A stretch of 64,000 bases of DNA from Acidimicrobiia bacterium (GTDB lineage: Bacteria > Acidobacteriota > Terriglobia > Bryobacterales > Bryobacteraceae), in contig VFZE01000011.1 of the NCBI GenBank assembly GCA_016871315.1, positions 1 to 64,000 on the forward strand, written 5' to 3'. The notes under the pieces were generated by a model. The model saw only the letters and a program-made list of their open reading frames with translations, searched no databases and was not told the DNA's origin. Made by a program: the position numbers and the translations under genes. The stretch's first letter is position 1. Each line of letters begins with the position of its first letter. This document shows positions 1-64,000 of this stretch, piece after piece.

Positions 1-64
1 TCGGGTCGCATCCCTGCGTGGCCCTATCCTCCCGCTCCGGCCAACACCAGTCTACGGCACTAAT

Positions 65-126
65 GTGAATTTGGAACCGGACAATTCACGTGCGAATAAA
101 ACCGGACAACTTGACGTGCGAACTAC
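65..126. repeat. Imperfect tandem direct repeat, possible IS terminus
   Basis: Two copies of a roughly 25-bp unit lie head to tail. Both begin CCGGACAA (at 77 and 102) and share ACGTGCGAA (at 88 and 114). The left edge also forms a hairpin, GTGAATT at 65-71 against AATTCAC at 83-89. Tandem transposase-binding repeats of this kind occur at the ends of IS21-type elements. No transposase is visible in the window, so this is only a possible terminus or remnant. Confidence 0.35.
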
Positions 127-361
127 ATTCAGCGTCACGGATAGTTTTCACCCCAACCCGCGGACACTAGAGTGTAGTGTGAAGCCTAAGGTAAGAATCT
201 AAGCGAAACTTTAGATTCCAGCAAGACCGCATAAGGTGTATGACCCCAAGTCTGGTGGGGAGTCTATTCCCCCGCCGATGGGGGGATCGAGCCGGTACGT
301 TCTAGACCCCTCAGCCTCCGTTTCCCATCTCCGCCGACACTCTACATAAATAAGAGTTTCC
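127..361. other. Non-coding stretch with three successive hairpins
   Basis: No convincing reading frame is present. Three perfect short stems follow each other: GAATCTAA 195-202 with TTAGATTC 211-218; CCCCA 244-248 with TGGGG 256-260; CCCCC 269-273 with GGGGG 280-284. The arrangement could be a structured RNA or the inner part of a mobile-element end. It does not match tmRNA, 6S RNA, RNase P or a group II intron domain V that I can recognise. Confidence 0.4.
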
Positions 362-1027
362 TCAGGGACGAGCCTCGCTGCTCGGATCCAGGCGCACTAC
401 AAATGCATCCTGGCCGGCGGCCCGGATTCTTTCCGCCAACTCCCCCGCGCGTTCCGGTGTTGACTCCTGACCTACCAGCACGCGCCACTGCTCCGGATCC
501 GTATCCCGCCTCAACAGCCGCGCTGGCCCGAACTCCCGTTCCATGCGCCGGCGAAGTGTCTCCGCATTCTCCTTCACGCGAAACGACCCGACCTGCACCG
601 CATATGATTCCGGATAAGGCGGAGAAATCTCCGGAGCACGAATCACCTCAAGACGAACCTTCGCCAATCCCGGTCCGATCATTTCCATTTCTCTCGCCGC
701 GGCTCGCGACAGATCAATGATCCGCCCGCGGATAAAGGGACCGCGATCGGTGATGCGAACCTCCACTCGTTTTCCGTTGTCGAGATTGTGAACCCTCACC
801 CATGTTCCGAATGCAAGAGTGCGGTGCGCGGCGGTCAACTTCTCCATGTCGTAAACCTCGCCGTTGGCGGCGCGGCGTCCGTGATAAGGATGCCCATACC
901 AGCTCGCTATTCCCGTTTCGGTGGCGCCGATGCGGGGTGGGACAGAAATTTTTTTCTTTTTTTTGCAGCTGGTCAAAACGCCCGTGAGGACAACGATCAT
1001 GCACACCGCCAAAAACCAGCGATGCAT
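362..1027 (-). CDS. rlpA: RlpA-like septal ring lipoprotein (DPBB plus SPOR)
   Basis: A probable outer-membrane lipoprotein of the RlpA family, whose members cleave or bind denuded glycan strands of peptidoglycan during division. A hydrophobic leader ends in a lipobox with the Cys at about residue 21, followed by a run of five lysines. The double-psi beta-barrel follows (about 35-130) with the family motifs [18 protein letters not shown] and ITDRGPF. A C-terminal SPOR domain (about 140-215, YAVQVGSF) would bind denuded peptidoglycan. The ATG at 1027 is chosen because it directly opens the leader; an in-frame GTG lies at 1036. The length of 221 aa is short but complete for the family. Confidence 0.88.
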
Positions 1028-1153
1028 TGCGAGCACGGAAAAATGGGGTCCAAAACGATTCGCGACGATAAAACAATTCTACATCTAAACGTTTTTTCAT
1101 GGTGAGGCCTCTTCCGCCCCCGTCCGCGCGTCTCCGCAATCTGTATTTTTCTC

Positions 1154-1182
1154 TTGACTTTCGCCGCGGATAACCTTATATA
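1154..1182 (+). promoter_or_regulatory. Sigma-70-type promoter for the 25-aa peptide gene
   Basis: TTGACT at 1154-1159 and TATATA at 1177-1182 are separated by 17 bp, close to the housekeeping consensus. Transcription would begin near 1189, immediately before a strong hairpin and about 55 nt ahead of the start codon. Confidence 0.65.
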
Positions 1183-1192
1183 TGAATCACGT

Positions 1193-1215
1193 TGCGATCT
1201 TCTCCGAAGATCGCA
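1193..1215 (+). promoter_or_regulatory. 5'-UTR hairpin upstream of the 25-aa peptide gene
   Basis: TGCGATCTTC (1193-1202) and GAAGATCGCA (1206-1215) form a perfect 10-bp stem with a 3-nt loop. It sits within a few nucleotides of the predicted transcript 5' end. It may stabilise the short mRNA or act as a regulator site; no protein-binding evidence is visible. Confidence 0.55.
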
Positions 1216-1243
1216 CAATTTTGATGTTAGGGAGAATGAATCA

Positions 1244-1321
1244 ATGAAGAACGCAACCAAGAAGGCTGCTAAGAAAGCCGCGAAGAAGCCGGCCAAGAAA
1301 GCCGCCAAGAAGAAGAAGTAA
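1244..1321 (+). CDS. 25-residue Lys/Ala-rich histone-H1-like peptide
   Basis: The ATG at 1244 is preceded by AGGGAGA at 1229-1235. The product has 25 residues, almost entirely Lys, Ala and Pro in KKAA/KKPA steps, ending in four lysines. It resembles the basic C-terminal tails of bacterial histone H1-like and AlgP-type proteins, which bind DNA or RNA non-specifically. Nothing else is attached, so it would be a free polycationic peptide. The gene has its own promoter, a 5' hairpin and a strong intrinsic terminator, which makes an accidental frame unlikely. DNA or RNA binding is inferred from composition only. Confidence 0.7.
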   Translation: MKNATKKAAKKAAKKPAKKAAKKKK

Positions 1322-1364
1322 ACCAGGCGGCGTCCCGCAGGGGACTGCAGCAACAAGGTTCACC

Positions 1365-1393
1365 AAAGGCTCCGGGCAACCGGAGCCTTTTTT
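1365..1393 (+). terminator. Intrinsic terminator of the 25-aa peptide gene
   Basis: An 11-bp perfect stem (1365-1375 with 1380-1390) has a GCAA tetraloop, and its 3' side runs into six T residues (1388-1393). The T tract touches the stop codon of the convergent methyltransferase gene. Confidence 0.9.
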
Positions 1394-2355
1394 CATTCCT
1401 CTCCCTTTTTCTCGAGCAGCAGTGCGCGGAATGTTTCTCCCATTCCGTACAGCAGCGTCTTCAGCTGCAGCCGCCGCGATAAATCGCCACCCTCCAGCGC
1501 CGTGCCGAATTGATCCGGCTCTCCCGCACGCAGCAGCAGCGATGCCAGCGACTCCAGACGAACCATCCTCCATCCAAGCGCCCGGGCATATTGCTCCAGC
1601 GCCGTGAAGTTCACATGCGATGTGATGTCGCGTTCGCCGGGTTCGGCCAGTACATCCTCCATCGCCTGATGCCGGCGATAGCTCATCAGCGTGCCTGCGG
1701 GAAAGCGGATCAGCTCGCGCTGCGTGTAGCCATAGTCAATTGCCAGGAGAAAGCCGCGCCGGAAACGTTCGGTCAGTAAACGGAGGTGCCGCAGCGCCTC
1801 CAGGTTCACTTCCGCCACATCTCCATCATTCTCCGGCGTGCCGTATCGCGCCAGGTAATCTGCAACCGGCGATGACACCGGCCCGCCATCCACCCACACG
1901 AACCCGTCGCCGCTCCATCCGACATGCCTTTCGCGAAGCTCCTCCCCGCGCCGCATCACCACATGCACCGGCAGCGCGTCGAAGAACTCGTTCGCATAAA
2001 CGAGCCCCGTCACCCCGTGTGGAACTTCTCCGCGATTCACCTCCACGCCGGTATAGCGCCAAGGTTCGAAAAACGGCGCCATCTCGCCGCGCCCGGCTCC
2101 GAGCTCGACGACGGTGAAATCCGGCGGCAGACCCGTTTGCTCATGCAGCGAACGAGCGAAGGCTTGCATCAGGATGCCGAAGACGGGCTGCAATTGGTGC
2201 GCCGTGTAGAAGTCGCCATCACGTCCGAAAGGATCGCGGCCCCCCTGGTAATAGCCGTGCTCGGGATGATAGAGCGCTACCTCCATGAACCGCGCGAAAC
2301 TCACCGGCCCCTGCGCGGCGATCTCCCGCCGCAGTATTTCAGCGGCCGGACTCAT
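1393..2355 (-). CDS. SAM-dependent methyltransferase, MidA/NDUFAF7 (COG1565) family
   Basis: A class-I SAM methyltransferase of the family that includes mitochondrial NDUFAF7, a protein-arginine methyltransferase for complex I assembly; the bacterial substrate is unknown. The N-terminal signature FMEVALYHPEHGYYQGG and the SAM-binding VVELGAGRGEM are clear. The acidic helix DYGYT and a C-terminal TLLYGMGETFRALLL stretch fit the family. The ATG at 2355 (MSPAAEIL) gives 320 aa; sequence upstream in the same frame belongs to the preceding gene read in another frame. The start overlaps the upstream small gene by 17 nt, so the two are probably co-translated. Confidence 0.85.
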   Translation of the reverse strand: MSPAAEILRREIAAQGPVSFARFMEVALYHPEHGYYQGGRDPFGRDGDFYTAHQLQPVFGILMQAFARSLHEQTGLPPDFTVVELGAGRGEMAPFFEPWRYTGVEVNRGEVPHGVTGLVYANEFFDALPVHVVMRRGEELRERHVGWSGDGFVWVDGGPVSSPVADYLARYGTPENDGDVAEVNLEALRHLRLLTERFRRGFLLAIDYGYTQRELIRFPAGTLMSYRRHQAMEDVLAEPGERDITSHVNFTALEQYARALGWRMVRLESLASLLLRAGEPDQFGTALEGGDLSRRLQLKTLLYGMGETFRALLLEKKGEE

Positions 2356-2629
2356 GGGGAGCGTCCAGGCTCTGCGGCGTGTACAGGAACAGTTCCACCA
2401 TGTAGTCGTGCAGACAGTCGTACAGATATTTCTGGAAGGTCCAGGGGAACTGCGTGTGGGCCACGTCGCGTGGATGAAGTGGAGCGTAGTAGATGTGTAC
2501 ACCGGGCAGCATCTGCTTCAACTGGATCACCAGCTCCAATGAACCGTCCGGCTTCTCCCTGGCCGAGAAGGCAAGCAAGGCATGTTCATAGCGGCCGATC
2601 TCCTTGTTCACCTTCTCCAGGTCAGTCAC
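2339..2629 (-). CDS. Conserved-looking hypothetical protein, 96 aa
   Basis: I do not recognise this family. The frame is open further upstream, but protein-like composition starts at a GTG at 2629 (VTDLEKVNKEIG). It begins with a charged helical stretch, then a segment rich in aromatic residues (HTQFPWTFQKYLYDCLHDYM) that could be a small alpha/beta domain. No signal peptide or membrane segment is present. It lies directly upstream of, and overlaps, the MidA-type methyltransferase, which suggests a functional link. It is divergent from the gene at 2657 with under 30 bp between starts. Confidence 0.55.
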   Translation of the reverse strand: MTDLEKVNKEIGRYEHALLAFSAREKPDGSLELVIQLKQMLPGVHIYYAPLHPRDVAHTQFPWTFQKYLYDCLHDYMVELFLYTPQSLDAPHESGR

Positions 2630-2656
2630 GTCCCGTATTGTATGATGCCGGTAAGA

Positions 2657-3253
2657 ATGACCGCATGGCCGGAAACGATTCGCGTGAAACTCAGCTCGGA
2701 AGCCGCCGGCGCGATCACCATCACCCCGGTCGTGGTGCGTGAGATGCCACAAGCCGAGCTGATGGAGGTGATCGTCGGCGTCACCGGCAAGGACATCGCG
2801 CGCGTCCGCGAGATTCTCCGGCGCGGAAGTCTGACGAGCGGAGCATCACGATTCCGGTGGGAGCCGGTCGAGGCGGAAGAAGCGGTCATCCGCGGCGCCT
2901 TGGCCGCCTTCCCTGACCCCGACCCATCGCGTCCCTTCGATGCGGCACGCTGTGAAACGGCGGTGCTGCTATCGGCAACGCTTCGCATCGAGGTGCCGCG
3001 TGAGGCCGGCGCGAAGCGCCGCCTACTGCGGAGGCGAAGCTTCTGGGACGCGTTGATGGAAGTCGCCAGCCAGGGCACGCCCGGCTACGTCGATTACCTC
3101 TACAAGGAGCGCGCCGACTGTTACTCCGCCGCTGTCGATGGGGAAAGCGTACGACGCATTCGCGAAGCAGCCTCGCGTTTGGTCTATCCGGCGCTGGCCC
3201 GGCAGATTGAATCCTCCGTCTTTGATTCCCTCCATTTTCACGCCCCGCGCTGA
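2657..3253 (+). CDS. Hypothetical cytoplasmic protein, 198 aa
   Basis: Not recognised. The sequence is an alpha/beta-looking soluble protein with no leader or membrane segment and an Arg-rich patch near the middle (AKRRLLRRRSFW). Three in-frame ATG codons (2642, 2645, 2657) are possible starts; 2657 is chosen because a TATGAT box at 2641-2646 would then act as a -10 for a nearly leaderless transcript. This choice is weak. The gene is divergent from the small gene ending at 2629 and is followed by the DUF302-like gene after about 40 bp. Confidence 0.55.
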   Translation: MTAWPETIRVKLSSEAAGAITITPVVVREMPQAELMEVIVGVTGKDIARVREILRRGSLTSGASRFRWEPVEAEEAVIRGALAAFPDPDPSRPFDAARCETAVLLSATLRIEVPREAGAKRRLLRRRSFWDALMEVASQGTPGYVDYLYKERADCYSAAVDGESVRRIREAASRLVYPALARQIESSVFDSLHFHAPR

Positions 3254-3291
3254 CACACCATACCTGCTATGATTCGGGCGGGAGGTGATGG

Positions 3292-3837
3292 ATGCTGCAA
3301 GTCAGTTCGGCTCGCCGCCTGGAAGATATCGGTCCGGCCCTTTGCGCGGCGGCGCCGCGGCACGGCGCCGCGGTTCTGGCTATCACTCATTTGGGAAAGC
3401 TTCTAACCTCAAACGTTTCCGATCCGGCGCATGACGCCATGGTCTATACCATCTGCCAATCGGAACTGTACGCGGCGCTGCTCAGCGCCGACGTGCGATT
3501 CGCGGCGTTCTTGCCATGCCGGCTGGCCGCCATCCGCCACGCATCCGGCGTCGTGCTGGAGACTTTGTCCCCGAAACAATTCTGTGCACTCATAAACCGT
3601 ACCGACCTGGAACGCCTGGCCGCTCCGCTGGAGACGCTGCTCAAGGATCTCATAGCGGACGCCGCCGAACCGGCGCGTTACGTTGTTTCCCCAGCCGAAC
3701 AATCCGGCGCTCACCAGCCCGGAGCCGTCGAACACCAGATGAGCCGCGATGGCATGATACCCCAGCGCGTGGATTGCCATGGGACCAAGATCGAGGATCT
3801 CGCCGGGACCGGCAAGCTGGACGCGCCGGGCGGCTGA
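3292..3837 (+). CDS. DUF302 domain protein
   Basis: Residues about 15-125 fit the DUF302 fold: a strand-rich start, then the motif ELYAALLSADVRFAAFLPCR and a terminal LSPKQF. DUF302 proteins are small and of unknown biochemical function, often near redox or sulfur genes. The C-terminal 50 residues are polar and probably disordered. The start is well supported by GGAGGTG at 3281-3287, five bases ahead of the ATG. The stop is immediately followed by the stop of der on the other strand. Confidence 0.7.
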   Translation: MLQVSSARRLEDIGPALCAAAPRHGAAVLAITHLGKLLTSNVSDPAHDAMVYTICQSELYAALLSADVRFAAFLPCRLAAIRHASGVVLETLSPKQFCALINRTDLERLAAPLETLLKDLIADAAEPARYVVSPAEQSGAHQPGAVEHQMSRDGMIPQRVDCHGTKIEDLAGTGKLDAPGG

Positions 3838-5151
3838 TTACCGCTTCTTGCCGCTCTTGGCGCGTGACTTGACCACAATCGGCGTTCCCTTGAAGCCCAG
3901 CTTCTCGCGGATTTGATTGACCAGGAAACGTTCATCGGAGAAATGCAGCGGCCGCATGCCGTCCTTGAACACCACAAAGGTCGGCGGCCGCACCGAGGCC
4001 TGCGTCAAGTAACGGATCTTCAGGTCGCGCTCCTTGCCCAGCCGTTCAAAGAAGCGGTTCAGCTCACCGGTGGTGACACGGTGGTTGGCTGCCTCCCATC
4101 CCCGCCGGATCAAGCCGAACAGTTGCTCCGCTCCGGCGCCGCTCTTGGCCGATAGAAACGCAACGGGCGCGTACTCCAGGTATTTCATCGCATCGCGAAC
4201 CTTCTGCACCTGTTGCGGCTTGTGGCGCTCGGCCGCCAGGTCCCACTTGTTGATGCAGATGATCACCGGACAGCCCGCCTCGTGCGCATAGCCGGCGATG
4301 GTGGCGTCCAGCCCCACCACGCCTTCCGTGGCATCGACGATCAAAAGCACGACATCGGCCATCCGGATATGCCGCCGCGCCATCACCACGCTCAGCTTCT
4401 CGGCCATCAACTTCGTCTTGCCCTTGCGCCGGATGCCGGCCGTGTCGACGAACACGTACTCGATCCCGTCGCGCACGGTGGTTTCATCCACCGCGTCACG
4501 CGTCGTGCCTGCCTCCGGCGTCACGATCGAGCGCTCCTTGCCCGTCAACGTGTTCAGCAATGTCGACTTGCCCGCGTTGGGCCGCCCAATGATCGCCACT
4601 CGGATGCGCGTCTGCTTGCTTTCCTCCGCCTCAGCGGAGGGAAACTGCGCAGTGAGGTGATCCAGCATCTCCTCTACGCCAATGCGATGCTCGGCCGAAA
4701 CCGGGAACAGATGCTCGAATCCGAGCGAATAAAACTCGGCAGCCATGTTCTCTCGCGACGGCGCGTCGATCTTGTTCACCGCCAGCGCCACCGGCTTGCC
4801 CAGCGCATGCAGCATCCGCGCCAAGTCCCGGTCGGCGCCGGTGATCTCTGTCCGGCCGTCAATCAGGTAAATGATCTGCGCGGCCGATTCCAGCGCTACG
4901 CGCGCCTGCTTGAGAATCTGGCTCGGGATCATCTCCTCGTCGTTGGGGATGATCCCGCCGGTGTCGATGATCTCAAAGCGCCTGCCGCGGTGCTCCGCCT
5001 CGGCATGAATCCGGTCGCGCGTGATGCCCGGCTCATCTCCGACAATGGCGCGCCGCGAGCCTGTGATGAGATTGAATAGCGTCGACTTGCCGACGTTCGG
5101 CCGGCCCACGATCACGACCACGGGAAGAGAATTGGCTGTTTGGGGATCCAT
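3838..5151 (-). CDS. der: Ribosome-associated GTPase Der (EngA)
   Basis: Tandem-GTPase required for late 50S subunit assembly. Domain 1 has GRPNVGKST at 16-24, DTGG at 63-66 and NKID at 126-129. Domain 2 has GRPNAGKST at 189-197, DTAG at 236-239 and NKWD at 301-304. The C-terminal KH-like domain ends in a Lys-rich tail (KSRAKSGKKR). The ATG at 5151 is chosen because GGGAGAAA lies about 9 nt upstream; longer in-frame starts at 5169 and 5214 are less likely. The 437-aa length is normal. Confidence 0.95.
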   Translation of the reverse strand: MDPQTANSLPVVVIVGRPNVGKSTLFNLITGSRRAIVGDEPGITRDRIHAEAEHRGRRFEIIDTGGIIPNDEEMIPSQILKQARVALESAAQIIYLIDGRTEITGADRDLARMLHALGKPVALAVNKIDAPSRENMAAEFYSLGFEHLFPVSAEHRIGVEEMLDHLTAQFPSAEAEESKQTRIRVAIIGRPNAGKSTLLNTLTGKERSIVTPEAGTTRDAVDETTVRDGIEYVFVDTAGIRRKGKTKLMAEKLSVVMARRHIRMADVVLLIVDATEGVVGLDATIAGYAHEAGCPVIICINKWDLAAERHKPQQVQKVRDAMKYLEYAPVAFLSAKSGAGAEQLFGLIRRGWEAANHRVTTGELNRFFERLGKERDLKIRYLTQASVRPPTFVVFKDGMRPLHFSDERFLVNQIREKLGFKGTPIVVKSRAKSGKKR

Positions 5152-5191
5152 CCGCGCTTTCTCTCCCATGAGAACATGAATCCAGCGCCCC

Positions 5192-5845
5192 ATGCCTAAG
5201 CGAGCCGGCATCACCTATGGTTACGAGGAGAAAGTGATCCCCTATGAGGAGGCCCTGCGCGCCGTCGGTCTGGAGCCGGTGCGTCTCCATGCGAACAATC
5301 CGTACAGCCTTGACGGCTTGGACGGACTTGTCGTGAGCGGAGGTACGGATGTCGATCCCGCACGCTACGGGCAAGAGCCGCATCCTGCGACTGATAAACC
5401 CGACGGTGACCGAGACACAATGGAGACCAAATTGCTCCATGAGTCTCTGAAGCGCGACATGCCGGTGCTGGCCATCTGCCGCGGCATGCAGCTTTTCAAC
5501 GTGATCCATGAGGGCACCTTGCACCAGCATATTGACAATCTCGCCACCCACCGTGTCCGCACGACACACAAGGCGCATCTCATCCGGATCATTCCGCACA
5601 CCCGGCTGGAGGAGATCCTTGGCGCGCCGGAAGCCGAGGTGAACTCGCGCCATCACCAGGCAGTGGACCGTGTCGGCGATGGTCTCATCGTCACGGCCAG
5701 CGCCCCGGACGGCGTGATTGAAGCGCTGGAGCGTCCGGACCGCCGCTTCGCCATCGCCGTCCAGTGGCATCCGGAAGACTGCATCTCTTTTCGCAACAGC
5801 GATCACAAGCTGTTTGAGGCGTTCGCCAAGGCCCTGGAGCGCTGA
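5192..5845 (+). CDS. Class I glutamine amidotransferase-like hydrolase (PuuD-like)
   Basis: A GATase1-type hydrolase related to gamma-glutamyl-GABA hydrolase PuuD, which releases glutamate from gamma-glutamyl compounds. The nucleophile elbow ICRGMQ (Cys96), the family start SGGTDVDPARY and the catalytic WHPED near the C-terminus are present. The length of 217 aa is slightly short but complete. It is divergent from der with 40 bp between starts, and its TGA abuts the ATG of the MATE gene. The PuuD substrate is a family inference; no other putrescine-catabolism gene is adjacent, though speA lies 5 kb downstream. Confidence 0.82.
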   Translation: MPKRAGITYGYEEKVIPYEEALRAVGLEPVRLHANNPYSLDGLDGLVVSGGTDVDPARYGQEPHPATDKPDGDRDTMETKLLHESLKRDMPVLAICRGMQLFNVIHEGTLHQHIDNLATHRVRTTHKAHLIRIIPHTRLEEILGAPEAEVNSRHHQAVDRVGDGLIVTASAPDGVIEALERPDRRFAIAVQWHPEDCISFRNSDHKLFEAFAKALER

Positions 5846-7246
5846 ATGAATCAAAGCCGCAGGCAGGGCCTGCTGGCCTTCGTGCGTGAAGCGCTGGCCG
5901 GCACGGAACAGGATTTCACACAGGGCAGCATCGGCCGCGCCGTTGCGCTGCTCGCCATTCCGATGGTGCTGGAGATGTCGATGGAATCGCTGTTCGGTTT
6001 CGTTGATGCGATTTTCGTCACCCAGCTCGGCAAGGAGGCCGTCGCCACGGTCGGCATGACGGAGGCCGTGCTGACGCTCATCTTCGGCGTCGCGCTGGGA
6101 CTCAGCCTCTCCACCACGGCGATGGTCGCCCGCCGAGTCGGCGAGAAGGACGATGAGGGCGCGGCGGTCGCCGCAGTGCAGTCCATTCTCCTCGGCGTCG
6201 TAGTCTCGGTGCTCACCGGCATCATCGGTGTAATGGACTCCGAGCGCATTCTCCGCATGATGGGCGCCGATGAGGAGATGGTCCGCCGTGGCGCCATCTA
6301 CACTGCCACCATCCTTGGTGGCTCGGTCACGATTTTCCTGCTCTTTCTGCTCAACGCCATCTTCCGCGGCGCAGGCGACGCCTCCATGGCCATGCGTAGT
6401 CTGATGGTCTCCAACACCATCAACCTCATTCTGGACCCTTGCCTCATCTTCGGCCTCGGCCCGTTTCCCGAGCTTGGACTCTGGGGCGCCTCCATCGCGA
6501 CCACGATCGGCCGCGGCACCGGCGTTGCTTTCCAGCTCTACATCCTGATGACGGGCAAGGGCCGCCTTCACCTGCATTGGAGGCAGTTTCGTCTTGTGCC
6601 GTCGGTCATGTGGAGTCTCATCCGTGTCTCCATCACCGGAATACTCCAGATCCAGATCGCCACCGCCAGTTGGCTCGGCATGATCCGCATCCTCGCCACC
6701 TTCGGCAGCGCCGTGCTCGCCGGCACAACCATCGCCATCCGCACGATCGTAGTCGTGATCCTGCCCGCCTGGGGTATGAGTAACGCTGCCGCAACGCTGG
6801 TCGGCCAGAACCTGGGCGCGGGCAAGCCGGACCGCGCCGAGCGCTCGGTTTGGATCACCGGCTTCTACAACATGATCTTTCTCGGCGTCATCGGCCTGGT
6901 TTTCATCATTTGGCCTGAGCAGGTTCTCTCCATCTATCAACCGGAAGCCTCCATGGTTCCGTTCGGCGTTGCTTGCCTGAGGTATGTCAGCTACGGTTAT
7001 CTGTTCTACGCCTACGGCATGGTGGTGGTGCAGGCATTCAACGGAGCGGGCGACACGGTCACGCCCACTTACATCAACCTGTTCTGCCACTGGTTATGGC
7101 AGATCCCGCTGGCCTGGGGTCTTTCCACGCCGCTGGGAATGGGACCCACCGGCGTCTTTCTCGCCATCACCATCGCCGAATCGACAGTCGCCGCCGTCGG
7201 CATTCTCCTGTTCCGGCGCGGAAAGTGGAAGCAGCAAAAAATCTAG
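5846..7246 (+). CDS. MATE family efflux transporter
   Basis: An integral membrane drug/sodium or drug/proton antiporter with about 12 hydrophobic helices in two homologous halves. Typical MATE stretches are present in the first half (AIPMVLEMSMESLFGFVDAI, RGAGDASMAMRS) and the second (WGMSNAAATLVGQNLGAG, NGAGDTVTPTYINLFCHW). The length of 466 aa is normal. The ATG begins directly after the stop of the amidotransferase, so the two are likely co-transcribed; the transported substrate cannot be told. Confidence 0.9.
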   Translation: MNQSRRQGLLAFVREALAGTEQDFTQGSIGRAVALLAIPMVLEMSMESLFGFVDAIFVTQLGKEAVATVGMTEAVLTLIFGVALGLSLSTTAMVARRVGEKDDEGAAVAAVQSILLGVVVSVLTGIIGVMDSERILRMMGADEEMVRRGAIYTATILGGSVTIFLLFLLNAIFRGAGDASMAMRSLMVSNTINLILDPCLIFGLGPFPELGLWGASIATTIGRGTGVAFQLYILMTGKGRLHLHWRQFRLVPSVMWSLIRVSITGILQIQIATASWLGMIRILATFGSAVLAGTTIAIRTIVVVILPAWGMSNAAATLVGQNLGAGKPDRAERSVWITGFYNMIFLGVIGLVFIIWPEQVLSIYQPEASMVPFGVACLRYVSYGYLFYAYGMVVVQAFNGAGDTVTPTYINLFCHWLWQIPLAWGLSTPLGMGPTGVFLAITIAESTVAAVGILLFRRGKWKQQKI

Positions 7247-7297
7247 AAATGGCAAAGTACACTAGTAAAAGCGCCCGCTGGCGCAGTTAATCACCCA

Positions 7298-8314
7298 ATG
7301 AAACGAGCATTGATCACCGGAATCACCGGTCAGGACGGCTCCTATCTCGCCGAGTTCCTCTTGCGCAAGGGCTATGAGGTCCACGGCATCAAGCGCCGCT
7401 CCTCCAGCTTCAACACGGAGCGCGTCGACGGCATCTATCGCGACCTGCACGAACATGGCGCACGGTTCATCCTCCACTTCGGCGACCTGGCCGATTCCAA
7501 CAGCCTCTCGCAGCTTCTCTACGCCGTACAGCCGGACGAGGTCTACAATCTCGCCGCGCAAAGCCACGTACGAGTCAGCTTCGACATCCCCGAGTACACT
7601 ACCGACATCACCGCCACCGGCGCGCTGCGGCTGCTGGAGAGCATCCGCCAGACCGGGGTGAAGACGCGCTTCTACCAGGCATCCTCTTCGGAAATGTACG
7701 GCTCGACGCCTCCGCCGCAGGATGAGAACACGCCGTTCCACCCGCGCAGCCCCTACGCCTGCTCGAAGCTCTTCGCGCACGCCGCCGCGGTGAACTACCG
7801 CGAAAGCTACGGCATGTTCGCCGTAAGCGGCATTCTCTTTAACCATGAGTCGCCGCGGCGCGGGGAAACCTTCGTGACGCGCAAAATCGCCCGCGCGGTA
7901 GCGCGCATCAAGAACGGACTGCAAAGGAGGATTTATCTCGGCAACCTGGATGCGCGCCGCGACTGGGGCTACGCGCCAGAGTATGTCGAAGCAATGTGGC
8001 TCATGCTCCAGCAGGACACGCCGCAGGACTTCGTCATCGGCACCGGGGAAATGCACACCGTGCGCGAATTCGTCGACGTCGCCTTTCACCAAGCCCGCTT
8101 GGACCCGGGCGAGTACGTCGAGATGGATGAGCGCTATCTGCGTCCAGCGGAGGTCGACGCACTGCAAGCCAACCCGGAAAAGGCGCGGCGAATTCTCGGC
8201 TGGCATCACAAGGTCGGCTTTGAGGAACTAGTGCGGCTGATGGTGGACGCCGAAATGACCGCGCTGGCAGACCAGCTTGCAGGGGTAGTCAAGCCGGCCG
8301 GGGAGAGAGACTAG
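7298..8314 (+). CDS. gmd: GDP-mannose 4,6-dehydratase
   Basis: An extended SDR enzyme converting GDP-mannose to GDP-4-keto-6-deoxymannose, the first step to GDP-fucose or GDP-rhamnose. The NADP-binding [14 protein letters not shown] at 8-21, the [12 protein letters not shown] loop at 33-44, the SSSEMYG stretch and the catalytic Y153-x3-K157 are all present. The family motif [16 protein letters not shown] follows. The length of 338 aa is normal. The stop shares one base with the GTG start of fcl, so the enzymes are translationally coupled. Confidence 0.95.
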
Positions 8315-9243
8315 TGGATCTGGCGGGCAAGAGGCTATGTGTCACCGGCGGCGCCGGCTTCCTAGGTTCCTTTGTCGTGGAAACGCTGCGGCAACGCGGC
8401 TGCCGCGACATCTTCGTTCCCCGGAAGCGCGACTACGATCTGACGCGCCCGGAGGCTGTCAGGAAGATGCTGACCGACTCGCGGCCCGAGGTGCTGTTCC
8501 ACTTGGCGGCCTCGGTCGGCGGCATCGGCGCCAACCGGCATAACCCCGGAAAATTCTTCTACGAAAACGCCGTCATGGGCATTGAGCTGATCGAGCAGGC
8601 GCGCCTGACCGGTGTCGAGAAGACGATCGTCGCCGGAACCATCTGCGCCTATCCCAAGTTCACGCCCGTTCCGTTTCGTGAAGACGACTTGTGGAACGGC
8701 TACCCGGAAGAAACCAACGCCCCCTACGGCATCGCCAAGAAGGCGTTGCTGGTGCAGTGCCAGGCCTACCGAGAGCAGTACGGCATGAATGCGATCTATC
8801 TGCTCCCGGTGAATCTCTACGGTCCGCGTGACAACTTCGATCTTCAGTCCTCGCACGTGATTCCCGCGCTGATCCGCAAATGCGAGCAGGCGCGCAAGGA
8901 CAACGCCGCGGAGATCGTCGGCTGGGGTGACGGCACTCCTACGCGCGAGTTCCTCTACGTTGAGGATGCCGCCGAGGGGCTGGTCACGGCGGCGGAGCGC
9001 TACGACAAGCCGGACCCGGTGAACTTAGGCAGCGGCGAAGAGATCACCATTGCGGACCTGGTCGGGCTCACCGCCAGACTGTGCGGCTACAGCGGCGCCG
9101 TCCGCTGGGACACTTCACAACCTAACGGGCAGCCCCGCCGCAAACTCGACACATCGCGCGCCGCCGCAGAATTCGGCTGGCGCGCCGGCACCACGCTCGA
9201 AGACGGCCTGCGCAAGACCATTGACTGGTACCGCTCCGCTTGA
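8314..9243 (+). CDS. fcl: GDP-L-fucose synthase
   Basis: An SDR epimerase/reductase that turns GDP-4-keto-6-deoxymannose into GDP-L-fucose. The nucleotide-binding TGGAGFLG at 11-18, the family signature [15 protein letters not shown] at 64-78 and the catalytic Y138-x3-K142 are present, along with [10 protein letters not shown]. It starts at a GTG overlapping the gmd stop and ends in TGA overlapping the TTG start of the glycosyltransferase. The three-gene overlap strongly indicates a sugar donor made for that transferase or a nearby glycan. Confidence 0.94.
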
Positions 9244-10430
9244 GCCAGCCTCTCGTCACCATCGTCACGCCGTCGTTCAACCAGGCGCCCTACCTGCGCG
9301 CCACCATCGAAAGCGTCCTCAGCCAGGACTACCCGAACATCGAATACATCATCATGGACGGCGGCTCCACCGACTCGAGCGCCTCCATTGCCGCCGAATA
9401 CTCCTCGCGCCTGAAATGGTTCTCGGAAAAAGACCGCGGCCAGTCCCATGCCCTCAACAAGGGTTTCCGTATGGGGAAAGGCGAAATCCTGGCCTGGATC
9501 AACTCCGACGACATACTGCTGGAAGGCGCCGTTCGGCGGGCGGTGGAAGGCTTTCAGCAAAATCCGCGCGCCGGCGCTGTCTACGGAGAAGGCTTCCTGA
9601 TGGATCCCGCCGGCAACTTCACCTGCCGATTCCCTCACACGCGGCCCTTCGACCTCTGGACACTAGTGCACCTGTCTGACTACGTGCTCCAACAGACGCT
9701 CTACTTCCGCGCCGACGTCTACCGCGAAGTGGGCGAGCTGCGCGAGGATTATCACTGGACCATGGACTGGGATCTGCTAATCCGCATCGGCCGCCGGTAT
9801 CCGCTTCACTATATCGCTCACTACATGGGCGCGCTGCGCGAACATCCCGATGCCAAGACCTGGTACGGCGGCAAGGTGCGCAGCCGAGAGATCGGCCGCA
9901 TGCTGCGCGAGCACACAGGCATGCTGGTGCCGCCAGGCTGGATCGTCTACGGCATGGACACCTTCCGGCAGATCTGGTGCGGCCGTATCGCGAAGCTTAT
10001 CCCGGGGCTGGCCGGGGAGGCCCCGCAGATGGCACTCACCTACGCCTGTGGGATCGCCACTTCACTGGCGCTCAACCGCTTCATGGGCTGGTACGCCGAC
10101 GGCTGGGTCAGCACGCGAATCCTGTACATGCTCCCGCGCTGCGAGAGCGATTTACTCATCGAAGGTGAGTTGCCCGCCAATCCGTGGCTTGACGGGCAGA
10201 CGGTGGAAGTGATCTGTAACGGCGAAAGCCTGGGCAGTCATCGCCTGCCGAAAGGTGAGTTCCAGCTCCGTATTCCCGCGCGCGGGCTTGCCGCGGAAGA
10301 ACCGGCCAGTCTCGAGTTGATCGCCACCCACGCCTACATCCCCACGCACTTCGGCCACCTCACGGACCGCCGCCGGCTGGCCTACAAGATTCGCCGCATC
10401 ACGTGGGCCGATTGGAGTCTCCACCATTAG
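9240..10430 (+). CDS. Family 2 glycosyltransferase
   Basis: A GT-A fold transferase: [20 protein letters not shown] at the start, the metal-binding region MDGGSTDSS and a later NSDD. A C-terminal extension after about residue 220 is unusual for the minimal fold and may contact the acceptor. It starts at TTG within a TTGA overlap with fcl, so a role in transferring fucose or another sugar to a surface glycan is likely but not proven. No membrane segments are evident. The 3' end overlaps a minus-strand frame by 279 nt. Confidence 0.88.
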
Positions 10431-10889
10431 GTACGGCGCATGTTGCGGTGGCAGGCGGCCGCCGCACTGCCCACTGCCGCAATCAATCAGCAATCCCTGC
10501 GCCGCGTCATCTATCAGCGGCTGCACGAGCCTCGCGGGCAGCTTGACCAGCATCCACCCGTTCGGCTTCGCTTCCGTCTTCACGCTCTCCCACGCAACTC
10601 CGCGCGGCATGCGGAGTGGCGCATCCTGTTCGCTCCACGGCTGCCGGAACAGACCCAAACGCACCTCGCGCGGCATCGGTTCGCCTCCCGCGTGCAACAG
10701 AAGCGTGGCGGAGTCCACTTTCCATCCCGCCGCCACCGAGACGCGAAACCGCGCCAGCAGCAGCTTCTCCACACGCGCGGACGCCGTGCATTCCAGCACC
10801 GCGCTAGCCGCGCCAGCCGGGCTTGCTGAAAAAACCGTAACCATCGCCAGCGCCAACAAAGTGCACTTTCCACTTGCGACGCAAACCAT
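10152..10889 (-). CDS. Secreted DNRLRE-like protein with antisense tail
   Basis: A signal peptide (LLALAMVTVFSASPAGAA) is followed by a domain resembling DNRLRE carbohydrate-associated beta-sandwiches: VEKLLLARFRVSV, then SATLLLHAGG, ending near APYLMVE. The recognisable domain stops around 10440, but no stop codon follows. The frame continues about 90 codons as the antisense of the glycosyltransferase gene, with low-complexity, shadow-like composition. Either the true gene lost its stop or it ends in an unusual antisense extension. The ATG at 10889 is the best start; the gene is divergent from speA with 45 bp between. Confidence 0.5.
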   Translation of the reverse strand: MVCVASGKCTLLALAMVTVFSASPAGAASAVLECTASARVEKLLLARFRVSVAAGWKVDSATLLLHAGGEPMPREVRLGLFRQPWSEQDAPLRMPRGVAWESVKTEAKPNGWMLVKLPARLVQPLIDDAAQGLLIDCGSGQCGGRLPPQHAPYLMVETPIGPRDAANLVGQPAAVREVAEVRGDVGVGGDQLETGRFFRGKPARGNTELELTFRQAMTAQAFAVTDHFHRLPVKPRIGGQLTFDE

Positions 10890-10934
10890 TTCGGTGGACA
10901 CTTTAATTTCAGGATACTTTCTCTGGGAGGCAAG

Positions 10935-12881
10935 TTGATTCCGAAGTTGAGTGAACCGGCCGCAACGTGGCAGCCGGCTGAACGCTGGACCATTTCCGAG
11001 GCGTCCGAGCTTTACGATATCGAGCGTTGGGGTAAGGGATATTTCTCCATCGGCGCCAACGGCAACGTCTGGGTGCACCCATCCAAGGACCCTTCCCGCT
11101 CCATCGACGTGAAGGACCTGCTCGACACGCTGATCCTGCGCGGCATCTCGCCGCCCATCCTCATCCGCTTCGGGGAAATCCTGCAGCACCGCCTCGGCGA
11201 GATGCAGCAGGCCTTCATGAACGCGATTCGCGAACACAACTTCGAAGGCAAGTACTCCCTTGTTTATCCGATCAAGGTGAACCAGCAGCGCCAGGTGGTG
11301 GAGGAAGTGGTGCGGTTCGGCAAGCAGTATCACTACGGACTGGAGGCAGGATCCAAGCCGGAGTTGCTGGCCGTGCTGGCCGTCGCCGACAACGAGACGC
11401 CCATCATCTGCAACGGCTTCAAGGACGACGAATATATCGAGATGGTGATGCTGGCCAAAAAGGTCGGCCGCCAGATCATTCCTGTGGTGGAAAAGTACAC
11501 CGAACTCGACCTGATCCTGAAGCACTCCCAACGCGTCGGCGTGCGGCCCGTGATCGGCGTTCGCTTGAAGCTGGCCAGCCGCGGCGCGGGGCGCTGGAAG
11601 TCGAGCGGCGGCTACCGCTCCAAGTTCGGACTCACGGTCACCGAAACGCTGCGCGCGCTGGAGCAGTTGAAAGCCATCGGGATGGAGGACACGCTCCAGT
11701 TGCTGCACTTCCACCTCGGCTCGCAGATCACCAACATCCGCCAACTGAAGGCAGCCGTGACGGAAGCGGCCCGGATCTACGTGGAGCTGCGGCGGCTGGG
11801 CGCCGGCATGGAGTATCTGGACGTCGGCGGCGGGCTCGGCATCGATTACGACGGCTCGCAGACGGACTTTGAATCGAGCGTCAACTACACGCTGCAGGAG
11901 TACGCCAACGACGTCATCCACCATGTGCAGAGCGTTTGCGATGAGTCGAATACCCCGCACCCGGACATCATTTCCGAAAGCGGCCGCGCCGTGGCCGCCT
12001 ACCACAGCGTGCTGATCTTCAACGTGCTCGGCGTGAGCGGCACGGGCGAACAGGAGGTTCCCACGGAGCTGCCCTCCGATGTCGAGCAGCCGCTGGCCGA
12101 TCTGCTGGAAACGTACCGCGGCCTGTCCACCCGGAACTTGCTAGAAAGCTATCATGACGCCCAGCAGGCGCTGGATGCCGCACTCAACCTGTTCAGCCTC
12201 GGCTATCTGCCTCTAGAGCAGCGGAGCATCGCCGAGAATCTCTATTGGGCGATCTTCCGCCGCATCCAGCGGCTGGTCAGGGAAGTCGATGAACCGCCGC
12301 AGGAGCTCGAGAACCTCGACTCGGCCCTGTCGGACACCTACTTCTGCAACTTCAGCCTGTTCCAGAGCATGCCCGACAGTTGGGCCGTCAAGCAGCTTTT
12401 CCCCATCATGCCCATTCACCGCTTGAATGAGCCGCCCTCGCGCCACGGCGTGCTGGGCGACATCTCCTGCGACTCCGATGGTAAGGTGGATCAGTTCATC
12501 GACCGCCGCGACGTGAAGAAGACCCTCCCGCTGCACGCCTTCAACGGCGAGCCCTACTTCATCGGGTCGTTCCTAGTCGGCGCCTACCAGGAGATCCTCG
12601 GCGACCTCCACAACCTGTTCGGCGACACCCATGCGGTCCATGTCAGCCTGAGCGAGAATGGCGAAATCGTGCTCGACACCGTCGTGCGCGGAGACACGGT
12701 GAAGGAAGTGCTCGATTACGTCCAGTTCAACGCCCAAACCCTGCTCGAGCAGTTCCGGCTGGACGTGGAACGCGCTGTCCGGGAGGGCAAAATCGGCTAC
12801 GAAGAATCCGGCCGCCTGCTGCGGTTTTATGAAGACGGCCTGAACGGTTACACGTACCTGGAAGAGCCCCACACCCGGTAA
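10935..12881 (+). CDS. speA: Biosynthetic arginine decarboxylase
   Basis: A PLP enzyme of the alanine-racemase fold that makes agmatine from arginine, the first step to putrescine. The N-terminus (WTISEASELYDIERWGKGYF) is characteristic. PLP Lys114 sits in YPIKVNQQ, followed by the glycine-rich LDVGGGLGIDYDG and ISESGRA segments. The C-terminal half carries CDSDGK and YQEILGDLHNLFGDTH. The length of 648 aa is normal. The start is a TTG with GGGAGG at 10925-10930. It appears monocistronic. Confidence 0.95.
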   Translation: MIPKLSEPAATWQPAERWTISEASELYDIERWGKGYFSIGANGNVWVHPSKDPSRSIDVKDLLDTLILRGISPPILIRFGEILQHRLGEMQQAFMNAIREHNFEGKYSLVYPIKVNQQRQVVEEVVRFGKQYHYGLEAGSKPELLAVLAVADNETPIICNGFKDDEYIEMVMLAKKVGRQIIPVVEKYTELDLILKHSQRVGVRPVIGVRLKLASRGAGRWKSSGGYRSKFGLTVTETLRALEQLKAIGMEDTLQLLHFHLGSQITNIRQLKAAVTEAARIYVELRRLGAGMEYLDVGGGLGIDYDGSQTDFESSVNYTLQEYANDVIHHVQSVCDESNTPHPDIISESGRAVAAYHSVLIFNVLGVSGTGEQEVPTELPSDVEQPLADLLETYRGLSTRNLLESYHDAQQALDAALNLFSLGYLPLEQRSIAENLYWAIFRRIQRLVREVDEPPQELENLDSALSDTYFCNFSLFQSMPDSWAVKQLFPIMPIHRLNEPPSRHGVLGDISCDSDGKVDQFIDRRDVKKTLPLHAFNGEPYFIGSFLVGAYQEILGDLHNLFGDTHAVHVSLSENGEIVLDTVVRGDTVKEVLDYVQFNAQTLLEQFRLDVERAVREGKIGYEESGRLLRFYEDGLNGYTYLEEPHTR

Positions 12882-12943
12882 AACTAACAAAACGTAATCG
12901 TTAAAAGTTGTTTGATGGGCTGCAGCAAATTGGTGTGTTGATA

Positions 12944-12949
12944 TATAAT
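12944..12949 (+). promoter_or_regulatory. Likely -10 element for korAB
   Basis: A perfect TATAAT lies within an AT-rich TGATATATAAT context, about 48 bp upstream of the korA start, in the only AT-rich patch between speA and korA. No good -35 is seen at 16-18 bp; the upstream TGA suggests an extended -10 variant. Confidence 0.4.
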
Positions 12950-12996
12950 TCCGGACGAGAACGTGTGTTAGCCTCTCGCAGGAGCTTTTGTTCAGC

Positions 12997-14838
12997 ATGT
13001 CAACCACCGAAGTCACTCCAATTGCGTCTCATGAGGGCGAAGGCCCGCGGCGCATCATAAACGATTTCAGCATTCAGGTTGCCACCGTCAACGGGTCCGG
13101 CAGCCAAACATCCAATACCGTCCTTATGCGCTCCATCTTTCAGATGGGCATCCCCGTTTCCGGCAAGAACCTCTTCCCATCCAATATTCAGGGTTTGCCC
13201 ACCTGGTTCACCATCCGCGCCAGCAAACATGGATGGATCGGCCGTAAGAAAGAGATCGATTTCATGGTCGCCATGAATCCGGAGACGGCCAAGGAGGATT
13301 GCCTCAGCCTGGAGCCAGGCGCCGCCCTGGTTTACGACGAGCCGCTCAAGTTGAACGAGCTGCGCTCGGATCTGCAGATGTATCCGGTGCCGTTCGACAA
13401 GCTGGTGGTTCCGGTCTGCCCGGAAGCGCGCCTGCGCAAGCTGGTGCGCAACATGATCTACGACGGCGTGCTCGCCTTTCTCCTCAACATTGATATGGAG
13501 GAGATCCGCAAGGCGCTGGTGAAGCAGTTCGGGCCGAAGAAAGCAAAGGCCGCCGATTTGAACTGGGGGGCGGTAAAGGCCGGCTACGAATTCGCCGAGA
13601 AAAACCTCACCAAGACCGACCCATGCTACCTGGAGCGGATGAACAAGACCGCCGGGAAGATCATCATCGACGGCAACGCCGCCTGCGCGCTGGGCTGCGT
13701 CTACGCCGGCTGCACGGTGGTGACCTGGTATCCGATCACGCCTTCCTCCTCGTTGGTGGAAACGATGATCGGCTATTTGAAGCGGCTACGCATAGATAAG
13801 GATGGCAATGCCACTTACGCGGTGGTGCAGGCCGAGGACGAGCTTGCCGCCATCGGCATGGTGATCGGCGCGGCCTGGGCCGGCGCGCGTTCCATGACCT
13901 CCACCTCCGGCCCGGGTGTCTCGTTGATGTCGGAGTTCATCGGGCTCGGCTACTACGCCGAGGTTCCGGCCGTGATCGTCGACGTGCAGCGCGTTGGCCC
14001 CTCCACCGGGCTGCCTACCCGTACCATGCAGGGCGACACCTTTGTGAATGCCTTCGTCTCGCACGGCGACACCAAGCATCCCGTCCTGTTCCCCGCATCG
14101 CCGGAAGAGTGCTTCTCGATGTCGATCGAGGCCTTCGATCTGGCCGAGTTCTACCAGACCCCGGTCTTCGTTAACACCGATCTTGATTTGGGCATGAACA
14201 ACTGGATGTCGGAACCGTTTGAATACCCCACCGAGCCGATCAGTCGCGGCAAGGTGCTGACCGCCGAGGATCTGAACCGCCTTGGTGGATTTGCACGATA
14301 TAAGGATGTGGACGGCGACGGAGTCGGCTACCGCACGCTGCCCGGCACGAACCACCCGGCAGCCGCTTACTTCACCCGCGGCAGCGGCCACAACGAAGAG
14401 GCCAAGTACTCCGAGCGGCCTGACGACTATGTCAACAATGTGGACCGGCTGGCGCGCAAGTTCGAGCATATGCGCACGCGCGTTCCGAAACCGGCGGTGG
14501 AGGTGAACGAAAAAGCGGCCGTGGGTATCCTCTGCTGCGGCACTTCCGACTATGCGGCGCAGGAAAGCCGCGACCAACTCCTCCGCGAGTATGGCCTGGA
14601 GACCAGCTACTACCGTGTGCGGGCCTACCCGTTCACCAGCGAACTGGCCGAGTTCCTTGACCGCCACGACCGGATCTACGTCATTGATCAGAACCGTGAC
14701 GCGCAGCTTTATTCGCTGATCAAGCTGGAATCGCCGCCCAACCGGATCGCCAAGTTGCGCAGCGTGCGCTATTACGGCGGCCTGCCGCTGGATGCGCGCA
14801 CCGTCACCGATGAAATCGTCATGCAGGAGGGCCTGTGA
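12997..14838 (+). CDS. korA: 2-oxoacid:ferredoxin oxidoreductase, gamma-alpha fused subunit
   Basis: The large subunit of a CoA-dependent 2-oxoacid (probably 2-oxoglutarate) ferredoxin oxidoreductase linking the TCA cycle to ferredoxin reduction. Residues about 20-200 are the gamma domain (VNGSGSQTSNTVL). The alpha pyrimidine-binding part follows (WYPITPSSSLVE, VQAEDELAAIGMVIGAAWAG, TSTSGPGVSLMSEF), then the C-terminal domain. The ATG at 12997 is listed; a TTG at 12988 is closer to the AGGAG at 12980 and is also plausible. The stop overlaps korB by 4 nt. Confidence 0.92.
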   Translation: MSTTEVTPIASHEGEGPRRIINDFSIQVATVNGSGSQTSNTVLMRSIFQMGIPVSGKNLFPSNIQGLPTWFTIRASKHGWIGRKKEIDFMVAMNPETAKEDCLSLEPGAALVYDEPLKLNELRSDLQMYPVPFDKLVVPVCPEARLRKLVRNMIYDGVLAFLLNIDMEEIRKALVKQFGPKKAKAADLNWGAVKAGYEFAEKNLTKTDPCYLERMNKTAGKIIIDGNAACALGCVYAGCTVVTWYPITPSSSLVETMIGYLKRLRIDKDGNATYAVVQAEDELAAIGMVIGAAWAGARSMTSTSGPGVSLMSEFIGLGYYAEVPAVIVDVQRVGPSTGLPTRTMQGDTFVNAFVSHGDTKHPVLFPASPEECFSMSIEAFDLAEFYQTPVFVNTDLDLGMNNWMSEPFEYPTEPISRGKVLTAEDLNRLGGFARYKDVDGDGVGYRTLPGTNHPAAAYFTRGSGHNEEAKYSERPDDYVNNVDRLARKFEHMRTRVPKPAVEVNEKAAVGILCCGTSDYAAQESRDQLLREYGLETSYYRVRAYPFTSELAEFLDRHDRIYVIDQNRDAQLYSLIKLESPPNRIAKLRSVRYYGGLPLDARTVTDEIVMQEGL

Positions 14839-15875
14839 GCACTACCGCCAATCCCCCGAAAAAGACCAACCGCATCGGTCTGGAAGTTCTCAACTACAAG
14901 GGCGGCAAGACCACGCTGTGCGCCGGCTGCGGCCACAACTCGATCAGCGAGCGCATTGTCGAGGTGTTCTACGAGATGGGTATCCATCCGTGGAACGTTG
15001 CCAAGTTCAGCGGAATCGGTTGCTCCTCTAAGTCGCCGGCCTACTTCCTCGGCCTCTCGCACGGCTTCAACGGCGTGCATGGCCGCGCACCGTCGCTCGC
15101 CACTGGAGCCATGCTTGCCAACCGCAACCTCGTGGGCATCCTGGTCACCGGCGACGGTGACACGGCCTCCATCGGTATCGGCCAGTACATTCACCTCATG
15201 CGGCGCAACCTGCCGCTGATCTACATCATCGAAGACAACGGCGTCTACGGGCTGACCAAGGGCCAGTTTTCGGCCACCGCCGAGATGGGATCGAAATCCA
15301 AGGGCGGCGTGATCAACGACATGGCGAAGATTGACTGCTGCCTGCTGGGCATTCAGCTGGGCGCATCGCTGGTGGCGCGCAGCTTCAGCGGCGACAAGAA
15401 GCAGATGCAAGCCATCCTCAAGGCCGCGCTGCACCACAACGGCCTGTCGGTGATCGACATCATCTCGCCCTGCGTCACCTTCAACGATCATGAAGGCTCC
15501 ACCAAGAGCTACTCCTATATGAAGGAGCACGACCTGCCGATTCACGAGATCGACTTCGTGCCTCACTACGAAAACATTGAAATCGAGATGGCGGAAGGCG
15601 AAGTTCGCGAGGTGGAGCTTCACGATGGATCGCAGATCCGGCTGCGCAAGCTGAACCGCGATTACGACCCCACCAAGAAGACCAACGCCGTCCGGCTTCT
15701 TCAGGAGTCCGAGGAAAAAGGGGAAGTCGCCACGGGCATCCTGTACGTCCAGCCGCGCGACACCAACTTCTTCGACATGCTCGGTATGGTGGATGAGCCG
15801 CTGGCCACGCTGCCCGAATCCAGAGTCCGGCCTTCGAAAGAATCGCTGGATATGGTGATGGAAGAATTGCGCTGA
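14835..15875 (+). CDS. korB: 2-oxoacid:ferredoxin oxidoreductase beta subunit
   Basis: The thiamine-diphosphate-binding partner of KorA. The Cys motif LCAGCGHNS begins the TPP domain, and the diphosphate/Mg site is GDGDTASIG followed by the EDNGVYGLTKGQ loop. The length of 346 aa fits the KorB group without a fused 4Fe-4S ferredoxin domain. It starts at GTG in a GTGA overlap with korA and ends in an overlap with the CTG-started methyltransferase. Substrate choice (2-oxoglutarate versus pyruvate) cannot be fixed from motifs alone. Confidence 0.93.
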   Translation: MSTTANPPKKTNRIGLEVLNYKGGKTTLCAGCGHNSISERIVEVFYEMGIHPWNVAKFSGIGCSSKSPAYFLGLSHGFNGVHGRAPSLATGAMLANRNLVGILVTGDGDTASIGIGQYIHLMRRNLPLIYIIEDNGVYGLTKGQFSATAEMGSKSKGGVINDMAKIDCCLLGIQLGASLVARSFSGDKKQMQAILKAALHHNGLSVIDIISPCVTFNDHEGSTKSYSYMKEHDLPIHEIDFVPHYENIEIEMAEGEVREVELHDGSQIRLRKLNRDYDPTKKTNAVRLLQESEEKGEVATGILYVQPRDTNFFDMLGMVDEPLATLPESRVRPSKESLDMVMEELR

Positions 15876-16582
15876 ACCGGCTTCGCGTTGTCCTGGTTTC
15901 GCCCCGCAACCCGCTAAACATCGGCGCGGCCGCCCGCGCCATGAGCAATTTCGGCTTCACCGATCTGCGCCTGGTCAATCCCTACGAAGTGGCTTTTCGC
16001 GAGGCTCGCTCCGCCGTAGGAGCGGGCGAGGTGATCGGCAACGCGATGGAGTACACGACTCTCGAAGAAGCCGTCGCCGATTGCTCCTTGGTGATCGGCA
16101 CTGCCTCGCTGGGTCACCGCGAGCTTCATCATCCGCTGCGGCGCCTGGAGTACGGAGCGCGCCTCATCCGCAAGCACTTGGCGAGCGCTAACGCTGCGCT
16201 GCTGTTCGGCTCGGAGAAGTACGGTCTTTCCAATGACGACCTCAGCCTCTGCCACTGGCTGTTGCGCATCCCGACGCGCGCCGAGCATGAGTCGATGAAT
16301 CTCGGCCAGGCGGTGGCTGTCTGCCTGTATGAGTTGATTCGCAGCCCGCAAGCCGCTAAGCGGGACCCGAAGGCTTCGAAAAAGGCTGCGGCGCGCGATC
16401 TGGAACTTCTGAGCGGCCGGCTGATGGAGACCCTGCTCGCCTCAGGCTACATTAACCAGCGCACCGCCGCCTCCACCGTACAAAAGGTCCGCCGGTTGGT
16501 TCGGAGGATGGATCTGAATGCGCAGGATGCCGACGTTTGGTTGGGAATGTTGCGTCAAGTGCTCTGGAAACTGCGCCATTAG
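15872..16582 (+). CDS. SpoU-family RNA 2'-O-methyltransferase (TrmJ-like), CTG start
   Basis: A trefoil-knot methyltransferase acting on tRNA or rRNA. The three SPOUT motifs are clear: SPRNPLNIGAAARAMSNFGF, LLFGSEKYGLSNDDL and IPTRAEHESMNLGQAVAVC. Motif 1 begins upstream of the first ATG (15941), so that ATG cannot be the start. No ATG, GTG or TTG is available in frame before the motif; the CTG at 15872 overlaps the korB TGA in a CTGA junction and gives 236 aa with the typical N-terminus (LNRLRVVLVSP). A GGAAGAA lies just upstream. Confidence 0.85.
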   Translation: MNRLRVVLVSPRNPLNIGAAARAMSNFGFTDLRLVNPYEVAFREARSAVGAGEVIGNAMEYTTLEEAVADCSLVIGTASLGHRELHHPLRRLEYGARLIRKHLASANAALLFGSEKYGLSNDDLSLCHWLLRIPTRAEHESMNLGQAVAVCLYELIRSPQAAKRDPKASKKAAARDLELLSGRLMETLLASGYINQRTAASTVQKVRRLVRRMDLNAQDADVWLGMLRQVLWKLRH

Positions 16583-16673
16583 ACGCATTCCGACACCTGG
16601 GCAGTGCGTCTTATTGCCCACGCGCTACCTGGAATCAGGCACTTGGACGGATGGCCCTGTACCTGCCCACTAA

Positions 16674-17114
16674 ATGCACAGTATGGAAACCCAGCGCCGT
16701 AGTCTGGTCGGTTGGCTGCTCGGAGGTGGTCTTACGGCTTCCGTGATCTCGTTCCTTTATCCCGCCGTCCGCTTTATGCAGCCACCGAAGGTGCCGGAGG
16801 CTTCCATCAACGAAACGGTCGCCGGCAAGATCGACGAATTCAAGCCGAATAGCGGAACGATCGTCAAGTTCGGCAACCGTCCGGCATTGCTCATTCGGGT
16901 GAACGAGACTGAGTGGCGGGCTTTCAACGCCATCTGTACGCACCTGAACTGCACCGTACAATTCGAGCAGCCCACCAGCCAGATCTGGTGTGCTTGCCAT
17001 AACGGACGCTTCGACATCAACGGGCAGGTTGTTTCCGGCCCGCCGCCGGGCCCGCTGGAAGAGTTTCAAGTTCGGATAAGAGAAGATGAGGTCTTCATCT
17101 CCAAGCGCGCGTAA
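16674..17114 (+). CDS. Rieske [2Fe-2S] protein of a cytochrome bc complex
   Basis: An electron carrier of a quinol-oxidising bc/b6f-type complex. A membrane anchor at about 10-33 is followed by the Rieske fold. CTHLNC at 88-93 and CACH at 106-109 supply cluster ligands Cys88, His90, Cys106 and His109, plus the Cys93-Cys108 disulfide. NGRFDINGQVVSGPPPGPL matches the loop following box 2. The length of 146 aa is compact. The ATG at 16674 or 16683 could be used. The 3' end overlaps the cytochrome b start by 29 nt. Confidence 0.92.
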   Translation: MHSMETQRRSLVGWLLGGGLTASVISFLYPAVRFMQPPKVPEASINETVAGKIDEFKPNSGTIVKFGNRPALLIRVNETEWRAFNAICTHLNCTVQFEQPTSQIWCACHNGRFDINGQVVSGPPPGPLEEFQVRIREDEVFISKRA

Positions 17115-18168
17115 ACAAATCGTCAACTGGATCGAGGAGCGCACAGGCTGGGGTGCGGTGCGCGAGTTCATCGAGCACAAGAAAGTCCCCATCCACTCGG
17201 CCACCATCTGGTACTACTTCGGCGGCATCACGCTGTTCCTGTTCCTGATCCAGGTGTTGACCGGAATCCTCCTGCTGCTCTACTACCGCCCGACGCCGAA
17301 TGAGGCGTACGAGAGCGTGCAGTTCATCATGACGCAGGTGGAGTTCGGCTGGCTGATCCGATCCGTGCACGGCTGGTCCGCCAACCTGATGATCCTGTCA
17401 GCTTTCATTCACATGTTCAGCGTGGTGTTCCTGCATTCCTACCGCAAGCCGCGGGAGTTGACTTGGTTGAGCGGGCTGGCGCTGCTGGGGCTATCGCTGG
17501 CCTTCGGATTCAGCGGCTATCTGCTGCCGTGGAACACCATCGCCTACTTTGCCACCAAGGTCGGCACCGACATGGCCGCCGCGGTGCCGCTGGTGGGCGA
17601 CTGGCTGGCGCGATTCCTGCGCGGGGGCGACGACGTAGGCGGCGCGACGCTGACCCGCTTCTTCGGCTTCCACGTCGCGGTGCTGCCCGGCGTCACCACC
17701 ATCCTGTTGCTGGTTCACCTGGCGCTGGTGCAGCGGTTCGGTATGAGCTCACCGCCATGGGTTGGCCCTGGCAACGACAAGCAGATGGGTTTCTTCCCGA
17801 ACTTCTTCCTGCGCGAGCTGATGGCTTGGTACGCGGCTCTCGCCGTGCTCGGTTCGCTGGCCGCACTGTTTCCCTTGGAACTCGGCGAGAAGGCTGATCC
17901 ATTTGCGCCGGCGCCGGCAGGCATCCGGCCCGAGTGGTACTTCCTTGCCCCCTTTTACACGCTCAAGCTGATTCCATCAAGAGTCTGGATCGTTGACGGC
18001 GAGCTGCTTGGGCTTGTTGGGTTCTCCCTGATAGCCGTCTGGTGGGCGTTACTGCCGTTCTGGGCCTCCAACCGGGACGGCATTGTTAAGGTGCGCCGGG
18101 TAACCGGCGCGGGGGTCGCGCTGCTGGCTTATCTGGCCACCTTCTCCTACCTGGGGTATGTGAAATGA
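17086..18168 (+). CDS. Cytochrome b, fused b6/subunit-IV type
   Basis: The quinol-oxidising membrane subunit. Two pairs of heme-ligating histidines lie in the helices around SVHGWSANLMILSAFIHMF and FHVAVLPGVTTILLLVHL. The Qo-site PEWY motif (IRPEWYFLAPFYTL) is in the subunit-IV-like half. One 360-aa chain carries both halves, as in bc1-type cytochrome b. It overlaps the Rieske gene at its 5' end, and its TGA overlaps the ATG of the nine-heme cytochrome, so all form one translational unit. Confidence 0.93.
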   Translation: MRSSSPSARKQIVNWIEERTGWGAVREFIEHKKVPIHSATIWYYFGGITLFLFLIQVLTGILLLLYYRPTPNEAYESVQFIMTQVEFGWLIRSVHGWSANLMILSAFIHMFSVVFLHSYRKPRELTWLSGLALLGLSLAFGFSGYLLPWNTIAYFATKVGTDMAAAVPLVGDWLARFLRGGDDVGGATLTRFFGFHVAVLPGVTTILLLVHLALVQRFGMSSPPWVGPGNDKQMGFFPNFFLRELMAWYAALAVLGSLAALFPLELGEKADPFAPAPAGIRPEWYFLAPFYTLKLIPSRVWIVDGELLGLVGFSLIAVWWALLPFWASNRDGIVKVRRVTGAGVALLAYLATFSYLGYVK

Positions 18169-19382
18169 ACCGGCTCGCTCTAGCACTACTCGGCGCTGCC
18201 TTCCTGGCTTGGAGCGCCGACGCCTGCCGCGAATGCCATTCGGCGCTGGATGGCAATCTGGGCAGTCCGGCCAAGACATACGACGCCGACATACACGGCC
18301 GCCGTGGATTCAGCTGTCACGACTGTCACGGCGGCGACCCCAACAAAGCCGAACTCCATGGCCCGATGAAAGTACGGCGGACCACCGTCGCCGCGCTCTG
18401 CGCGCGCTGCCACAGCAATGCCGATCTGATGCACAAGTTCAACCCGCGTCCCCGCGTGGACCAGCACACGCAATTCCTCACGAGCGTTCATGGCAAACGG
18501 TTGGCGGCCGGAGACGAAGCAGCGGCGACTTGCATCGATTGCCATGGTGTGCACGGGATTCTGCCGGTGAAGGATCCGCGCTCCCCCACCCATCCATTGA
18601 AGCTGCCCGACACCTGTTCCCGCTGCCATTCCCATTCCGCAAGGATGGCCAAATACAAGATCGGCACCGGCCAGTATGCCGACTACCGGCAGAGCGTACA
18701 CTGGCATGCGCTCGAACAGCGCGGTGATCTCTCCGCGCCGAGTTGCGCCTCCTGCCACGGAAACCATGGCGCTGCCCCGCCGCAGGTGGGCTCCGTGACG
18801 GCCGTCTGCGGCAGCTGCCACGTTCTGCTGGAGCAGCTGTTCAGCAAGAGCCCTCACCAGCCGGTGTTCTCGATGATGAGCGAAGGAGCCTGCACGATCT
18901 GCCACGGCAACCACAAAGTGGAGAAGCCGACGCCGGCCATGCTGTCGGGCGCCACTTCCGCCTGCGTGCAATGCCATGAACCGGACACCAAGGGCGGCGT
19001 GGCGGCGGCAGAGATGTTCACCCAGAGCAAGAAGCTCTCGGATGCACTGGACCGCTCCGACCGGCGCCTGAGTGAGGCGCGCGGTTTTGGCATGGAGGTG
19101 TCGGAGGCGCAGCTGAAACAGATTGAAGCGCGCGAGCAGCTGGTGAAGGCTCGCGTGGCCGTTCACACTTTTGATCTGGCCGAGTTCAACAAACCCGTGC
19201 AGGAAGGCCTGACTCTGGCGGCAGCCACTCTGCAGGCCGGCGATGAGGCGATGCGGGAAAAGGACTGGCGGCGGATCGGACTTGGCCTGTCGCTGATTAC
19301 CATCCTGGTAACCATCGCCGGGCTTCGCCTTGCCATCCGGAGGCTGGAGTCCAACCCGGCTGCTCCGGGAGAAAAGGGGTAG
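18165..19382 (+). CDS. Nine-heme cytochrome c with C-terminal anchor
   Basis: A periplasmic multiheme protein, 405 aa. I count nine CXXCH sites: CRECH, CHDCH, CARCH, CIDCH, CSRCH, CASCH, CGSCH, CTICH and CVQCH. A signal peptide (ALLGAAFLAWSADA) precedes the first heme. After the hemes a long helical stretch (about 275-365) leads to one C-terminal transmembrane helix (LGLSLITILVTIAGLRL). It starts in a 4-nt overlap with cytochrome b. It probably replaces cytochrome c1 as the electron acceptor from the Rieske centre. Confidence 0.88.
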   Translation: MNRLALALLGAAFLAWSADACRECHSALDGNLGSPAKTYDADIHGRRGFSCHDCHGGDPNKAELHGPMKVRRTTVAALCARCHSNADLMHKFNPRPRVDQHTQFLTSVHGKRLAAGDEAAATCIDCHGVHGILPVKDPRSPTHPLKLPDTCSRCHSHSARMAKYKIGTGQYADYRQSVHWHALEQRGDLSAPSCASCHGNHGAAPPQVGSVTAVCGSCHVLLEQLFSKSPHQPVFSMMSEGACTICHGNHKVEKPTPAMLSGATSACVQCHEPDTKGGVAAAEMFTQSKKLSDALDRSDRRLSEARGFGMEVSEAQLKQIEAREQLVKARVAVHTFDLAEFNKPVQEGLTLAAATLQAGDEAMREKDWRRIGLGLSLITILVTIAGLRLAIRRLESNPAAPGEKG

Positions 19383-19385
19383 GCG

Positions 19386-20483
19386 ATGCGTTTCTCTTTG
19401 CTGTTGCTAGCCGCCGTCTGTTTGGCGCCCGCGATGCAAAACCCCTCGAGCGCGGAACTCTGCGGCCGTTGCCACCGGGCGATTCACGAAGCATGGAGAG
19501 AATCCTCGCACTCCAAGGCAATGGAGAGCAGGCTTTTTCAGGATTCGCTCCAGATGGCGGAAAAGGACTTCGGGGCCGACACCAGGAAGATCTGCCTGAG
19601 TTGTCACGCGCCGCTGGCACTTGAGTCCGGCGATCTTCAGTTGGTGCGCAAGGCGAGCTGGGAGGGAGTGTCGTGCGACTATTGTCACTCGGTTCGCGAT
19701 GTTTCCCTGGAGGGCCGGAATCCACGCGCCAGCCTTGCGATCGGATCAAACAAGACCGGACCACTGAAGGATGTCACTTCCGCCGCCCATACAAGTTCCT
19801 ACTCCGCTGTGCACACCTCCTCCCTGGTTTGCGCGCCCTGCCATGAATACCGCAACGCGCTCGGTTTTCCCGTACTCACCACGTATTCGGAATGGAGTCA
19901 GAGTTCATTCGGCAAGAACGACACAACCTGCCAGACCTGCCACATGGCGGAGGTAAAGGGCGATGTTGTGGATCCGCACATCCAACGCGCCAAGACGGCC
20001 ACGATTAATCTGCACAACATGCCGGGCAGCAATTCCTTGCAACAGCTGAGCGGCGCCATCCGGGCGCAGCTAACAACCTCGCGGCGTGAAGATACGCTGC
20101 TGGTTCACATCACCGTGTCGAACGAATCGGCCGGGCACCATCTCCCCACCGGTTCACCGATGCGGCGTATTGAGTTGGAGCTGAGAGCCGATTCTTACAA
20201 GGGTCACCGTTTCCAGGCCCAAAAGGTCTACCAGCGCAGAGTCGCGGACCAGGCGGGCCGTCCACTTGTGCGCGAACACTTCGCCTTTATGAAAGGCGCA
20301 TCGGTCATCTCCGATACCCGGCTGGCGCCGGGAGAACAGCGGCAGGAGACGTTCTCTTTCGATATCCCGCCCGGAGTTCCCACCAAGGTGGAAGCGACAT
20401 TCCGCTATTATTATTCCCCGATGGCGCGCAGCGAAACCCAGCGACGCGTCACGTTTCTCAGCTTGAGCCGGCTGGTAAGATGA
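19386..20483 (+). CDS. Five-heme cytochrome c, cytochrome c554-like
   Basis: A secreted multiheme protein, 365 aa, with a cleavable leader. Five CXXCH sites: CGRCH, CLSCH, CDYCH, CAPCH and CQTCH. The order and the start (ELCGRCHRAIHEAWRESSHSKAM) resemble the cytochrome c554/c-prime family. The C-terminal third (from about 215) lacks hemes and looks beta-rich, with SNESAGHHLPTGSPMRR supplying possible axial histidines. It lies 3 nt after the nine-heme gene and belongs to the same operon. Confidence 0.85.
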   Translation: MRFSLLLLAAVCLAPAMQNPSSAELCGRCHRAIHEAWRESSHSKAMESRLFQDSLQMAEKDFGADTRKICLSCHAPLALESGDLQLVRKASWEGVSCDYCHSVRDVSLEGRNPRASLAIGSNKTGPLKDVTSAAHTSSYSAVHTSSLVCAPCHEYRNALGFPVLTTYSEWSQSSFGKNDTTCQTCHMAEVKGDVVDPHIQRAKTATINLHNMPGSNSLQQLSGAIRAQLTTSRREDTLLVHITVSNESAGHHLPTGSPMRRIELELRADSYKGHRFQAQKVYQRRVADQAGRPLVREHFAFMKGASVISDTRLAPGEQRQETFSFDIPPGVPTKVEATFRYYYSPMARSETQRRVTFLSLSRLVR

Positions 20484-20514
20484 GGCTCGGACATAAATTC
20501 TGGAGATTTGAAGT

Positions 20515-20823
20515 ATGCGATTGACGATTACTGCCCTCGCACTTGCGGGGCTTTTCTGCCTGCCGGCCAGCGCCGCTACCGGAAAAGAACTTTACGACAA
20601 GTCCTGCAAGGCCTGCCATGGCGCGCAGGGTGAGGGCAATCCCGGCATGGCAAAGATGCTGAAGGTGGAGATCCGGCACCTTGGCTCGCCGGAGGTTCAA
20701 AAGAGCACGGACGCGCAACTGAAGAAGGCGATCCTGGAAGGCACCGGCAAAATGAAGCCGGTGAAGCTGAGCGCCGCGGATGCCGACGCTGTCGTGGCGT
20801 TCGTACGCACATTGAAGAAGTAG
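20515..20823 (+). CDS. Small class-I monoheme cytochrome c
   Basis: A soluble periplasmic electron carrier, 102 aa including a signal peptide cut near SASA/ATG. One CKACH heme site at about 32-36 and a distal Met (MKPVKL) as likely sixth ligand. It follows the five-heme gene by about 30 bp and probably shuttles electrons from the bc/multiheme complex to a terminal oxidase or reductase elsewhere. Confidence 0.9.
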   Translation: MRLTITALALAGLFCLPASAATGKELYDKSCKACHGAQGEGNPGMAKMLKVEIRHLGSPEVQKSTDAQLKKAILEGTGKMKPVKLSAADADAVVAFVRTLKK

Positions 20824-20828
20824 CCGAT

Positions 20829-20852
20829 ACTGGTGTTGGGAGGGACACCAGT
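20829..20852. terminator. Hairpin after the cytochrome operon
   Basis: ACTGGTGT (20829-20836) and ACACCAGT (20845-20852) form a perfect 8-bp stem, six bases after the cytochrome c stop and between convergent genes. No T tract follows on either strand, so it may only weakly terminate or protect the mRNA end. Confidence 0.45.
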
Positions 20853-20912
20853 GCGGGGATTCGCTAGCGGCGCTGATTGTGTGCGCGCCGGCACAGGCCG
20901 GAACGGGCGCCG

Positions 20913-21566
20913 TTAGCGGCGAACCAGCACCTCGTCAATCTCCTTCTTCCGGATATCCGGCACGGTAGCATCCTCGGCGGGATAGCCGACGGGGATGAGC
21001 AGGAACGGCCGCTCGTTCGGCGGGCGATCCAGTATCTGTCCGAGAAATCCCATCGGGCAGGGGGTGTGTGTGAGCGTGGCAAGACCGGCCAGGTGCAGCG
21101 CGGCCAGCAGAAAGCCGGTGGCGATGCCGGCCGATTCCGATACGTAGTAGTGCTTCACCCTGCGCCCGCCCTCCAGGCCATGGTCGATGCGAAAGACGAC
21201 GATCAGGTAGGGAACGATCTCGAGGAACTCCTTGTGCCAGTCGGTGTCGAATGGCTCGAGTGCTTCCAGCCATTCCTGCGGGAAGCGGCGCTCATAGTTC
21301 TCCTTTTCCTCGACTTCGGCGGCAATACGGATCTTGCGCTTCAGCTCGGGTTCGGAGACGACGACGAATCGCCAAGGCTGCTGGTTGGCTCCGGAGGGCG
21401 CGGTGGCAGCGGCGCGGATGGCGGTTTCTATCAGTTCATAAGGAACCGGGCGGTCCGAGAATTGGCGCACGGATCGACGTGTGCGGATGCGCTCCAGGAA
21501 CTCGGCGGCGCGGCGCTGCTGCTCCTCGGGCGGAAGCTGATCAAAGACGAGCGGCGCCTGTTTCAT
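20913..21566 (-). CDS. Nitroreductase-family flavoprotein
   Basis: An FMN-dependent oxidoreductase of the nitroreductase/iodotyrosine-deiodinase superfamily. RTRRSVRQFSDRPVP carries the FMN-phosphate arginines; AAATAPSGANQQPWRFVVV is the flavin-binding core motif, and a later Gly-rich LAGLATLTHTP fits the dimer interface. The ATG at 21566 overlaps the TGA of the PQQ-propeller gene, giving 217 aa; longer upstream frames are discarded. The natural substrate is unknown. Confidence 0.85.
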   Translation of the reverse strand: MKQAPLVFDQLPPEEQQRRAAEFLERIRTRRSVRQFSDRPVPYELIETAIRAAATAPSGANQQPWRFVVVSEPELKRKIRIAAEVEEKENYERRFPQEWLEALEPFDTDWHKEFLEIVPYLIVVFRIDHGLEGGRRVKHYYVSESAGIATGFLLAALHLAGLATLTHTPCPMGFLGQILDRPPNERPFLLIPVGYPAEDATVPDIRKKEIDEVLVRR

Positions 21567-22972
21567 TTGGATTTCGCGAAGGCGTAGAGGGCGGAGCGTG
21601 TGCGCAGGTAGATGCGCCCGCCGGCAATGGCAGGCGTGGCGTAGCATTCCTCCTCGAGCGAACTGGAAGCCAGTACTTCCCAGTTGGCCTGCGCTTTCAG
21701 CACGGTGAGCTTGCAGGCTTCGCTCAGCATATAGACCTTGCCGTCGGCTCCCAACGGAGAAGACCAGTAACGCTCCAATGCGTTCGGAAGGCGTTCCTGT
21801 TTGATCATCTCGCCGGTTTTCGGGTCGAGTGTAGTGGCGATGCCGCCGTCCTTCACCAGGAACAGTGTGTTGTTGTAGTAGAGGGGGGAGGGGACGTTCG
21901 GCTGCGCCTTACGGTAGCGCCACAGGACGTGCGTATCGGTAACGTCGCCGCGGCCGCCGAGCCGGATGGCGAGTACGCTGTTCTGCGCGGAGCGGTGCAG
22001 CCGCCAGAAGTACCAGTCGCGCTCCTCGATGGTGTTGTTGAAGTTGAGGTCGTTGTTCACATACCAGCTCTTCATCTTGGGGCCGGTTTCCTCCGGAGTC
22101 AGCACGCCGTCCTTGTTGGCGTCGTGCTCCTTGAGCATTCCCTCAAAGGTGGGCGTCTCGGGTGGCGTGGCCGTGTCGCCGCCGATCTCCCAGGAGTTGA
22201 TGTAGACAACGTTGCCGTCGATGACGGGCACGCCCTTCAGCTGCCAAGCCATGCCGCGCGTCCACCACAGCTTTTCGCCCGTGGCAAGCGCGTAGCCAAT
22301 GGTTTGGTAGGCACCGGGGATGATCAGCTCGGCGGGGCCGTTGCGCGGGCGGTAGATGCCGGGGGTTGCGTAGCCGCGCGTCACCTCCGGCCGCATGACC
22401 TTCCACCTCTCCTTGCCGGTGGCGGCATCGAGCGCGAGCAGGTAGGAATCGGTGTCCTGGTCGCAGATGAGGATCACCATTCCGTCCACAACCACCGGCG
22501 AGGAGCCGTGGCCGTTGACGTTGTTGAACGGGCCCAGCGGCACTCGCCAGCGCTCTTCCCCATCCAACCCATAGGCGAGCAGGCCGTAGTCGCCGAAGAA
22601 GACGTAGACCTGGCGGCCATCGCTGGCCGGTGATGGCGAGGCCGGTCCGTGCGTCTTCTGAAAGTTCTCCTTGCGCGGGCGGGGCGCCTCGCGCCGCCAG
22701 AGGATCTTGCCGCTGGCGCGGTCAAGCGCGATGGTGAAAAGCTTCCCGTCTTCCGCTGCGGTAAGAAAGATGTGGTTGCCCACAAGGATCGGTGAGGAAT
22801 CGCCTGGCGGAAGCGAGGTTCGCCAGATCTGGTTTTTGCCCGGGCCGATTTCGATGGGCAGGTTCTTTTCGGCGGAGAGGCCGGAGCCATTCACGCCGCG
22901 GAACTGCGGCCAATCGGCCGCGGAGAGGAGAGTCGTCATCAAGAGGAGAGCAATGCGCACAATGCCCTTCAT
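21563..22972 (-). CDS. Secreted PQQ-type beta-propeller protein with EF-hand insert
   Basis: A signal peptide (IALLLMTTLLSAA) leads into repeated blades of PQQ-like type (DWPQFRGVNGSG, ALDRASGKILWRRE, ALDAATGKERWKV, TLDPKTGEMIKQE). Between blades, residues 284-295 form a canonical calcium EF-hand loop (DANKDGVLTPEE) and 308-319 a second, weaker loop (DLNFNNTIEERD). Catalytic PQQ-dehydrogenase residues are not obvious, so it is more likely a binding or scaffold protein than an enzyme. It is translationally coupled to the nitroreductase by an ATGA overlap. Confidence 0.82.
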   Translation of the reverse strand: MKGIVRIALLLMTTLLSAADWPQFRGVNGSGLSAEKNLPIEIGPGKNQIWRTSLPPGDSSPILVGNHIFLTAAEDGKLFTIALDRASGKILWRREAPRPRKENFQKTHGPASPSPASDGRQVYVFFGDYGLLAYGLDGEERWRVPLGPFNNVNGHGSSPVVVDGMVILICDQDTDSYLLALDAATGKERWKVMRPEVTRGYATPGIYRPRNGPAELIIPGAYQTIGYALATGEKLWWTRGMAWQLKGVPVIDGNVVYINSWEIGGDTATPPETPTFEGMLKEHDANKDGVLTPEETGPKMKSWYVNNDLNFNNTIEERDWYFWRLHRSAQNSVLAIRLGGRGDVTDTHVLWRYRKAQPNVPSPLYYNNTLFLVKDGGIATTLDPKTGEMIKQERLPNALERYWSSPLGADGKVYMLSEACKLTVLKAQANWEVLASSSLEEECYATPAIAGGRIYLRTRSALYAFAKSK

Positions 22973-23000
22973 TCTATCTTGGCGTGCTTAACTGGAGATT

Positions 23001-24407
23001 ATGCTGATGCTGGAGGCGCCTCAGCGCGCGCGGTTATGGAAGCAGCTGGCGGATATTCTGGAGAACTATGCAGCCAGTGTACACACGAGGCGAGTGACGC
23101 CCGATCTCGATCCGGAACGCATCCGCGCCGTGCTTGCGCCGTTCGATTTCGAGAAGCCGCGCGACCCGTTTGAGATGGTGGAGTTCGCGGCCCGGCAGCT
23201 AAGCGAGTGGCAGACGCACACGCCGCATCCGCGCTACTACGGGCTCTTCAACCCCGCGCCGGCGACGATGGGCATAGCGGCGGATACATTGGTAGCAGCG
23301 TTCAATCCGCAGTTGGCTGCATGGGCGCATTCGCCGCTGGCGGTGGAGATTGAGCGGCATCTTATCCGCGCTCTGGGTGGGCGGTTCGGCTATGATGCGG
23401 CGTCGACGGACGGTACGTTCGCCTCCGGTGGAGCCGAGGCCAACCATACGGCGCTGGTGGCGGCGCTGACGCGGGCGTTCCCAGAGTACCCGGTGAAGGG
23501 TGTCCGGGCGTTGGCGGCGCAGCCGGTGTTCTATGCATCGGCCGAGTGCCACCATTCATTCCAGAAGGCGGCGCGGATCACCGGGATCGGGCAGGAGGCG
23601 GTGCGGACGGTTGCGGTGGATGGAGAATTGCGGATGAGCCCGGCAGCGCTGCGGAAGCAGATTGCAGAGGACCGTGCGGCGGGACTTGCGCCATTCCTGA
23701 TTGCGGGCACGGCGGGGACGACCAACGCGGGCGCGATTGATCCGCTTGAGGAGCTGGCGGCGATCGCGTCCCAGGAGAAACTGTTCTACCACGTCGACGC
23801 GGCCTGGGGCGGCGCGGCCGCGCTGGCGGCGCCGCTGCGCGGACTAATCGCGGGGATCGAGCGGGCCGACTCGATCACCTTCGACGCGCACAAGTGGCTT
23901 TCGGTTCCGATGGGCGCCGGGGTTTTCCTGACACGGCACAAGGACCTGCTGCACGCGGCGTTCCGCACGCCGACTGCCTACATGCCGAAGGAGGCGGCGG
24001 CGTTCGATGTGATTGATCCGCATCTGCATTCGATGCAGTGGTCGCGGAGGTTCATCGGGTTGAAAGTATTTCTGTCGCTAACGGTGGCCGGATGGGAGGG
24101 TTACGAGAAGGCGATCCTGCACATGACGGAGATGGGCAACCGGCTGCGCGGCAAATTGGAGGAGAACGGCTGGGAGGTGCTGAGCCGGCCGCCGTTGCCG
24201 GTGCTGTGCTTTGTGGACCGCTGCGGCGCCGACCCGCGCAAGGTGGCGGCGGAGGTGGTGGCAAGCGGCGAGGCGTGGATTTCGACAACGATCCTGGGCG
24301 GGAACAAGCTGACGCTGCGTGCCTGTATTACTAATTACCGGACAGGGCCGGAGGATGTGGACGCGCTGATCGTTTCGCTCGATCGGGCGCGGGCTAAGGC
24401 AGCGTAG
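23001..24407 (+). CDS. PLP-dependent group II amino-acid decarboxylase
   Basis: A fold-type I PLP enzyme of the aromatic-amino-acid/diaminobutyrate/glutamate decarboxylase group. The cofactor lysine is K298 in TFDAHKWLSVPMG; HVDAAWGGA (His264, Asp266) supplies the ring contacts, and TAGTTNAGAIDPLEE is the phosphate loop region. The length of 468 aa is normal. The substrate (aromatic amino acid, aspartate or diaminobutyrate) cannot be assigned. It overlaps the convergent YVTN propeller gene by 14 nt. Confidence 0.87.
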   Translation: MLMLEAPQRARLWKQLADILENYAASVHTRRVTPDLDPERIRAVLAPFDFEKPRDPFEMVEFAARQLSEWQTHTPHPRYYGLFNPAPATMGIAADTLVAAFNPQLAAWAHSPLAVEIERHLIRALGGRFGYDAASTDGTFASGGAEANHTALVAALTRAFPEYPVKGVRALAAQPVFYASAECHHSFQKAARITGIGQEAVRTVAVDGELRMSPAALRKQIAEDRAAGLAPFLIAGTAGTTNAGAIDPLEELAAIASQEKLFYHVDAAWGGAAALAAPLRGLIAGIERADSITFDAHKWLSVPMGAGVFLTRHKDLLHAAFRTPTAYMPKEAAAFDVIDPHLHSMQWSRRFIGLKVFLSLTVAGWEGYEKAILHMTEMGNRLRGKLEENGWEVLSRPPLPVLCFVDRCGADPRKVAAEVVASGEAWISTTILGGNKLTLRACITNYRTGPEDVDALIVSLDRARAKAA

Positions 24408-25383
24408 CCAGCATCACCGGATCGGGCCCCCAGCCCTTTTCGGTCTTGAACTCGCGGATCAGTTTGCGGTCCGGGACCGAGATGACATAGACAGTGTCCT
24501 CCTCTTCGGCGGAGGCGAAGGCGTACTTGCCATCAGAGGAGACGGTACAGGATATGGGTTGTCCGTGAACGGGGATCTTGGCGACAACTTGGCGAGTGGA
24601 GGTGTCGATGAACTCGATGACGCGGTCGTGCATGGCGGCGTAGACCAGCGTGCGGCCGTCGGGGGTGAGATCGATGCGGACGGGCCCCTTGGAGGTCTTG
24701 ATTTCATTGATGACGGCGTGGCGTTCGGTATCGATCAACGAGATGGTGTGGGATTCGCGGTTGGTGACGAACAGGATGGTTCCGTCGAAGTTGAGGACGC
24801 TACCTTCAGGCCGCTCGCCGGTTGGGATCTTCTTTACCATGCCGGTGGTGAGCTGAATGGCGGAGACCGTGTTTTCACCACTGTTGCTGACAAAGGCCCA
24901 CTCGGCGCCGGACTTGCCTGGACCGAAGCTGACCATGTGCGTAACCTTGCCCTTGGTTTCGAAATTGCGGATCAGCTTCTTGCGCTCAGGGTCAACCAAC
25001 AGCAGACGGTCCGGGTTTTCCGCAGTGACGGCGAGCACGCCGGTGACCGGGTCAAGCGAGATGCCGTGAGGGCGGTAGAACTGGTCCGTAGAGATCTTGG
25101 CGATACGCTTGCGGGCGTGAAGGTCGACGACGGAGACGGAATTGCCGCCCTTGCCTTTCTGCTCAATGCGCATCATGCCGTTGTCGGTGATGTAGGCGTA
25201 TCGGCCGTCGGTGGAGAGGGCCATCTCGTGCGGGTGCGCGCCGACTTCCACCTTCTCCACCAGCTTGCCTTCCAGTGTGTAGAAGCCGAGGGCGTTGGCC
25301 CCCTTGAGCAGCACAAGCAGGACCTGCTGCTCAGCGGCCAAACCGGCGGCCATGAACGCGCCAAGGAGAAACAGCCTAAACAT
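24394..25383 (-). CDS. Secreted YVTN-type beta-propeller protein
   Basis: A signal peptide (FLLGAFMAAGLAAE) is followed by seven-bladed YVTN-like repeats, e.g. ALSTDGRYAYITDNGM, DLTPDGRTLVYAAMHD and TVSSDGKYAFASAEEEDTVYVI. Such proteins are periplasmic or surface binding scaffolds, frequent in acidobacteria and planctomycetes. No catalytic motif is seen. The ATG at 25383 is preceded by AGGTAGG. The product is 329 aa and appears monocistronic. Confidence 0.82.
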   Translation of the reverse strand: MFRLFLLGAFMAAGLAAEQQVLLVLLKGANALGFYTLEGKLVEKVEVGAHPHEMALSTDGRYAYITDNGMMRIEQKGKGGNSVSVVDLHARKRIAKISTDQFYRPHGISLDPVTGVLAVTAENPDRLLLVDPERKKLIRNFETKGKVTHMVSFGPGKSGAEWAFVSNSGENTVSAIQLTTGMVKKIPTGERPEGSVLNFDGTILFVTNRESHTISLIDTERHAVINEIKTSKGPVRIDLTPDGRTLVYAAMHDRVIEFIDTSTRQVVAKIPVHGQPISCTVSSDGKYAFASAEEEDTVYVISVPDRKLIREFKTEKGWGPDPVMLATLP

Positions 25384-25432
25384 CCTACCTTTATAGCTTG
25401 CGGGGCGGCGGCTGCGCTACCATGTTCTATCG

Positions 25433-26350
25433 ATGGAAGAACAGCAGCAGGAAGCCCCATCATTACTGGTTTCGGTGTTGATTGTGAGCCGGAACCAGGC
25501 TCCGGCATTGCGGCGGTGCTTGCAGGCGCTGGAAAGCTCCAAGGACCGGGCGTCGATGGAAATCCTGGTGGTGGACAACGGCTCGCGCGACGGCAGCCAG
25601 TCGATTGACGAGGAGTTTCCGGAGGTGACCGTTCTGCGGCTGCCGCACCACTTCGGGCTGACCAAGGCGCGCAACATCGGCATACGGACGGCGAAGGCGG
25701 AGCATCTGCTGCTGCTGGCGCCGGAAGTGGAGATGAGCCCGGGCAGCGTGACGAAGCTGGCCGAGCGGCTGAAAGCCGAACCCGGTTCGCTGGCGGTTTG
25801 TCCGCTGCTGGTGGATGGGGAGGGGAGGCGGGTGAGCAGGGCAAGACGGCTGCCGACACCGAGCGAGGTGGGTCAAAGCTGGCGTGACCCGAACGGGCTA
25901 CCGGCGGTGGCGCTGCAGGAGGGTACGGATCCGGTGGCGATGGAGTTGCATGACGGCAATGCGCTGCTGATCCGCAAGCAGACGATTCAGGGCATCAATT
26001 ACCTGGATGAGCGGTATGGAGACAGCTGGATCGATGTGGAGTTGGCGTATCAGATCAGGCGGGCGGGAAAGAAGATCCTGCTGATACCGTCGATTACGGG
26101 GAAGTTGGGATACAGCGGCGGGGACGGGGATGCCGAATTCCGGGCGCTGGTGGATGCGGACCGGGCGGCGGGGGCGTCCTCTTATATAGGGAAACAAGCA
26201 GGATGGCTGGCCGGGTTCAGCTTCAAGGTGAAGGTGGCTCTGGTGACGCTGGTGGGGATGCTGACGTTGACGGATCTGGGCTACCGGGCGGGTTTGCTGA
26301 GCCGGCTGATGGCGGGCGAGAAGATCGACGGGACCGACCAGCGTCTGTAA
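25433..26350 (+). CDS. Family 2 glycosyltransferase (rhamnosyltransferase-like)
   Basis: A GT-A transferase: VSVLIVSRNQAPALRRCLQA, then EILVVDNGSRDGS and HHFGLTKARNIGIRTAKAE. The usual DDD/DxD at the end of the nucleotide domain is changed to APEVE, so metal use is uncertain. The C-terminal part has a hydrophobic segment (KVALVTLVGMLTLTDLGYRAGLL) that may anchor it to the membrane. The product has 305 aa. Neighbours give no clear glycan context. Confidence 0.82.
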   Translation: MEEQQQEAPSLLVSVLIVSRNQAPALRRCLQALESSKDRASMEILVVDNGSRDGSQSIDEEFPEVTVLRLPHHFGLTKARNIGIRTAKAEHLLLLAPEVEMSPGSVTKLAERLKAEPGSLAVCPLLVDGEGRRVSRARRLPTPSEVGQSWRDPNGLPAVALQEGTDPVAMELHDGNALLIRKQTIQGINYLDERYGDSWIDVELAYQIRRAGKKILLIPSITGKLGYSGGDGDAEFRALVDADRAAGASSYIGKQAGWLAGFSFKVKVALVTLVGMLTLTDLGYRAGLLSRLMAGEKIDGTDQRL

Positions 26351-26453
26351 GCAACTGAGGCTTAAGGCCTTCATCGCAGTACTTTTTGAAAAAAGCCTAA
26401 CATATAAAGAATCGTGCCGGTGGGACCGATGGAGAAGGCGAGGATATCTCACC

Positions 26454-26927
26454 ATGGACGCGATGATCTTCATGTTCCTCCCGCTGTTCACGGCCGCCGG
26501 TTCGGCCCTGCTGGCTTTCTACATCATGCAGGCACGGATGGAGGTGGCGCTGTCTAAGGAGCGAGAGGCCCTGATTGAGGCCAAGTCGTTGATTACACAC
26601 AACGAGAAGCAACTGGAGTCAAAGATCCAGGCTGTGGAGGCCGAGACAAAGCGCAAGTCGATGGACGATTTCCTGGCCGACTTCCGCGTGGAAGAGCGCC
26701 ACTACATGAGGGAGAACAAGTCTTTGTTCTTGAACCGGAAATCGATGGTGCTGCAAGAGCGGCTGTACTTCCGGAACCTGCCGCTGTCCAATTGGGTGGA
26801 GCATGAGCTGACGGTGGAGGAGGGCGGCGACATACAGTCGCTGGCGAAGGCCTGCTCGATCTTCACTGCGAAAGGTATAGGCGAGAAGTCGCTGATGGGC
26901 AACGGCGCGACGCGGCTGTTGGGCTAG
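26454..26927 (+). CDS. Membrane-anchored coiled-coil protein, 157 aa
   Basis: Not a family I can name. One N-terminal transmembrane helix (MFLPLFTAAGSALLAFYIM) is followed by a predicted coiled coil (EVALSKEREALIEAKSLI through AEVETKRKS, about 28-70) and a small soluble domain (HYMRENKSLFLNRKSMVLQE). The topology suggests a cytoplasmic adaptor tethered to the inner membrane. Its TAG shares bases with the stop of the convergent M1 peptidase gene in a CTAG. Confidence 0.65.
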   Translation: MDAMIFMFLPLFTAAGSALLAFYIMQARMEVALSKEREALIEAKSLITHNEKQLESKIQAVEAETKRKSMDDFLADFRVEERHYMRENKSLFLNRKSMVLQERLYFRNLPLSNWVEHELTVEEGGDIQSLAKACSIFTAKGIGEKSLMGNGATRLLG

Positions 26928-29341
26928 TTCTTCAGGATTGTGCCGCCGGGGTCTAGCGTGATCTTGAGCGGGCGGGCACGCAGGGGGATGGTGAGGCTGG
27001 AAGGTTCGGGCCCAGTGGGGAGCCAATAAGTTTTCGAATTGGTGCGGGTGAGTTGCACCTCCACGGGAACCATCAAGGAAGTTTTCTCTTCGACGTCTGA
27101 TTGGGTGAGCGTAAGTGTGAGTTTGTAGGCCGGCGCCTTTCCCTTGAGTGAAGTCTGGAGGGAGAGCGTCGGGATGCCGGTGTTTTCCACCCAGTGATCG
27201 AAAAAGGCGTCCAGGTAGGGGTCAGGCGAGCCCTTGGGCAGGTAAGTGGCGGCCATTCTCTGAAAGTCGGTAACGGAAATGGCCTGGAAGCGGTATCGCT
27301 TGCACACCTCGCCGAGCAGCTTCAGGAAATTGTCATCGCCGATGCGGGCGCGGAGCATGTGCATGATCCAGGTTCCCTTGCCGTAGACGATGGTATGCCA
27401 AGCGCCTTGCGACAAGGAGCTCTGCAGCCGCGCGCCGAGCCGGATGGGGCCGATGGAGTCGACGCTGCGGCCCTCGGCATCCTTTTCAATCAAACGCTGC
27501 CTGTATTCGTCGAGCACACTGGCAACGGTTCGAGCGCCTTTCTTTTTCTCAAGAAACAATAGCGCAGAGTAGTTTGCGAAGGCTTCCATAAGCCAGTCTT
27601 CCTGCGGGGAGGCCGAGGAGACGACATTGCCCCACCACTGATGCGCGGTTTCGTGCGCGTGGAGAATCTCGGAGAAGAAAGTTTGCTGCTGCGAATCGCG
27701 GGTATTCACGGGCCGGTCGGCGGGGCTGAGATAACTGAGCGTGGACAGGTAGACGAGCCCGGGAAAGCCCTGACCGAAAGCGCCGGGGATGGGCGCGACC
27801 ATCAGCTGATTAAGCGCGGGCGGTCCGAGGTGAGTGTTCAGAAACTCAAAGGCAGAGGCGATTTCGTTAGCCAAAGGCTCCAAGCGTGAAACCGGGTTGG
27901 GCGCGGGCGCGGGGATCTGAACGATTTCCGGTGGACGCCGCCATTGCGGACCGCGCTGCGGCCAGGGCAGAGATGGAGGCGGCACGATAAAGATATCCCG
28001 GCGGCGCGGGACGAGCGCAGTTTCCAAATCGCGGTTGGCGTAGACCTCCACCTGCAAGTCGCCGCGGGTGATCTTGGTTTGCTCGTAAAGGCCAAGGTTG
28101 AAGCCGGCGAGCCGGATGGGTGAGGGTGTGACACGGCGGGTAGTTCGGATGTTGCCATCCGTGCGGTCTTCCTTGATGTCGCCGGGGAAGATCATCTGTA
28201 GGTGCGCGGGATAGGAGAAGGTCATGTCGAACCGCGCGAAGCGGAGGCCGGAACGCGGATACCAGTTGGCGCGGGAGCCGACGAAGTAAACGTTCCTGCC
28301 GGCGGGGCGGACGACATTGCCTTCATGTTCGAATTCGATTTCGTAGTGGCGGTCTTTTTCAAGCGGGGTGTGTGGGATGAGGAGGAATAGCGCGCTGTCG
28401 TTGCGGCGGATGAGGTTGGCGCGGAAGCTTTCGCGCGTGAACAGCGTTGCCTCCTCACCATTGATGCGCGCGGCGGTGACGTTCATGCCGCCGGAGATCT
28501 CAAAAATGTAGGAGCGTTGGTTTTCGCGCAGAGGAGTCAGCGTAACGCGGGTGATGACGCGCAGCTTGAGGTCGTCCTCGAGCACGGCCTCAATGCGGTA
28601 GCTGGCGAGTTGGAAGGAATCGGCCGGCGGCTGCCACGCACCGTCGCGGAATGAGCGGGCCGGGAAACTGGCCCATGTGTCATAGTAGGCGCGGTCTTCG
28701 CGATAGGAGAGCTGGCCGAGGTACACGGACTCGGCGGCGTTCGGGTCGTAGAAAATGTCAAAGTTACCGAGCCGCTTGCCCTGGATGGCGGCGTAGAAAA
28801 TTCCGTTTTGCGACGGGGATCGCTGGTCAAGCAACTGATCGATGAGACGGACGCCGAAGCTGGAGCTGATGTTGGCAAGTGTCGCGTTGTAGGTTTCCGC
28901 CATGAGCGCTCCACGCTCGGGGCTCTTGCGCACCTCACCGCGCCGCTCGATGGCGACCATTAGCTGCTCGGCGGTGTCGTCAGTGAAGAGCATGATGGCG
29001 GTGGAGAAATGCTCGTTCAGGTTCGGAGACTTGGTGAAGGAGGCGAGCGAGAAGCGTTCAGTACGCGAGGGCGGCATGAGCAGGATTTCGGCGTCTCCGC
29101 CTTCGATGTCAGCGGTGAAGACGGCTGAGAGCCGGCGTCCGGCGACGGGCTTGCTGAAGACCAGGTAGCCCTCGGTGAGGTAGAAGCGCAGGTCTTCCTT
29201 GGAGAAGTGAACTTCGCGAACGCGGTAACACTGGTCCGGGTCAAGCTGTGTAGTGCGAAGTTCGGCGGCGAACTCGGAAGCGGTGTGGGCAGCGGTTAGC
29301 GACCCGGCGGCGAGGAGGAATAGAGTGAACCAGCGTCCCAC
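26924..29341 (-). CDS. Secreted M1-family metallopeptidase
   Basis: A gluzincin aminopeptidase-like enzyme, 805 aa, with a signal peptide. The zinc site is H563-E-T-A-H567 with Glu586 nineteen residues on (WLMEAFANYSALLF). The N-terminal half is beta-rich, as in large M1 enzymes. The GxMEN exopeptidase motif was not found, so substrate specificity may differ from classical aminopeptidases. It lies 9 bp after the patatin gene and is the last gene of a three-gene envelope operon. Confidence 0.87.
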   Translation of the reverse strand: MGRWFTLFLLAAGSLTAAHTASEFAAELRTTQLDPDQCYRVREVHFSKEDLRFYLTEGYLVFSKPVAGRRLSAVFTADIEGGDAEILLMPPSRTERFSLASFTKSPNLNEHFSTAIMLFTDDTAEQLMVAIERRGEVRKSPERGALMAETYNATLANISSSFGVRLIDQLLDQRSPSQNGIFYAAIQGKRLGNFDIFYDPNAAESVYLGQLSYREDRAYYDTWASFPARSFRDGAWQPPADSFQLASYRIEAVLEDDLKLRVITRVTLTPLRENQRSYIFEISGGMNVTAARINGEEATLFTRESFRANLIRRNDSALFLLIPHTPLEKDRHYEIEFEHEGNVVRPAGRNVYFVGSRANWYPRSGLRFARFDMTFSYPAHLQMIFPGDIKEDRTDGNIRTTRRVTPSPIRLAGFNLGLYEQTKITRGDLQVEVYANRDLETALVPRRRDIFIVPPPSLPWPQRGPQWRRPPEIVQIPAPAPNPVSRLEPLANEIASAFEFLNTHLGPPALNQLMVAPIPGAFGQGFPGLVYLSTLSYLSPADRPVNTRDSQQQTFFSEILHAHETAHQWWGNVVSSASPQEDWLMEAFANYSALLFLEKKKGARTVASVLDEYRQRLIEKDAEGRSVDSIGPIRLGARLQSSLSQGAWHTIVYGKGTWIMHMLRARIGDDNFLKLLGEVCKRYRFQAISVTDFQRMAATYLPKGSPDPYLDAFFDHWVENTGIPTLSLQTSLKGKAPAYKLTLTLTQSDVEEKTSLMVPVEVQLTRTNSKTYWLPTGPEPSSLTIPLRARPLKITLDPGGTILKN

Positions 29342-29350
29342 AACACCAGT

Positions 29351-31348
29351 CTACCGCCTGCGCGAGCGCAGACCGTGGAACATTCGCACGAGGATGGCGG
29401 CGGCGCGGAGAGACCAGGCGATCACTTGCCAGATACGCGGGCCGGCGGTTTTGGGAAGCGGGTTTTCCGAAAGGATGATGTTGTGTGCACGCCGGGTGAG
29501 TTCCGCTCTCAACGAGGCGTCACCCGGTGCGGCAAGGCAGGCGTGAATGATGCGCGCGGCGCCGTTTAATCGGCCCTCCCTTATGTCGTGCTCACGCCAG
29601 GAGCGGGAGAAGAAAGCGCCGAAGTGGAAGAACGCGGATCCGGCAAGGTTCTCCTTTCTGCTGGGAGAGACGCGGTAGACCTGCACTTCAGTGAGATCCT
29701 TCACGCCGGCGCTTTCCATGACAGGGAAGGTGACCATGTCGTGGTCCTCGAACCGGTGATAGAAGTCCCACAAGTGGCTGTCGTCCTGGAGCAGGCGGTG
29801 GACGGTAGCGGAGGTGGAGCGCAGCAGATCGCTCATCTGGCCGGCAAGAGCGGCACCGAATTCGTCGATCCCCTGAATGCCGCGCAGCGGGCTTTCCAGT
29901 GGGGATTCGAGGCGCGCCTTCGCGACTCGCAGCCTTCGCAGCTGCTGGTTGAGTGCGGCGCGCTGATGGTCCACACGGTCGCGTAAAAAACGCAGGCGGC
30001 GGACGCGGAAATCCATGTCGTAGAGGAAGAGGAAGCGGTTCTCGGTTTGCTTGCCTACGGTGCGGCAAGGGGAGAAGTGCCGTTCGCGCCATTGGCGCAC
30101 GGTTTCTTCCTCGATGCCGGCAAGGCGCGCGATCCAGTTGGTTACTGCGAAAACGCGAAGATGGTGATAAGGGGCGTAGGCTTCGCCGAAGCGCTGGACG
30201 GTTTCGGCAAGGTCGAGTTCAGGATAGTCGTTGCGGTTGCCAGGGAATGCGGAGGCGGAACGGTTGTTGACGGCGCGATCCAGCAGGGCGCGCAGACGGC
30301 GCTGGAGTCCGGCGCGGGCGTTCACAGCGTCCACATCGCCGCGTATGGTCTCCGCGGCCGGCAGCGTGTGGAATGCGAGGAAAGCGTTGGTGAGGAAACT
30401 GACAGGGCCGGCGTGCGAATTGCGCGGCTGTTCCGGCGAGGGATCTATGAAAAGCAGCTTGCGCTGACAGGGCACCGTGGTTTCGCGGTGCGGAATCGCG
30501 TCAATCGCGTAGGTGAAAGGCTTGTTGTCGAGATAGCCGCCGTCGGCAAAGGGGCGTGTGTCCCAGTCGTCGACGCCGAGGGCGAGGTAGTTGGCAAAGA
30601 AAGGCTCGTACTTGTTGCGGAGTTCCGGCGTAAGGTTGGCGTCGGTGAGACGCATGGGTTCAAAGGCGACGGGAAAGGAAGACGTGCAGCGTCCGGCGAA
30701 GGCGAGCATGGGGTTGTAATCGAAGTGGAAGTGATTGGACCCGAGTGCGGGGTCGAAGGCAAAGTGAAATGCGGCCTTGTGAACCTTTTCCTCGATGGCG
30801 GAGTCGGCCAGGTGAATGGGTGCGGCGAGGCCGTGGAGATCGGTGGCGGTGAGAAAGAGGTCGATTTGATCGGCAAGCGGTGTCTTATCCCGCTGGGAGC
30901 GGTGATCCATCGCGCGGAAGGCATCGAGGAGTTTCGAGAACATGCGGCGGGAGTTGAGCAGGCTGGTCTTGATCGGACCGGTGGGGAAGCGACGTGGCTC
31001 GGATCCATAGTCGTTGAGGAGCTTCGAGATGTCAGCCTCTTCAAACCACATCTTTTGGAGTGCGTCGAGATTCTTGTTGGAGTTGGCGAGAGCCTTGGCA
31101 AGGAAAGCGGCGTTCAGGCCGCCAGCCGAGGTGCCGGAAAGAATGTCGACCACGATGCGGGATCCCAGCCGTTGGCCGAGCTCTCGGTAGATGAGTTCGG
31201 TGCCGGAGAGGTCGGCGTCAGGCAGATCGGAGGTTGCACGGACGGCGCGCAGCAGTTCCTGCGCGATGCCGTTCATGTAGATCGCAAGCGAAACGCCGCC
31301 GTACATGACCACGGCGAAGCGGATTTCCTGGGAAGGCTGGAAGTTCAT
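29351..31348 (-). CDS. Patatin-like phospholipase
   Basis: A serine lipid acyl hydrolase with a Ser-Asp dyad. The nucleophile is Ser74 in LSGTSAGGLNAAF and the Asp is D269 in DGGYLDNKP. The N-terminal oxyanion region is VVMYGGVSLAIYMNG. The protein is 665 aa, much longer than minimal patatins; the C-terminal part (from about 400) is helical with a possible membrane-near helix (IWQVIAWSLRAAAILVRMF). It resembles the large patatin-related group of actinobacteria and acidobacteria. It starts in an ATGA overlap with the upstream envelope protein. Confidence 0.87.
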   Translation of the reverse strand: MNFQPSQEIRFAVVMYGGVSLAIYMNGIAQELLRAVRATSDLPDADLSGTELIYRELGQRLGSRIVVDILSGTSAGGLNAAFLAKALANSNKNLDALQKMWFEEADISKLLNDYGSEPRRFPTGPIKTSLLNSRRMFSKLLDAFRAMDHRSQRDKTPLADQIDLFLTATDLHGLAAPIHLADSAIEEKVHKAAFHFAFDPALGSNHFHFDYNPMLAFAGRCTSSFPVAFEPMRLTDANLTPELRNKYEPFFANYLALGVDDWDTRPFADGGYLDNKPFTYAIDAIPHRETTVPCQRKLLFIDPSPEQPRNSHAGPVSFLTNAFLAFHTLPAAETIRGDVDAVNARAGLQRRLRALLDRAVNNRSASAFPGNRNDYPELDLAETVQRFGEAYAPYHHLRVFAVTNWIARLAGIEEETVRQWRERHFSPCRTVGKQTENRFLFLYDMDFRVRRLRFLRDRVDHQRAALNQQLRRLRVAKARLESPLESPLRGIQGIDEFGAALAGQMSDLLRSTSATVHRLLQDDSHLWDFYHRFEDHDMVTFPVMESAGVKDLTEVQVYRVSPSRKENLAGSAFFHFGAFFSRSWREHDIREGRLNGAARIIHACLAAPGDASLRAELTRRAHNIILSENPLPKTAGPRIWQVIAWSLRAAAILVRMFHGLRSRRR

Positions 31349-32382
31349 CGCTTACCTCCAACGGAGGCGGAGATAAGGCGAAGAAGATCGACACCGAAGC
31401 CGATGCGGTAGGAGTCGCGGCTGGATTGTGGAATAGTGACGAAAACTGTCGAATTGTGTCGAATGGGTTCGTTTTGCAATTCCAGGAGCAGGGGGTCGGT
31501 GGAGGTGGCGCGGGAAGGGCGAAGGTTCGCCATTCCAAACAGATAGAGCACGCCGTTTTGCGAAATGGGCAGGGGATAGAAGGCTTCCAGACGAAAGACG
31601 GCACCGGCGAGTCGGCCCCCGGAATTGGCTTCGTTTTGTCCCAGCGTGATGTCGAGATTGGCGGGAGGGCGCGAGAGCGGTGCGCCGGCGCTGTCGAAGT
31701 AGTGCGTACGGAGACGGAAGCCGACGAAGAACTGGCGAAGAAAACGGTCACGGTCATCGAGCGAAAAGCCTACAGTCTGGTGGCCGGCAACCGCTGGGTG
31801 GCGAGAGACGAGGCGGTTGTAGAGCGGCGTCGACTCGGGCGGGACTTTAAAGAACTGGATGGAGTCCTTGGGACTGGTCTGGCCAATGGCGCCGAAGCCG
31901 GCGATGAGGTGGAGCGAGACTTTGCTGAAGGCTTGGTCAGAATGATTGTTGAAGTTGTGTAGAAAAGTGTCGAATTCCGTCAGGCGGTACTCGGGACCGG
32001 TGAGGAATTCGCCGGATTGCGCGAGTTCGTTGAGTTTCAGGGAAGCGGCCTGAGTGGCGAGTTCGGGGGAGAGGCCGCGTATGGGGATGTTGGCCTGACG
32101 CGGAGCGCTGGCGAGACGGATGTTGCCCCACCAGCGAAGGCGTGGACCAAGGCCCGTGGCTTCGACGGTCTGGCTGCGATAGAGCGGCAGCGGCCTGCTG
32201 ATGTAGAAGTCGAGGAAAAACTTGAAAGCGGGAGATGCGCCGGAAGCGGCGGCCTGATCGAGGCCGGCGACCGTGCGCACCTCTTCCCCGCTGTGTGGAG
32301 GAGCCTGCGGCGAGGCCGGTGCCGCGCAAGGAAACAGGACGAATCCGGCGGCAAGCGCGGAGATGCGGAGCGTGTGTCCCAT
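31345..32382 (-). CDS. Exported envelope protein, possibly beta-barrel
   Basis: Not recognised. A signal peptide (ISALAAGFVLFPCAAPA) is followed by alternating polar/hydrophobic strands (RPLPLYRSQTVEATGLGPRL, KVSLHLIAGFGAIGQT, FVGFRLRTHYF, SYRIGFGVDLLRLISASV). This is compatible with an outer-membrane barrel, though the C-terminus lacks the usual terminal Phe. It is first of an operon with the patatin and M1 peptidase genes, so a shared role in envelope lipid or protein turnover is plausible. Confidence 0.6.
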   Translation of the reverse strand: MGHTLRISALAAGFVLFPCAAPASPQAPPHSGEEVRTVAGLDQAAASGASPAFKFFLDFYISRPLPLYRSQTVEATGLGPRLRWWGNIRLASAPRQANIPIRGLSPELATQAASLKLNELAQSGEFLTGPEYRLTEFDTFLHNFNNHSDQAFSKVSLHLIAGFGAIGQTSPKDSIQFFKVPPESTPLYNRLVSRHPAVAGHQTVGFSLDDRDRFLRQFFVGFRLRTHYFDSAGAPLSRPPANLDITLGQNEANSGGRLAGAVFRLEAFYPLPISQNGVLYLFGMANLRPSRATSTDPLLLELQNEPIRHNSTVFVTIPQSSRDSYRIGFGVDLLRLISASVGGKR

Positions 32383-32489
32383 CGAACCAGATATGGCACC
32401 CGGTCAAGCAATCCCGTCAGGTTGGATTTTGCAAGTGGTTGAGGAAGAGGGAGATTTAGGCCTGCAAGATTCGTGATAGGCTTTCCTAC

Positions 32490-33041
32490 ATGAGGACATT
32501 GGCGGTTTTTTCGTTGTTTGTCGCGGTGGCGGTTGCTTCCGAGGATCAGATAGCATCGGCGGTCCAAGCGGCGCCCGTGGACCGACGCGCGGAGGCGGCC
32601 GTGCTCGGCTACAACGCGAGCGGAGAATTGGTGACGTTGCGCGAAGGCAAGAATGACATGGTGTGTTTGGCCGATGATCCGAAGGCGAAGGGTTTCGAGG
32701 TGGCCTGCTATCACAAGGACCTGGAGCCGTTCATGGCGCGCGGGCGTGAGTTGGCCAAGAAGGGAGTGGGCGGCCGCGAGCGGCATGACCAACGGAATCA
32801 GGAAGTGAAGGACGGGAAGATCCCGATGCCGCGCGAAGCGAGGATGCTGTATGTGATGACCGGCGACGGCTGGGATGCGGCGGCGGGCAAGGTGACCAAT
32901 TCCTATTTGCGCTGGGTGGTGTATGTGCCGTACGCGACGCCGGAGTCGATCGGGTTGCCGGTGAAGGCGAGCAATGAGCCGTGGCTGATGTACCCGGGAA
33001 CTCCGGGCGCACACATCATGATCAGCCCGCCGAGGAAATGA
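32490..33041 (+). CDS. Secreted hypothetical protein, 183 aa
   Basis: A signal peptide (LAVFSLFVAVAVASE) precedes a soluble domain with single Cys residues at MVCLADD and EVACYHKD and a tail ending TPGAHIMISPPRK. No family was recognised. Its TGA overlaps the ATG of the MmgE/PrpD gene in an ATGA junction, indicating co-expression. Confidence 0.65.
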   Translation: MRTLAVFSLFVAVAVASEDQIASAVQAAPVDRRAEAAVLGYNASGELVTLREGKNDMVCLADDPKAKGFEVACYHKDLEPFMARGRELAKKGVGGRERHDQRNQEVKDGKIPMPREARMLYVMTGDGWDAAAGKVTNSYLRWVVYVPYATPESIGLPVKASNEPWLMYPGTPGAHIMISPPRK

Positions 33042-34480
33042 TCACGCGGCGGCAGTTTGCGGCGCTGGCAGCGGCGGTTCCCCTGTCCGCGCAGGGCGGA
33101 CTGACGTCGGAGGTGGTGGAGTTCGTGGTGCGGACGCGGTATGACGATATCCCGGCGGACGTGATCGAGCTGGGAAAGAAGTCGATCCTGGATTCGCTAG
33201 GGCTGGCGATTTGCGGATCGGTGGCGGAGTCGGGGAAGCTGGCGCGGGAACATGTGAAATCGCTGGGGATGAGCGGGGGAAGGGCGACGGTGATCGGGAC
33301 GGCGATGAAGGTTCCGTCGCGGTTCGCTGCGTTCCTGAACGGGCTGGGCATTCATGCCGATGATTACGACGACACGCAGCTGGCGGTGGCGCGTGACCGC
33401 ACCTATGGATTGCTGACGCATCCGAGCGCAACCTCTGTTGCAGCGGGGCTGGCGTGCGCGGAGACTGCGGGCGCGGGCGGGCGCGACTTCATGCTGGCGT
33501 ATCAGCTGGCGGTGGAGGTGCAGTGCAAGCTGGCCGAGGCGAGCGCGCCGCGCCACTATGAGCAAGGATTCCACAGCACAGCGACGTTCGGGACGATTGG
33601 AGCGGCCGTTGCGGCGGCGAAGGTGATGGGGTTGGATGCGGGGAAGACAGCGCGCGCGATCGGCGTGGCGGCCAGCAGCGCCGCGGGATTGCGCGAGAAT
33701 TTCGGCACGATGACCAAGCCGCTACATGCGGGGCGAGCGGCCGAGGCGGGCGTGGCGGCGGCGGACTTGGCGCGGCTGGGCTGGACGGCGACGGATAAGG
33801 TACTGGAGGCTCCACGCGGTTTCTTTCGCGCGGCCTCGGGTGGATATTCGCCGGAAGCGATAGACGGCAAGCTCGGCAAGCCGTGGACATTCGCTTCACC
33901 GGGGATTTCGATCAAGCCGCATCCGTCGGGTTCGCTCACGCATCCCGGGATGACGGAGCTGAAGCGGCTGATCGCAGAACACAAGATCAAGGCGGCGGAT
34001 GTCGAACGGGTGGATGTGGGCACGAACCGCAACATGCCGACGGCGCTGATCCATCACAAGCCGCAGGATCATTTGCAGGCGAAGTTTTCGATGGAGTTTT
34101 GTTTTGCGGCGCTGCTGCTGTATGGCCGTGCCGGGCTGCGCGAGTTCACCGATGAAGTGGTGCGGCGCGAGGAGGTACGGCGGATGATCGAGCGCATCCA
34201 CTTTGGAGTGCATCCGGAGGCGGAGGCGGCGGGGCTGTACCGGATGATGACGGTGATCGAGATCCGGATGAAGGACGGGCGCGTGATCAAAGGGAAAGCG
34301 GAGTGGGGCAAGGGGAGCCCGCAGATGCCCATGAGCTATGACGAGGTGGCGGAGAAGTTTCGCGACTGCGCCGATTTCGCGGGCTGGCCCGCGGGAAAGA
34401 GCGCGGGGATCGTGAAGATGGTGCGGGGGCTGGAAGTGGTTCGGGACGTGCGCGAGCTGGCGGCCCTGTGCGGGGCCTAG
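33038..34480 (+). CDS. MmgE/PrpD-family protein with Tat-like leader
   Basis: A homologue of 2-methylcitrate dehydratase and immune-responsive gene 1 (cis-aconitate decarboxylase), here 480 aa. Family stretches include SILDSLGLAICG, NGLGIHADDYDDTQ, HPSATSVAAGLA, GFHSTATFGTIGAA and KPLHAGRAAEAG. The N-terminus reads MITRRQFAALAAAVPLSAQ, a twin-arginine export signal, odd for a normally cytoplasmic family. The ATG at 33038 overlaps the upstream TGA and is preferred over the longer frame from 32981. The TAG shares CTAG with the convergent NUC1 remnant. Confidence 0.85.
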   Translation: MITRRQFAALAAAVPLSAQGGLTSEVVEFVVRTRYDDIPADVIELGKKSILDSLGLAICGSVAESGKLAREHVKSLGMSGGRATVIGTAMKVPSRFAAFLNGLGIHADDYDDTQLAVARDRTYGLLTHPSATSVAAGLACAETAGAGGRDFMLAYQLAVEVQCKLAEASAPRHYEQGFHSTATFGTIGAAVAAAKVMGLDAGKTARAIGVAASSAAGLRENFGTMTKPLHAGRAAEAGVAAADLARLGWTATDKVLEAPRGFFRAASGGYSPEAIDGKLGKPWTFASPGISIKPHPSGSLTHPGMTELKRLIAEHKIKAADVERVDVGTNRNMPTALIHHKPQDHLQAKFSMEFCFAALLLYGRAGLREFTDEVVRREEVRRMIERIHFGVHPEAEAAGLYRMMTVIEIRMKDGRVIKGKAEWGKGSPQMPMSYDEVAEKFRDCADFAGWPAGKSAGIVKMVRGLEVVRDVRELAALCGA

Positions 34481-35189
34481 GGAACCAGGCGGCGTTCTGA
34501 TTCGAGAGTGAACTCTTCGGCATCGTCGAGCGCGGCGAAGAAGTCGAGACCAGTGCGGCGCTCCACTTCGGCGACGGTGGTGGTGAAGGGTTCGAGGCCT
34601 TTGGCGAGATTCTCGGCGTTAGGGATGATCACGGCATACATGGTTTTATGAGTTCCGTGTATGGCAAGGATGACCCTTAGAGTTGCGAGGGGACAGGTAT
34701 GCGGGATGGGCCGATTGTCATGGGCGCGGAATCTAAGAGTGGTCCTGTGAAGATGTAGAGAGCATCGCTGTACTCGGCGAGCCGGCGGACGGCGTTCTCC
34801 AGTTCCCGCCAGTGGCCTGCGTTGACGGACTGGAGTTGGGGGACGACGTTGGTGAGTAGGAATGTCCCTCGATGGGCCTCTTCGGAGTAGGCAGAATCCG
34901 CGGCGGGGACGAGGTGGCCGCGGGAAAAACCCGAACGGCGATAGTCCAGGTTGGAGGCGGATGAGGGGTGGAGGGGATCGCGGCGGAACACGGGCCGCGT
35001 CCGCGCGGGAGCCGGCTGCGAGGCTTTGAGCTCGTATCCGGCCCAGAGCGGGGTCTTGAGAGTGGAGTCGTAACAGAGCTGGAATAGGGAGTGGTCAAGG
35101 GTGTGGGCGGGGCAGCGGGGCAGCGCGAATCGGTCCGGCTGGGCAATGGCTACCGCGAGCCAGAGGAGAAATGTGGCCAGTGTCTTCAC
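34477..35189 (-). pseudogene. Frameshifted secreted DNA/RNA non-specific endonuclease (NUC1)
   Basis: The first frame encodes a signal peptide (LATFLLWLAVAIAQ) and the NUC1 catalytic region SGFSRGHLVPAAD, where the family usually has DRGH. That frame ends in TAA near 34677, just after PSQL. The family continuation (RVILAIHGTHKTMYAVIIPN, then VERRTGLDFFAALDD) resumes in another frame at about 34675 and runs to the stop at 34477. Adding one base restores a PSQLYRVIL junction typical of these nucleases. So it is either a single-base deletion or a sequencing error. It lies 32 bp downstream of mcrC. Confidence 0.8.
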
Positions 35190-35221
35190 ACTGTATAGAT
35201 CGGCTCATATAAAACATTTCT

Positions 35222-36676
35222 TTATAGAAATGTTTTTATCTTTTCTGTGAAGGGTTGAGTGACTTCCTCGACGGCGGCATGCATCGGAACCGCTGTTAGC
35301 CACACGAGGATTCTCCGGGAGCCGGAGGTCAACTCCGCCTGATGAAAGAGGCGGCCGCGTTGATGAAGCGACTGCCAGCGGTCCCGATTACAGGGGTAGG
35401 CAAGGCAACAAACGACCAGCGGCGAGTCCGACAGATTGGCATAGGCGAGCACTTGGAGTAGGTCCTCCCTGTGATGTTCGCGCAGTTGATCATCCAGGCG
35501 GCTCCAGCGAGTTTCCTGCAGCTCTTCAAAGTGGCGTTTGTACTTGGCGTCGACGATGAGGGTGAAGCGGGGATAGTCAAGGATATGGTCGGGAGCGAGG
35601 GCTTTTTGGGAGCCAAGGCAGGCGGGCTCCCAGTGAATCGGCCGCGTGGTTTCGCGCTTACGCGCCGCGCGCAGGATGCCTCCGGTGCGCGGGGCCAAGT
35701 GGCGGAGGATGGTTTCGACCCAGGCTTCAAAGAAAGCTTCCATCGGCATGGTCCACGGGATTCCTTCGAGATCGCTGAGGCCGGCGAGGCCGCGTTCCTG
35801 AATGGTCCAGTCGATTGCCTGGAGACCGTCGGTGTACGCTTCCGAGCGCAGAGGGCGGCGCATCCAAGAGTCGAATTCGAGGGGAGACGGCGAGCGTGGG
35901 GCGGCGTCACAAACTCGGAGGATAAGCGATTCGGCGACAATGATGAGGCGATGGATGAAGGCGCCGTTTTCGCGCTGGGTTTCGAGCGAACGGAGTTGCT
36001 TTTCCAGTGTGAAGCGGATGGCGCCCTTCAAGAGGCGATCGTCGCGGAGATCAGGGAAAGTGCATGGAACGGAAAGCCATTGACCGGTGGGCAGGCTGCG
36101 GGTGGCATAGGATGACCAGTCGACGCGTCCCTTTGGGGCGTTGAGATGCTGGGAGGTCATCTCAAAGCGGCGCTCCAGCCGGTCGAGTAAAGCGCGCAGG
36201 CGGGCGAGCACCATGACCGAGAGGACCCAAGGCGGGACACGGCGCTCCGAGCGGCGGAGCAGGGGTAGGCGGAGAGGCGAGGGAGTGATGAGCCAACCCA
36301 TTTCGGCGAGCATGGGACCGATGCCGGCCCAGGGGAAACGGGGTCTGACGATCAGGCCGAGGTCCGGCTTGGCGGAAATGGGAGACAGGAGCGGAACAGC
36401 GCCAACATTGCTTCCTGAGGTGAGGCGAAGCCTGACGTCGCGGCCATCGAAATCGCGACTCACGGAGACGCCGAGGAGGTTCAGCACGGATTGGTTCTGT
36501 TTGATGAACAGCTCCGACAAACGGCTTGCTTGCGCCGGGTCCCTGGCTGCAAAGAACTCGAGTGCAGAGGTGCTATGAGAGCTGTGATCATCCAGCTCAA
36601 TGCAGAGCTCCTGAGCCGGCGTGACAGCAGAGAGCGGACTTGGGCGGCGGTGGCGAGCTCTTACAGCTTTAGCCAT
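35222..36676 (-). CDS. mcrC: McrC-like 5-methylcytosine restriction subunit
   Basis: The endonuclease partner of a type IV, modification-dependent restriction system. The C-terminal PD-(D/E)XK site is visible as APDHILDYP followed by LIVDAKYKRHF. The N-terminal half carries the McrB-contacting domain (GLIVRPRFPWAGIGPMLAEM). The length of 484 aa fits. The ATG at 36676 overlaps mcrB by 16 nt, so the two subunits are co-translated. Confidence 0.88.
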   Translation of the reverse strand: MAKAVRARHRRPSPLSAVTPAQELCIELDDHSSHSTSALEFFAARDPAQASRLSELFIKQNQSVLNLLGVSVSRDFDGRDVRLRLTSGSNVGAVPLLSPISAKPDLGLIVRPRFPWAGIGPMLAEMGWLITPSPLRLPLLRRSERRVPPWVLSVMVLARLRALLDRLERRFEMTSQHLNAPKGRVDWSSYATRSLPTGQWLSVPCTFPDLRDDRLLKGAIRFTLEKQLRSLETQRENGAFIHRLIIVAESLILRVCDAAPRSPSPLEFDSWMRRPLRSEAYTDGLQAIDWTIQERGLAGLSDLEGIPWTMPMEAFFEAWVETILRHLAPRTGGILRAARKRETTRPIHWEPACLGSQKALAPDHILDYPRFTLIVDAKYKRHFEELQETRWSRLDDQLREHHREDLLQVLAYANLSDSPLVVCCLAYPCNRDRWQSLHQRGRLFHQAELTSGSRRILVWLTAVPMHAAVEEVTQPFTEKIKTFL

Positions 36677-38106
36677 TGAAGATAGCTTCTGATGTATTCA
36701 GCAAAGCCGGTAACGTAACCTTGCGCGAGATATTCTTCCAGCAAGGGGGCGAGGGTTGACTTGAGCACCGATGGATCCTGGCCGAGGAAGTAACTGTGGC
36801 CTGGGATGAGAGAGAAGGCATCGTCGCCGGCGTGTTCGATGAAGATGGAGAGAAGATCGCGGTACGCTTTCTGCGTTTCCGCGCAGCCATGTGCTTCCAC
36901 CACGTTCGTCGAAGGCCAGAGCGAGAGAAAAGCGAAGCGGCGGCGAACGGCGACATCGACAATGGCGATACTGCGATCGGCAGTGTTCATCGTGCCGAGG
37001 ATGTGGAGATTGCCGGGGAGGGCGAGCTTGGATTGGAAAGGTGGGCCGAAGTCGTAGGGGAGAGCAATGTCTCGTTCGTACTCGGGGTTAGGTTCCAGCA
37101 GGTAGATTGCTTCGCCGAGGATCTTGCCGAGGTCGGCGCGATTGATTTCATCGATGTGGAGGAGGTAGCTTTTGCCAGGATTGGCCTGGGCTTCGGCAGC
37201 AGCCTGCATGAGGGCCCCGGCGACAGGAGCGAACTGCAGGCCTTGACCGTTATTCGAGAGCAAGGGCGCGAGACCGCCAACGAAGTTTTCGTAGGTTGTG
37301 TTGGGATGAAACTGAATGGTGCGGCCGAAACCATCGTAGGATTCGCGGAGGAGTTGGCGGGCCATACGGGTCTTGCCGGTACCGGGCGGGCCCTGAATGA
37401 TGACATAGCGGCGCCGATGGAGCAGGGCGAGGACGTCCTGATCGGTAGTGGAGGGCATGAGATGGGAGAACCACTGCGACCGGATGTTGTTTGACTCAGC
37501 TTCAAACTGTTTGAGGGGGTGATAGCCGCGTTCTTCAAGGAGGATGTCGAGAAAAGCTGCCACGGCGTCAGCAGTTGCCGCGCTATCGGATGTGGGTTTG
37601 AAGATCGCGTACAGCTCCTTGCCATAGCGCGCGAAGACCTTGCGGCAAGCATCGCCGAAGTTCAAGCTGCCGGGGACGGGCAGATCAATGCGAGTGGGGT
37701 CTTGCTTGGCCCAAGCGATCTGACTGCCAGAGCCGTGCTTGTGGTTTAGCCAGTGGCAGATGGCCTGCATTTTTCGAGCGTGGCCTGGGCGGCCGAGGAT
37801 GGCCTCGTCGGGCGAAAGTCCTTGGGTGCCGGTGACCATCGCAATCAGGCACGGTTCGTTCTCCAACGGAAAGATGACGAACGATGTGCCGGTGTAAGAG
37901 CCGGAGTCCGGGTTGGACGGATGGATGTATGCGGCAAAGGGCACACCATCGTCGTGCTTGATTTCGGGTGCACGGAGCTTTATCGATTGCGCCGCATGTT
38001 TGTGGTAGCGGCTGCCAAACAGGGTTTCGAAAGCCGACTTATTTCGAGCTTGCCAGTTTTCCGTGGAAGAGGAGGCGATGATTTCGAGCAGTGGTTCGAG
38101 GCTCAT
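36661..38106 (-). CDS. mcrB: McrB-like AAA+ GTPase/ATPase subunit
   Basis: The motor subunit of the McrBC-type system, 481 aa. Walker A is GPPGTGKT at 239-246, Walker B is LLHIDEINRAD, and the McrB signature MNTADRS is present in GTMNTADRSIAIVDVAVRRR. Residues 1-170 form the specificity region; they include GVPFAAYIHPSN and TGTQGLSPDEAILGRPGHA and do not obviously match DUF3578, so base recognition may differ. The ATG at 38106 overlaps the sulfatase TGA, linking it to the upstream operon; an in-frame ATG at 38121 is less likely. Confidence 0.87.
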   Translation of the reverse strand: MSLEPLLEIIASSSTENWQARNKSAFETLFGSRYHKHAAQSIKLRAPEIKHDDGVPFAAYIHPSNPDSGSYTGTSFVIFPLENEPCLIAMVTGTQGLSPDEAILGRPGHARKMQAICHWLNHKHGSGSQIAWAKQDPTRIDLPVPGSLNFGDACRKVFARYGKELYAIFKPTSDSAATADAVAAFLDILLEERGYHPLKQFEAESNNIRSQWFSHLMPSTTDQDVLALLHRRRYVIIQGPPGTGKTRMARQLLRESYDGFGRTIQFHPNTTYENFVGGLAPLLSNNGQGLQFAPVAGALMQAAAEAQANPGKSYLLHIDEINRADLGKILGEAIYLLEPNPEYERDIALPYDFGPPFQSKLALPGNLHILGTMNTADRSIAIVDVAVRRRFAFLSLWPSTNVVEAHGCAETQKAYRDLLSIFIEHAGDDAFSLIPGHSYFLGQDPSVLKSTLAPLLEEYLAQGYVTGFAEYIRSYLQWLKL

Positions 38107-39425
38107 AAAGACATGGGCCATTCGCGGCCGCCGGGTTCGTTGGGGCGGGTTTTGCCGGGGGGGAGGAAGTCGAGCGTGTCGTGCATCCATTGGGAGAGGC
38201 GGCGCTTCAGGTCGGCGAGAGTTTCCTGGTGCGCGGGGTCGGCGGCGAGGTTGTGGAATTCGTGGGGGTCGGATTGGAGGTCGTAGAGCTCAAGAAGTGG
38301 GCGGGTAGGATCGAGCAAGCGCATGTGCTGGTCAGAGAGGCGGCCGCGGCGGGATTCGGCGAGGTACGACTTCCAGGTGGGGGAGTTTTCGAGGTCCCAG
38401 GCCGGACGGTAGGGGAAGTGCGGGGCGGCGTTGAAAATCAGCTTGTGACGAGCGGTGCGGACGGAGCGGATGGGGTCGAAGTTGTCGTGCCAGTTTCGCT
38501 CGGAGAAGACTTCGGTGCGCGGGGCGGATGTCCGGATGCTGCGGCCTTGCATCTTGGCGGGCTTGGGGATGCCGGCGAGTTCGAGCCAGGTGACGGGCAG
38601 ATCGACATGGGAAACGAGTTGATCGGTGACGGCGGGTTTGATTTGAGAGGGCCAGCGAAAGATCAGAGGGACGTTGATGCCGGCGTCATAGCAGGTGCCT
38701 TTCGCGCGGGGAAAGGGCATGCCGTTGTCGCCGGTGAAGACGACGCAGGTGTTCTGGCCGAGGCCGCGCTTTTGAAGAATGGATAAGATCTGGCCGCATT
38801 CGGAATCCATGCGGGCGATTTCGTCGTGGTAGAGGGCGAGATCTTTTCGAATCTCGGGGGTGTCGGGGAGCCAGGCGGGGACGCGGATTTTCGCGGGGTC
38901 GTGCGGGTTGGGGATGGTTCCGTCCTGATAGGGGCGGTGGGGATCGGAGAAGCCGACGTGCAGGAAGAACGGGCGGCCGGAGGGGAGCTTGTCGAAGAAC
39001 TCTTCGAACGACGCTTTCGGGGAGCCGTAGTAGTCCCAGCGCTTGTCGAAGCTGGGGCCCTGATGCACTTTGCGGAATGCGCCAACGAAGTAGCCTTTCT
39101 CTTTGAGGGGCTCGAGGAAGCTTGGTTCGTAATCGGGGAGCGGAGTGTGGAGGCGCGAAGTGGAAGTGGTGTGCGGGGCACAGCCGGTGAAGATGGAGCT
39201 TCGGTTAGGGCTGCACTGCGGGCTGGTGACGAAGCAGTTGTTAAAGCGCACACCTTCGCGGGCCATGCGGTCCAGATGCGGGGTCTGCATGACGGTGTTG
39301 CCGTAGCAGCCGAGATCCGGCTGGCTGTGATCGTCGGAGATGAGGAAAACGAAGTTGGGCGGCGGGCCGGATGCCTGTGCGAACAGAGGAGCCGATTGCA
39401 GGAGCGAGCGGCGCGTGAGTCTCAT
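38103..39425 (-). CDS. Tat-exported sulfatase
   Basis: A type I sulfatase, 440 aa, hydrolysing sulfate esters of polysaccharides or glycolipids. The formylglycine site is C71-S-P-N-R75 in SPQCSPNRSSIFTG, which needs a maturase encoded elsewhere. Metal ligands DD at 31-32 and VVFTGDNG are present. The leader MRLTRRSLLQSAP is a short twin-arginine signal. It is coupled by ATGA overlaps to DUF3604 upstream and McrB downstream. Confidence 0.9.
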   Translation of the reverse strand: MRLTRRSLLQSAPLFAQASGPPPNFVFLISDDHSQPDLGCYGNTVMQTPHLDRMAREGVRFNNCFVTSPQCSPNRSSIFTGCAPHTTSTSRLHTPLPDYEPSFLEPLKEKGYFVGAFRKVHQGPSFDKRWDYYGSPKASFEEFFDKLPSGRPFFLHVGFSDPHRPYQDGTIPNPHDPAKIRVPAWLPDTPEIRKDLALYHDEIARMDSECGQILSILQKRGLGQNTCVVFTGDNGMPFPRAKGTCYDAGINVPLIFRWPSQIKPAVTDQLVSHVDLPVTWLELAGIPKPAKMQGRSIRTSAPRTEVFSERNWHDNFDPIRSVRTARHKLIFNAAPHFPYRPAWDLENSPTWKSYLAESRRGRLSDQHMRLLDPTRPLLELYDLQSDPHEFHNLAADPAHQETLADLKRRLSQWMHDTLDFLPPGKTRPNEPGGREWPMSL

Positions 39426-42217
39426 TTGGTGATCCAGACGGGGCTCGACCAGGCGATTTGATCGTCCACCTGCTGGACGCGGACGTAGTAGTAGGTTTCC
39501 TTGTCGAGCGGGTTGGGGTCGGCGAAAGAGAAGGTGGCGTCCTTGGAGAGCGGGTGCGTGGTGTGGATGAACTCGTTGTTGCGGACGATGTCGATCTGGC
39601 GGATGGGCTTGGTGCCTTTGACGGCGACATGGAGGCGCGGGGAGCCGGAGCCCTTGATGATGGAGCCCTGCAAATGACGCGCGCCGGCGAGTTCGAGCTG
39701 ATAGTCGAGCACGATGTTGTCGGTGGAGCCGTAGGACTGGCGGGCGCGCATGGCGTCGAGCAGCGCTTGTTTGGAGAATTCGGTGGAGAGGGTACAGGCG
39801 TAGGAGATGTGCGTGGAGAGGTGATCGGAGGAGACCTGCACGCCGAGCTTGTAGCCTTTGGCCCAGGCGTTCCAGACGTAGCCGGCAGGGCGGAAGCCGC
39901 CGGGCGCGGAGGCAAGGTTGCCTGTGTGGGCGGCCTTGGGCCCGCCTTCATATTCATTGGAGACGCGGTCGCCCTGGTAGATTTCGACAAGCGGCTCGAC
40001 TTCGGGATCGTTGTCGCGCCAGTCGGTGCCCATGTTGGATGCGGAGGTGTGGGAGATGGCGATGCCTTTGTACTTGCGGAGGTAGTCGTAGAGCGCTTGG
40101 GCGCCGGTACGGGCTTTTTGTTCTTCGACGGGGATGGGCAAGGTTGGATTACCGCGCACGGCGAAGATGACGTTGCGGTGGCCGTTGGGATAGCCGACGC
40201 TGCGCTCGTAGCCGTACAGGGGAAGGAAAGTGCCTTGGATAGTGAACAGGTCGGCGGCCTGCTGGAGGAGCCAGTTGATGTAAGCGTCGTCGGGGCCGGC
40301 GGCGCCGTTGTGTTCGCTGACCATGAGGTAGTCGAGCGAGGCGGCGTCGATGGCGTAGCGATAGGTATCAAGCAAGGAGCCGTCGTTGTTGCCGTCCATG
40401 GAGAATTCGGTGTGGCGGTGGGTATCGCCGCGGTAGATCTTGAGCGAACGGCCGGCGCTTTGGATGACGGCGGCGCGGATGCGCGCGAGGTCACCCGCTT
40501 CATCGGCGTGAATGCGCGGGGAGGTGAGCTGAACTTGTGGGCGCGGAGCAAGAGCGATGGAGACAGGAGCGGGGCCGGGAGAAGGAATGCGCGCGGCAAT
40601 CACTTCCGTACGGCGGTAGAGGAACTCTTCAAAGTCGCGATTGTCGGTGGGGTAGGCGGCGTAGAGCGAGCCGGGCGCGGTGAAGGCGAAGCCGGAGCGC
40701 ATGTCCTGGCGGCCGTTGGAGAAAGGTATGGTGAGCGGCGCTGACCACTTGTCGCCTTCATAACTCATGCCGAAGATTTCCCAGGCGGCGCGGTGATTGG
40801 GGGTATCTGCAGGGATGTCCTGGATGCGGTTGAGGCGGTGGCGGAAGAAGAGCCAGATGCGTCCGGCGCCGTCGTGGACAAGCGAAGGAAGATCGTTGTG
40901 TCCGGCGAGGTGCTTGGGGATGGCGGCTTCAAAATCGGCGGGCTGCTTCCACTGCGCGCCGTCGAGGACGGCGACTTTGACGGAGCGCCAGGAGTAGAGC
41001 ATGGTGCCTTGCTGGCGCGGGAGGAAGCCGGTGTCTTTGCCCCATTCGAAGCCCGATTCGTTGTAGGCGACCCAGAGGCGGTTCTGCTTGTCGCAAGCGA
41101 GTGTGGGGTAGGCTTCGTACTTTCCGGTGTCGGCGACGGCAACCGGTTCGGCCCATGTACCATTTTCAAACTTGCGGAGGAATACGTCGTAGTTGTCCTT
41201 GTCGTAGGTGTCCCAGGCAACGTAGACGCGGCCGGCGGAGTCGGCCGTGACGACAGGGTTCCAGTCATTGGCGGGAGAAGTGGATAGTTTCTCTTCCGGG
41301 GACCAGGAGGAGCCGTCGTAGCGGCGGGCGAAGATATCGGACTTGCCGTTGCGGAAGCCTTGCCAGACAACCCAGAGGTTGCCTTGCGAATCAGTGGCGA
41401 CGTTGTGAAAGATGTCGGGCTGCGGGGCTTCGGTGAGGCGCGTGACGGTGGACGTGGGAGTGCGAGCGTAGAGATCCCAGTTGCCGTTGACCTGAGCGGA
41501 CCAGACGAACCAAGGATGACTGGATTTGTCACGCGCAGTCTTAACGAGGTGGATGTCGGAGTGATCTTCCGAGAGCTTGACAGAAGGCTCCCAGACGCGG
41601 CCGTCGTAGCGGCGCGCGTGTACTTCGTTGCGGTTGTCTTTGAAAGAGACCCAGGCGGCCCAGAGCTCGCCGGAAGGGGATGCGGTGAGAGAGGCGAAGT
41701 CGGCCTGACGGTCAGGGTGCGAGATGGAGAGTGCGGTGGGGATTCGCTCAATGGTGAAGTTGCGGATTTGTGTGGAGGGCGAGGAGGTTTTGAAAGTGAG
41801 GTTGCCGTGGTTGGTTTCGATATTGACGGTGGCGGATTTTCCTTTGACGTCGAGGATGAGACCGGGAGTGAGGATGTAGGGGCGAGCGGGTTCCAGGCGC
41901 GCGTGCTCCCAGGGGCGGAAGGTGAAGTTGACGCCTTTGTGCGCGGCGAGGTGGAAGGATGTTCCTTCGATCTTGTCGCCGGGGCGCGGATGCCAGGGGC
42001 GCAAGGAGACGAGCGTGCCGCCGGTGACGGAGAGTTTGCCGTCCCATATTGTGGGAGCTTCGGCGCCGAATTCGACGCGGAAGCTGGCGGTGGAGTCGTC
42101 GATGGGGAGGGTGGATTGGGAGAGGAGTGTGCCGCGCTGGAGGAAGATTACCGTGGTGACGAGGACCAGGATGATTGGCCACAGATAAACACGGGTGAAC
42201 GCGCAGTCGGATTTCAT
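39422..42217 (-). CDS. DUF3604 protein with N-terminal beta-propeller
   Basis: A 931-aa exported protein. An N-terminal membrane anchor (LWPIILVLVTTVIFLQ) is followed by a long repeat-rich propeller-like part (SGELWAAWVSFKDN, QGNLWVVWQGFRNGK, AGRVYVAWDTYDKDN). From about residue 600 the DUF3604 domain begins with the PHP-like metal motif GDTHRHTEFSMDG and later HTSASNMGTDWRD. DUF3604 proteins are likely metal-dependent hydrolases of unknown substrate. The ATG at 42217 is chosen because it directly opens the anchor. Confidence 0.8.
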   Translation of the reverse strand: MKSDCAFTRVYLWPIILVLVTTVIFLQRGTLLSQSTLPIDDSTASFRVEFGAEAPTIWDGKLSVTGGTLVSLRPWHPRPGDKIEGTSFHLAAHKGVNFTFRPWEHARLEPARPYILTPGLILDVKGKSATVNIETNHGNLTFKTSSPSTQIRNFTIERIPTALSISHPDRQADFASLTASPSGELWAAWVSFKDNRNEVHARRYDGRVWEPSVKLSEDHSDIHLVKTARDKSSHPWFVWSAQVNGNWDLYARTPTSTVTRLTEAPQPDIFHNVATDSQGNLWVVWQGFRNGKSDIFARRYDGSSWSPEEKLSTSPANDWNPVVTADSAGRVYVAWDTYDKDNYDVFLRKFENGTWAEPVAVADTGKYEAYPTLACDKQNRLWVAYNESGFEWGKDTGFLPRQQGTMLYSWRSVKVAVLDGAQWKQPADFEAAIPKHLAGHNDLPSLVHDGAGRIWLFFRHRLNRIQDIPADTPNHRAAWEIFGMSYEGDKWSAPLTIPFSNGRQDMRSGFAFTAPGSLYAAYPTDNRDFEEFLYRRTEVIAARIPSPGPAPVSIALAPRPQVQLTSPRIHADEAGDLARIRAAVIQSAGRSLKIYRGDTHRHTEFSMDGNNDGSLLDTYRYAIDAASLDYLMVSEHNGAAGPDDAYINWLLQQAADLFTIQGTFLPLYGYERSVGYPNGHRNVIFAVRGNPTLPIPVEEQKARTGAQALYDYLRKYKGIAISHTSASNMGTDWRDNDPEVEPLVEIYQGDRVSNEYEGGPKAAHTGNLASAPGGFRPAGYVWNAWAKGYKLGVQVSSDHLSTHISYACTLSTEFSKQALLDAMRARQSYGSTDNIVLDYQLELAGARHLQGSIIKGSGSPRLHVAVKGTKPIRQIDIVRNNEFIHTTHPLSKDATFSFADPNPLDKETYYYVRVQQVDDQIAWSSPVWITK

Positions 42218-42230
42218 GGTTATGAATATA

Positions 42231-43784
42231 CTACTGCAGGTCGAACACAGCGCCCTGAGAGAGTAGTTTCTTGCGGAGAGTTTCCTTGCTGACTTCGTGG
42301 ACGCCGGCATTGGCGTCGATGGCGAGACGGGCGGCAACGCCGGCGGCTTGACCGAGGATCATGTAGACGGGCTCCATGCGGAGGGTGGAATAAGCGACGT
42401 GGGAGGAAGAGACGCAGACGGGAACGAGGAGGTTTTCGATTTGCTTCTTCTTGGGGAGAAGGACGCGGTACGGGATCTGGTAAGGCTTCACGGGGACTTC
42501 CATGTTGCCTTCGTTCTGGACGGTGCCGTCGGATTGTAGGAAGCGCTGCACGTTGTGCGAGTCGGAGTTGTAGGAGCCCATGCCGATGGCGTCAGGCTTG
42601 GTGAGTTCGGTTTGAATATCTTTCTGCGTCATGACGAAGTCGCCGACTAGGCGGCGGGCTTCGCGGACGTAGATCTGATGCGGCCAGTGGTTGGTATCGA
42701 TGAACTCGTCGGCGCAGAGGCCCCACTTGTTCATCTCTTCGCGGATGGACCCGGGAACGCGCGGGTCGTTGGCGAGGAAGTAGAAGAGGCCGGCGGTGTA
42801 GTCGATGTGATCCTGCCAGATACGGGCGCGCTGTGAGTAAGTGGCATCGGGGTAGAGCCAGGATGCGCCGATGTAGTCGGTGGAGATGGGGCCGCGGTTG
42901 TTGATGTCGGTCTTGCGGTTGGGCATCATCGACCAGATGAAGAGTTCGCCGGCGGGCTTGGGGAGACGGCCGCGGTGTTTTTCAAAAGCGGCGATGTAGC
43001 GGAGGAGAAGTTCCCAGCGCTTGGGGTCGTAGTTGGCGGGCTTGGGATAGGCGATTTGATTCGCGGGGTTGTCGGAAAGGCACATGCGGAAGTTGTAGGC
43101 CTGCACTTTTTTGTCGGCGGCGCCGAGGTTGCCGCGCGGAGTGAGCTGAATATCGGGCAGATGCCGGTTGTTGGCATCGAGGCCGGAGACAGGAAAGTCG
43201 AATTGATGATTGCGGTCCTTGGGGCGGACGCCGGCGAGGGATTCGTTGTACTTGTTAATGGCTTCGCGGCCGATGGTGTAGGAGACGCCCGCCTGAGCGA
43301 AGAGGTCGCCTTCATAGGTGGCGTCGATGAAAATCTTCGCTGTGAAGAGCGTGCCGTTCTCAAGAGCGAGTTCGGTGATGCGGCGGTTTTTCTTTCTTAC
43401 GGCGCGTTCCTGGTGGAGGCGGTGAGAGAGGAAAAGCTCGACGTCGGCTTCCTTGAGCATCTCGCGGAAGGTGTTCTCGGCGACATGAGGTTCGAAGAAC
43501 CAGGTGATGGGCTCGTTGTAGTGTTTGCCGATGCGGCGGTAGAACTCGAGCGAGTAGCCGCCGATAGTCTCTTTGCGGCCGTGATCGGTGCGGCCAAGTC
43601 CGCCGGAGGACATGCCGCCGACATGGCGGCCGGGTTCGAGGAGGGCGGTTTTCAGGCCTTCGCGAGCGGCGGCGACAGCGGCGATGACGCCACCGGAGGT
43701 GGCCCCGTAGACGACAACATCGTGTGCGGGGAAAGAGGGGAGGGCGGCGAGGAGGGCAAGATTAAGAAATGATGGCCTAAGCAT
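42231..43784 (-). CDS. Exported FAD-dependent oxidoreductase
   Basis: A 517-aa flavoprotein of the FAD_oxidored group. The leader (NLALLAALPSFPA) precedes the dinucleotide fold HDVVVYGATSGGVIAAVAAA and the FAD signature GGMSSGGLGRTDHG; the later FIDATYEGDL fits the family. Such enzymes accompany sulfatases and sugar-degrading genes in acidobacteria. It is first of the minus-strand run; DUF3604 follows after 13 bp. Confidence 0.85.
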   Translation of the reverse strand: MLRPSFLNLALLAALPSFPAHDVVVYGATSGGVIAAVAAAREGLKTALLEPGRHVGGMSSGGLGRTDHGRKETIGGYSLEFYRRIGKHYNEPITWFFEPHVAENTFREMLKEADVELFLSHRLHQERAVRKKNRRITELALENGTLFTAKIFIDATYEGDLFAQAGVSYTIGREAINKYNESLAGVRPKDRNHQFDFPVSGLDANNRHLPDIQLTPRGNLGAADKKVQAYNFRMCLSDNPANQIAYPKPANYDPKRWELLLRYIAAFEKHRGRLPKPAGELFIWSMMPNRKTDINNRGPISTDYIGASWLYPDATYSQRARIWQDHIDYTAGLFYFLANDPRVPGSIREEMNKWGLCADEFIDTNHWPHQIYVREARRLVGDFVMTQKDIQTELTKPDAIGMGSYNSDSHNVQRFLQSDGTVQNEGNMEVPVKPYQIPYRVLLPKKKQIENLLVPVCVSSSHVAYSTLRMEPVYMILGQAAGVAARLAIDANAGVHEVSKETLRKKLLSQGAVFDLQ

Positions 43785-43914
43785 TGTGGAGACAAATTTA
43801 GCACGGAGCCTGCATGAACCGAAAATAATGCCGGATTAATGGTAGGTTCATGTGCAGATGCGAGCATGAAATGGGTGTCCGCACCAATCACTTGTAAGGA
43901 GAACTCCTGACCCA

Positions 43915-44076
43915 ATGAAGAAGCTGTTCAGCATCATGCTTGGTCTGTCGCTGTTGGCCGGGACCGCCGCGTTGACCTTCGGACAAGAAAAGAAGGGCGA
44001 CGAGAAGTCCGAGAAGAAGAAAAAGGAAGAGAAGAAGCAGAAAGAAGGCGAGGGCGCAAAGAAGCCCGCCGCGTAA
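43915..44076 (+). CDS. Tiny secreted Lys/Glu-rich peptide, 53 aa
   Basis: The ATG at 43915 follows AAGGAG at 43896-43901. A signal peptide (MKKLFSIMLGLSLLAGTAA) is followed by about 30 residues composed almost only of Lys, Glu, Gly and Asp in KKGDEKSEKKK-type runs, ending in KKPAA. The exported part should be unfolded and highly charged. An intrinsic terminator follows 16 bp later. The function is unknown; metal, polyanion or nucleic-acid binding are guesses. Confidence 0.7.
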   Translation: MKKLFSIMLGLSLLAGTAALTFGQEKKGDEKSEKKKKEEKKQKEGEGAKKPAA

Positions 44077-44092
44077 GCACGCTCGAGTTAGG

Positions 44093-44137
44093 ACGCCGCA
44101 GCAGGCCGGTTGAGGCTGCTGCGGCGTTCGTGTTTTT
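44093..44137 (+). terminator. Intrinsic terminator after the Lys/Glu peptide gene
   Basis: ACGCCGCAGCAG (44093-44104) pairs perfectly with CTGCTGCGGCGT (44116-44127), a 12-bp GC-rich stem with an 11-nt loop, followed by TCGTGTTTTT. Confidence 0.88.
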
Positions 44138-44169
44138 GAGGGATATATTCGGGGTCATGTTGGGACGGA

Positions 44170-44373
44170 TGCCGCTGTGCTGTCAGCCCAGCAGCAGAAT
44201 CCGCCGTTCCAATTGCCCGAGAAAGTGGCGCAGAGGAAACTCAAGAGTCAGGCGTGAAGGCGGAGATGTTCACGGCGGAAGGCGCGGCGCATGGACTCTT
44301 CAACCGTCCGCCGTGGTATGAGCCGACGCTTCGGCGAATGGAGGATTTTTTCCTCCAGACGCTGCGGTGCTAG
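44170..44373 (+). pseudogene. C-terminal remnant of an alpha/beta hydrolase
   Basis: Two frames together spell the end of a dienelactone-hydrolase/BD-FAE-type esterase. The first ends PPFQLPEKVAQRKLKSQA with TGA at 44255. The second, shifted frame continues KAEMFTAEGAAHGLF and then NRPPWYEPTLRRMEDFF to the TAG at 44371. The catalytic His context EGAAHG survives, but the nucleophile half is absent. It sits between the peptide terminator and the TonB receptor stop. Confidence 0.7.
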
Positions 44374-44376
44374 CTA

Positions 44377-47300
44377 TCAGAAGTAGAGCTTCATCCCGAA
44401 CTGTATTATGCGCATTGGCAAGCGGAGGCTTCGCACCTCACCCATTCGGGGTGTGTCGGGAATTACGGAATCCGGGCCGGCCCACCCAATGCCGTTGGGC
44501 TGGCCGAACTGCGGTGTGTTGAAGAGGTTGAAGAATTCCGCACGGAACTGGAGGCGCCCCTGCTCACCAAGGAAAGGCAGCGCCCAGTTCTTGAAGAGCG
44601 AATAGTCGACCGTCTGGGCGCCGGGGGAGGTCAGAATGCCGAACCCAGCGTTGCCGTACTTACAGAGTTCAGGGCGGGCGGGGATGTTGCAGTCCGTGCG
44701 CCGAAAAGCAGTGGGATCAAACCAGAGCTGGCGGGTTGGGTTGCTGATGCGACCATCGGCGATACGGTCCGGCGTGGTGGGCCCGCCTGTGTTCAAGTTC
44801 CCTCCACTGAGGTTGAACGGGAAGCCTGTGCGCATGGTGAAGATGCCGTTCATCTGCCAGCCGCCGATGATGGCCCCGGCGACGCCTTTGAAGCGGTTGA
44901 GGAAGGGCATTTCGTAGACGAAGTTGGTCACCATGTTGTGGGTGACGTCAAAGCCGTACCGGGAGCGGGAAGCCCGGCGGTCACGCGGGTTCTGATAGGC
45001 GTTGGGCACGCCCACCTGACCCTCATTGCGCCCGTAACCTTCCCCGATGGATTTGCTGTAGGTGTATGCGACGCCGAGCACCAAGCCGGCGCTGTAACGC
45101 TTTTCCAGGTTGGTTTGGAGGCCGTGGTAGCTGCCGTTGCCGTAGCTGTCCAAGTAACGGATGTTGCCCAATGGGCGGGCCACATCGCCTTCGCCACGGC
45201 TGACGTGAAATGGATAAATGCGCCGTGCGTTGATGTTGGTGTTGGGGGATGGATCAGGATTGTTCCAGTTCACCGTAGTGTCGAGGTGAGAGGACTTGCT
45301 GCCGACATAGCCGACGGTCAGCAGCAGGTTAAAGGGCAACTGGCGTTGAATGTCGAGGCTCCACTGAATGTGGCTGCTCGACTTATTATCCGGCGGCACC
45401 AGCAGGACATTGCGCGCGCCGCCACCGACGGCTGCGCCGGGAAAGGCGTTGTCCAGGGTGAGGATCGTCGATCCGGCACGGAACCGGCGCGTCTGAAGAT
45501 TGTAATTTTGCCCAGCGTAGGATAAGGGGATTTGCTGGGCGACGTCGGTTGTCGCGAAGAATCCAACGGTGCCGGAGGTTGGCGGCTGGAGGTTGAGGAT
45601 GGTGTAATTGTTCAATTGCTGAGCATTGGCGAAATAGCCCACGCCGGTTCGGATGACCCACTTGTCGGTGACTCGATAGGCGAGGCCGACGCGCGGCATG
45701 TAGAATCCGCCTTCGCCATCATAGGAGGCCCAGTTCTTGGTGCCGGGCTCCGGAACCACAGTGGGCCACATGTTACCGTCGGAACCGCGGGTAAGGATCT
45801 CCAAACGCAGGCTGCGCCATGCGCCGAAGGAGTCGAGAGGAACCTGGAAGTGATCCCACCGGAGGCCGATGTTGACTGTAAGGCGCCGAGAGACCTTCCA
45901 ATCGTCCAGGAAGTAAGCGCTCCAGCGATTTTGGCGAGGCGCAGTGAACGGGAACCCTTCTGCAGTGGTCGTGCTAGTGGGATAACCCATGAGCCAGGAT
46001 GCCAAGGGATAGCCGCCTTCATTGGAGGAAATGGACATTGAGCCGCGCGGGAGGTTCGCGGCGGCGCGATCCAAAAGATTACGGCGGTACTCGATGCCCG
46101 TCTTGAAGTTGTGGTTTCCGCGGCTGAAGGAGAGGTTGTTGGCGAATTGGTGCACGGTGTTGAAGTCAAATCCGTTGCCGCCATCGCGGTCACCGGGAAT
46201 GCCGGCAAGTCCAACGTTCGGAATGCCAGCCTCGCGACTGGTGAACTTGCGGTTCCTGTCGGTGGCGACGCGGAACTGACCGATCCCGAGCGAATCGAGG
46301 TCAAAATCGGAGTTCGAACGGGGATTGAGGGTGTTGTTGTCCGACTTGTTGATGCCATAGCGGAATTCGTTCAGGACGGTGGGGCTGATGACCTTCACAT
46401 ACTGTACGCCCATGTTCCAATTAATCGCGCTGACGAAGTAGGGGAAGTTTGGGTTGATGAAGCGCTGATCCCAGTTGCCGCGGTCGGTAATGTATCGAAC
46501 GAAGATCTTGTCATTCGAGGTGAAGTTGTGATCGATACGGAACATGTATTGATCATTGCGAATCAGGTTCGGCACCGAGGCGCGAGCATTCACGTCCAGT
46601 GGATCTTCGGGATTGAACATCGGCAGCGGCAGGAAATTGTTCACAAAATTCTGCGCGTTGCGGTTGATCCGGCTCGCCGGGATGATGTTGGAAATGCGGC
46701 CGGAGCCGTCGCGAAACGGCTCGCCGGTCGCCGGGTCAAAGATGATGATGGGCGCCCGGAGGGGACGGCCATCGCGCAACGGAGGAGTCAGGAGGGCGGA
46801 GAAATCGCCGCGACGGAAAGCTTCGGGGTACCAGAATGCCTCCTGGACCGCTTCTCTCGCTTCCCTCCGGCCCTCATAGTTGAAACTCCAGAAGGTGCGG
46901 TCGCGGCCCTTGTAGATGCCGGGCAGTTGCACGGGACCACTCAAGAAGGTACCGAACTGGTTGCGGCGCAGGACGTTCTTTTGAGCGAGGCGCGCGCCCG
47001 CGGGCTGCTGGAAGTTCAGGAAATAGTCTTTTGCTGCGAGTTTATCGTTGCGGAGGAACTCCCAGAACGTGCCACGGAAGCGATTGGTGCCGGACTTGAC
47101 CACCATTTGGATGATGGCGCCGCTGTTCTGGCCGTACTCGGCGGAATAGGAGCTTGTTTGCACCTTGAACTCTTCCAAGGCGTCAATAGAAGGAGAAAAG
47201 GCCGCCGTGTTCACACGGGGCTCGGTTGCAATCACGCCATCCAGGGTGACCTGCTGGTTCACTTCGCGCTGGCCGTTGGCGCTGACGGCCACTCCGTTGC

Positions 47301-47835
47301 CGGGAATCGGGAAGCCGCCCGAGCCGTCCAGCCCCATACGGACGCCGAACTGCACGCCAGGAACCAGCACGGCCAACGTGGCGATGTTGCGCCCGTTCAA
47401 GGGCAGTTCGATGATGCGTTTGTTGTCGATGACCGCACCGACGGAGGAGTCCTCGGTCTTGAGCGAGACAGCCGCAGCGGCAACCTCAATGGTCTCGGTG
47501 ACGGCTCCCACGGTAAGCTCAAAATCCACACGAGCTTTCTGCTGCAACTGAACGACAACCCCACGCTGTTCCTGGGTCTTGAAACCCTGAGCCTGAACCG
47601 TCACGCTGTATTCACCGACATCGATCAGAGGAAAAGAGTAGTTGCCGCCGGCGGTGGTGACCGTTTCGCGAACCTGACCGGTAGCGGTTCGTTTCAGGAT
47701 TACTTTTGCGCCGGGCACAACCGCGCCGGTTTGGTCAGCGACCGTTCCAAGAACTTCGGTCGACGTAGTTTGCGCCGCGGCAAAACCGACCATCAGAAGG
47801 GCGAATCCAATGACGCAGATCCTCTGTCGTTTCAT
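44377..47835 (-). CDS. TonB-dependent Oar-like receptor
   Basis: An outer-membrane transporter of the acidobacterial Oar/TonB type, 1152 aa. The signal peptide is followed by a carboxypeptidase-regulatory (CarboxypepD_reg) domain (about 25-105, VLGTVADQTGAVVPGAKVIL) and a plug with IIELPLNGRNIATLAVLVPG. A long barrel ends IIQFGMKLYF with the terminal Phe expected for BAM insertion. A strong GGGAGG lies 4-5 nt upstream of the ATG, and a consensus promoter is present. The substrate is not deducible. Confidence 0.93.
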   Translation of the reverse strand: MKRQRICVIGFALLMVGFAAAQTTSTEVLGTVADQTGAVVPGAKVILKRTATGQVRETVTTAGGNYSFPLIDVGEYSVTVQAQGFKTQEQRGVVVQLQQKARVDFELTVGAVTETIEVAAAAVSLKTEDSSVGAVIDNKRIIELPLNGRNIATLAVLVPGVQFGVRMGLDGSGGFPIPGNGVAVSANGQREVNQQVTLDGVIATEPRVNTAAFSPSIDALEEFKVQTSSYSAEYGQNSGAIIQMVVKSGTNRFRGTFWEFLRNDKLAAKDYFLNFQQPAGARLAQKNVLRRNQFGTFLSGPVQLPGIYKGRDRTFWSFNYEGRREAREAVQEAFWYPEAFRRGDFSALLTPPLRDGRPLRAPIIIFDPATGEPFRDGSGRISNIIPASRINRNAQNFVNNFLPLPMFNPEDPLDVNARASVPNLIRNDQYMFRIDHNFTSNDKIFVRYITDRGNWDQRFINPNFPYFVSAINWNMGVQYVKVISPTVLNEFRYGINKSDNNTLNPRSNSDFDLDSLGIGQFRVATDRNRKFTSREAGIPNVGLAGIPGDRDGGNGFDFNTVHQFANNLSFSRGNHNFKTGIEYRRNLLDRAAANLPRGSMSISSNEGGYPLASWLMGYPTSTTTAEGFPFTAPRQNRWSAYFLDDWKVSRRLTVNIGLRWDHFQVPLDSFGAWRSLRLEILTRGSDGNMWPTVVPEPGTKNWASYDGEGGFYMPRVGLAYRVTDKWVIRTGVGYFANAQQLNNYTILNLQPPTSGTVGFFATTDVAQQIPLSYAGQNYNLQTRRFRAGSTILTLDNAFPGAAVGGGARNVLLVPPDNKSSSHIQWSLDIQRQLPFNLLLTVGYVGSKSSHLDTTVNWNNPDPSPNTNINARRIYPFHVSRGEGDVARPLGNIRYLDSYGNGSYHGLQTNLEKRYSAGLVLGVAYTYSKSIGEGYGRNEGQVGVPNAYQNPRDRRASRSRYGFDVTHNMVTNFVYEMPFLNRFKGVAGAIIGGWQMNGIFTMRTGFPFNLSGGNLNTGGPTTPDRIADGRISNPTRQLWFDPTAFRRTDCNIPARPELCKYGNAGFGILTSPGAQTVDYSLFKNWALPFLGEQGRLQFRAEFFNLFNTPQFGQPNGIGWAGPDSVIPDTPRMGEVRSLRLPMRIIQFGMKLYF

Positions 47836-47899
47836 ACAGCCTCCCTAGCTTTGGAAATATTCGAAACCAGAAGCCCGAAGCGCAACCGGCTTGGAGCGC

Positions 47900-47929
47900 A
47901 ATATACATGAGCAGGGGCAATGTTGTCAA
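47900..47929 (-). promoter_or_regulatory. Sigma-70-type promoter of the TonB receptor
   Basis: On the minus strand TTGACA (47929-47924) and TATATT (47905-47900) are separated by 18 bp, about 65 bp upstream of the start codon. Confidence 0.7.
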
Positions 47930-47962
47930 TGAACAGTCTGTCTCAAATGAGAAACGCGTTTA

Positions 47963-48925
47963 TCAGGATCTGAGCCCGGGGAGGCCGCCCATGGATGGCG
48001 CCGAGCGGACGGCGCGGAGGATGGCTTGAGCGGTGGCTTCGGCGGCGGCAGTGCCGAGGGCGGTGATGTCGGCTTTGGCTTCGCCGCACGATAGCGCGAT
48101 GGTGAGGTCGCCGTCGTGGATGGTCCAGGCGGGCGAGAGTGCTTGCGCCATTCCAGCGCTGGCGTGCTGGGCGAGTTTGGTTGCGCTGGTCTTGTTGAGC
48201 TGGGCGTTGGTGGCGACGGCGACCAGCGTTGTGTTGGTGCGCGGGAAGCCGCCGCGCGCGCCGCGCTTGAGTTGGAGCGCAGTGTCGATTAAGTCCGTAG
48301 AGTTGGGTGAGTGCCGCGCGCCGGCGATGAGCTGGCCGGATTGCGGGTCGCGCACATCCCCGAAAGCATTGACGACAGCAAGCGCGGCGACACGCACGCC
48401 GGCATAGGGGCCGTCGAGCCAGATGGTTGCGGAGCCGACGCCGGACTTCATGGCACGTTCCAGACCGTAGAGTTTGCCGACCGTGGCACCGGCACCTGCC
48501 CCGACGGCGCCTTCTTCGACGGCGGCGGAGGATGCGGCGGTGGCGGCGGCGTGGCCCATTTCACGCGTGGGCCGGAGTCCGGCATTGGCGAAAGAGAGGT
48601 CATAGATGACCGCGCAGGGGACAAGCGGAACGAGGATACCGGGACCGGTCTGGAAGCCGAAGCCTTTTCGCTCGAGGAAAAGGCGCACGCCGGAGGAGGC
48701 TTCCAAGCCGAACGCGCTGCCGCCGGTGAAGGTGACGGCGTGGATCTTTTCGGTGAGGTGGCCGGGGGTGAGAAGATCGAGTTCGCTGGCGGCGGTGGCG
48801 GAGCCGCGAATGTCGAGGCCGGCAACGGCGCCCTGCGGACAGAGGATGGCGGTGCAGCCGGTACGCGCGTCTAGATTGGTGGCATGGCCGACGAGAATGC
48901 CATCGATATCGGTGAGGCCTTTCAT
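47963..48925 (-). CDS. P1/S58 family peptidase (DmpA-like)
   Basis: An autoprocessing Ntn-type hydrolase related to DmpA aminopeptidase and nylon oligomer hydrolase NylC. VTFTGGSAFGLEASSGVRLFL and the glycine-rich VGAGAGATVGKL are typical. The chain should be cleaved at Asn231-Thr232 in RTNTTLVAVATN, with Thr232 the nucleophile. The length of 320 aa is normal. No leader is present, so it is cytoplasmic. It is divergent from mlaE, with about 50 bp between. Confidence 0.9.
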   Translation of the reverse strand: MKGLTDIDGILVGHATNLDARTGCTAILCPQGAVAGLDIRGSATAASELDLLTPGHLTEKIHAVTFTGGSAFGLEASSGVRLFLERKGFGFQTGPGILVPLVPCAVIYDLSFANAGLRPTREMGHAAATAASSAAVEEGAVGAGAGATVGKLYGLERAMKSGVGSATIWLDGPYAGVRVAALAVVNAFGDVRDPQSGQLIAGARHSPNSTDLIDTALQLKRGARGGFPRTNTTLVAVATNAQLNKTSATKLAQHASAGMAQALSPAWTIHDGDLTIALSCGEAKADITALGTAAAEATAQAILRAVRSAPSMGGLPGLRS

Positions 48926-48976
48926 GAGGCAAGTACGGCTGGTTAGTATGGTAGCATCGGAGGGAAACCGAACGGG

Positions 48977-49738
48977 ATGCTCGATTTTCTCAAGGGTCCG
49001 ATCCTCAATGTTCAGAATTTTTTCCTATTGAGCGGGCGTGCGATCGTGAATATCTTCCGGTCGCCGCACTACGCCGACGATATTGCGCTGCAGATGGACA
49101 TCATCGGGGTGGGCAGCTTGCCGCTGATCCTGCTGACCGGGCTGTTCACGGGCGGCGTGATCACGCTGCAGATGTCGCGCGCGCTGAACCAGTACGGGGC
49201 AAGCGGGCAGGTGGGCAACATCGTCGCGATCACGCTGGTGCGTGAGCTGGGTCCGGTGCTCACGGCGCTTCTGGTGGCGGGGCGGAACGCCTCGGGCATG
49301 GCAAGCGAGCTGGGCTCGATGAAGGTGACCGAGCAGATTGACGCGATGCGTGCACTGGGCACCGATCCGGCGAAGAAGCTGGTGACGCCGCGGCTGATCG
49401 CCACGGCGACGATGCTCCCGGTGCTGACAGTGATCTCCGACTTTATGGGTCTTGTCGGCGGCTACATTGTGGGCTGCGTGATGCTGAGCCTGACGACGCC
49501 GACGCAGTTCTGGTCCAGCGCCTACCAGGCGCTGGATTACAGCGACATCGCGCAGGGGCTGATCAAGCCGCTGACCTTCGCGTTTGTGATAGCGCTGGTT
49601 GGCTGCCATTACGGGATGGAGACGACGGGCGGGACGCAAGGAGTGGGGCGCGCAACGACGCGCGCCGTGGTGGTGAGCTCGGTCTGGGTGATCGTGCTTA
49701 CGTTCTTCATCGGGAACTTCTTTGTGAACCTCAACTGA
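48977..49738 (+). CDS. mlaE: MlaE-type ABC transporter permease
   Basis: An inner-membrane permease of a phospholipid transport system. The family core LVRELGPVLTALLVAGRNASGMASELGSMKVTEQIDAM is present (read in pieces: RELGPVLTALLVAGR, then GSMKVTEQIDAMRALG), with five to six hydrophobic helices. The product has 253 aa. It is followed after 3 bp by the ATPase and then the MCE protein, the standard Mla order in diderms. Confidence 0.92.
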   Translation: MLDFLKGPILNVQNFFLLSGRAIVNIFRSPHYADDIALQMDIIGVGSLPLILLTGLFTGGVITLQMSRALNQYGASGQVGNIVAITLVRELGPVLTALLVAGRNASGMASELGSMKVTEQIDAMRALGTDPAKKLVTPRLIATATMLPVLTVISDFMGLVGGYIVGCVMLSLTTPTQFWSSAYQALDYSDIAQGLIKPLTFAFVIALVGCHYGMETTGGTQGVGRATTRAVVVSSVWVIVLTFFIGNFFVNLN

Positions 49739-49741
49739 CGT

Positions 49742-50563
49742 ATGAGTTCACAAGGGCAGAGGGTTGCACTGAGGCTGGAGGGGGTGACGGTTGAGTTTGA
49801 TGACACCGTGGCGCTGGAAAATGTGAACCTTGAGGTGCGGCAGGGGGAGACATGCGTGATTCAGGGCGCAGCGGGCAGCGGCAAGACAGTGCTTCTGAAG
49901 ACCGCGCTGGGATTAATCCGGCCGGATGCCGGGCGTGTGGAACTGTTCGGCCTGGATGCGGGGAAGCTGCGGCGGAGAGAACTGGAAGAATTGCGGGCGC
50001 GGATGGGAATCCTGTTTCAGGAAGGCGGGCTGTTTGATTCGATGACGATTGAGGAGAACGTGGCCTATCCGCTGCTGAACCAAAAGTCGGTGAAATGCGC
50101 GCCGGAGGAAGTGCTGCCTCGGGTGAAGGAGGCGCTGGAGTTCGTGGAGCTGGGCCACACGCTGGAAAAGGTGCCAAGCGAGCTGTCGGGCGGCATGCGC
50201 CGGCGGGTGGGGATTGCGCGGGCGATTGTGACGCAGCCGGAGCTGCTGCTATACGATTCCCCGACGGCGGGGCTGGATCCGATCACGGCGAACACGATCA
50301 TGGCGCTGATCGCCAAGGAACGCGAGATCCGGCAGACGACGACGCTGCTGGCGACGCATCGCTACCAGGATGGGTACCTGCTGGCCAACTATCGCTACAA
50401 CGGCGCGACGGGCCAACTGGAGGCGGTATCGAACGGAACCGGATTGCGAACGAGGTTCCTGATATTGGACCGCGGCCGGCTGGTGTTTGAAGGAAGCCAG
50501 CGGGAGTTGGAAGAAAGCCGGGACGAATATGTTTCCAAGTTTACGAAAGCTCTGAAACAATAA
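49742..50563 (+). CDS. mlaF: MlaF-type ABC transporter ATPase
   Basis: Cytoplasmic ATPase of the Mla lipid transporter. Walker A is GAAGSGKT, the Q-loop is FQEGGLFDSMT, the signature is LSGGMRRRVGIARA and Walker B is LLLYDSPTAGLDP. Walker B has Ser where ABC proteins usually carry the catalytic Glu/Asp pair (YDSPT versus YDEPT). This substitution at the general-base position would slow hydrolysis and deserves attention. The product has 273 aa. Confidence 0.9.
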   Translation: MSSQGQRVALRLEGVTVEFDDTVALENVNLEVRQGETCVIQGAAGSGKTVLLKTALGLIRPDAGRVELFGLDAGKLRRRELEELRARMGILFQEGGLFDSMTIEENVAYPLLNQKSVKCAPEEVLPRVKEALEFVELGHTLEKVPSELSGGMRRRVGIARAIVTQPELLLYDSPTAGLDPITANTIMALIAKEREIRQTTTLLATHRYQDGYLLANYRYNGATGQLEAVSNGTGLRTRFLILDRGRLVFEGSQRELEESRDEYVSKFTKALKQ

Positions 50564-50569
50564 ACCTAT

Positions 50570-51643
50570 ATGCCATCCGCCAAAAAAGTCTCCTGGGCTC
50601 AGCTTCGCGTGGGCGTCATCTCGATCGCGGCGATGATTATCGTGGCGGTGCTGGTTTTTCTGATCACGGGCACGACGACGTTCTTCCGGGAGAATGCAAT
50701 CCTGTACACGTATCTGAGCGATTCGGCGGCGCTGACCACGGGGGCCAACGTGCGGATCAACGGCATTCTCGCGGGGCGCGTGCTGGCGGTGGAACTGTCC
50801 GGCAGCACGAAGGAGCGCCGGGTGGTGAAAGTGACGCTGGAGGTGTTCGCGGATAAGCTCGGGGAAATCCCGGTAGATTCCGAAGCGGCGATTTCGGCGG
50901 AGAACGTGCTGGGGAGCAAGTACATCAACATCAAGAAAGGCAAGAAACCCGAGCATGTCAAACCGGGCGCGGAGCTGCCCAGCAAGGATACGAGCGAATT
51001 CGATGAGGTAGTGGCCAGCGGCTATGCGCTGCTGGTATCGATGCAAGGCGTGTTAAAGCGAATAGATGCCATCATCAAAGTGGTGGAGGAGGGCAAGGGC
51101 AGCATCGGTAAACTGATCTACGACGAGGAGCTGTACGCAAACCTAACAAAGACAACAGCAGAAGCGGCGAAGGTGACCGAGGCACTGAATTCGGGCAAGG
51201 GAACGATCGGGCGCCTGATTTACGACGATTCCCTGCACGAAGACATCCGGATGACGACGGCCAAGGTGAATCTGCTTCTGGATGATTTGCAGACCGGTAA
51301 GGGCACGGCGGGCAAGCTGCTGAAGGATCCCGCGCTCTACGACGACCTGCGCAAGACAGTAGGCGAGGTACGGACGCTGGTCGCGGATCTGAACGCGGGC
51401 AAGGGCACGGCGGGCAAGCTGCTGAAGGATGAAACGCTGCACAAACAAATCCAGCAGACCATTGCTCGGCTGGATACACTGCTGGAAAAGATCAACACAG
51501 GCCAAGGCACGCTGGGGCAGCTTGTTGTGAATCCGCAGATGTACGAGTCGCTGAACGGCATGACCCGTGAGATGCACGAGTTCCTGAAGGATTTCCGCGC
51601 CAATCCGAAGAAGTTCCTGCATATCAAGCTGGGATTGTTCTAG
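50570..51643 (+). CDS. mlaD: MlaD/MCE substrate-binding protein with C-terminal repeats
   Basis: A periplasmic MCE protein anchored by one N-terminal helix (AAMIIVAVLVFLITGTTTF). The MCE domain follows (LTTGANVRINGILAGRVLAV). From about residue 170, roughly five tandem 30-36-residue units each begin with GKGTxGxLLxD (GKGSIGKLIYD, GKGTIGRLIYD, GKGTAGKLLKD twice, GQGTLGQLVVN). The tail would form a helical hexameric needle or tunnel like that of PqiB/YebT relatives. The length of 357 aa is about twice E. coli MlaD. Confidence 0.9.
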   Translation: MPSAKKVSWAQLRVGVISIAAMIIVAVLVFLITGTTTFFRENAILYTYLSDSAALTTGANVRINGILAGRVLAVELSGSTKERRVVKVTLEVFADKLGEIPVDSEAAISAENVLGSKYINIKKGKKPEHVKPGAELPSKDTSEFDEVVASGYALLVSMQGVLKRIDAIIKVVEEGKGSIGKLIYDEELYANLTKTTAEAAKVTEALNSGKGTIGRLIYDDSLHEDIRMTTAKVNLLLDDLQTGKGTAGKLLKDPALYDDLRKTVGEVRTLVADLNAGKGTAGKLLKDETLHKQIQQTIARLDTLLEKINTGQGTLGQLVVNPQMYESLNGMTREMHEFLKDFRANPKKFLHIKLGLF

Positions 51644-51651
51644 AGCGGCTG

Positions 51652-52464
51652 ATGAAGCAGCTGATCGTCAACGCCGACGATTTCGGCTTCACCGAAGACG
51701 TCAATACAGGGATCATCGAAGCGCATGAGCGGGGGATACTAACCGCGGCGACGCTGATGGGGAACGGACGGGCGTTTGATCACGCAGTGAAGCTGGCACG
51801 GGAGCACCCCCGGTTGGATGTCGGCTGCCACCTGGTGCTGGCCGGCGGCGAGTCGCTGTCGGAGCCGGGCCGAAAGCTGCCGGCGACGGTGGGGCGGATG
51901 ATGGCGGCGGTGGCGGCGGGCGGGCTGCACGTGCGGCGGGAACTGGAAGCGCAGATTGAGCGGATCCTGCAGGCGGAGGTGAACCCGACGCACCTGGACA
52001 CGCACAAGCACACGCATCTGTACCCGCCAGTGCTGGCCGTGGTGGCGGAATTGTCCGAGCGGTACGGGATCAAGTGGGTGCGGAGACCGTTCGACCTGCC
52101 GATGACGGGTACGGGCCGAGGGCCGTGGAAGGTGCAAGCGGTGAGCAAAGCACTGAAGGGGGTGCGGCGGCGATTCCACACCGTGCTGGAAAGGCACGGC
52201 TGCCGATGGACGGATCACTTTGCCGGGTTTCAGATGACCGGGCGCTACAGAGCGCAGGAATTGATCGCGCTGCTGGAGCACTTGCCGGACGGGGTCACCG
52301 AGTTTATGTGCCACCCCGGCCATTACGGAGAGGCGCTGCGGGCTGCCAGGACGAGGCTGAAGGAGAGCCGGCAGCGGGAACTGGAAGCCCTGACTACGCC
52401 GGAGGTGAAGGCCGTTCTGGCAGACAGGCAGATCCGGCTGACTTGCTACCGCGAACTGGCCTGA
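51652..52464 (+). CDS. HpnK/YdjC-family polysaccharide or hopanoid-linked deacetylase
   Basis: A ChbG/YdjC-fold hydrolase, 270 aa. Metal-site motifs are VNADDFGFTEDVN (Asp9, Asp10), HLDTHKHTHLYP and FMCHPGHYGE. The sequence around GCHLVLAGGESLS and WVRRPFDLP is closest to the hopanoid-biosynthesis-associated HpnK proteins as I know them. It follows mlaD by 8 bp, so lipid export and a lipid-modifying deacetylase are likely co-expressed. Its stop abuts the stop of the convergent sigma-like gene. Confidence 0.83.
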   Translation: MKQLIVNADDFGFTEDVNTGIIEAHERGILTAATLMGNGRAFDHAVKLAREHPRLDVGCHLVLAGGESLSEPGRKLPATVGRMMAAVAAGGLHVRRELEAQIERILQAEVNPTHLDTHKHTHLYPPVLAVVAELSERYGIKWVRRPFDLPMTGTGRGPWKVQAVSKALKGVRRRFHTVLERHGCRWTDHFAGFQMTGRYRAQELIALLEHLPDGVTEFMCHPGHYGEALRAARTRLKESRQRELEALTTPEVKAVLADRQIRLTCYRELA

Positions 52465-53115
52465 TCAGAATCCGTTGACGGCTGCGCGCCGCTTGAACAT
52501 CTGAGTGTGAGCTGACGGAGGTCGCCGCAGTCCGGCCTTGGAAACCGAAGTCAACAGAGTCGTCTTGATCTTTTCAAAATGGGTCCGGTCCATGCCCATC
52601 TCCTGCAAGATCATCTCGAGCGGATGGCCGTGAATGAAATACCGCTCGAGCACGGAACGCTCCTTCTGGGAACAATCTCGAAGGAGGCTTTCCAGCCGGG
52701 CTATTTTTCCGCGGATGCGCGCCTTATCGGTACTGCCCAGTACGGTGGCGGTGCCCGACTCAAATCGTCCTGTCTGATCTTCCCCCGGTTGGAACCCGGT
52801 ATGCTGTTTGAGCACGTGGCGGAAGAAAGCTACCAGATCGAACGGGTATTCGATGAGCCCTGCCCTGATTTCTGCGAGTGCGCCTTGCAAAGCCTGGTCG
52901 ACAAGCAGGTCCAGGCCGACAGGACCCAGGTTGCGCTTAAAAAAGACCTTGGCGCCACGAGAGTAGGTGTTTACGAACTCCTCCCCGGCTTCCGGGGAAC
53001 CTCTCCGAACTCCAGTGACGAGTCGTGCCCAATCGTCCGATTGAGCGGCAATGAGCTGAGGATCGTTGGCAGGCGCCTCAGCCTGGGGGGTGTAGGCAGG
53101 TTTGTCGGTCTGCAT
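52465..53115 (-). CDS. Sigma-70-like regulatory protein
   Basis: A divergent sigma-factor-like protein, 216 aa. Residues about 35-110 resemble region 2 (WARLVTGVRRGSPEAGEEFV, then QGALAEIRAGL). Residues 150-200 resemble region 4 with a helix-turn-helix (SQKERSVLERYFIHGHPLEMI, then LQEMGMDRTHFEKIK). The linker is long and polar. The ATG at 53115 is chosen; the open frame extends to 53235 without a clear start. A zinc-finger anti-sigma-like gene lies 165 bp upstream on the same strand. Confidence 0.7.
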   Translation of the reverse strand: MQTDKPAYTPQAEAPANDPQLIAAQSDDWARLVTGVRRGSPEAGEEFVNTYSRGAKVFFKRNLGPVGLDLLVDQALQGALAEIRAGLIEYPFDLVAFFRHVLKQHTGFQPGEDQTGRFESGTATVLGSTDKARIRGKIARLESLLRDCSQKERSVLERYFIHGHPLEMILQEMGMDRTHFEKIKTTLLTSVSKAGLRRPPSAHTQMFKRRAAVNGF

Positions 53116-53280
53116 ATAGTCAAGCGAGCCGGAGCGTATGCCCTCGGCTGGTTGTTTAGTAGTGTGGAGAGGTTGTGGAAAATTGCAGGGATTCTTAGAG
53201 GAAATTACTAAGAGTACCAGAACCATACTCGGCAAGAAAATAAACGGGTTAAGGAGAGGAAGACAGCAATATCCCTGAGC

Positions 53281-53493
53281 CTAGATCGAGTTAGCCCTGC
53301 GAGTTATGCTAGTCTCCTGTGTGGCTACGACCCGGAAAACATCGAGGAACTCCTGCGTCGATTCCACCAGCTGCGCGCAGCGCGGGCAAAGCAGGTAATG
53401 GTTCTCGAAAGTCTCCTGATCCTGCGGAGATAGGCGGCCGAAGCAGTAGGATTCTGCTACTTCGTCCGGCGATGGGGGACAACGATCATGCAT
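53281..53493 (-). CDS. Small zinc-finger anti-sigma-like protein
   Basis: A 70-aa cytoplasmic protein. HYLLCPRC forms the H-x3-C-x2-C core of zf-HC2 anti-sigma factors, preceded by the usual helix ending in SPQDQETFENH. There is no transmembrane domain, unlike most members. The ATG at 53493 has GGAG about 10 nt upstream. Being upstream of a sigma-like gene suggests it binds that protein. Confidence 0.7.
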   Translation of the reverse strand: MHDRCPPSPDEVAESYCFGRLSPQDQETFENHYLLCPRCAQLVESTQEFLDVFRVVATQETSITRRANSI

Positions 53494-53644
53494 GGGTGGT
53501 TCCGCTCCAGATGACTTAGTTTGGCATAGAAGCGTTGGACTCATCTATATTTTAGTGTGAATATCCGGACTTTATCCAAAGAAATTTTCGCTTTGGAAAG
53601 AGAAGGTTAGGAGTCGGGACCCTGTTGAAAGCCTGTGGAAAACT

Positions 53645-53665
53645 CCCGGAACGGAGGATTCCGGG
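53645..53665 (-). terminator. Intrinsic terminator of the Cys-rich/ferredoxin/MFS operon
   Basis: On the minus strand CCCGGAA and TTCCGGG form a perfect 7-bp stem with a 7-nt loop directly after the stop codon, followed by AGTTTTCC. Confidence 0.65.
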
Positions 53666-54343
53666 CTACTTAGTCGAGGAGCGGGCATTCTCGAGCACAC
53701 GTTTTGCACGGCTGGGATTAAAGACGCCGCAGGAGCAAAAACGAGCCAAATAGGTTACGGCTTGGTCCGGCGTGCGGCGGCCTTCCTTGACCCAATCGAT
53801 CATTTTCTTGGCGAGGGAAGAGGCGATCATACCGTGTCCGCACATGGTCATGAGAGTGAGCACCTGGGAGTTAGGCAGTTTTTCGGTCTTTCCTTCAAAG
53901 CCGAGCGAATAGCCGACGCTATGGCGGGCGATTCCGGCGGCGTGGCAGCACTGGTCGGCTCCATCGACAGAGGTGGAGACATTAATGGAGAGGCCAAGAT
54001 CCGCTGCCTTGACCTTCTTCACGAATTCCTCGGCTTTGACGCGGTCATCGAATACGGCAGCGACTGTGGTGATGTGGGAGAGGCCATTGACGACGGCCTG
54101 AAAGTCTGGCTGGATGTCGCGATTCCAATGGGCGGTGGGATTGAGATCCTTGGACGGGCGCAAAGCGCCGCCGTTGCGGGCGTCGCCGAGATTAATGGGC
54201 CCGAAAGGGATGGCCATTTCGAGGAACTTGCGGAGCCGGGGGAGCGCATCCTGCTCGTTCTTGCCGCGGCAGGCGATGGCGAACACGATGAAGTCGTCGC
54301 GGAAGCTCTCGGAGTTTCCAAAGCGGTGCAGGGTGTTGGTCAT
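53666..54343 (-). CDS. Cys-rich protein of unknown function
   Basis: Unrecognised family, 225 aa, cytoplasmic. Cysteines cluster at 25, 132-133 (DQCCHAAG), 168 (MTMCGHGM) and 203/205 (RFCSCGVF). Their conserved-looking Gly/His settings suggest metal or iron-sulfur binding or a redox active site. Flanking alpha/beta segments such as ITTVAAVFDDRVKAEEFVKK look like a Rossmann or ferredoxin fold. It follows the ferredoxin-like gene by 11 bp and ends the operon at a terminator. Confidence 0.65.
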   Translation of the reverse strand: MTNTLHRFGNSESFRDDFIVFAIACRGKNEQDALPRLRKFLEMAIPFGPINLGDARNGGALRPSKDLNPTAHWNRDIQPDFQAVVNGLSHITTVAAVFDDRVKAEEFVKKVKAADLGLSINVSTSVDGADQCCHAAGIARHSVGYSLGFEGKTEKLPNSQVLTLMTMCGHGMIASSLAKKMIDWVKEGRRTPDQAVTYLARFCSCGVFNPSRAKRVLENARSSTK

Positions 54344-54354
54344 GGCGGATCTCC

Positions 54355-55206
54355 TTAACGGGTGGTAACGGGTTCGGCGGCCGTCCGCGGTTCGGCGGCG
54401 GGCTTGTTGGTGATGCGGCCCAGGCCGATATTGGTTTTGGCGCGTTCGGGATGGTAGCCGAGCTGTTCGAGGATTGGCGCGACGATGTTTTCGCGGCCGG
54501 TTTCGTCACAACGCGCGCCGACGCCCAGGCAGACAACCGTGTCGACTTCCTTTTCCACTTCCCAAACCATGCGGATGATCTCTTCGGTGCGCTCCACGGG
54601 GACCTTGATTTCCACAATGGCGGACATGATCTTTTCGTCAAGTATGTCATCGCGGATCTCGCCGGTTGTCTCGTCCTTGAGGAGTGTGGTGATGGGGTTT
54701 TTCTTCTCAAAGGCGACCCCGGCCTTTGCCAGTCGCATGGTCATCTTCTGAATCTCATGGAAGCGGACACCGACGGCGGGGCGGCCGAATTCAATAGTGA
54801 AGCCGACCTCGCCCGTCTGTACGCGGCCGCTGACGTCGTTGGTCTTAACCTCCTCGGTGCCTCGGCCCTCCACTCCCGTGGATTCGTGCGGGACGCGCGG
54901 ATCGGAGAAGGCGCGGCGCACGATGCGCGGCCAGGTGAGGTCTTCGGGAGCAAATGCAGCGGTGGGGCAGACGTCCGGTTCCGGCTCAAAGCGCAGGCGG
55001 AAGAACTGGAACACCTTGCGCACGGTGCGGACCATGGTGGGGTTGAGATGTTCCTGGCTGAGACCGTTGTAACAGGCGTAGCATTCCACGCACTCGTCAC
55101 GGTCGACCGTGGCGCGCCTGATGACCGGGTCAATGTAGATGGCGCCCATCGGGCAGACATAGGTGCAGTTGCCGCAGGCAACACATTTCTGAGGATCAAT
55201 TCTCAT
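54355..55206 (-). CDS. 4Fe-4S ferredoxin-domain protein with split second cluster motif
   Basis: A 283-aa protein. Cluster 1 is classical: KCVACGNCTYVCPMG. Cluster 2 reads ECVECYAC, then a 34-residue insertion, then a CP pair (DVCPTAAF), instead of the usual three-residue gap. The C-terminal two thirds have no family I recognise but look like an ACT/ferredoxin-type alpha/beta regulatory domain (IVEIKVPVERTEEIIRMVW). It is 3 bp after the MFS gene and 11 bp before the Cys-rich gene. Confidence 0.75.
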   Translation of the reverse strand: MRIDPQKCVACGNCTYVCPMGAIYIDPVIRRATVDRDECVECYACYNGLSQEHLNPTMVRTVRKVFQFFRLRFEPEPDVCPTAAFAPEDLTWPRIVRRAFSDPRVPHESTGVEGRGTEEVKTNDVSGRVQTGEVGFTIEFGRPAVGVRFHEIQKMTMRLAKAGVAFEKKNPITTLLKDETTGEIRDDILDEKIMSAIVEIKVPVERTEEIIRMVWEVEKEVDTVVCLGVGARCDETGRENIVAPILEQLGYHPERAKTNIGLGRITNKPAAEPRTAAEPVTTR

Positions 55207-55209
55207 AGG

Positions 55210-56469
55210 TCACGTCCCGGAAAGGATTCTTCGCGTCGCGTCTATTCTAGTAAACAACAAGGCGGCGGTCACGCACAATGCGGAAGCCAGCAGGAAGGGC
55301 ACATCCCAGCCGTACCACTTCACCAGGTAGGCGAGCACGGTGGGGGAAAGCGCGCCGCCGATGTTGCCGCAAGTGTTCATGACGGCGGAGACCGAGCCGG
55401 CGAAATCGCCGCCGATGTCGAGCGGGATGGCCCAGGAGACGCCGACCGTCACCTCCAGCCCGAAGACGCCCAGGCAGGTGAAGGCGACGCAGGCCTCGGG
55501 ATCCGAGGTAAGCGTGGCGGGAACGATGCCGGCGGCGGCAATCACGAAGCCGGCGATGGCCACGCCGCGGCGCGCCAGCTTCAGATTGCCGGAGCGGTGC
55601 GCCCAGATATCGGAAACCCAGCCGCCGGCGAGGTCGCCGATGGTGCCCGCCAGCAACGGAAGGGCGGCGTAAAAACCCATCTGCTTGAGGTTGTAGCCGC
55701 GGTGATCGTTCAGATACTTGGGGAACCAATCCAGGTAGACCGAAACGCAGTAGGCATAGCAGAAGTACATCAGCGAAAGCGTCCACAGCGTGGAACTGGA
55801 GAGGATGGCTTTCCACGGCACCGAGACAGAGGTCTTTGATCGCGGCCCGCCGAGGGAGTTGTGTATCAGATCTAGCTCGGCTTTGTTGACGCCGGAATGT
55901 TCTTCCGGCGTGTCGCGGTAGTAGAAGTACCAGACGGCCGCCCAGAGCAGGCCGACGGAGCCGAACAGGAAGAACGGGGACCGCCAGCCGTAGGAGAGCA
56001 TGAGCCAGACAACGATGGGCGGCGTGATGGCGGCGCCGAGGCGCGAGCCTGCATGAGTGACGCCTTGCGCGTAGCCGCGCTCGGTGGGAAGCATCCAGCG
56101 GGAAAGCGACCGCGTGGCGATGGGAAAGGCGCCAGCTTCGCCCATGCCGAACAGGAACCGGAAGACGGCCATCGAGAGGGCGTTCCAGCTGAGGGCGGTG
56201 ATGGATGTGAAGGCGCTCCACCAGACGACGATGGCGGAAAGGGCGCGGCGCGGGCCAAAGCGGTCGCCCAGCCAGCCGCCGGGGATCTGAAACAGCGCGT
56301 AGCCCCACCGGAACGAGCTGAGAATCCAGCCCATCGTGACCAGATCAAAGCCGAACTCCTTCTGGATGAGGGGAACGGCGGCGGAAATGACGACCCGATC
56401 CATGTAGGTGATCATGTAGGCCGCCACGGTGAGCCAAAGGACGATGTGGCGTGTGCGAGAGGGGCGCAT
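55210..56469 (-). CDS. MFS transporter, anion:cation symporter (ACS) type
   Basis: A 419-aa permease with about 12 helices. The N-terminus (YMITYMDRVVISAAVPLIQK) and the loop 2-3 motif GGWLGDRFGPRRA are characteristic of the ACS branch, which carries sugar acids, glucarate, galactonate and phthalates. GMGEAGAFPIATRSLSRW is the expected helix-4 motif. It is first of the three-gene operon, so the imported organic acid is probably processed by, or sensed with, the ferredoxin and Cys-rich proteins. Confidence 0.88.
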   Translation of the reverse strand: MRPSRTRHIVLWLTVAAYMITYMDRVVISAAVPLIQKEFGFDLVTMGWILSSFRWGYALFQIPGGWLGDRFGPRRALSAIVVWWSAFTSITALSWNALSMAVFRFLFGMGEAGAFPIATRSLSRWMLPTERGYAQGVTHAGSRLGAAITPPIVVWLMLSYGWRSPFFLFGSVGLLWAAVWYFYYRDTPEEHSGVNKAELDLIHNSLGGPRSKTSVSVPWKAILSSSTLWTLSLMYFCYAYCVSVYLDWFPKYLNDHRGYNLKQMGFYAALPLLAGTIGDLAGGWVSDIWAHRSGNLKLARRGVAIAGFVIAAAGIVPATLTSDPEACVAFTCLGVFGLEVTVGVSWAIPLDIGGDFAGSVSAVMNTCGNIGGALSPTVLAYLVKWYGWDVPFLLASALCVTAALLFTRIDATRRILSGT

Positions 56470-56545
56470 GAGTCAGAGAGAGGGGAAATCGTATCACAAG
56501 ACGCAGGGAAAGCGGTGATTTGCTTTATAATCTCGCAAGACGGTT

Positions 56546-58216
56546 ATGTTGCTCTCTATCCTCCGCATCATCGCGCTTGGCGGACTGTGCCTTCCGCCAC
56601 TGGTGGCCGATTTCGCTTCGGCGATGCGCGCATATGAGCATGGAGATTTTCCTACCGCGCTGCGGGAGCTGACGCGGGAAGCCCAGCAAGGCCACATCGG
56701 GGCGCAGTATCTGCTGGGCTTCATGCATTCGGCGGGCCGGGGAGTGGCAGTGAACGACCCCGAGGCGCTGAAGTGGTACCGGATGGCGGCCGAGAAAGGT
56801 CATGCCGACGCGCAGTATGCGCTCGGGTTCCTTTACGCCAACGGACGGGGTACGGCAACCGATGAAGAGGAAGCGGCAAAGTGGTTCGGGTTCGCGGCGG
56901 CGCAAGGCCATGCGCCGGCCAAATACAACCTGGGCCAGTTGCTCATGCAGGGCCGCGGTCTGGAGAAAAATGAAGCGGCGGCGGCCGCGCACCTGCAGCA
57001 GGCGGCCGACGCGGGTCATCCGGGTGCGCTGTATGAGCTGGCCAAGGCGAGACTGGAAGGCCGCGGCATGGAGAAGGACGAACGCGGCGGCATTGGCCTT
57101 CTGCGCTCGGCGGCGGAGCGCGGTTTTGGGGCGGCGCAGGGCGAGCTGGGCCTGATGTATGCGGAAGGCAAGCAAGTTCCGCAGAACGACGCCGAAGCGT
57201 TCCGGTGGCTGCACCTGGCCGGGGAAAACTCGAACCCGGAAGCGCAGTATCAGCTGGCAATCATGTACGCCGAAGGCAAGGGGATCACGCAGGATGACAC
57301 GATGGCGGTGGGCTGGCTGAAAAAAGCGGCGGCGGGCAATCACGCAGAGGCGCAGTATGCGTTGGGGTTCCGCTACGCCAACGGGCAGGGCGTCGAGAAG
57401 CAGGATAGCGAGGCGGCGAAATGGTACTTGCGCGCGGCGCAGCAGGGTCATGCGGGTGGCTTTTTCCAGTTGCGGACGATGTTGGAGGCGGGCCGCGCGG
57501 AGTCGGTCAAGCAGGCGGATCTGCTGCGTGTATATCAGGTGGCGGCCAAGGAGGGCAATGCGGATGCGCAACTGCAACTGGGCCTGCTGATGGAGGAAGG
57601 CAAGGGCGTGGCGCGCGATGGCGCTCAGGCGGCTCGGCTGTACCGGACGGCGGCCGAGCAGGGACACGTGGAGGCACAATACCGTTTGGGGCGGATGCTG
57701 GCGGATGGAAAAGGAGTGGAGCGTAACGCGAGTGAGGCGGCGCATTGGTACCGTTCCGCGGCGCAGCAAGGTCACCGCGAAGCTCAGGGGGCGGTTGCGG
57801 AACTGCTGCTGGAAGGCAAGGCGGCCGGTCAGAACGAGGCGGAGGTAGCGCAGTGGTCGCGCGTGGCGGCCGAGGCAGGCAACGCCGAGGCGGCCTATGC
57901 CTACGGGATCGCGTGCTTGAACGGGAAGGGCGTGAAGCAGGACGTGCGGGAGGGCGCACGCTGGCTGCGCATCGCCGCCGACTACGGCCACGCCGGGGCG
58001 CAAAGCCAGCTGGCGCGGCTGCACCTGGAAGGCCGCGGTGTTCCGCAAGATTACGTGCAGGCGCACATGTGGGCCAATCTTGCCGCCGCGGCAGGCGATG
58101 AGCAGGCGCTGGAGACGCGGAACCGGCTAACGTCGCTGATGACCAGGGAGCAGGTGGCGCAGGCGCAGGACCTGGTTCGCAGCTGGCGGCCGAAAGCCGC
58201 TACGCCGCAGCCGTAG
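56546..58216 (+). CDS. Sel1-like repeat (SLR) protein, secreted
   Basis: A signal peptide (LSILRIIALGGLCLPPLVA) is followed by about 14 tandem 36-residue Sel1 units of the form AQYxLGxxYxxGxGVxxDxxEAxKWYRxAA, filling almost all of the 556 aa. Such solenoids mediate protein-protein contacts in signalling or envelope assembly. It is divergent from the MFS operon. A helix following the last repeat contains many Gln and Arg. Confidence 0.9.
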   Translation: MLLSILRIIALGGLCLPPLVADFASAMRAYEHGDFPTALRELTREAQQGHIGAQYLLGFMHSAGRGVAVNDPEALKWYRMAAEKGHADAQYALGFLYANGRGTATDEEEAAKWFGFAAAQGHAPAKYNLGQLLMQGRGLEKNEAAAAAHLQQAADAGHPGALYELAKARLEGRGMEKDERGGIGLLRSAAERGFGAAQGELGLMYAEGKQVPQNDAEAFRWLHLAGENSNPEAQYQLAIMYAEGKGITQDDTMAVGWLKKAAAGNHAEAQYALGFRYANGQGVEKQDSEAAKWYLRAAQQGHAGGFFQLRTMLEAGRAESVKQADLLRVYQVAAKEGNADAQLQLGLLMEEGKGVARDGAQAARLYRTAAEQGHVEAQYRLGRMLADGKGVERNASEAAHWYRSAAQQGHREAQGAVAELLLEGKAAGQNEAEVAQWSRVAAEAGNAEAAYAYGIACLNGKGVKQDVREGARWLRIAADYGHAGAQSQLARLHLEGRGVPQDYVQAHMWANLAAAAGDEQALETRNRLTSLMTREQVAQAQDLVRSWRPKAATPQP

Positions 58217-58270
58217 GCGTTTTTTCCTTGGGCAGTCTACAATAGGGTCAACCGAAAGGAGGACCGCGAT

Positions 58271-58591
58271 ATGCCAAAGTACATGATCCAGGGCTCCTAT
58301 ACAGCCGATGGGCTGAAAGGGCTGATCAAGGACAAAGCTTCCGGACGCAAGGCGGCGGTGTCGCAAGCCTTGACCGCGATGGGAGGCAAGCTGGAATCGA
58401 TTTATTACACCTTCGGCGCTGATGACGTGGTAGTGATCGCCGAGGCGCCGGACAATGTTTCCGCCGCCGCGCTGAGTCTGGCCGCCTCATCCACCGGATT
58501 GGTGCAGCTAAGAACTACGCCGCTACTGACGGTGGAGGAGACCGATCAGGCGCTCGCCAAGAGTGTTTCCTACCGCGGACCCGGCAACTGA
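58271..58591 (+). CDS. GYD-domain protein
   Basis: A 106-aa soluble protein of the GYD family: MPKYMIQGSYTADGLKGLI at the start and GGKLESIYYTFGADDVVVIAE in the middle, the usual dimeric alpha/beta-barrel arrangement. GYD proteins are of unknown function. AAAGGAGG lies 9 nt upstream of the ATG. It appears monocistronic. Confidence 0.85.
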   Translation: MPKYMIQGSYTADGLKGLIKDKASGRKAAVSQALTAMGGKLESIYYTFGADDVVVIAEAPDNVSAAALSLAASSTGLVQLRTTPLLTVEETDQALAKSVSYRGPGN

Positions 58592-58612
58592 GAACGCAAC
58601 AAGCAACGTGGC

Positions 58613-58654
58613 GCGGGCACCCGTGCCTGCCGCGTCGAGACTCGTCTCGACGCG
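58613..58654. repeat. REP-like pair of palindromes
   Basis: Two adjacent palindromes follow the GYD gene. The first is GCGGGCAC/GTGCCTGC (58613-58630, one G-T pair). The second is perfect, CGCGTCGAGAC (58631-58641) with GTCTCGACGCG (58644-58654), with only two bases between arms. Intergenic position and this geometry resemble repetitive extragenic palindromes mobilised by REP-associated transposases. Only one copy is seen in this window. Confidence 0.6.
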
Positions 58655-58842
58655 ACTTCAGCGCCGCCATCCAGTTCGTCACCACCGTAATCGGCGTCGA
58701 CGCGTTGTCGCCGGCGACCAACGCTGACACTGAATAATCGAGTGCCCTTCTGTTCGGGCGGAATTTCCATTTTGATCGCAAGAGGTTCGGGCGGCGGCAC
58801 CTCGCGGATTAATACATAACGAACGGCCATGGGACACCCCAA
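58655..58842 (-). pseudogene. Frameshifted C-terminal remnant of a PD40/TolB-like protein
   Basis: One frame reads GDNASTPITVVTNWMAALKS, the characteristic last strand of TolB/PD40 proteins often fused to serine/threonine kinases. The segment just upstream (LAIKMEIPPEQKGTRLFSV) is in another frame. No start, kinase or full propeller is present. The palindrome follows immediately. Confidence 0.45.
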
Positions 58843-58869
58843 GTATAAATCATGCCGCGGCGAAGGATA

Positions 58870-58986
58870 CTACTTCCGCACGCCTGCCTGCCCGTTGATG
58901 AGGAGGGTCATCGGTTTGCTGCCGGTCTGCTCGACCGGTTCGAGCAGGAGGAAGCGCTGGCCATCCCGCGTGAAGTTCTTTGACGG
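58870..58986 (-). pseudogene. Second C-terminal remnant of a PD40/TolB-like protein
   Basis: Directly after the adk stop, in the same frame, 38 codons read PSKNFTRDGQRFLLLEPVEQ, then KPMTLLINGQAGVRK and TAG. This is the family C-terminus (DGQRFLL then the final strand). It lacks any start and is therefore a truncated relic, possibly of a different copy than the one at 58655. Confidence 0.6.
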
Positions 58987-59580
58987 CTAGCGGGGCCGGA
59001 CAGGCTCGCCCAGATCAAGACCGGCCACAACTGAGTCATAGACATCGTCGATGGAATTGTTGCCGTCGATGGTGACCAGCATGTTCTTCTTCTGGAACAG
59101 CTGAAGAAGAGGCGCGGTTTTTTCGTGATACTCGGTCAGGCGCACGCGGAGCGCTTGCGGGTTATCGTCGGCGCGCTTGGTGAATCCGCCGCCCTGACCG
59201 AGCGCGGCGCGCGACATGACCCGGCCGTGCACTACTTCATCGGGGATGTCGAGATAGACGGCCTTGTCGAGGTTCCAGTTCTCAAACAGGTACTCGGCCT
59301 GGGCGCGCGTGCGCGGGAAGCCGTCCAGCACGAAGCCCCAGTTCCAGTCGTGCTCCTCCAGGCGCTTGCGGACCACCTCTTCCACGATCTCATCGGGCAC
59401 CAGCCTGCCCTCGTTCATGATGCGCTGTACGCGGGCGGCAAGCTTGGTATGGTGCTCCATGTGCCAGCGGAAGATTTCGCCTATCGAGATATGGACAAAG
59501 TCGTAGTGATGGCAAAGCAACTGCGCCTGAGTGCCCTTGCCCGCGCCCTGTGGGCCAATGATGATGATCTTGTCGTTCAA
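58987..59580 (-). CDS. adk: Adenylate kinase
   Basis: Converts ATP and AMP to two ADP. The P-loop is GPQGAGKGTQ, the AMP site is GFPRTRAQAEYL with DGFPRT, and the short lid follows around GRVMSRAALG. No zinc-binding cysteines are visible in the lid. The start is a TTG at 59580 (LNDKIIIIGPQG), with no good Shine-Dalgarno; the open frame extends far upstream only as an antisense of the Hsp70 gene. The product has 197 aa. Confidence 0.88.
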   Translation of the reverse strand: MNDKIIIIGPQGAGKGTQAQLLCHHYDFVHISIGEIFRWHMEHHTKLAARVQRIMNEGRLVPDEIVEEVVRKRLEEHDWNWGFVLDGFPRTRAQAEYLFENWNLDKAVYLDIPDEVVHGRVMSRAALGQGGGFTKRADDNPQALRVRLTEYHEKTAPLLQLFQKKNMLVTIDGNNSIDDVYDSVVAGLDLGEPVRPR

Positions 59581-59646
59581 GCGGAGAATAGAAGTCCCGG
59601 TTGGGACGAAGCTTGCATTGTATCCTAAAAGCTTCGAGGCAAAAAC

Positions 59647-60183
59647 TTGAATCGAATCATCCTGGCGATAAAGAGCTTCTTCTCCATTCTGTTTTCCGGC
59701 AAGCTGTCCGATGAGGCAGCCTTCGATCTGGGGCTGATGCGGCGCGCGGCCACGCCCGCCCCGAAACCCAAGCCGGCGGCGGAGCAGCCCGCCGCGGCCG
59801 ACGGGGCGGTGCAGATGCTGGCGCTGTTGCAGCAGGAGGCGCGGCTGGTGGATTTTCTCCAGGAAGACATCGCCGGCTACAGCGATGAACAGGTGGGCGC
59901 GGCGGTGCGCGGGATTCACGAACAATCGCGCAAGGCGCTGGATCGTCACGTAAAGCTGGCGCCCATCGTGGATGGCGTGGAGGGAACCACGACGCGGCTG
60001 GCTTCCGCCGGGCTCGACCCCAACGACAAGTCGACGCTGAAACTGGTGGGCCAGGTGCCGCCCGACGGAAAGGTGGAGGCAGGCATCCTGCGCCACCGCG
60101 GTTGGAAGGCGGAAAAAGTAGAGCTCCCTTCGGCCAAGGCGGGCCGCCGCGTGATCGCGCCCGCCGAAGTGGAAGTCGAGTAG
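59647..60183 (+). CDS. DUF2760 protein
   Basis: A 178-aa protein with a short amphipathic/hydrophobic N-terminus (IILAIKSFFSILFSG), a Pro/Ala-rich linker (about 35-52) and the DUF2760 domain (ALLQQEARLVDFLQEDIAGY through VIAPAEVEVE). The start is TTG. It lies 9 bp upstream of an Hsp70-like gene, a conserved arrangement as I know it, so it is likely a dedicated partner or client of that chaperone. The biochemical role is unknown. Confidence 0.8.
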   Translation: MNRIILAIKSFFSILFSGKLSDEAAFDLGLMRRAATPAPKPKPAAEQPAAADGAVQMLALLQQEARLVDFLQEDIAGYSDEQVGAAVRGIHEQSRKALDRHVKLAPIVDGVEGTTTRLASAGLDPNDKSTLKLVGQVPPDGKVEAGILRHRGWKAEKVELPSAKAGRRVIAPAEVEVE

Positions 60184-60192
60184 GGGCGGCCG

Positions 60193-62853
60193 GTGCGGGC
60201 CTTCATCGGAATCGACCTGGGCACGACCAACTCGGCCCTGGCCTACATTTCCGCCGAGGAGGCGGGCGAGTCGGAGTTTCCGCCGGTTCATGTGCTGGAG
60301 ATACCGCAGCCGGTGGCCGAAGGCGTGATCGAGCCGCGGCGCACGCTGCCGTCGTTTCTCTACCTGGGCGACACGGCGGTGGCCGGCGTGCATGCGCGCG
60401 AGCAGGGCGCGCTGACCCCCACCAAGATGGTGCATTCGGCCAAGAGCTGGCTGTCGAACCCTGGCGTCGACCGCACGGCGAAGATTCTGCCGTGGGATGC
60501 AGCCGAAGGCGGGCGCGTGCTGAGCCCTGTGGAGGTTTCCAGCCGCTACCTGGCCGAGATGCGAGAGGCGTGGGACAGAACGCATGCCGAGCCGCTGGCG
60601 AGCCACGAAGTGGTGTTGACGGTGCCGGCGTCGTTTGACGAAGAGGCGCGGGAACTGACGGTAATGGCGGCGCGCGAGGCAGGCATCGAGAAGCTGACGC
60701 TGGTGGAGGAGCCCGCGGCTGCCTTCTATTCCTGGATCGCGAATCATCTGAAACAGTCGCACAAGGATCTCCACGACGGCCAGCTTGTGCTGGTCTGCGA
60801 CGTGGGCGGCGGAACCTCGGACTTCACGCTGATTCGCGTCAGCCGCACCGGGGACAAGGTGGATTTCACGCGGACCGCGGTGGGCCGCCACCTGCTGCTG
60901 GGCGGCGACAATCTGGACCTTACGCTGTCCTGGCTGGCTGAATCGAAGCTGAACACGCAGCTGTCGGTGCGCCAGCGCACGGCGCTGCGCCGGCAATGTT
61001 CGGCGGCAAAGGAGAAGATGCTGGCCGATGAAGCGGTAGAGAAGGTCCCGATCACGGTGCTGGGCGCGGGGCGCTCGCTGATCGGCGGAACGCTGCGCAC
61101 CGAGATCACGCGCCAGGAGGCGCTGGAACTGGCACTGGACGGCTTCTTGCCATTCTGCGAACCGGGCGAGCGGCCACAGAAGGAAGAGATGTCGCCGTTT
61201 GGCGAGCTGGGTTTGCCGTATGAATCCGACGCGGCGGTCACGCGCCATTTGGCGGCGTTCCTTGCCGATGCGGACGGGGCCAAGCCGGACGCGGTGCTGT
61301 TCAACGGCGGATTCTTCATTCCCGCGCTGCTGCGGCGCCGCGTGGCCGATGTGCTGGAACGCTGGCACGGCAAGCGTCCGCTGGTGCTGGAGAATCAGGA
61401 CCTGGATCTGGCCGTGGCGGCGGGTGCGGCTTACTATAACTTCGCGCGTTCGACGGGCGCGGGGCTGGTCGTTCGCGGCGGGCTGCCGCGCGCATACTAC
61501 ATCGGGCTGGAAGCCGGAGAAAAGCTGAAGGCGGTGACTGTTGTGCCGCGCGGGACCGAGGAAGGCGACTCGCTCGAGATCGATCAGGAAGGCATGCAGT
61601 TGGTGGCGAACAAGCCGGTGACTTTCCGGCTGTATAGCTCGCTCACCCGGCACGAGGACAAGATTGGAGAAGCGGTGGAATTGCCGGCCTCCGCGGTGGC
61701 CGAAGGGCATCTGCACCTGCATGCGCCGCTGCATGCGGTGATCCGGTTCGGCAAGCCGGGCCTGGAGCGCACGGTGCCGGTGAAGCTCGGCGCGCGGCTG
61801 ACGGAAGTGGGGACACTGGAGCTGTGGGCCGATTCGAAAATCAGCGAGCACCGCTGGCGGCTGCAGTTCGAGCTGCGCAAGCAGGGGCCCGCGCAAAGGG
61901 TGGCGCGTCCGGCGGCGGTGATTGGCGAGGAGGCGCTGGTGGCGGCCGAATCGCTGATCCGGCAGACGTTCGCGGAGCAGACGATGGAGCCCGAGCAACT
62001 GCCTTCGGCGCTGGAGCGGACACTCGGGCTGGGGCGCAATTCCTGGCCGCTTGGCGCCATCCGGCGGCTGGCCGACGTGTTTCTGGAGGTGGCCGAGGAA
62101 CGCAAGAAGAGCGCGGCGATGGAGCTGCGCTGGCTGAACCTGTGCGGGCTGTGCCTGCGCCCCGGGTTCGGCTATCCGGGCGATGACTACCGCATCGAGC
62201 AGGCGCGGCGGATCTTCGCCGCCGGGCTTGTGTTTTCGAACGCCGTGCAGAACCAAAGCGAGTGGTGGATTTTCTCGGGGCGCGTGGCGGGCGGACTGAA
62301 CCGCAATCAACAGGCCGACCTGTATCAGCGGCTGTCGGGCACGCTGCTGCCGCGCAAGGGCGAACGGGTGCGCGTCAATTCCAGTTTGTTGCGTGAGATG
62401 TGGCGTTGCGCCTGCAGTCTGGAACTACTGCCTACGCAGCCGCGCACCGACCTGGGCGAGGCGCTGCTGAAACAGATTAAGAAAGGCGACTTCCGCGACA
62501 GCGAGCTGTGGTGCCTGTCGCGGCTGGGCGCGCGGGAACTGCTCTACGGGCCAACGAATCAGGTTCTGCCTCCAGCTACGGTGTCGCGCTGGGTGGAGTC
62601 TCTGGCGAAGCTGCCGGCGGCGGCGGAAGCCGTGGCGACGATGGCGCGGCGAACCGGAGATGGAACACGTGACCTCCCGCCGGCCACGCTGGAGCTTGCG
62701 CGGCGCGGGCTGGAGCGGCACGAAGATGCCGGCAGCCTGCTGGAGATGTTGGAAGGCAAGGGCGGGCGAGACAGCCAGGCGCTGAGCCGCATGTTCGGCG
62801 AGGAGTTGCCGAGCGGGCTGGTGATGGGCTCCGGGGAGCAGGCCGGTGGGTGA
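60193..62853 (+). CDS. Hsp70-family chaperone with extended C-terminus
   Basis: An 886-aa DnaK-like protein. The nucleotide domain has FIGIDLGTTNSALAYI, VVLTVPASFDEEARELTV and LVCDVGGGTSDFTLI. The substrate-binding part is shorter and is followed by a long C-terminal region (from about 560) consistent with DUF3731 (LNLCGLCLRPGFGYPGDDYR). It starts at GTG and overlaps thiL by 8 nt. With DUF2760 it forms a specialised chaperone pair distinct from housekeeping DnaK-DnaJ-GrpE, none of which is here. Confidence 0.88.
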   Translation: MRAFIGIDLGTTNSALAYISAEEAGESEFPPVHVLEIPQPVAEGVIEPRRTLPSFLYLGDTAVAGVHAREQGALTPTKMVHSAKSWLSNPGVDRTAKILPWDAAEGGRVLSPVEVSSRYLAEMREAWDRTHAEPLASHEVVLTVPASFDEEARELTVMAAREAGIEKLTLVEEPAAAFYSWIANHLKQSHKDLHDGQLVLVCDVGGGTSDFTLIRVSRTGDKVDFTRTAVGRHLLLGGDNLDLTLSWLAESKLNTQLSVRQRTALRRQCSAAKEKMLADEAVEKVPITVLGAGRSLIGGTLRTEITRQEALELALDGFLPFCEPGERPQKEEMSPFGELGLPYESDAAVTRHLAAFLADADGAKPDAVLFNGGFFIPALLRRRVADVLERWHGKRPLVLENQDLDLAVAAGAAYYNFARSTGAGLVVRGGLPRAYYIGLEAGEKLKAVTVVPRGTEEGDSLEIDQEGMQLVANKPVTFRLYSSLTRHEDKIGEAVELPASAVAEGHLHLHAPLHAVIRFGKPGLERTVPVKLGARLTEVGTLELWADSKISEHRWRLQFELRKQGPAQRVARPAAVIGEEALVAAESLIRQTFAEQTMEPEQLPSALERTLGLGRNSWPLGAIRRLADVFLEVAEERKKSAAMELRWLNLCGLCLRPGFGYPGDDYRIEQARRIFAAGLVFSNAVQNQSEWWIFSGRVAGGLNRNQQADLYQRLSGTLLPRKGERVRVNSSLLREMWRCACSLELLPTQPRTDLGEALLKQIKKGDFRDSELWCLSRLGARELLYGPTNQVLPPATVSRWVESLAKLPAAAEAVATMARRTGDGTRDLPPATLELARRGLERHEDAGSLLEMLEGKGGRDSQALSRMFGEELPSGLVMGSGEQAGG

Positions 62854-63733
62854 AGTCGCTCTGGTGGAGATGATCCGGCGGCTGGCGGGCGAGCGCTCCG
62901 GCATCGGCGATGACTGCGCCGTATTGCGGATGCCCGGTTCCAGGCAGGAGTTGATCGCGACCACGGACATGCTGCTGGAGGGCGTCCACTTCCGGCGCGC
63001 CACGCACGGTCCCGCAGATTTGGGACGCAAAGCGTTGGCGCGCGGGCTGAGCGACATCGCGGCGATGGGGGGAACGCCGATGTGGTGTCTGGTGTCGTTG
63101 GCTGCGCCGCCATGGGCAACCAGGGAATGGATGGGGCGGTTCTTCCGCGGGCTGCTGGCAAGGGCGCGTTCCGCGGGAACCCACCTGGCCGGCGGCGACC
63201 TCGCGCTGCACAAGCTGCTGGCCATCGACATCGTGGTGCTGGGCAGCGTGCCAGCGGGCAAGGCTCTGCGGCGCGGCGGCGCGAAGGCGGGCGATGCGAT
63301 TTACGTATCCGGCGTGCTGGGCGGCTCGGCGTTGGGACTGGAAACCCGCTCCGGGGCGGCATGGAAGCGCCACTTGCGTCCCGAGCCGCGACTGGAGCTG
63401 GGCCGCTGGCTCCGCGGACGCGCCACGGCCTGCATGGACGTGAGCGACGGCTTGTCGCTCGATCTCCACCGCCTGCTACGCGAGTCAGGCGTGGCGGGGG
63501 TTGTCGACCGTCCGCTGCCGGTTTTCCATGGCGCGAGCCTGGACCAGGCGCTGCACGGCGGCGAGGAGTATGAACTGCTGTTCACCACGCCGGCCAACAA
63601 GCGGATTCCCGCAATCCGGCAAAAGCTGCCGCTGACACGCATAGGAACCGTGGTGAATGGAAAGCCGGGAGAAATGGAATTCTTCGGGCGGCGGCTTGAG
63701 CCAAAAGGCTACGATCATTTCAAGAAGCGATGA
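62846..63733 (+). CDS. thiL: Thiamine-monophosphate kinase
   Basis: Makes thiamine diphosphate, the cofactor needed by KorAB, from thiamine phosphate. Typical ThiL motifs are IGDDCAVLR, TDMLLEGVHFRR, ARGLSDIAAMGGTPMW, HLAGGDL and MDVSDGLSLDLHRLL. The length of 295 aa is normal. It starts at GTG inside the Hsp70 gene, and its TGA overlaps the ATG of the next methyltransferase. Confidence 0.93.
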   Translation: MGEVALVEMIRRLAGERSGIGDDCAVLRMPGSRQELIATTDMLLEGVHFRRATHGPADLGRKALARGLSDIAAMGGTPMWCLVSLAAPPWATREWMGRFFRGLLARARSAGTHLAGGDLALHKLLAIDIVVLGSVPAGKALRRGGAKAGDAIYVSGVLGGSALGLETRSGAAWKRHLRPEPRLELGRWLRGRATACMDVSDGLSLDLHRLLRESGVAGVVDRPLPVFHGASLDQALHGGEEYELLFTTPANKRIPAIRQKLPLTRIGTVVNGKPGEMEFFGRRLEPKGYDHFKKR

Positions 63734-64000
63734 CAAAACCTGACCCTGGTGTTGTGCTGGACCTGATAGAGGCGTTCCGGCGTTCCAAGACGATGTTCGC
63801 GGCAGTGGAAGTGGGTGTGTTCGACCGGTTGGAGAAGGGGCCGGCGCGAGCGGACCAACTGACTGATGGAGGCGACCCTGACACAATGGCGCGGCTGCTG
63901 GACGGCTGCGTGTCGCTGGGATTGCTGGAGCGGAGCGGCGATGTGTACCGCAACAGCGCCGTAGCCTCGGCATATCTGTGCCGCTCCAGCGTCTCTACTT
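63730..64000 (+). CDS. O-methyltransferase, N-terminal part (cut by window end)
   Basis: The first 90 codons encode a winged-helix dimerisation domain typical of ASMT/hydroxyneurosporene-type O-methyltransferases: LDLIEAFRRSKTMFAAVEVG, VFDRLEKGPARADQL and CVSLGLLERSGDVYRNS. The SAM-binding domain lies beyond the window. It starts in an ATGA overlap with thiL. Confidence 0.75.
   Translation, partial: MTKPDPGVVLDLIEAFRRSKTMFAAVEVGVFDRLEKGPARADQLTDGGDPDTMARLLDGCVSLGLLERSGDVYRNSAVASAYLCRSSVST

Follow-up and report, generated by a model that had tools for sequence, protein, structure and literature searches.

The operon studied here has its closest described relatives in the organic-anion symporters of the DgoT/ACS family (TC 2.A.1.14), which are alike to its permease over nearly the whole length, and in the clostridial 2[4Fe-4S] ferredoxins (1fdn and the Fer4 models), which share residues 1-88 of its ferredoxin-headed protein, FDX. 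The clostridial ferredoxins lack an extra conserved domain of ~190 residues that is present in FDX and, in the clade of the window, a 29-residue insert. We call the third, cysteine-rich protein CYS, and by the window we mean the whole stretch of 64,000 nucleotides that was analyzed.

The operon and its three proteins

All three genes lie on the minus strand: an MFS permease of the ACS type (55210..56469; 419 aa; from an ORF call with Pfam, NCBIfam, and PDB matches), FDX (54355..55206; 283 aa; ORF call and Fer4 models), and CYS (53666..54343; 225 aa; ORF call, without a named family). The gaps in the ORF list of the window, 3 bp between MFS and FDX and 11 bp between FDX and CYS, confirm the three tightly spaced same-strand genes reported in the initial annotation, and the permease is the sole operon partner of FDX and CYS. 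At another locus (L008), the three ORFs are kept as proteins that are 81% (MFS), 86% (FDX), and 84% (CYS) identical to those of the window, and they are therefore not chance ORFs. The terminator that had been placed after CYS is weakly supported. Inspection of the sequence directly 3' of the CYS stop codon reveals a GC-rich inverted repeat (53645..53665, minus strand) with a 7-bp stem and a tail with four U, possibly a weak terminator; however, the terminator scan did not report this stem, and the best fold of the stretch after CYS (z -3.4; 1 of 200 shuffles as good) is predicted to use another one.

The proposal of an ACS-type importer is supported by matches of the permease to MFS_1 in Pfam (E 3e-68), to TIGR00893 (2A0114/D-galactonate transporter) as its best NCBIfam model (287 bits; cut-off 395), and to DgoT (6e9n) as its best PDB entry (E 1e-55, residues 2-407). 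The score lies under the cut-off of the NCBIfam D-galactonate transporter model, and the likeness to DgoT in substrate is putative.

Pfam matches of FDX are confined to Fer4 models at residues 1-47, and those to PHROGs are weak (E 0.05 or worse). The cluster ligands are C8, C11, C14, and C18 for one cluster and C39, C42, C45, and C80 for the other, all eight conserved in 55-56 of the 58 rows of a diverse alignment; with two CxxCxxC...C motifs, the FDX head is by motif an ordinary 2[4Fe-4S] ferredoxin. The second cluster had been described as split, and it appears so because one clade has an extra loop between C45 and C80 (29 residues in the clade of the window, ahead of the last cluster ligand). 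Across 73 rows, the C45-C80 spacing is 5 residues in 30, 7 in one, 34 in 40, and 45 in one, with one fragment, i.e., the long spacing is found in 41 rows and is missing from the other 32 (fragment included). In a quick tree inferred after removal of the insert columns, a single branch (SH-aLRT 100) separates the insert-bearing FDX proteins from the others. Since relatives without the insert have the ordinary spacing of five residues, a new type of cluster was not upheld. In the C-terminal domain, R142 is conserved in all 58 rows, K257 and N259 in 57, R115, K121, N123, and E139 in 56, and E119 in 54, so that many charged residues, E139 and R142 among them, are kept in a domain without a named family; C233 occurs in 24 of the 58 rows and is not conserved outside the clade of the window. 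The AlphaFold2 model (mean pLDDT 79, below 50 around residues 106-120 and 258-265) predicts a clostridial-type ferredoxin followed by a ferredoxin-like alpha/beta domain, and residues 1-88 of this model align to 1fdn with Z 7.2 and an rmsd of 1.4 over 54 residues.

CYS has no match in Pfam or NCBIfam up to E 10 (by HMMER, which filters out the majority of weak matches) and nothing in PHROGs or in the plasmid search, and among PDB sequences it reaches no better than E 1.5, a profile search included. Hence, as far as Pfam and NCBIfam go, the earlier statement that the soluble proteins belong to no named family holds for the whole of CYS and for the C-terminal domain of FDX. Five CYS residues (C168, H170, C203, C205, and N209) are invariant in 56 of 56 rows of a diverse alignment. 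C168, H170, C203, and C205 are ligands of the type found at metals, and we propose that they are a metal or Fe-S site. The AlphaFold2 model (mean pLDDT 87) predicts a ferredoxin-like alpha/beta domain and then a helical C-terminal module, with two helices that begin after C168/H170 and C203/C205. CYS may call to mind the MCGH motif of proline racemase-like proteins; a racemase-like CYS was rejected, with no Pfam family at E <= 10. A fold search with both models against the PDB gave no match at E <= 0.001, and a second structural alignment led to ferredoxins and generic ferredoxin-like folds; no acid dehydratase, racemase, or reductase is among the matches listed for CYS, a result that excludes nothing. 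Alignment A1 holds 49 rows (the window and 48 of 71 full FDX) and alignment A2 holds 52 (the window and 51 of 80 full CYS).

Pairing, co-divergence, and distribution of FDX and CYS

A scan of named genomes returned 86 CYS relatives, from which 80 loci were kept, mostly from Acidobacteriota MAGs and also from Rokubacteria, Deltaproteobacteria, Gemmatimonadetes, Myxococcales, and Chloroflexota. Together with three loci from the scan of the window's phylum, 75 of 83 loci have an FDX match. Among the eight that do not, CYS lies <200 bases from a contig end in L020, L068, and L085, and L007 is a 1.7-kb piece; neither applies to L061, L064, L069, and L086. In a genome-wide check that left out the genomes of L007, L020, L068, and L069, all 13 genomes carry an FDX match, those of L061, L064, L085, and L086 included; in the genome of L085, FDX and CYS are apparently ~10 kb apart on one contig. 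Of 81 loci with CYS and 72 with FDX, 71 allowed the ends of both genes to be placed, and FDX and CYS overlap by 4 bp in 49 of these 71. In a distant set of 40 fetched loci (36 chosen by CYS and 4 by FDX), an FDX ORF directly precedes, on the same strand, every one of the 42 CYS ORFs called. CYS is missing beside four FDX ORFs, of which three are in loci that were chosen for a separated pair and one is at a contig end. At L169 and L174, the ORF caller missed the pair, which was found on a later check. An apparent FDX-CYS fusion at one locus was rejected as an artefact, its reading frame crossing unreadable sequence.

We then compared the distance matrices of FDX and CYS, leaving out L196, where the FDX frame is damaged. 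Over 41 pairs (median identity 43% for FDX and 38% for CYS), the correlation is r 0.87. Shuffling partners within six multi-copy genomes gave a mean of 0.55 and a maximum of 0.83, and none of 5,000 shuffles reached 0.87; therefore, each CYS diverged with its own FDX. Such copy-by-copy co-divergence is what would be expected for subunits of one complex. Pairing and co-divergence alike support the suggestion that the soluble proteins act jointly. At L195, FDX bears what we read as a twin-arginine signal and a lipobox, and its CYS has no signal. A signal on FDX alone would fit export of a pre-formed FDX-CYS complex, in this single case.

To gauge how common CYS is, we sampled genomes in phyla reached from loci already found, counting the starting genome each time. 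In the window's phylum, a single-sequence search found CYS in 4 of 297 genomes; in the window's order, a profile found it in 71 of 150, where a few matches are partial and at least two (G813 and G923) cover the C-terminal module only. The corresponding counts are 7 of 251 genomes in the phylum of G297, 25 of 247 in that of G298, 22 of 95 in that of G299, and 1 of 146 (no other than the starting genome) in that of G300. One genome in the phylum of G298 has up to 11 CYS matches at nine places. The FDX-CYS pair is single-copy in the window's genome.

Importers and enzymes near the pair

The survey of neighbors took in 127 loci at which FDX or CYS has a match, and a gene was counted as near at <=3 kb (651 kb of near and 756 kb of far DNA); the partner classes were picked after looking at these same loci, and the counts are raw counts across related loci. 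The neighbor tally takes in 102 of 108 operonic neighbors, and alignment A3, which holds unrelated proteins, is a scanning aid only. An MFS similar to that of the window is near in 43 of 127 loci (far only in 5), and in several loci it is merely 46-49% identical to the window's, whereas FDX is 75-81% identical. TctA is near in 6 loci (far only in 5) and DctM in 5 (far only in 3 or 1, depending on the query). None of these three importer types lies within 3 kb in 73 of 127 loci, many of which are cut by contig ends. Hence, the permease is an exchangeable partner, and relatives have MFS, TctABC, or TRAP importers in its place. Because a similar MFS is near in 43 of 127 loci only, and at 46-49% identity in several, the genes are to some extent separate in relatives: the permease in part, FDX and CYS hardly ever. 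The conserved unit is therefore the pair and not the three genes, which had been read as a fixed unit; what stands of that earlier interpretation is the type of importer, the lack of a named family, and the idea of a joint working of FDX and CYS.

Catabolic enzymes recur as well. An amidohydrolase is near in 26 of 127 loci (far only in none), a GlcD/YdiJ-like FAD+CCG dehydrogenase in 9 (far only in 1), a PadH-like NADH flavoprotein in 7 (far only in 1), a CODH-like protein in 6 (none), a 2-oxoacid-type TPP enzyme in 5 (none), IorA and IorB in 3 (none), and a CoA-transferase III in 3 (far only in 1). The nine GlcD loci include four that are closely related to one another, and the matches at L074 and L167 do not exceed 22-29%; in the window's genome, GlcD homologues are weak and on other contigs. 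In some loci the pair stands between iorA and iorB. A further check drew on 18 loci not counted before, all in the phylum of G299 (85 kb near and 89 kb far; 2 of 20 fetched were dropped as repeat contigs). TctA is near in 6 and DctM in 5, with one or the other in 9 of 18, and the TPP enzyme is near in 4, the CODH-like protein in 2, and Ior and PadH in 1 each, all with no far-only cases. BhcA occurs far only, and no GlcD-like, MFS, or amidohydrolase match was found in these loci, near or far.

In other phyla, carboxylate importers of other classes are repeatedly found close to the pair, and the link to carboxylate importers is broader than that to 2-oxo or 2-hydroxy acids. With such mixed evidence from the neighbors, the 2-oxo/2-hydroxy acid link is a tendency and not a rule. 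Distant paralogues adjoin FdrA/AllG, dihydropyrimidinase/allantoinase-like genes, MmgE/PrpD, and aldehyde dehydrogenase, and L083 has a protein of the enolase superfamily (MR_MLE). Neighbors as varied as amidohydrolases, allantoin-type genes, MmgE/PrpD, and others make one shared substrate class uncertain. PurE/PurK, near the operon in some Acidobacteriota, were set aside as ordinary housekeeping neighbors.

Proposed function and comparison with known systems

We hypothesize, with a probability of about 0.4, that FDX and CYS together make up an undescribed iron-sulphur oxidoreductase, one subunit each, which acts on carboxylic acids brought in by an importer. From pairing, co-divergence, and motifs, we infer a two-subunit complex in which the ferredoxin head of FDX would exchange electrons with a catalytic center, metal or Fe-S, held by C168/H170/C203/C205 of CYS. 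A substrate pocket may lie beside this center, its walls formed by the charged residues that are conserved in the C-terminal domain of FDX. The substrate, which the permease of the window would import, is probably an organic acid and perhaps a 2-hydroxy or 2-oxo acid; FDX-CYS would oxidize or reduce it, and ordinary enzymes could then take over, such as the D-2-hydroxyacid dehydrogenase, 2-oxoacid decarboxylase, or indolepyruvate ferredoxin oxidoreductase found among the neighbors of some relatives. We count against this reading that no homologue has a known function and that none of the three importers is near in 73 of 127 loci, and we put it at 0.40 and not 0.42 because the GlcD link is missing in the 18 further loci. 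A more sweeping version strikes us as less likely, namely that the pair represents a class of two-subunit Fe-S enzymes that is widespread and bears no Pfam or NCBIfam name. In it, a ferredoxin-headed subunit and a CxH/CxC metal-center subunit would jointly carry out redox chemistry on imported 2-hydroxy or 2-oxo acids and be amplified in some lineages, with several paralogues linked to importers, and kept mostly as one copy in sampled Acidobacteriota.

The three invariant cysteines and one histidine of CYS would also suit a lyase, in which three cysteines hold a substrate-binding [4Fe-4S] cluster, as in aconitase-type dehydratases, and hydroxy acids are dehydrated or racemized. The DgoT-like permease, putatively one for sugar acids, an MR_MLE protein (L083) and 2-hydroxyacid enzymes at other loci are in keeping with such chemistry. 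It would leave the FDX head a structural role or the mere reactivation of the cluster. We judge a lyase unlikely: the conserved 2[4Fe-4S] head and the NADH flavoproteins adjacent in several loci point instead to electron flow, and neither Pfam nor NCBIfam returned a match to dehydratases. A helper without a substrate of its own, which would feed electrons to, activate, or mature partner enzymes (a 2-oxoacid oxidoreductase, a CODH-like protein, or a D-2-hydroxyacid dehydrogenase), could account for partners that vary by lineage and for pairs that stand between iorA and iorB or beside CODH-like proteins with PadH-like flavoproteins. We find it improbable, since the pair of the window stands with a permease only and since numerous copies that co-diverge within a genome are more readily explained by substrate-specific enzymes than by a helper in common use.

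Structural likeness raises one more candidate. SbtB controls the bicarbonate transporter SbtA, and the CYS alpha/beta domain aligns best with this PII-like protein (Z 5.0, rmsd 6.2 over 87 residues), while the FDX C-terminal domain aligns with GlnK and PstA, among others (Z 6.4-6.5, rmsd 2.4-2.6 over 73 residues). By this account, FDX-CYS would be a PII-like sensor of redox state or of a ligand, acting through its clusters to control the neighboring transporter or pathway, and the recurrence of several importer classes near the pair is consistent with it. Such Z values are usual for ferredoxin-like folds, however, and designed proteins reach 5.0 and 6.0 with these two models; in 73 of 127 loci, no importer of the three types lies within 3 kb; and an enzyme accounts better for the large number of conserved charged residues and for the linkage to catabolic genes. 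We hold a sensor to be improbable to the same degree as a helper.

Should the pair prove to be an oxidoreductase of carboxylic acids, part of the way in which uncultured Acidobacteriota, Rokubacteria, and others use organic acids imported via MFS, TRAP, and TTT importers would be explained, and a catalytic metal site not yet described may be present in it. CYS matches were found in 71 of 150 genomes sampled from the window's order, a few of them partial, and a single genome from another phylum has them at up to nine places, yet the pair is without a functional name. Being small and single-copy in the window's genome, it is directly testable. We call the pair not described because Pfam and NCBIfam have no family for it and no description was found in the literature, as far as titles and the opening parts of abstracts tell.

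Among known systems, the mercury-methylation ferredoxin HgcB (NF040864) is the best NCBIfam match of FDX, at 30 bits against a cut-off of 99; the likeness is limited to the ferredoxin segment (residues 2-47, matched by Fer4), and HgcB was rejected. A split 6-hydroxynicotinate reductase (Hnr) was set aside, its family being, as we take it, a different one. An identity with 2-oxoacid:ferredoxin oxidoreductases of the phenylglyoxylate or indolepyruvate type was also rejected: neither FDX nor CYS matches a POR or TPP model in Pfam, and IorA and IorB, where present (3 of 127 loci and 1 of the 18 further loci), are separate neighboring genes. PadH, the flavoprotein of phenylglyoxylate:NAD+ oxidoreductase, has a counterpart beside some distant pairs (in L183, 286 bits against a cut-off of 475), and these PadH-like neighbors suggest NAD-linked electron transfer via a ferredoxin-like subunit. 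In contrast to phenylglyoxylate:NAD+ oxidoreductase, both FDX and CYS lack a thiamine-diphosphate domain, and the operon of the window has no PadH. Ferredoxin-linked oxidoreductases are a known kind of enzyme, and the FDX-CYS pair is a conserved family without a functional name.

Genes flanking the operon

Divergent from the operon, which encodes an MFS permease, the ferredoxin-headed protein FDX and the cysteine-rich protein CYS, lies a gene for a Sel1-repeat protein with 11 repeat matches (56546-58216, + strand). Downstream, both on the - strand, are genes for a small zf-HC2-like protein (53281-53544) and a protein with a weak match to sigma-70 region 4 (52465-53235), each match falling below its cut-off. 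The two downstream proteins are perhaps a regulator pair.

Variant forms of FDX and CYS

Among the loci fetched from other genomes by a match to FDX and/or CYS (L-numbers), the FDX of L195 (3878-4726, + strand) carries a twin-arginine-like signal and then a lipobox, which suggests an exported version. Two genomes of the same genus encode small stand-alone proteins that consist of the CxHG...CxCG module of CYS only (L201, 5902-6192, - strand; L202, 5026-5493, + strand); their neighbouring genes, when inspected, gave no hint.

Neighbours of the FDX-CYS pair

Six Acidobacteriota loci (L041, L042, L043, L050, L051, and L055) have an Asparaginase_2-family protein, typed as such in L051, ~1.3 kb from the adjacent FDX and CYS genes; among those of the six that were read, its gene immediately precedes the MFS gene.

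Seven loci (L171, L180, L182, L183, L184, L190, and L225) have a CODH-like protein of about 515-573 aa near FDX-CYS, accompanied by a PadH-like NADH flavoprotein. The CODH-like protein of L183 scored 216, below the CODH cut-off of 478. Some of these loci also have a Fer4 protein, a TctABC importer, or (L183 and L225) a BhcA-like aminotransferase.

In four loci from Rokubacteria-group genomes (L082, L084, L087, and L220), the pair has iorA to one side and iorB to the other, i.e., genes of an indolepyruvate-type ferredoxin oxidoreductase.
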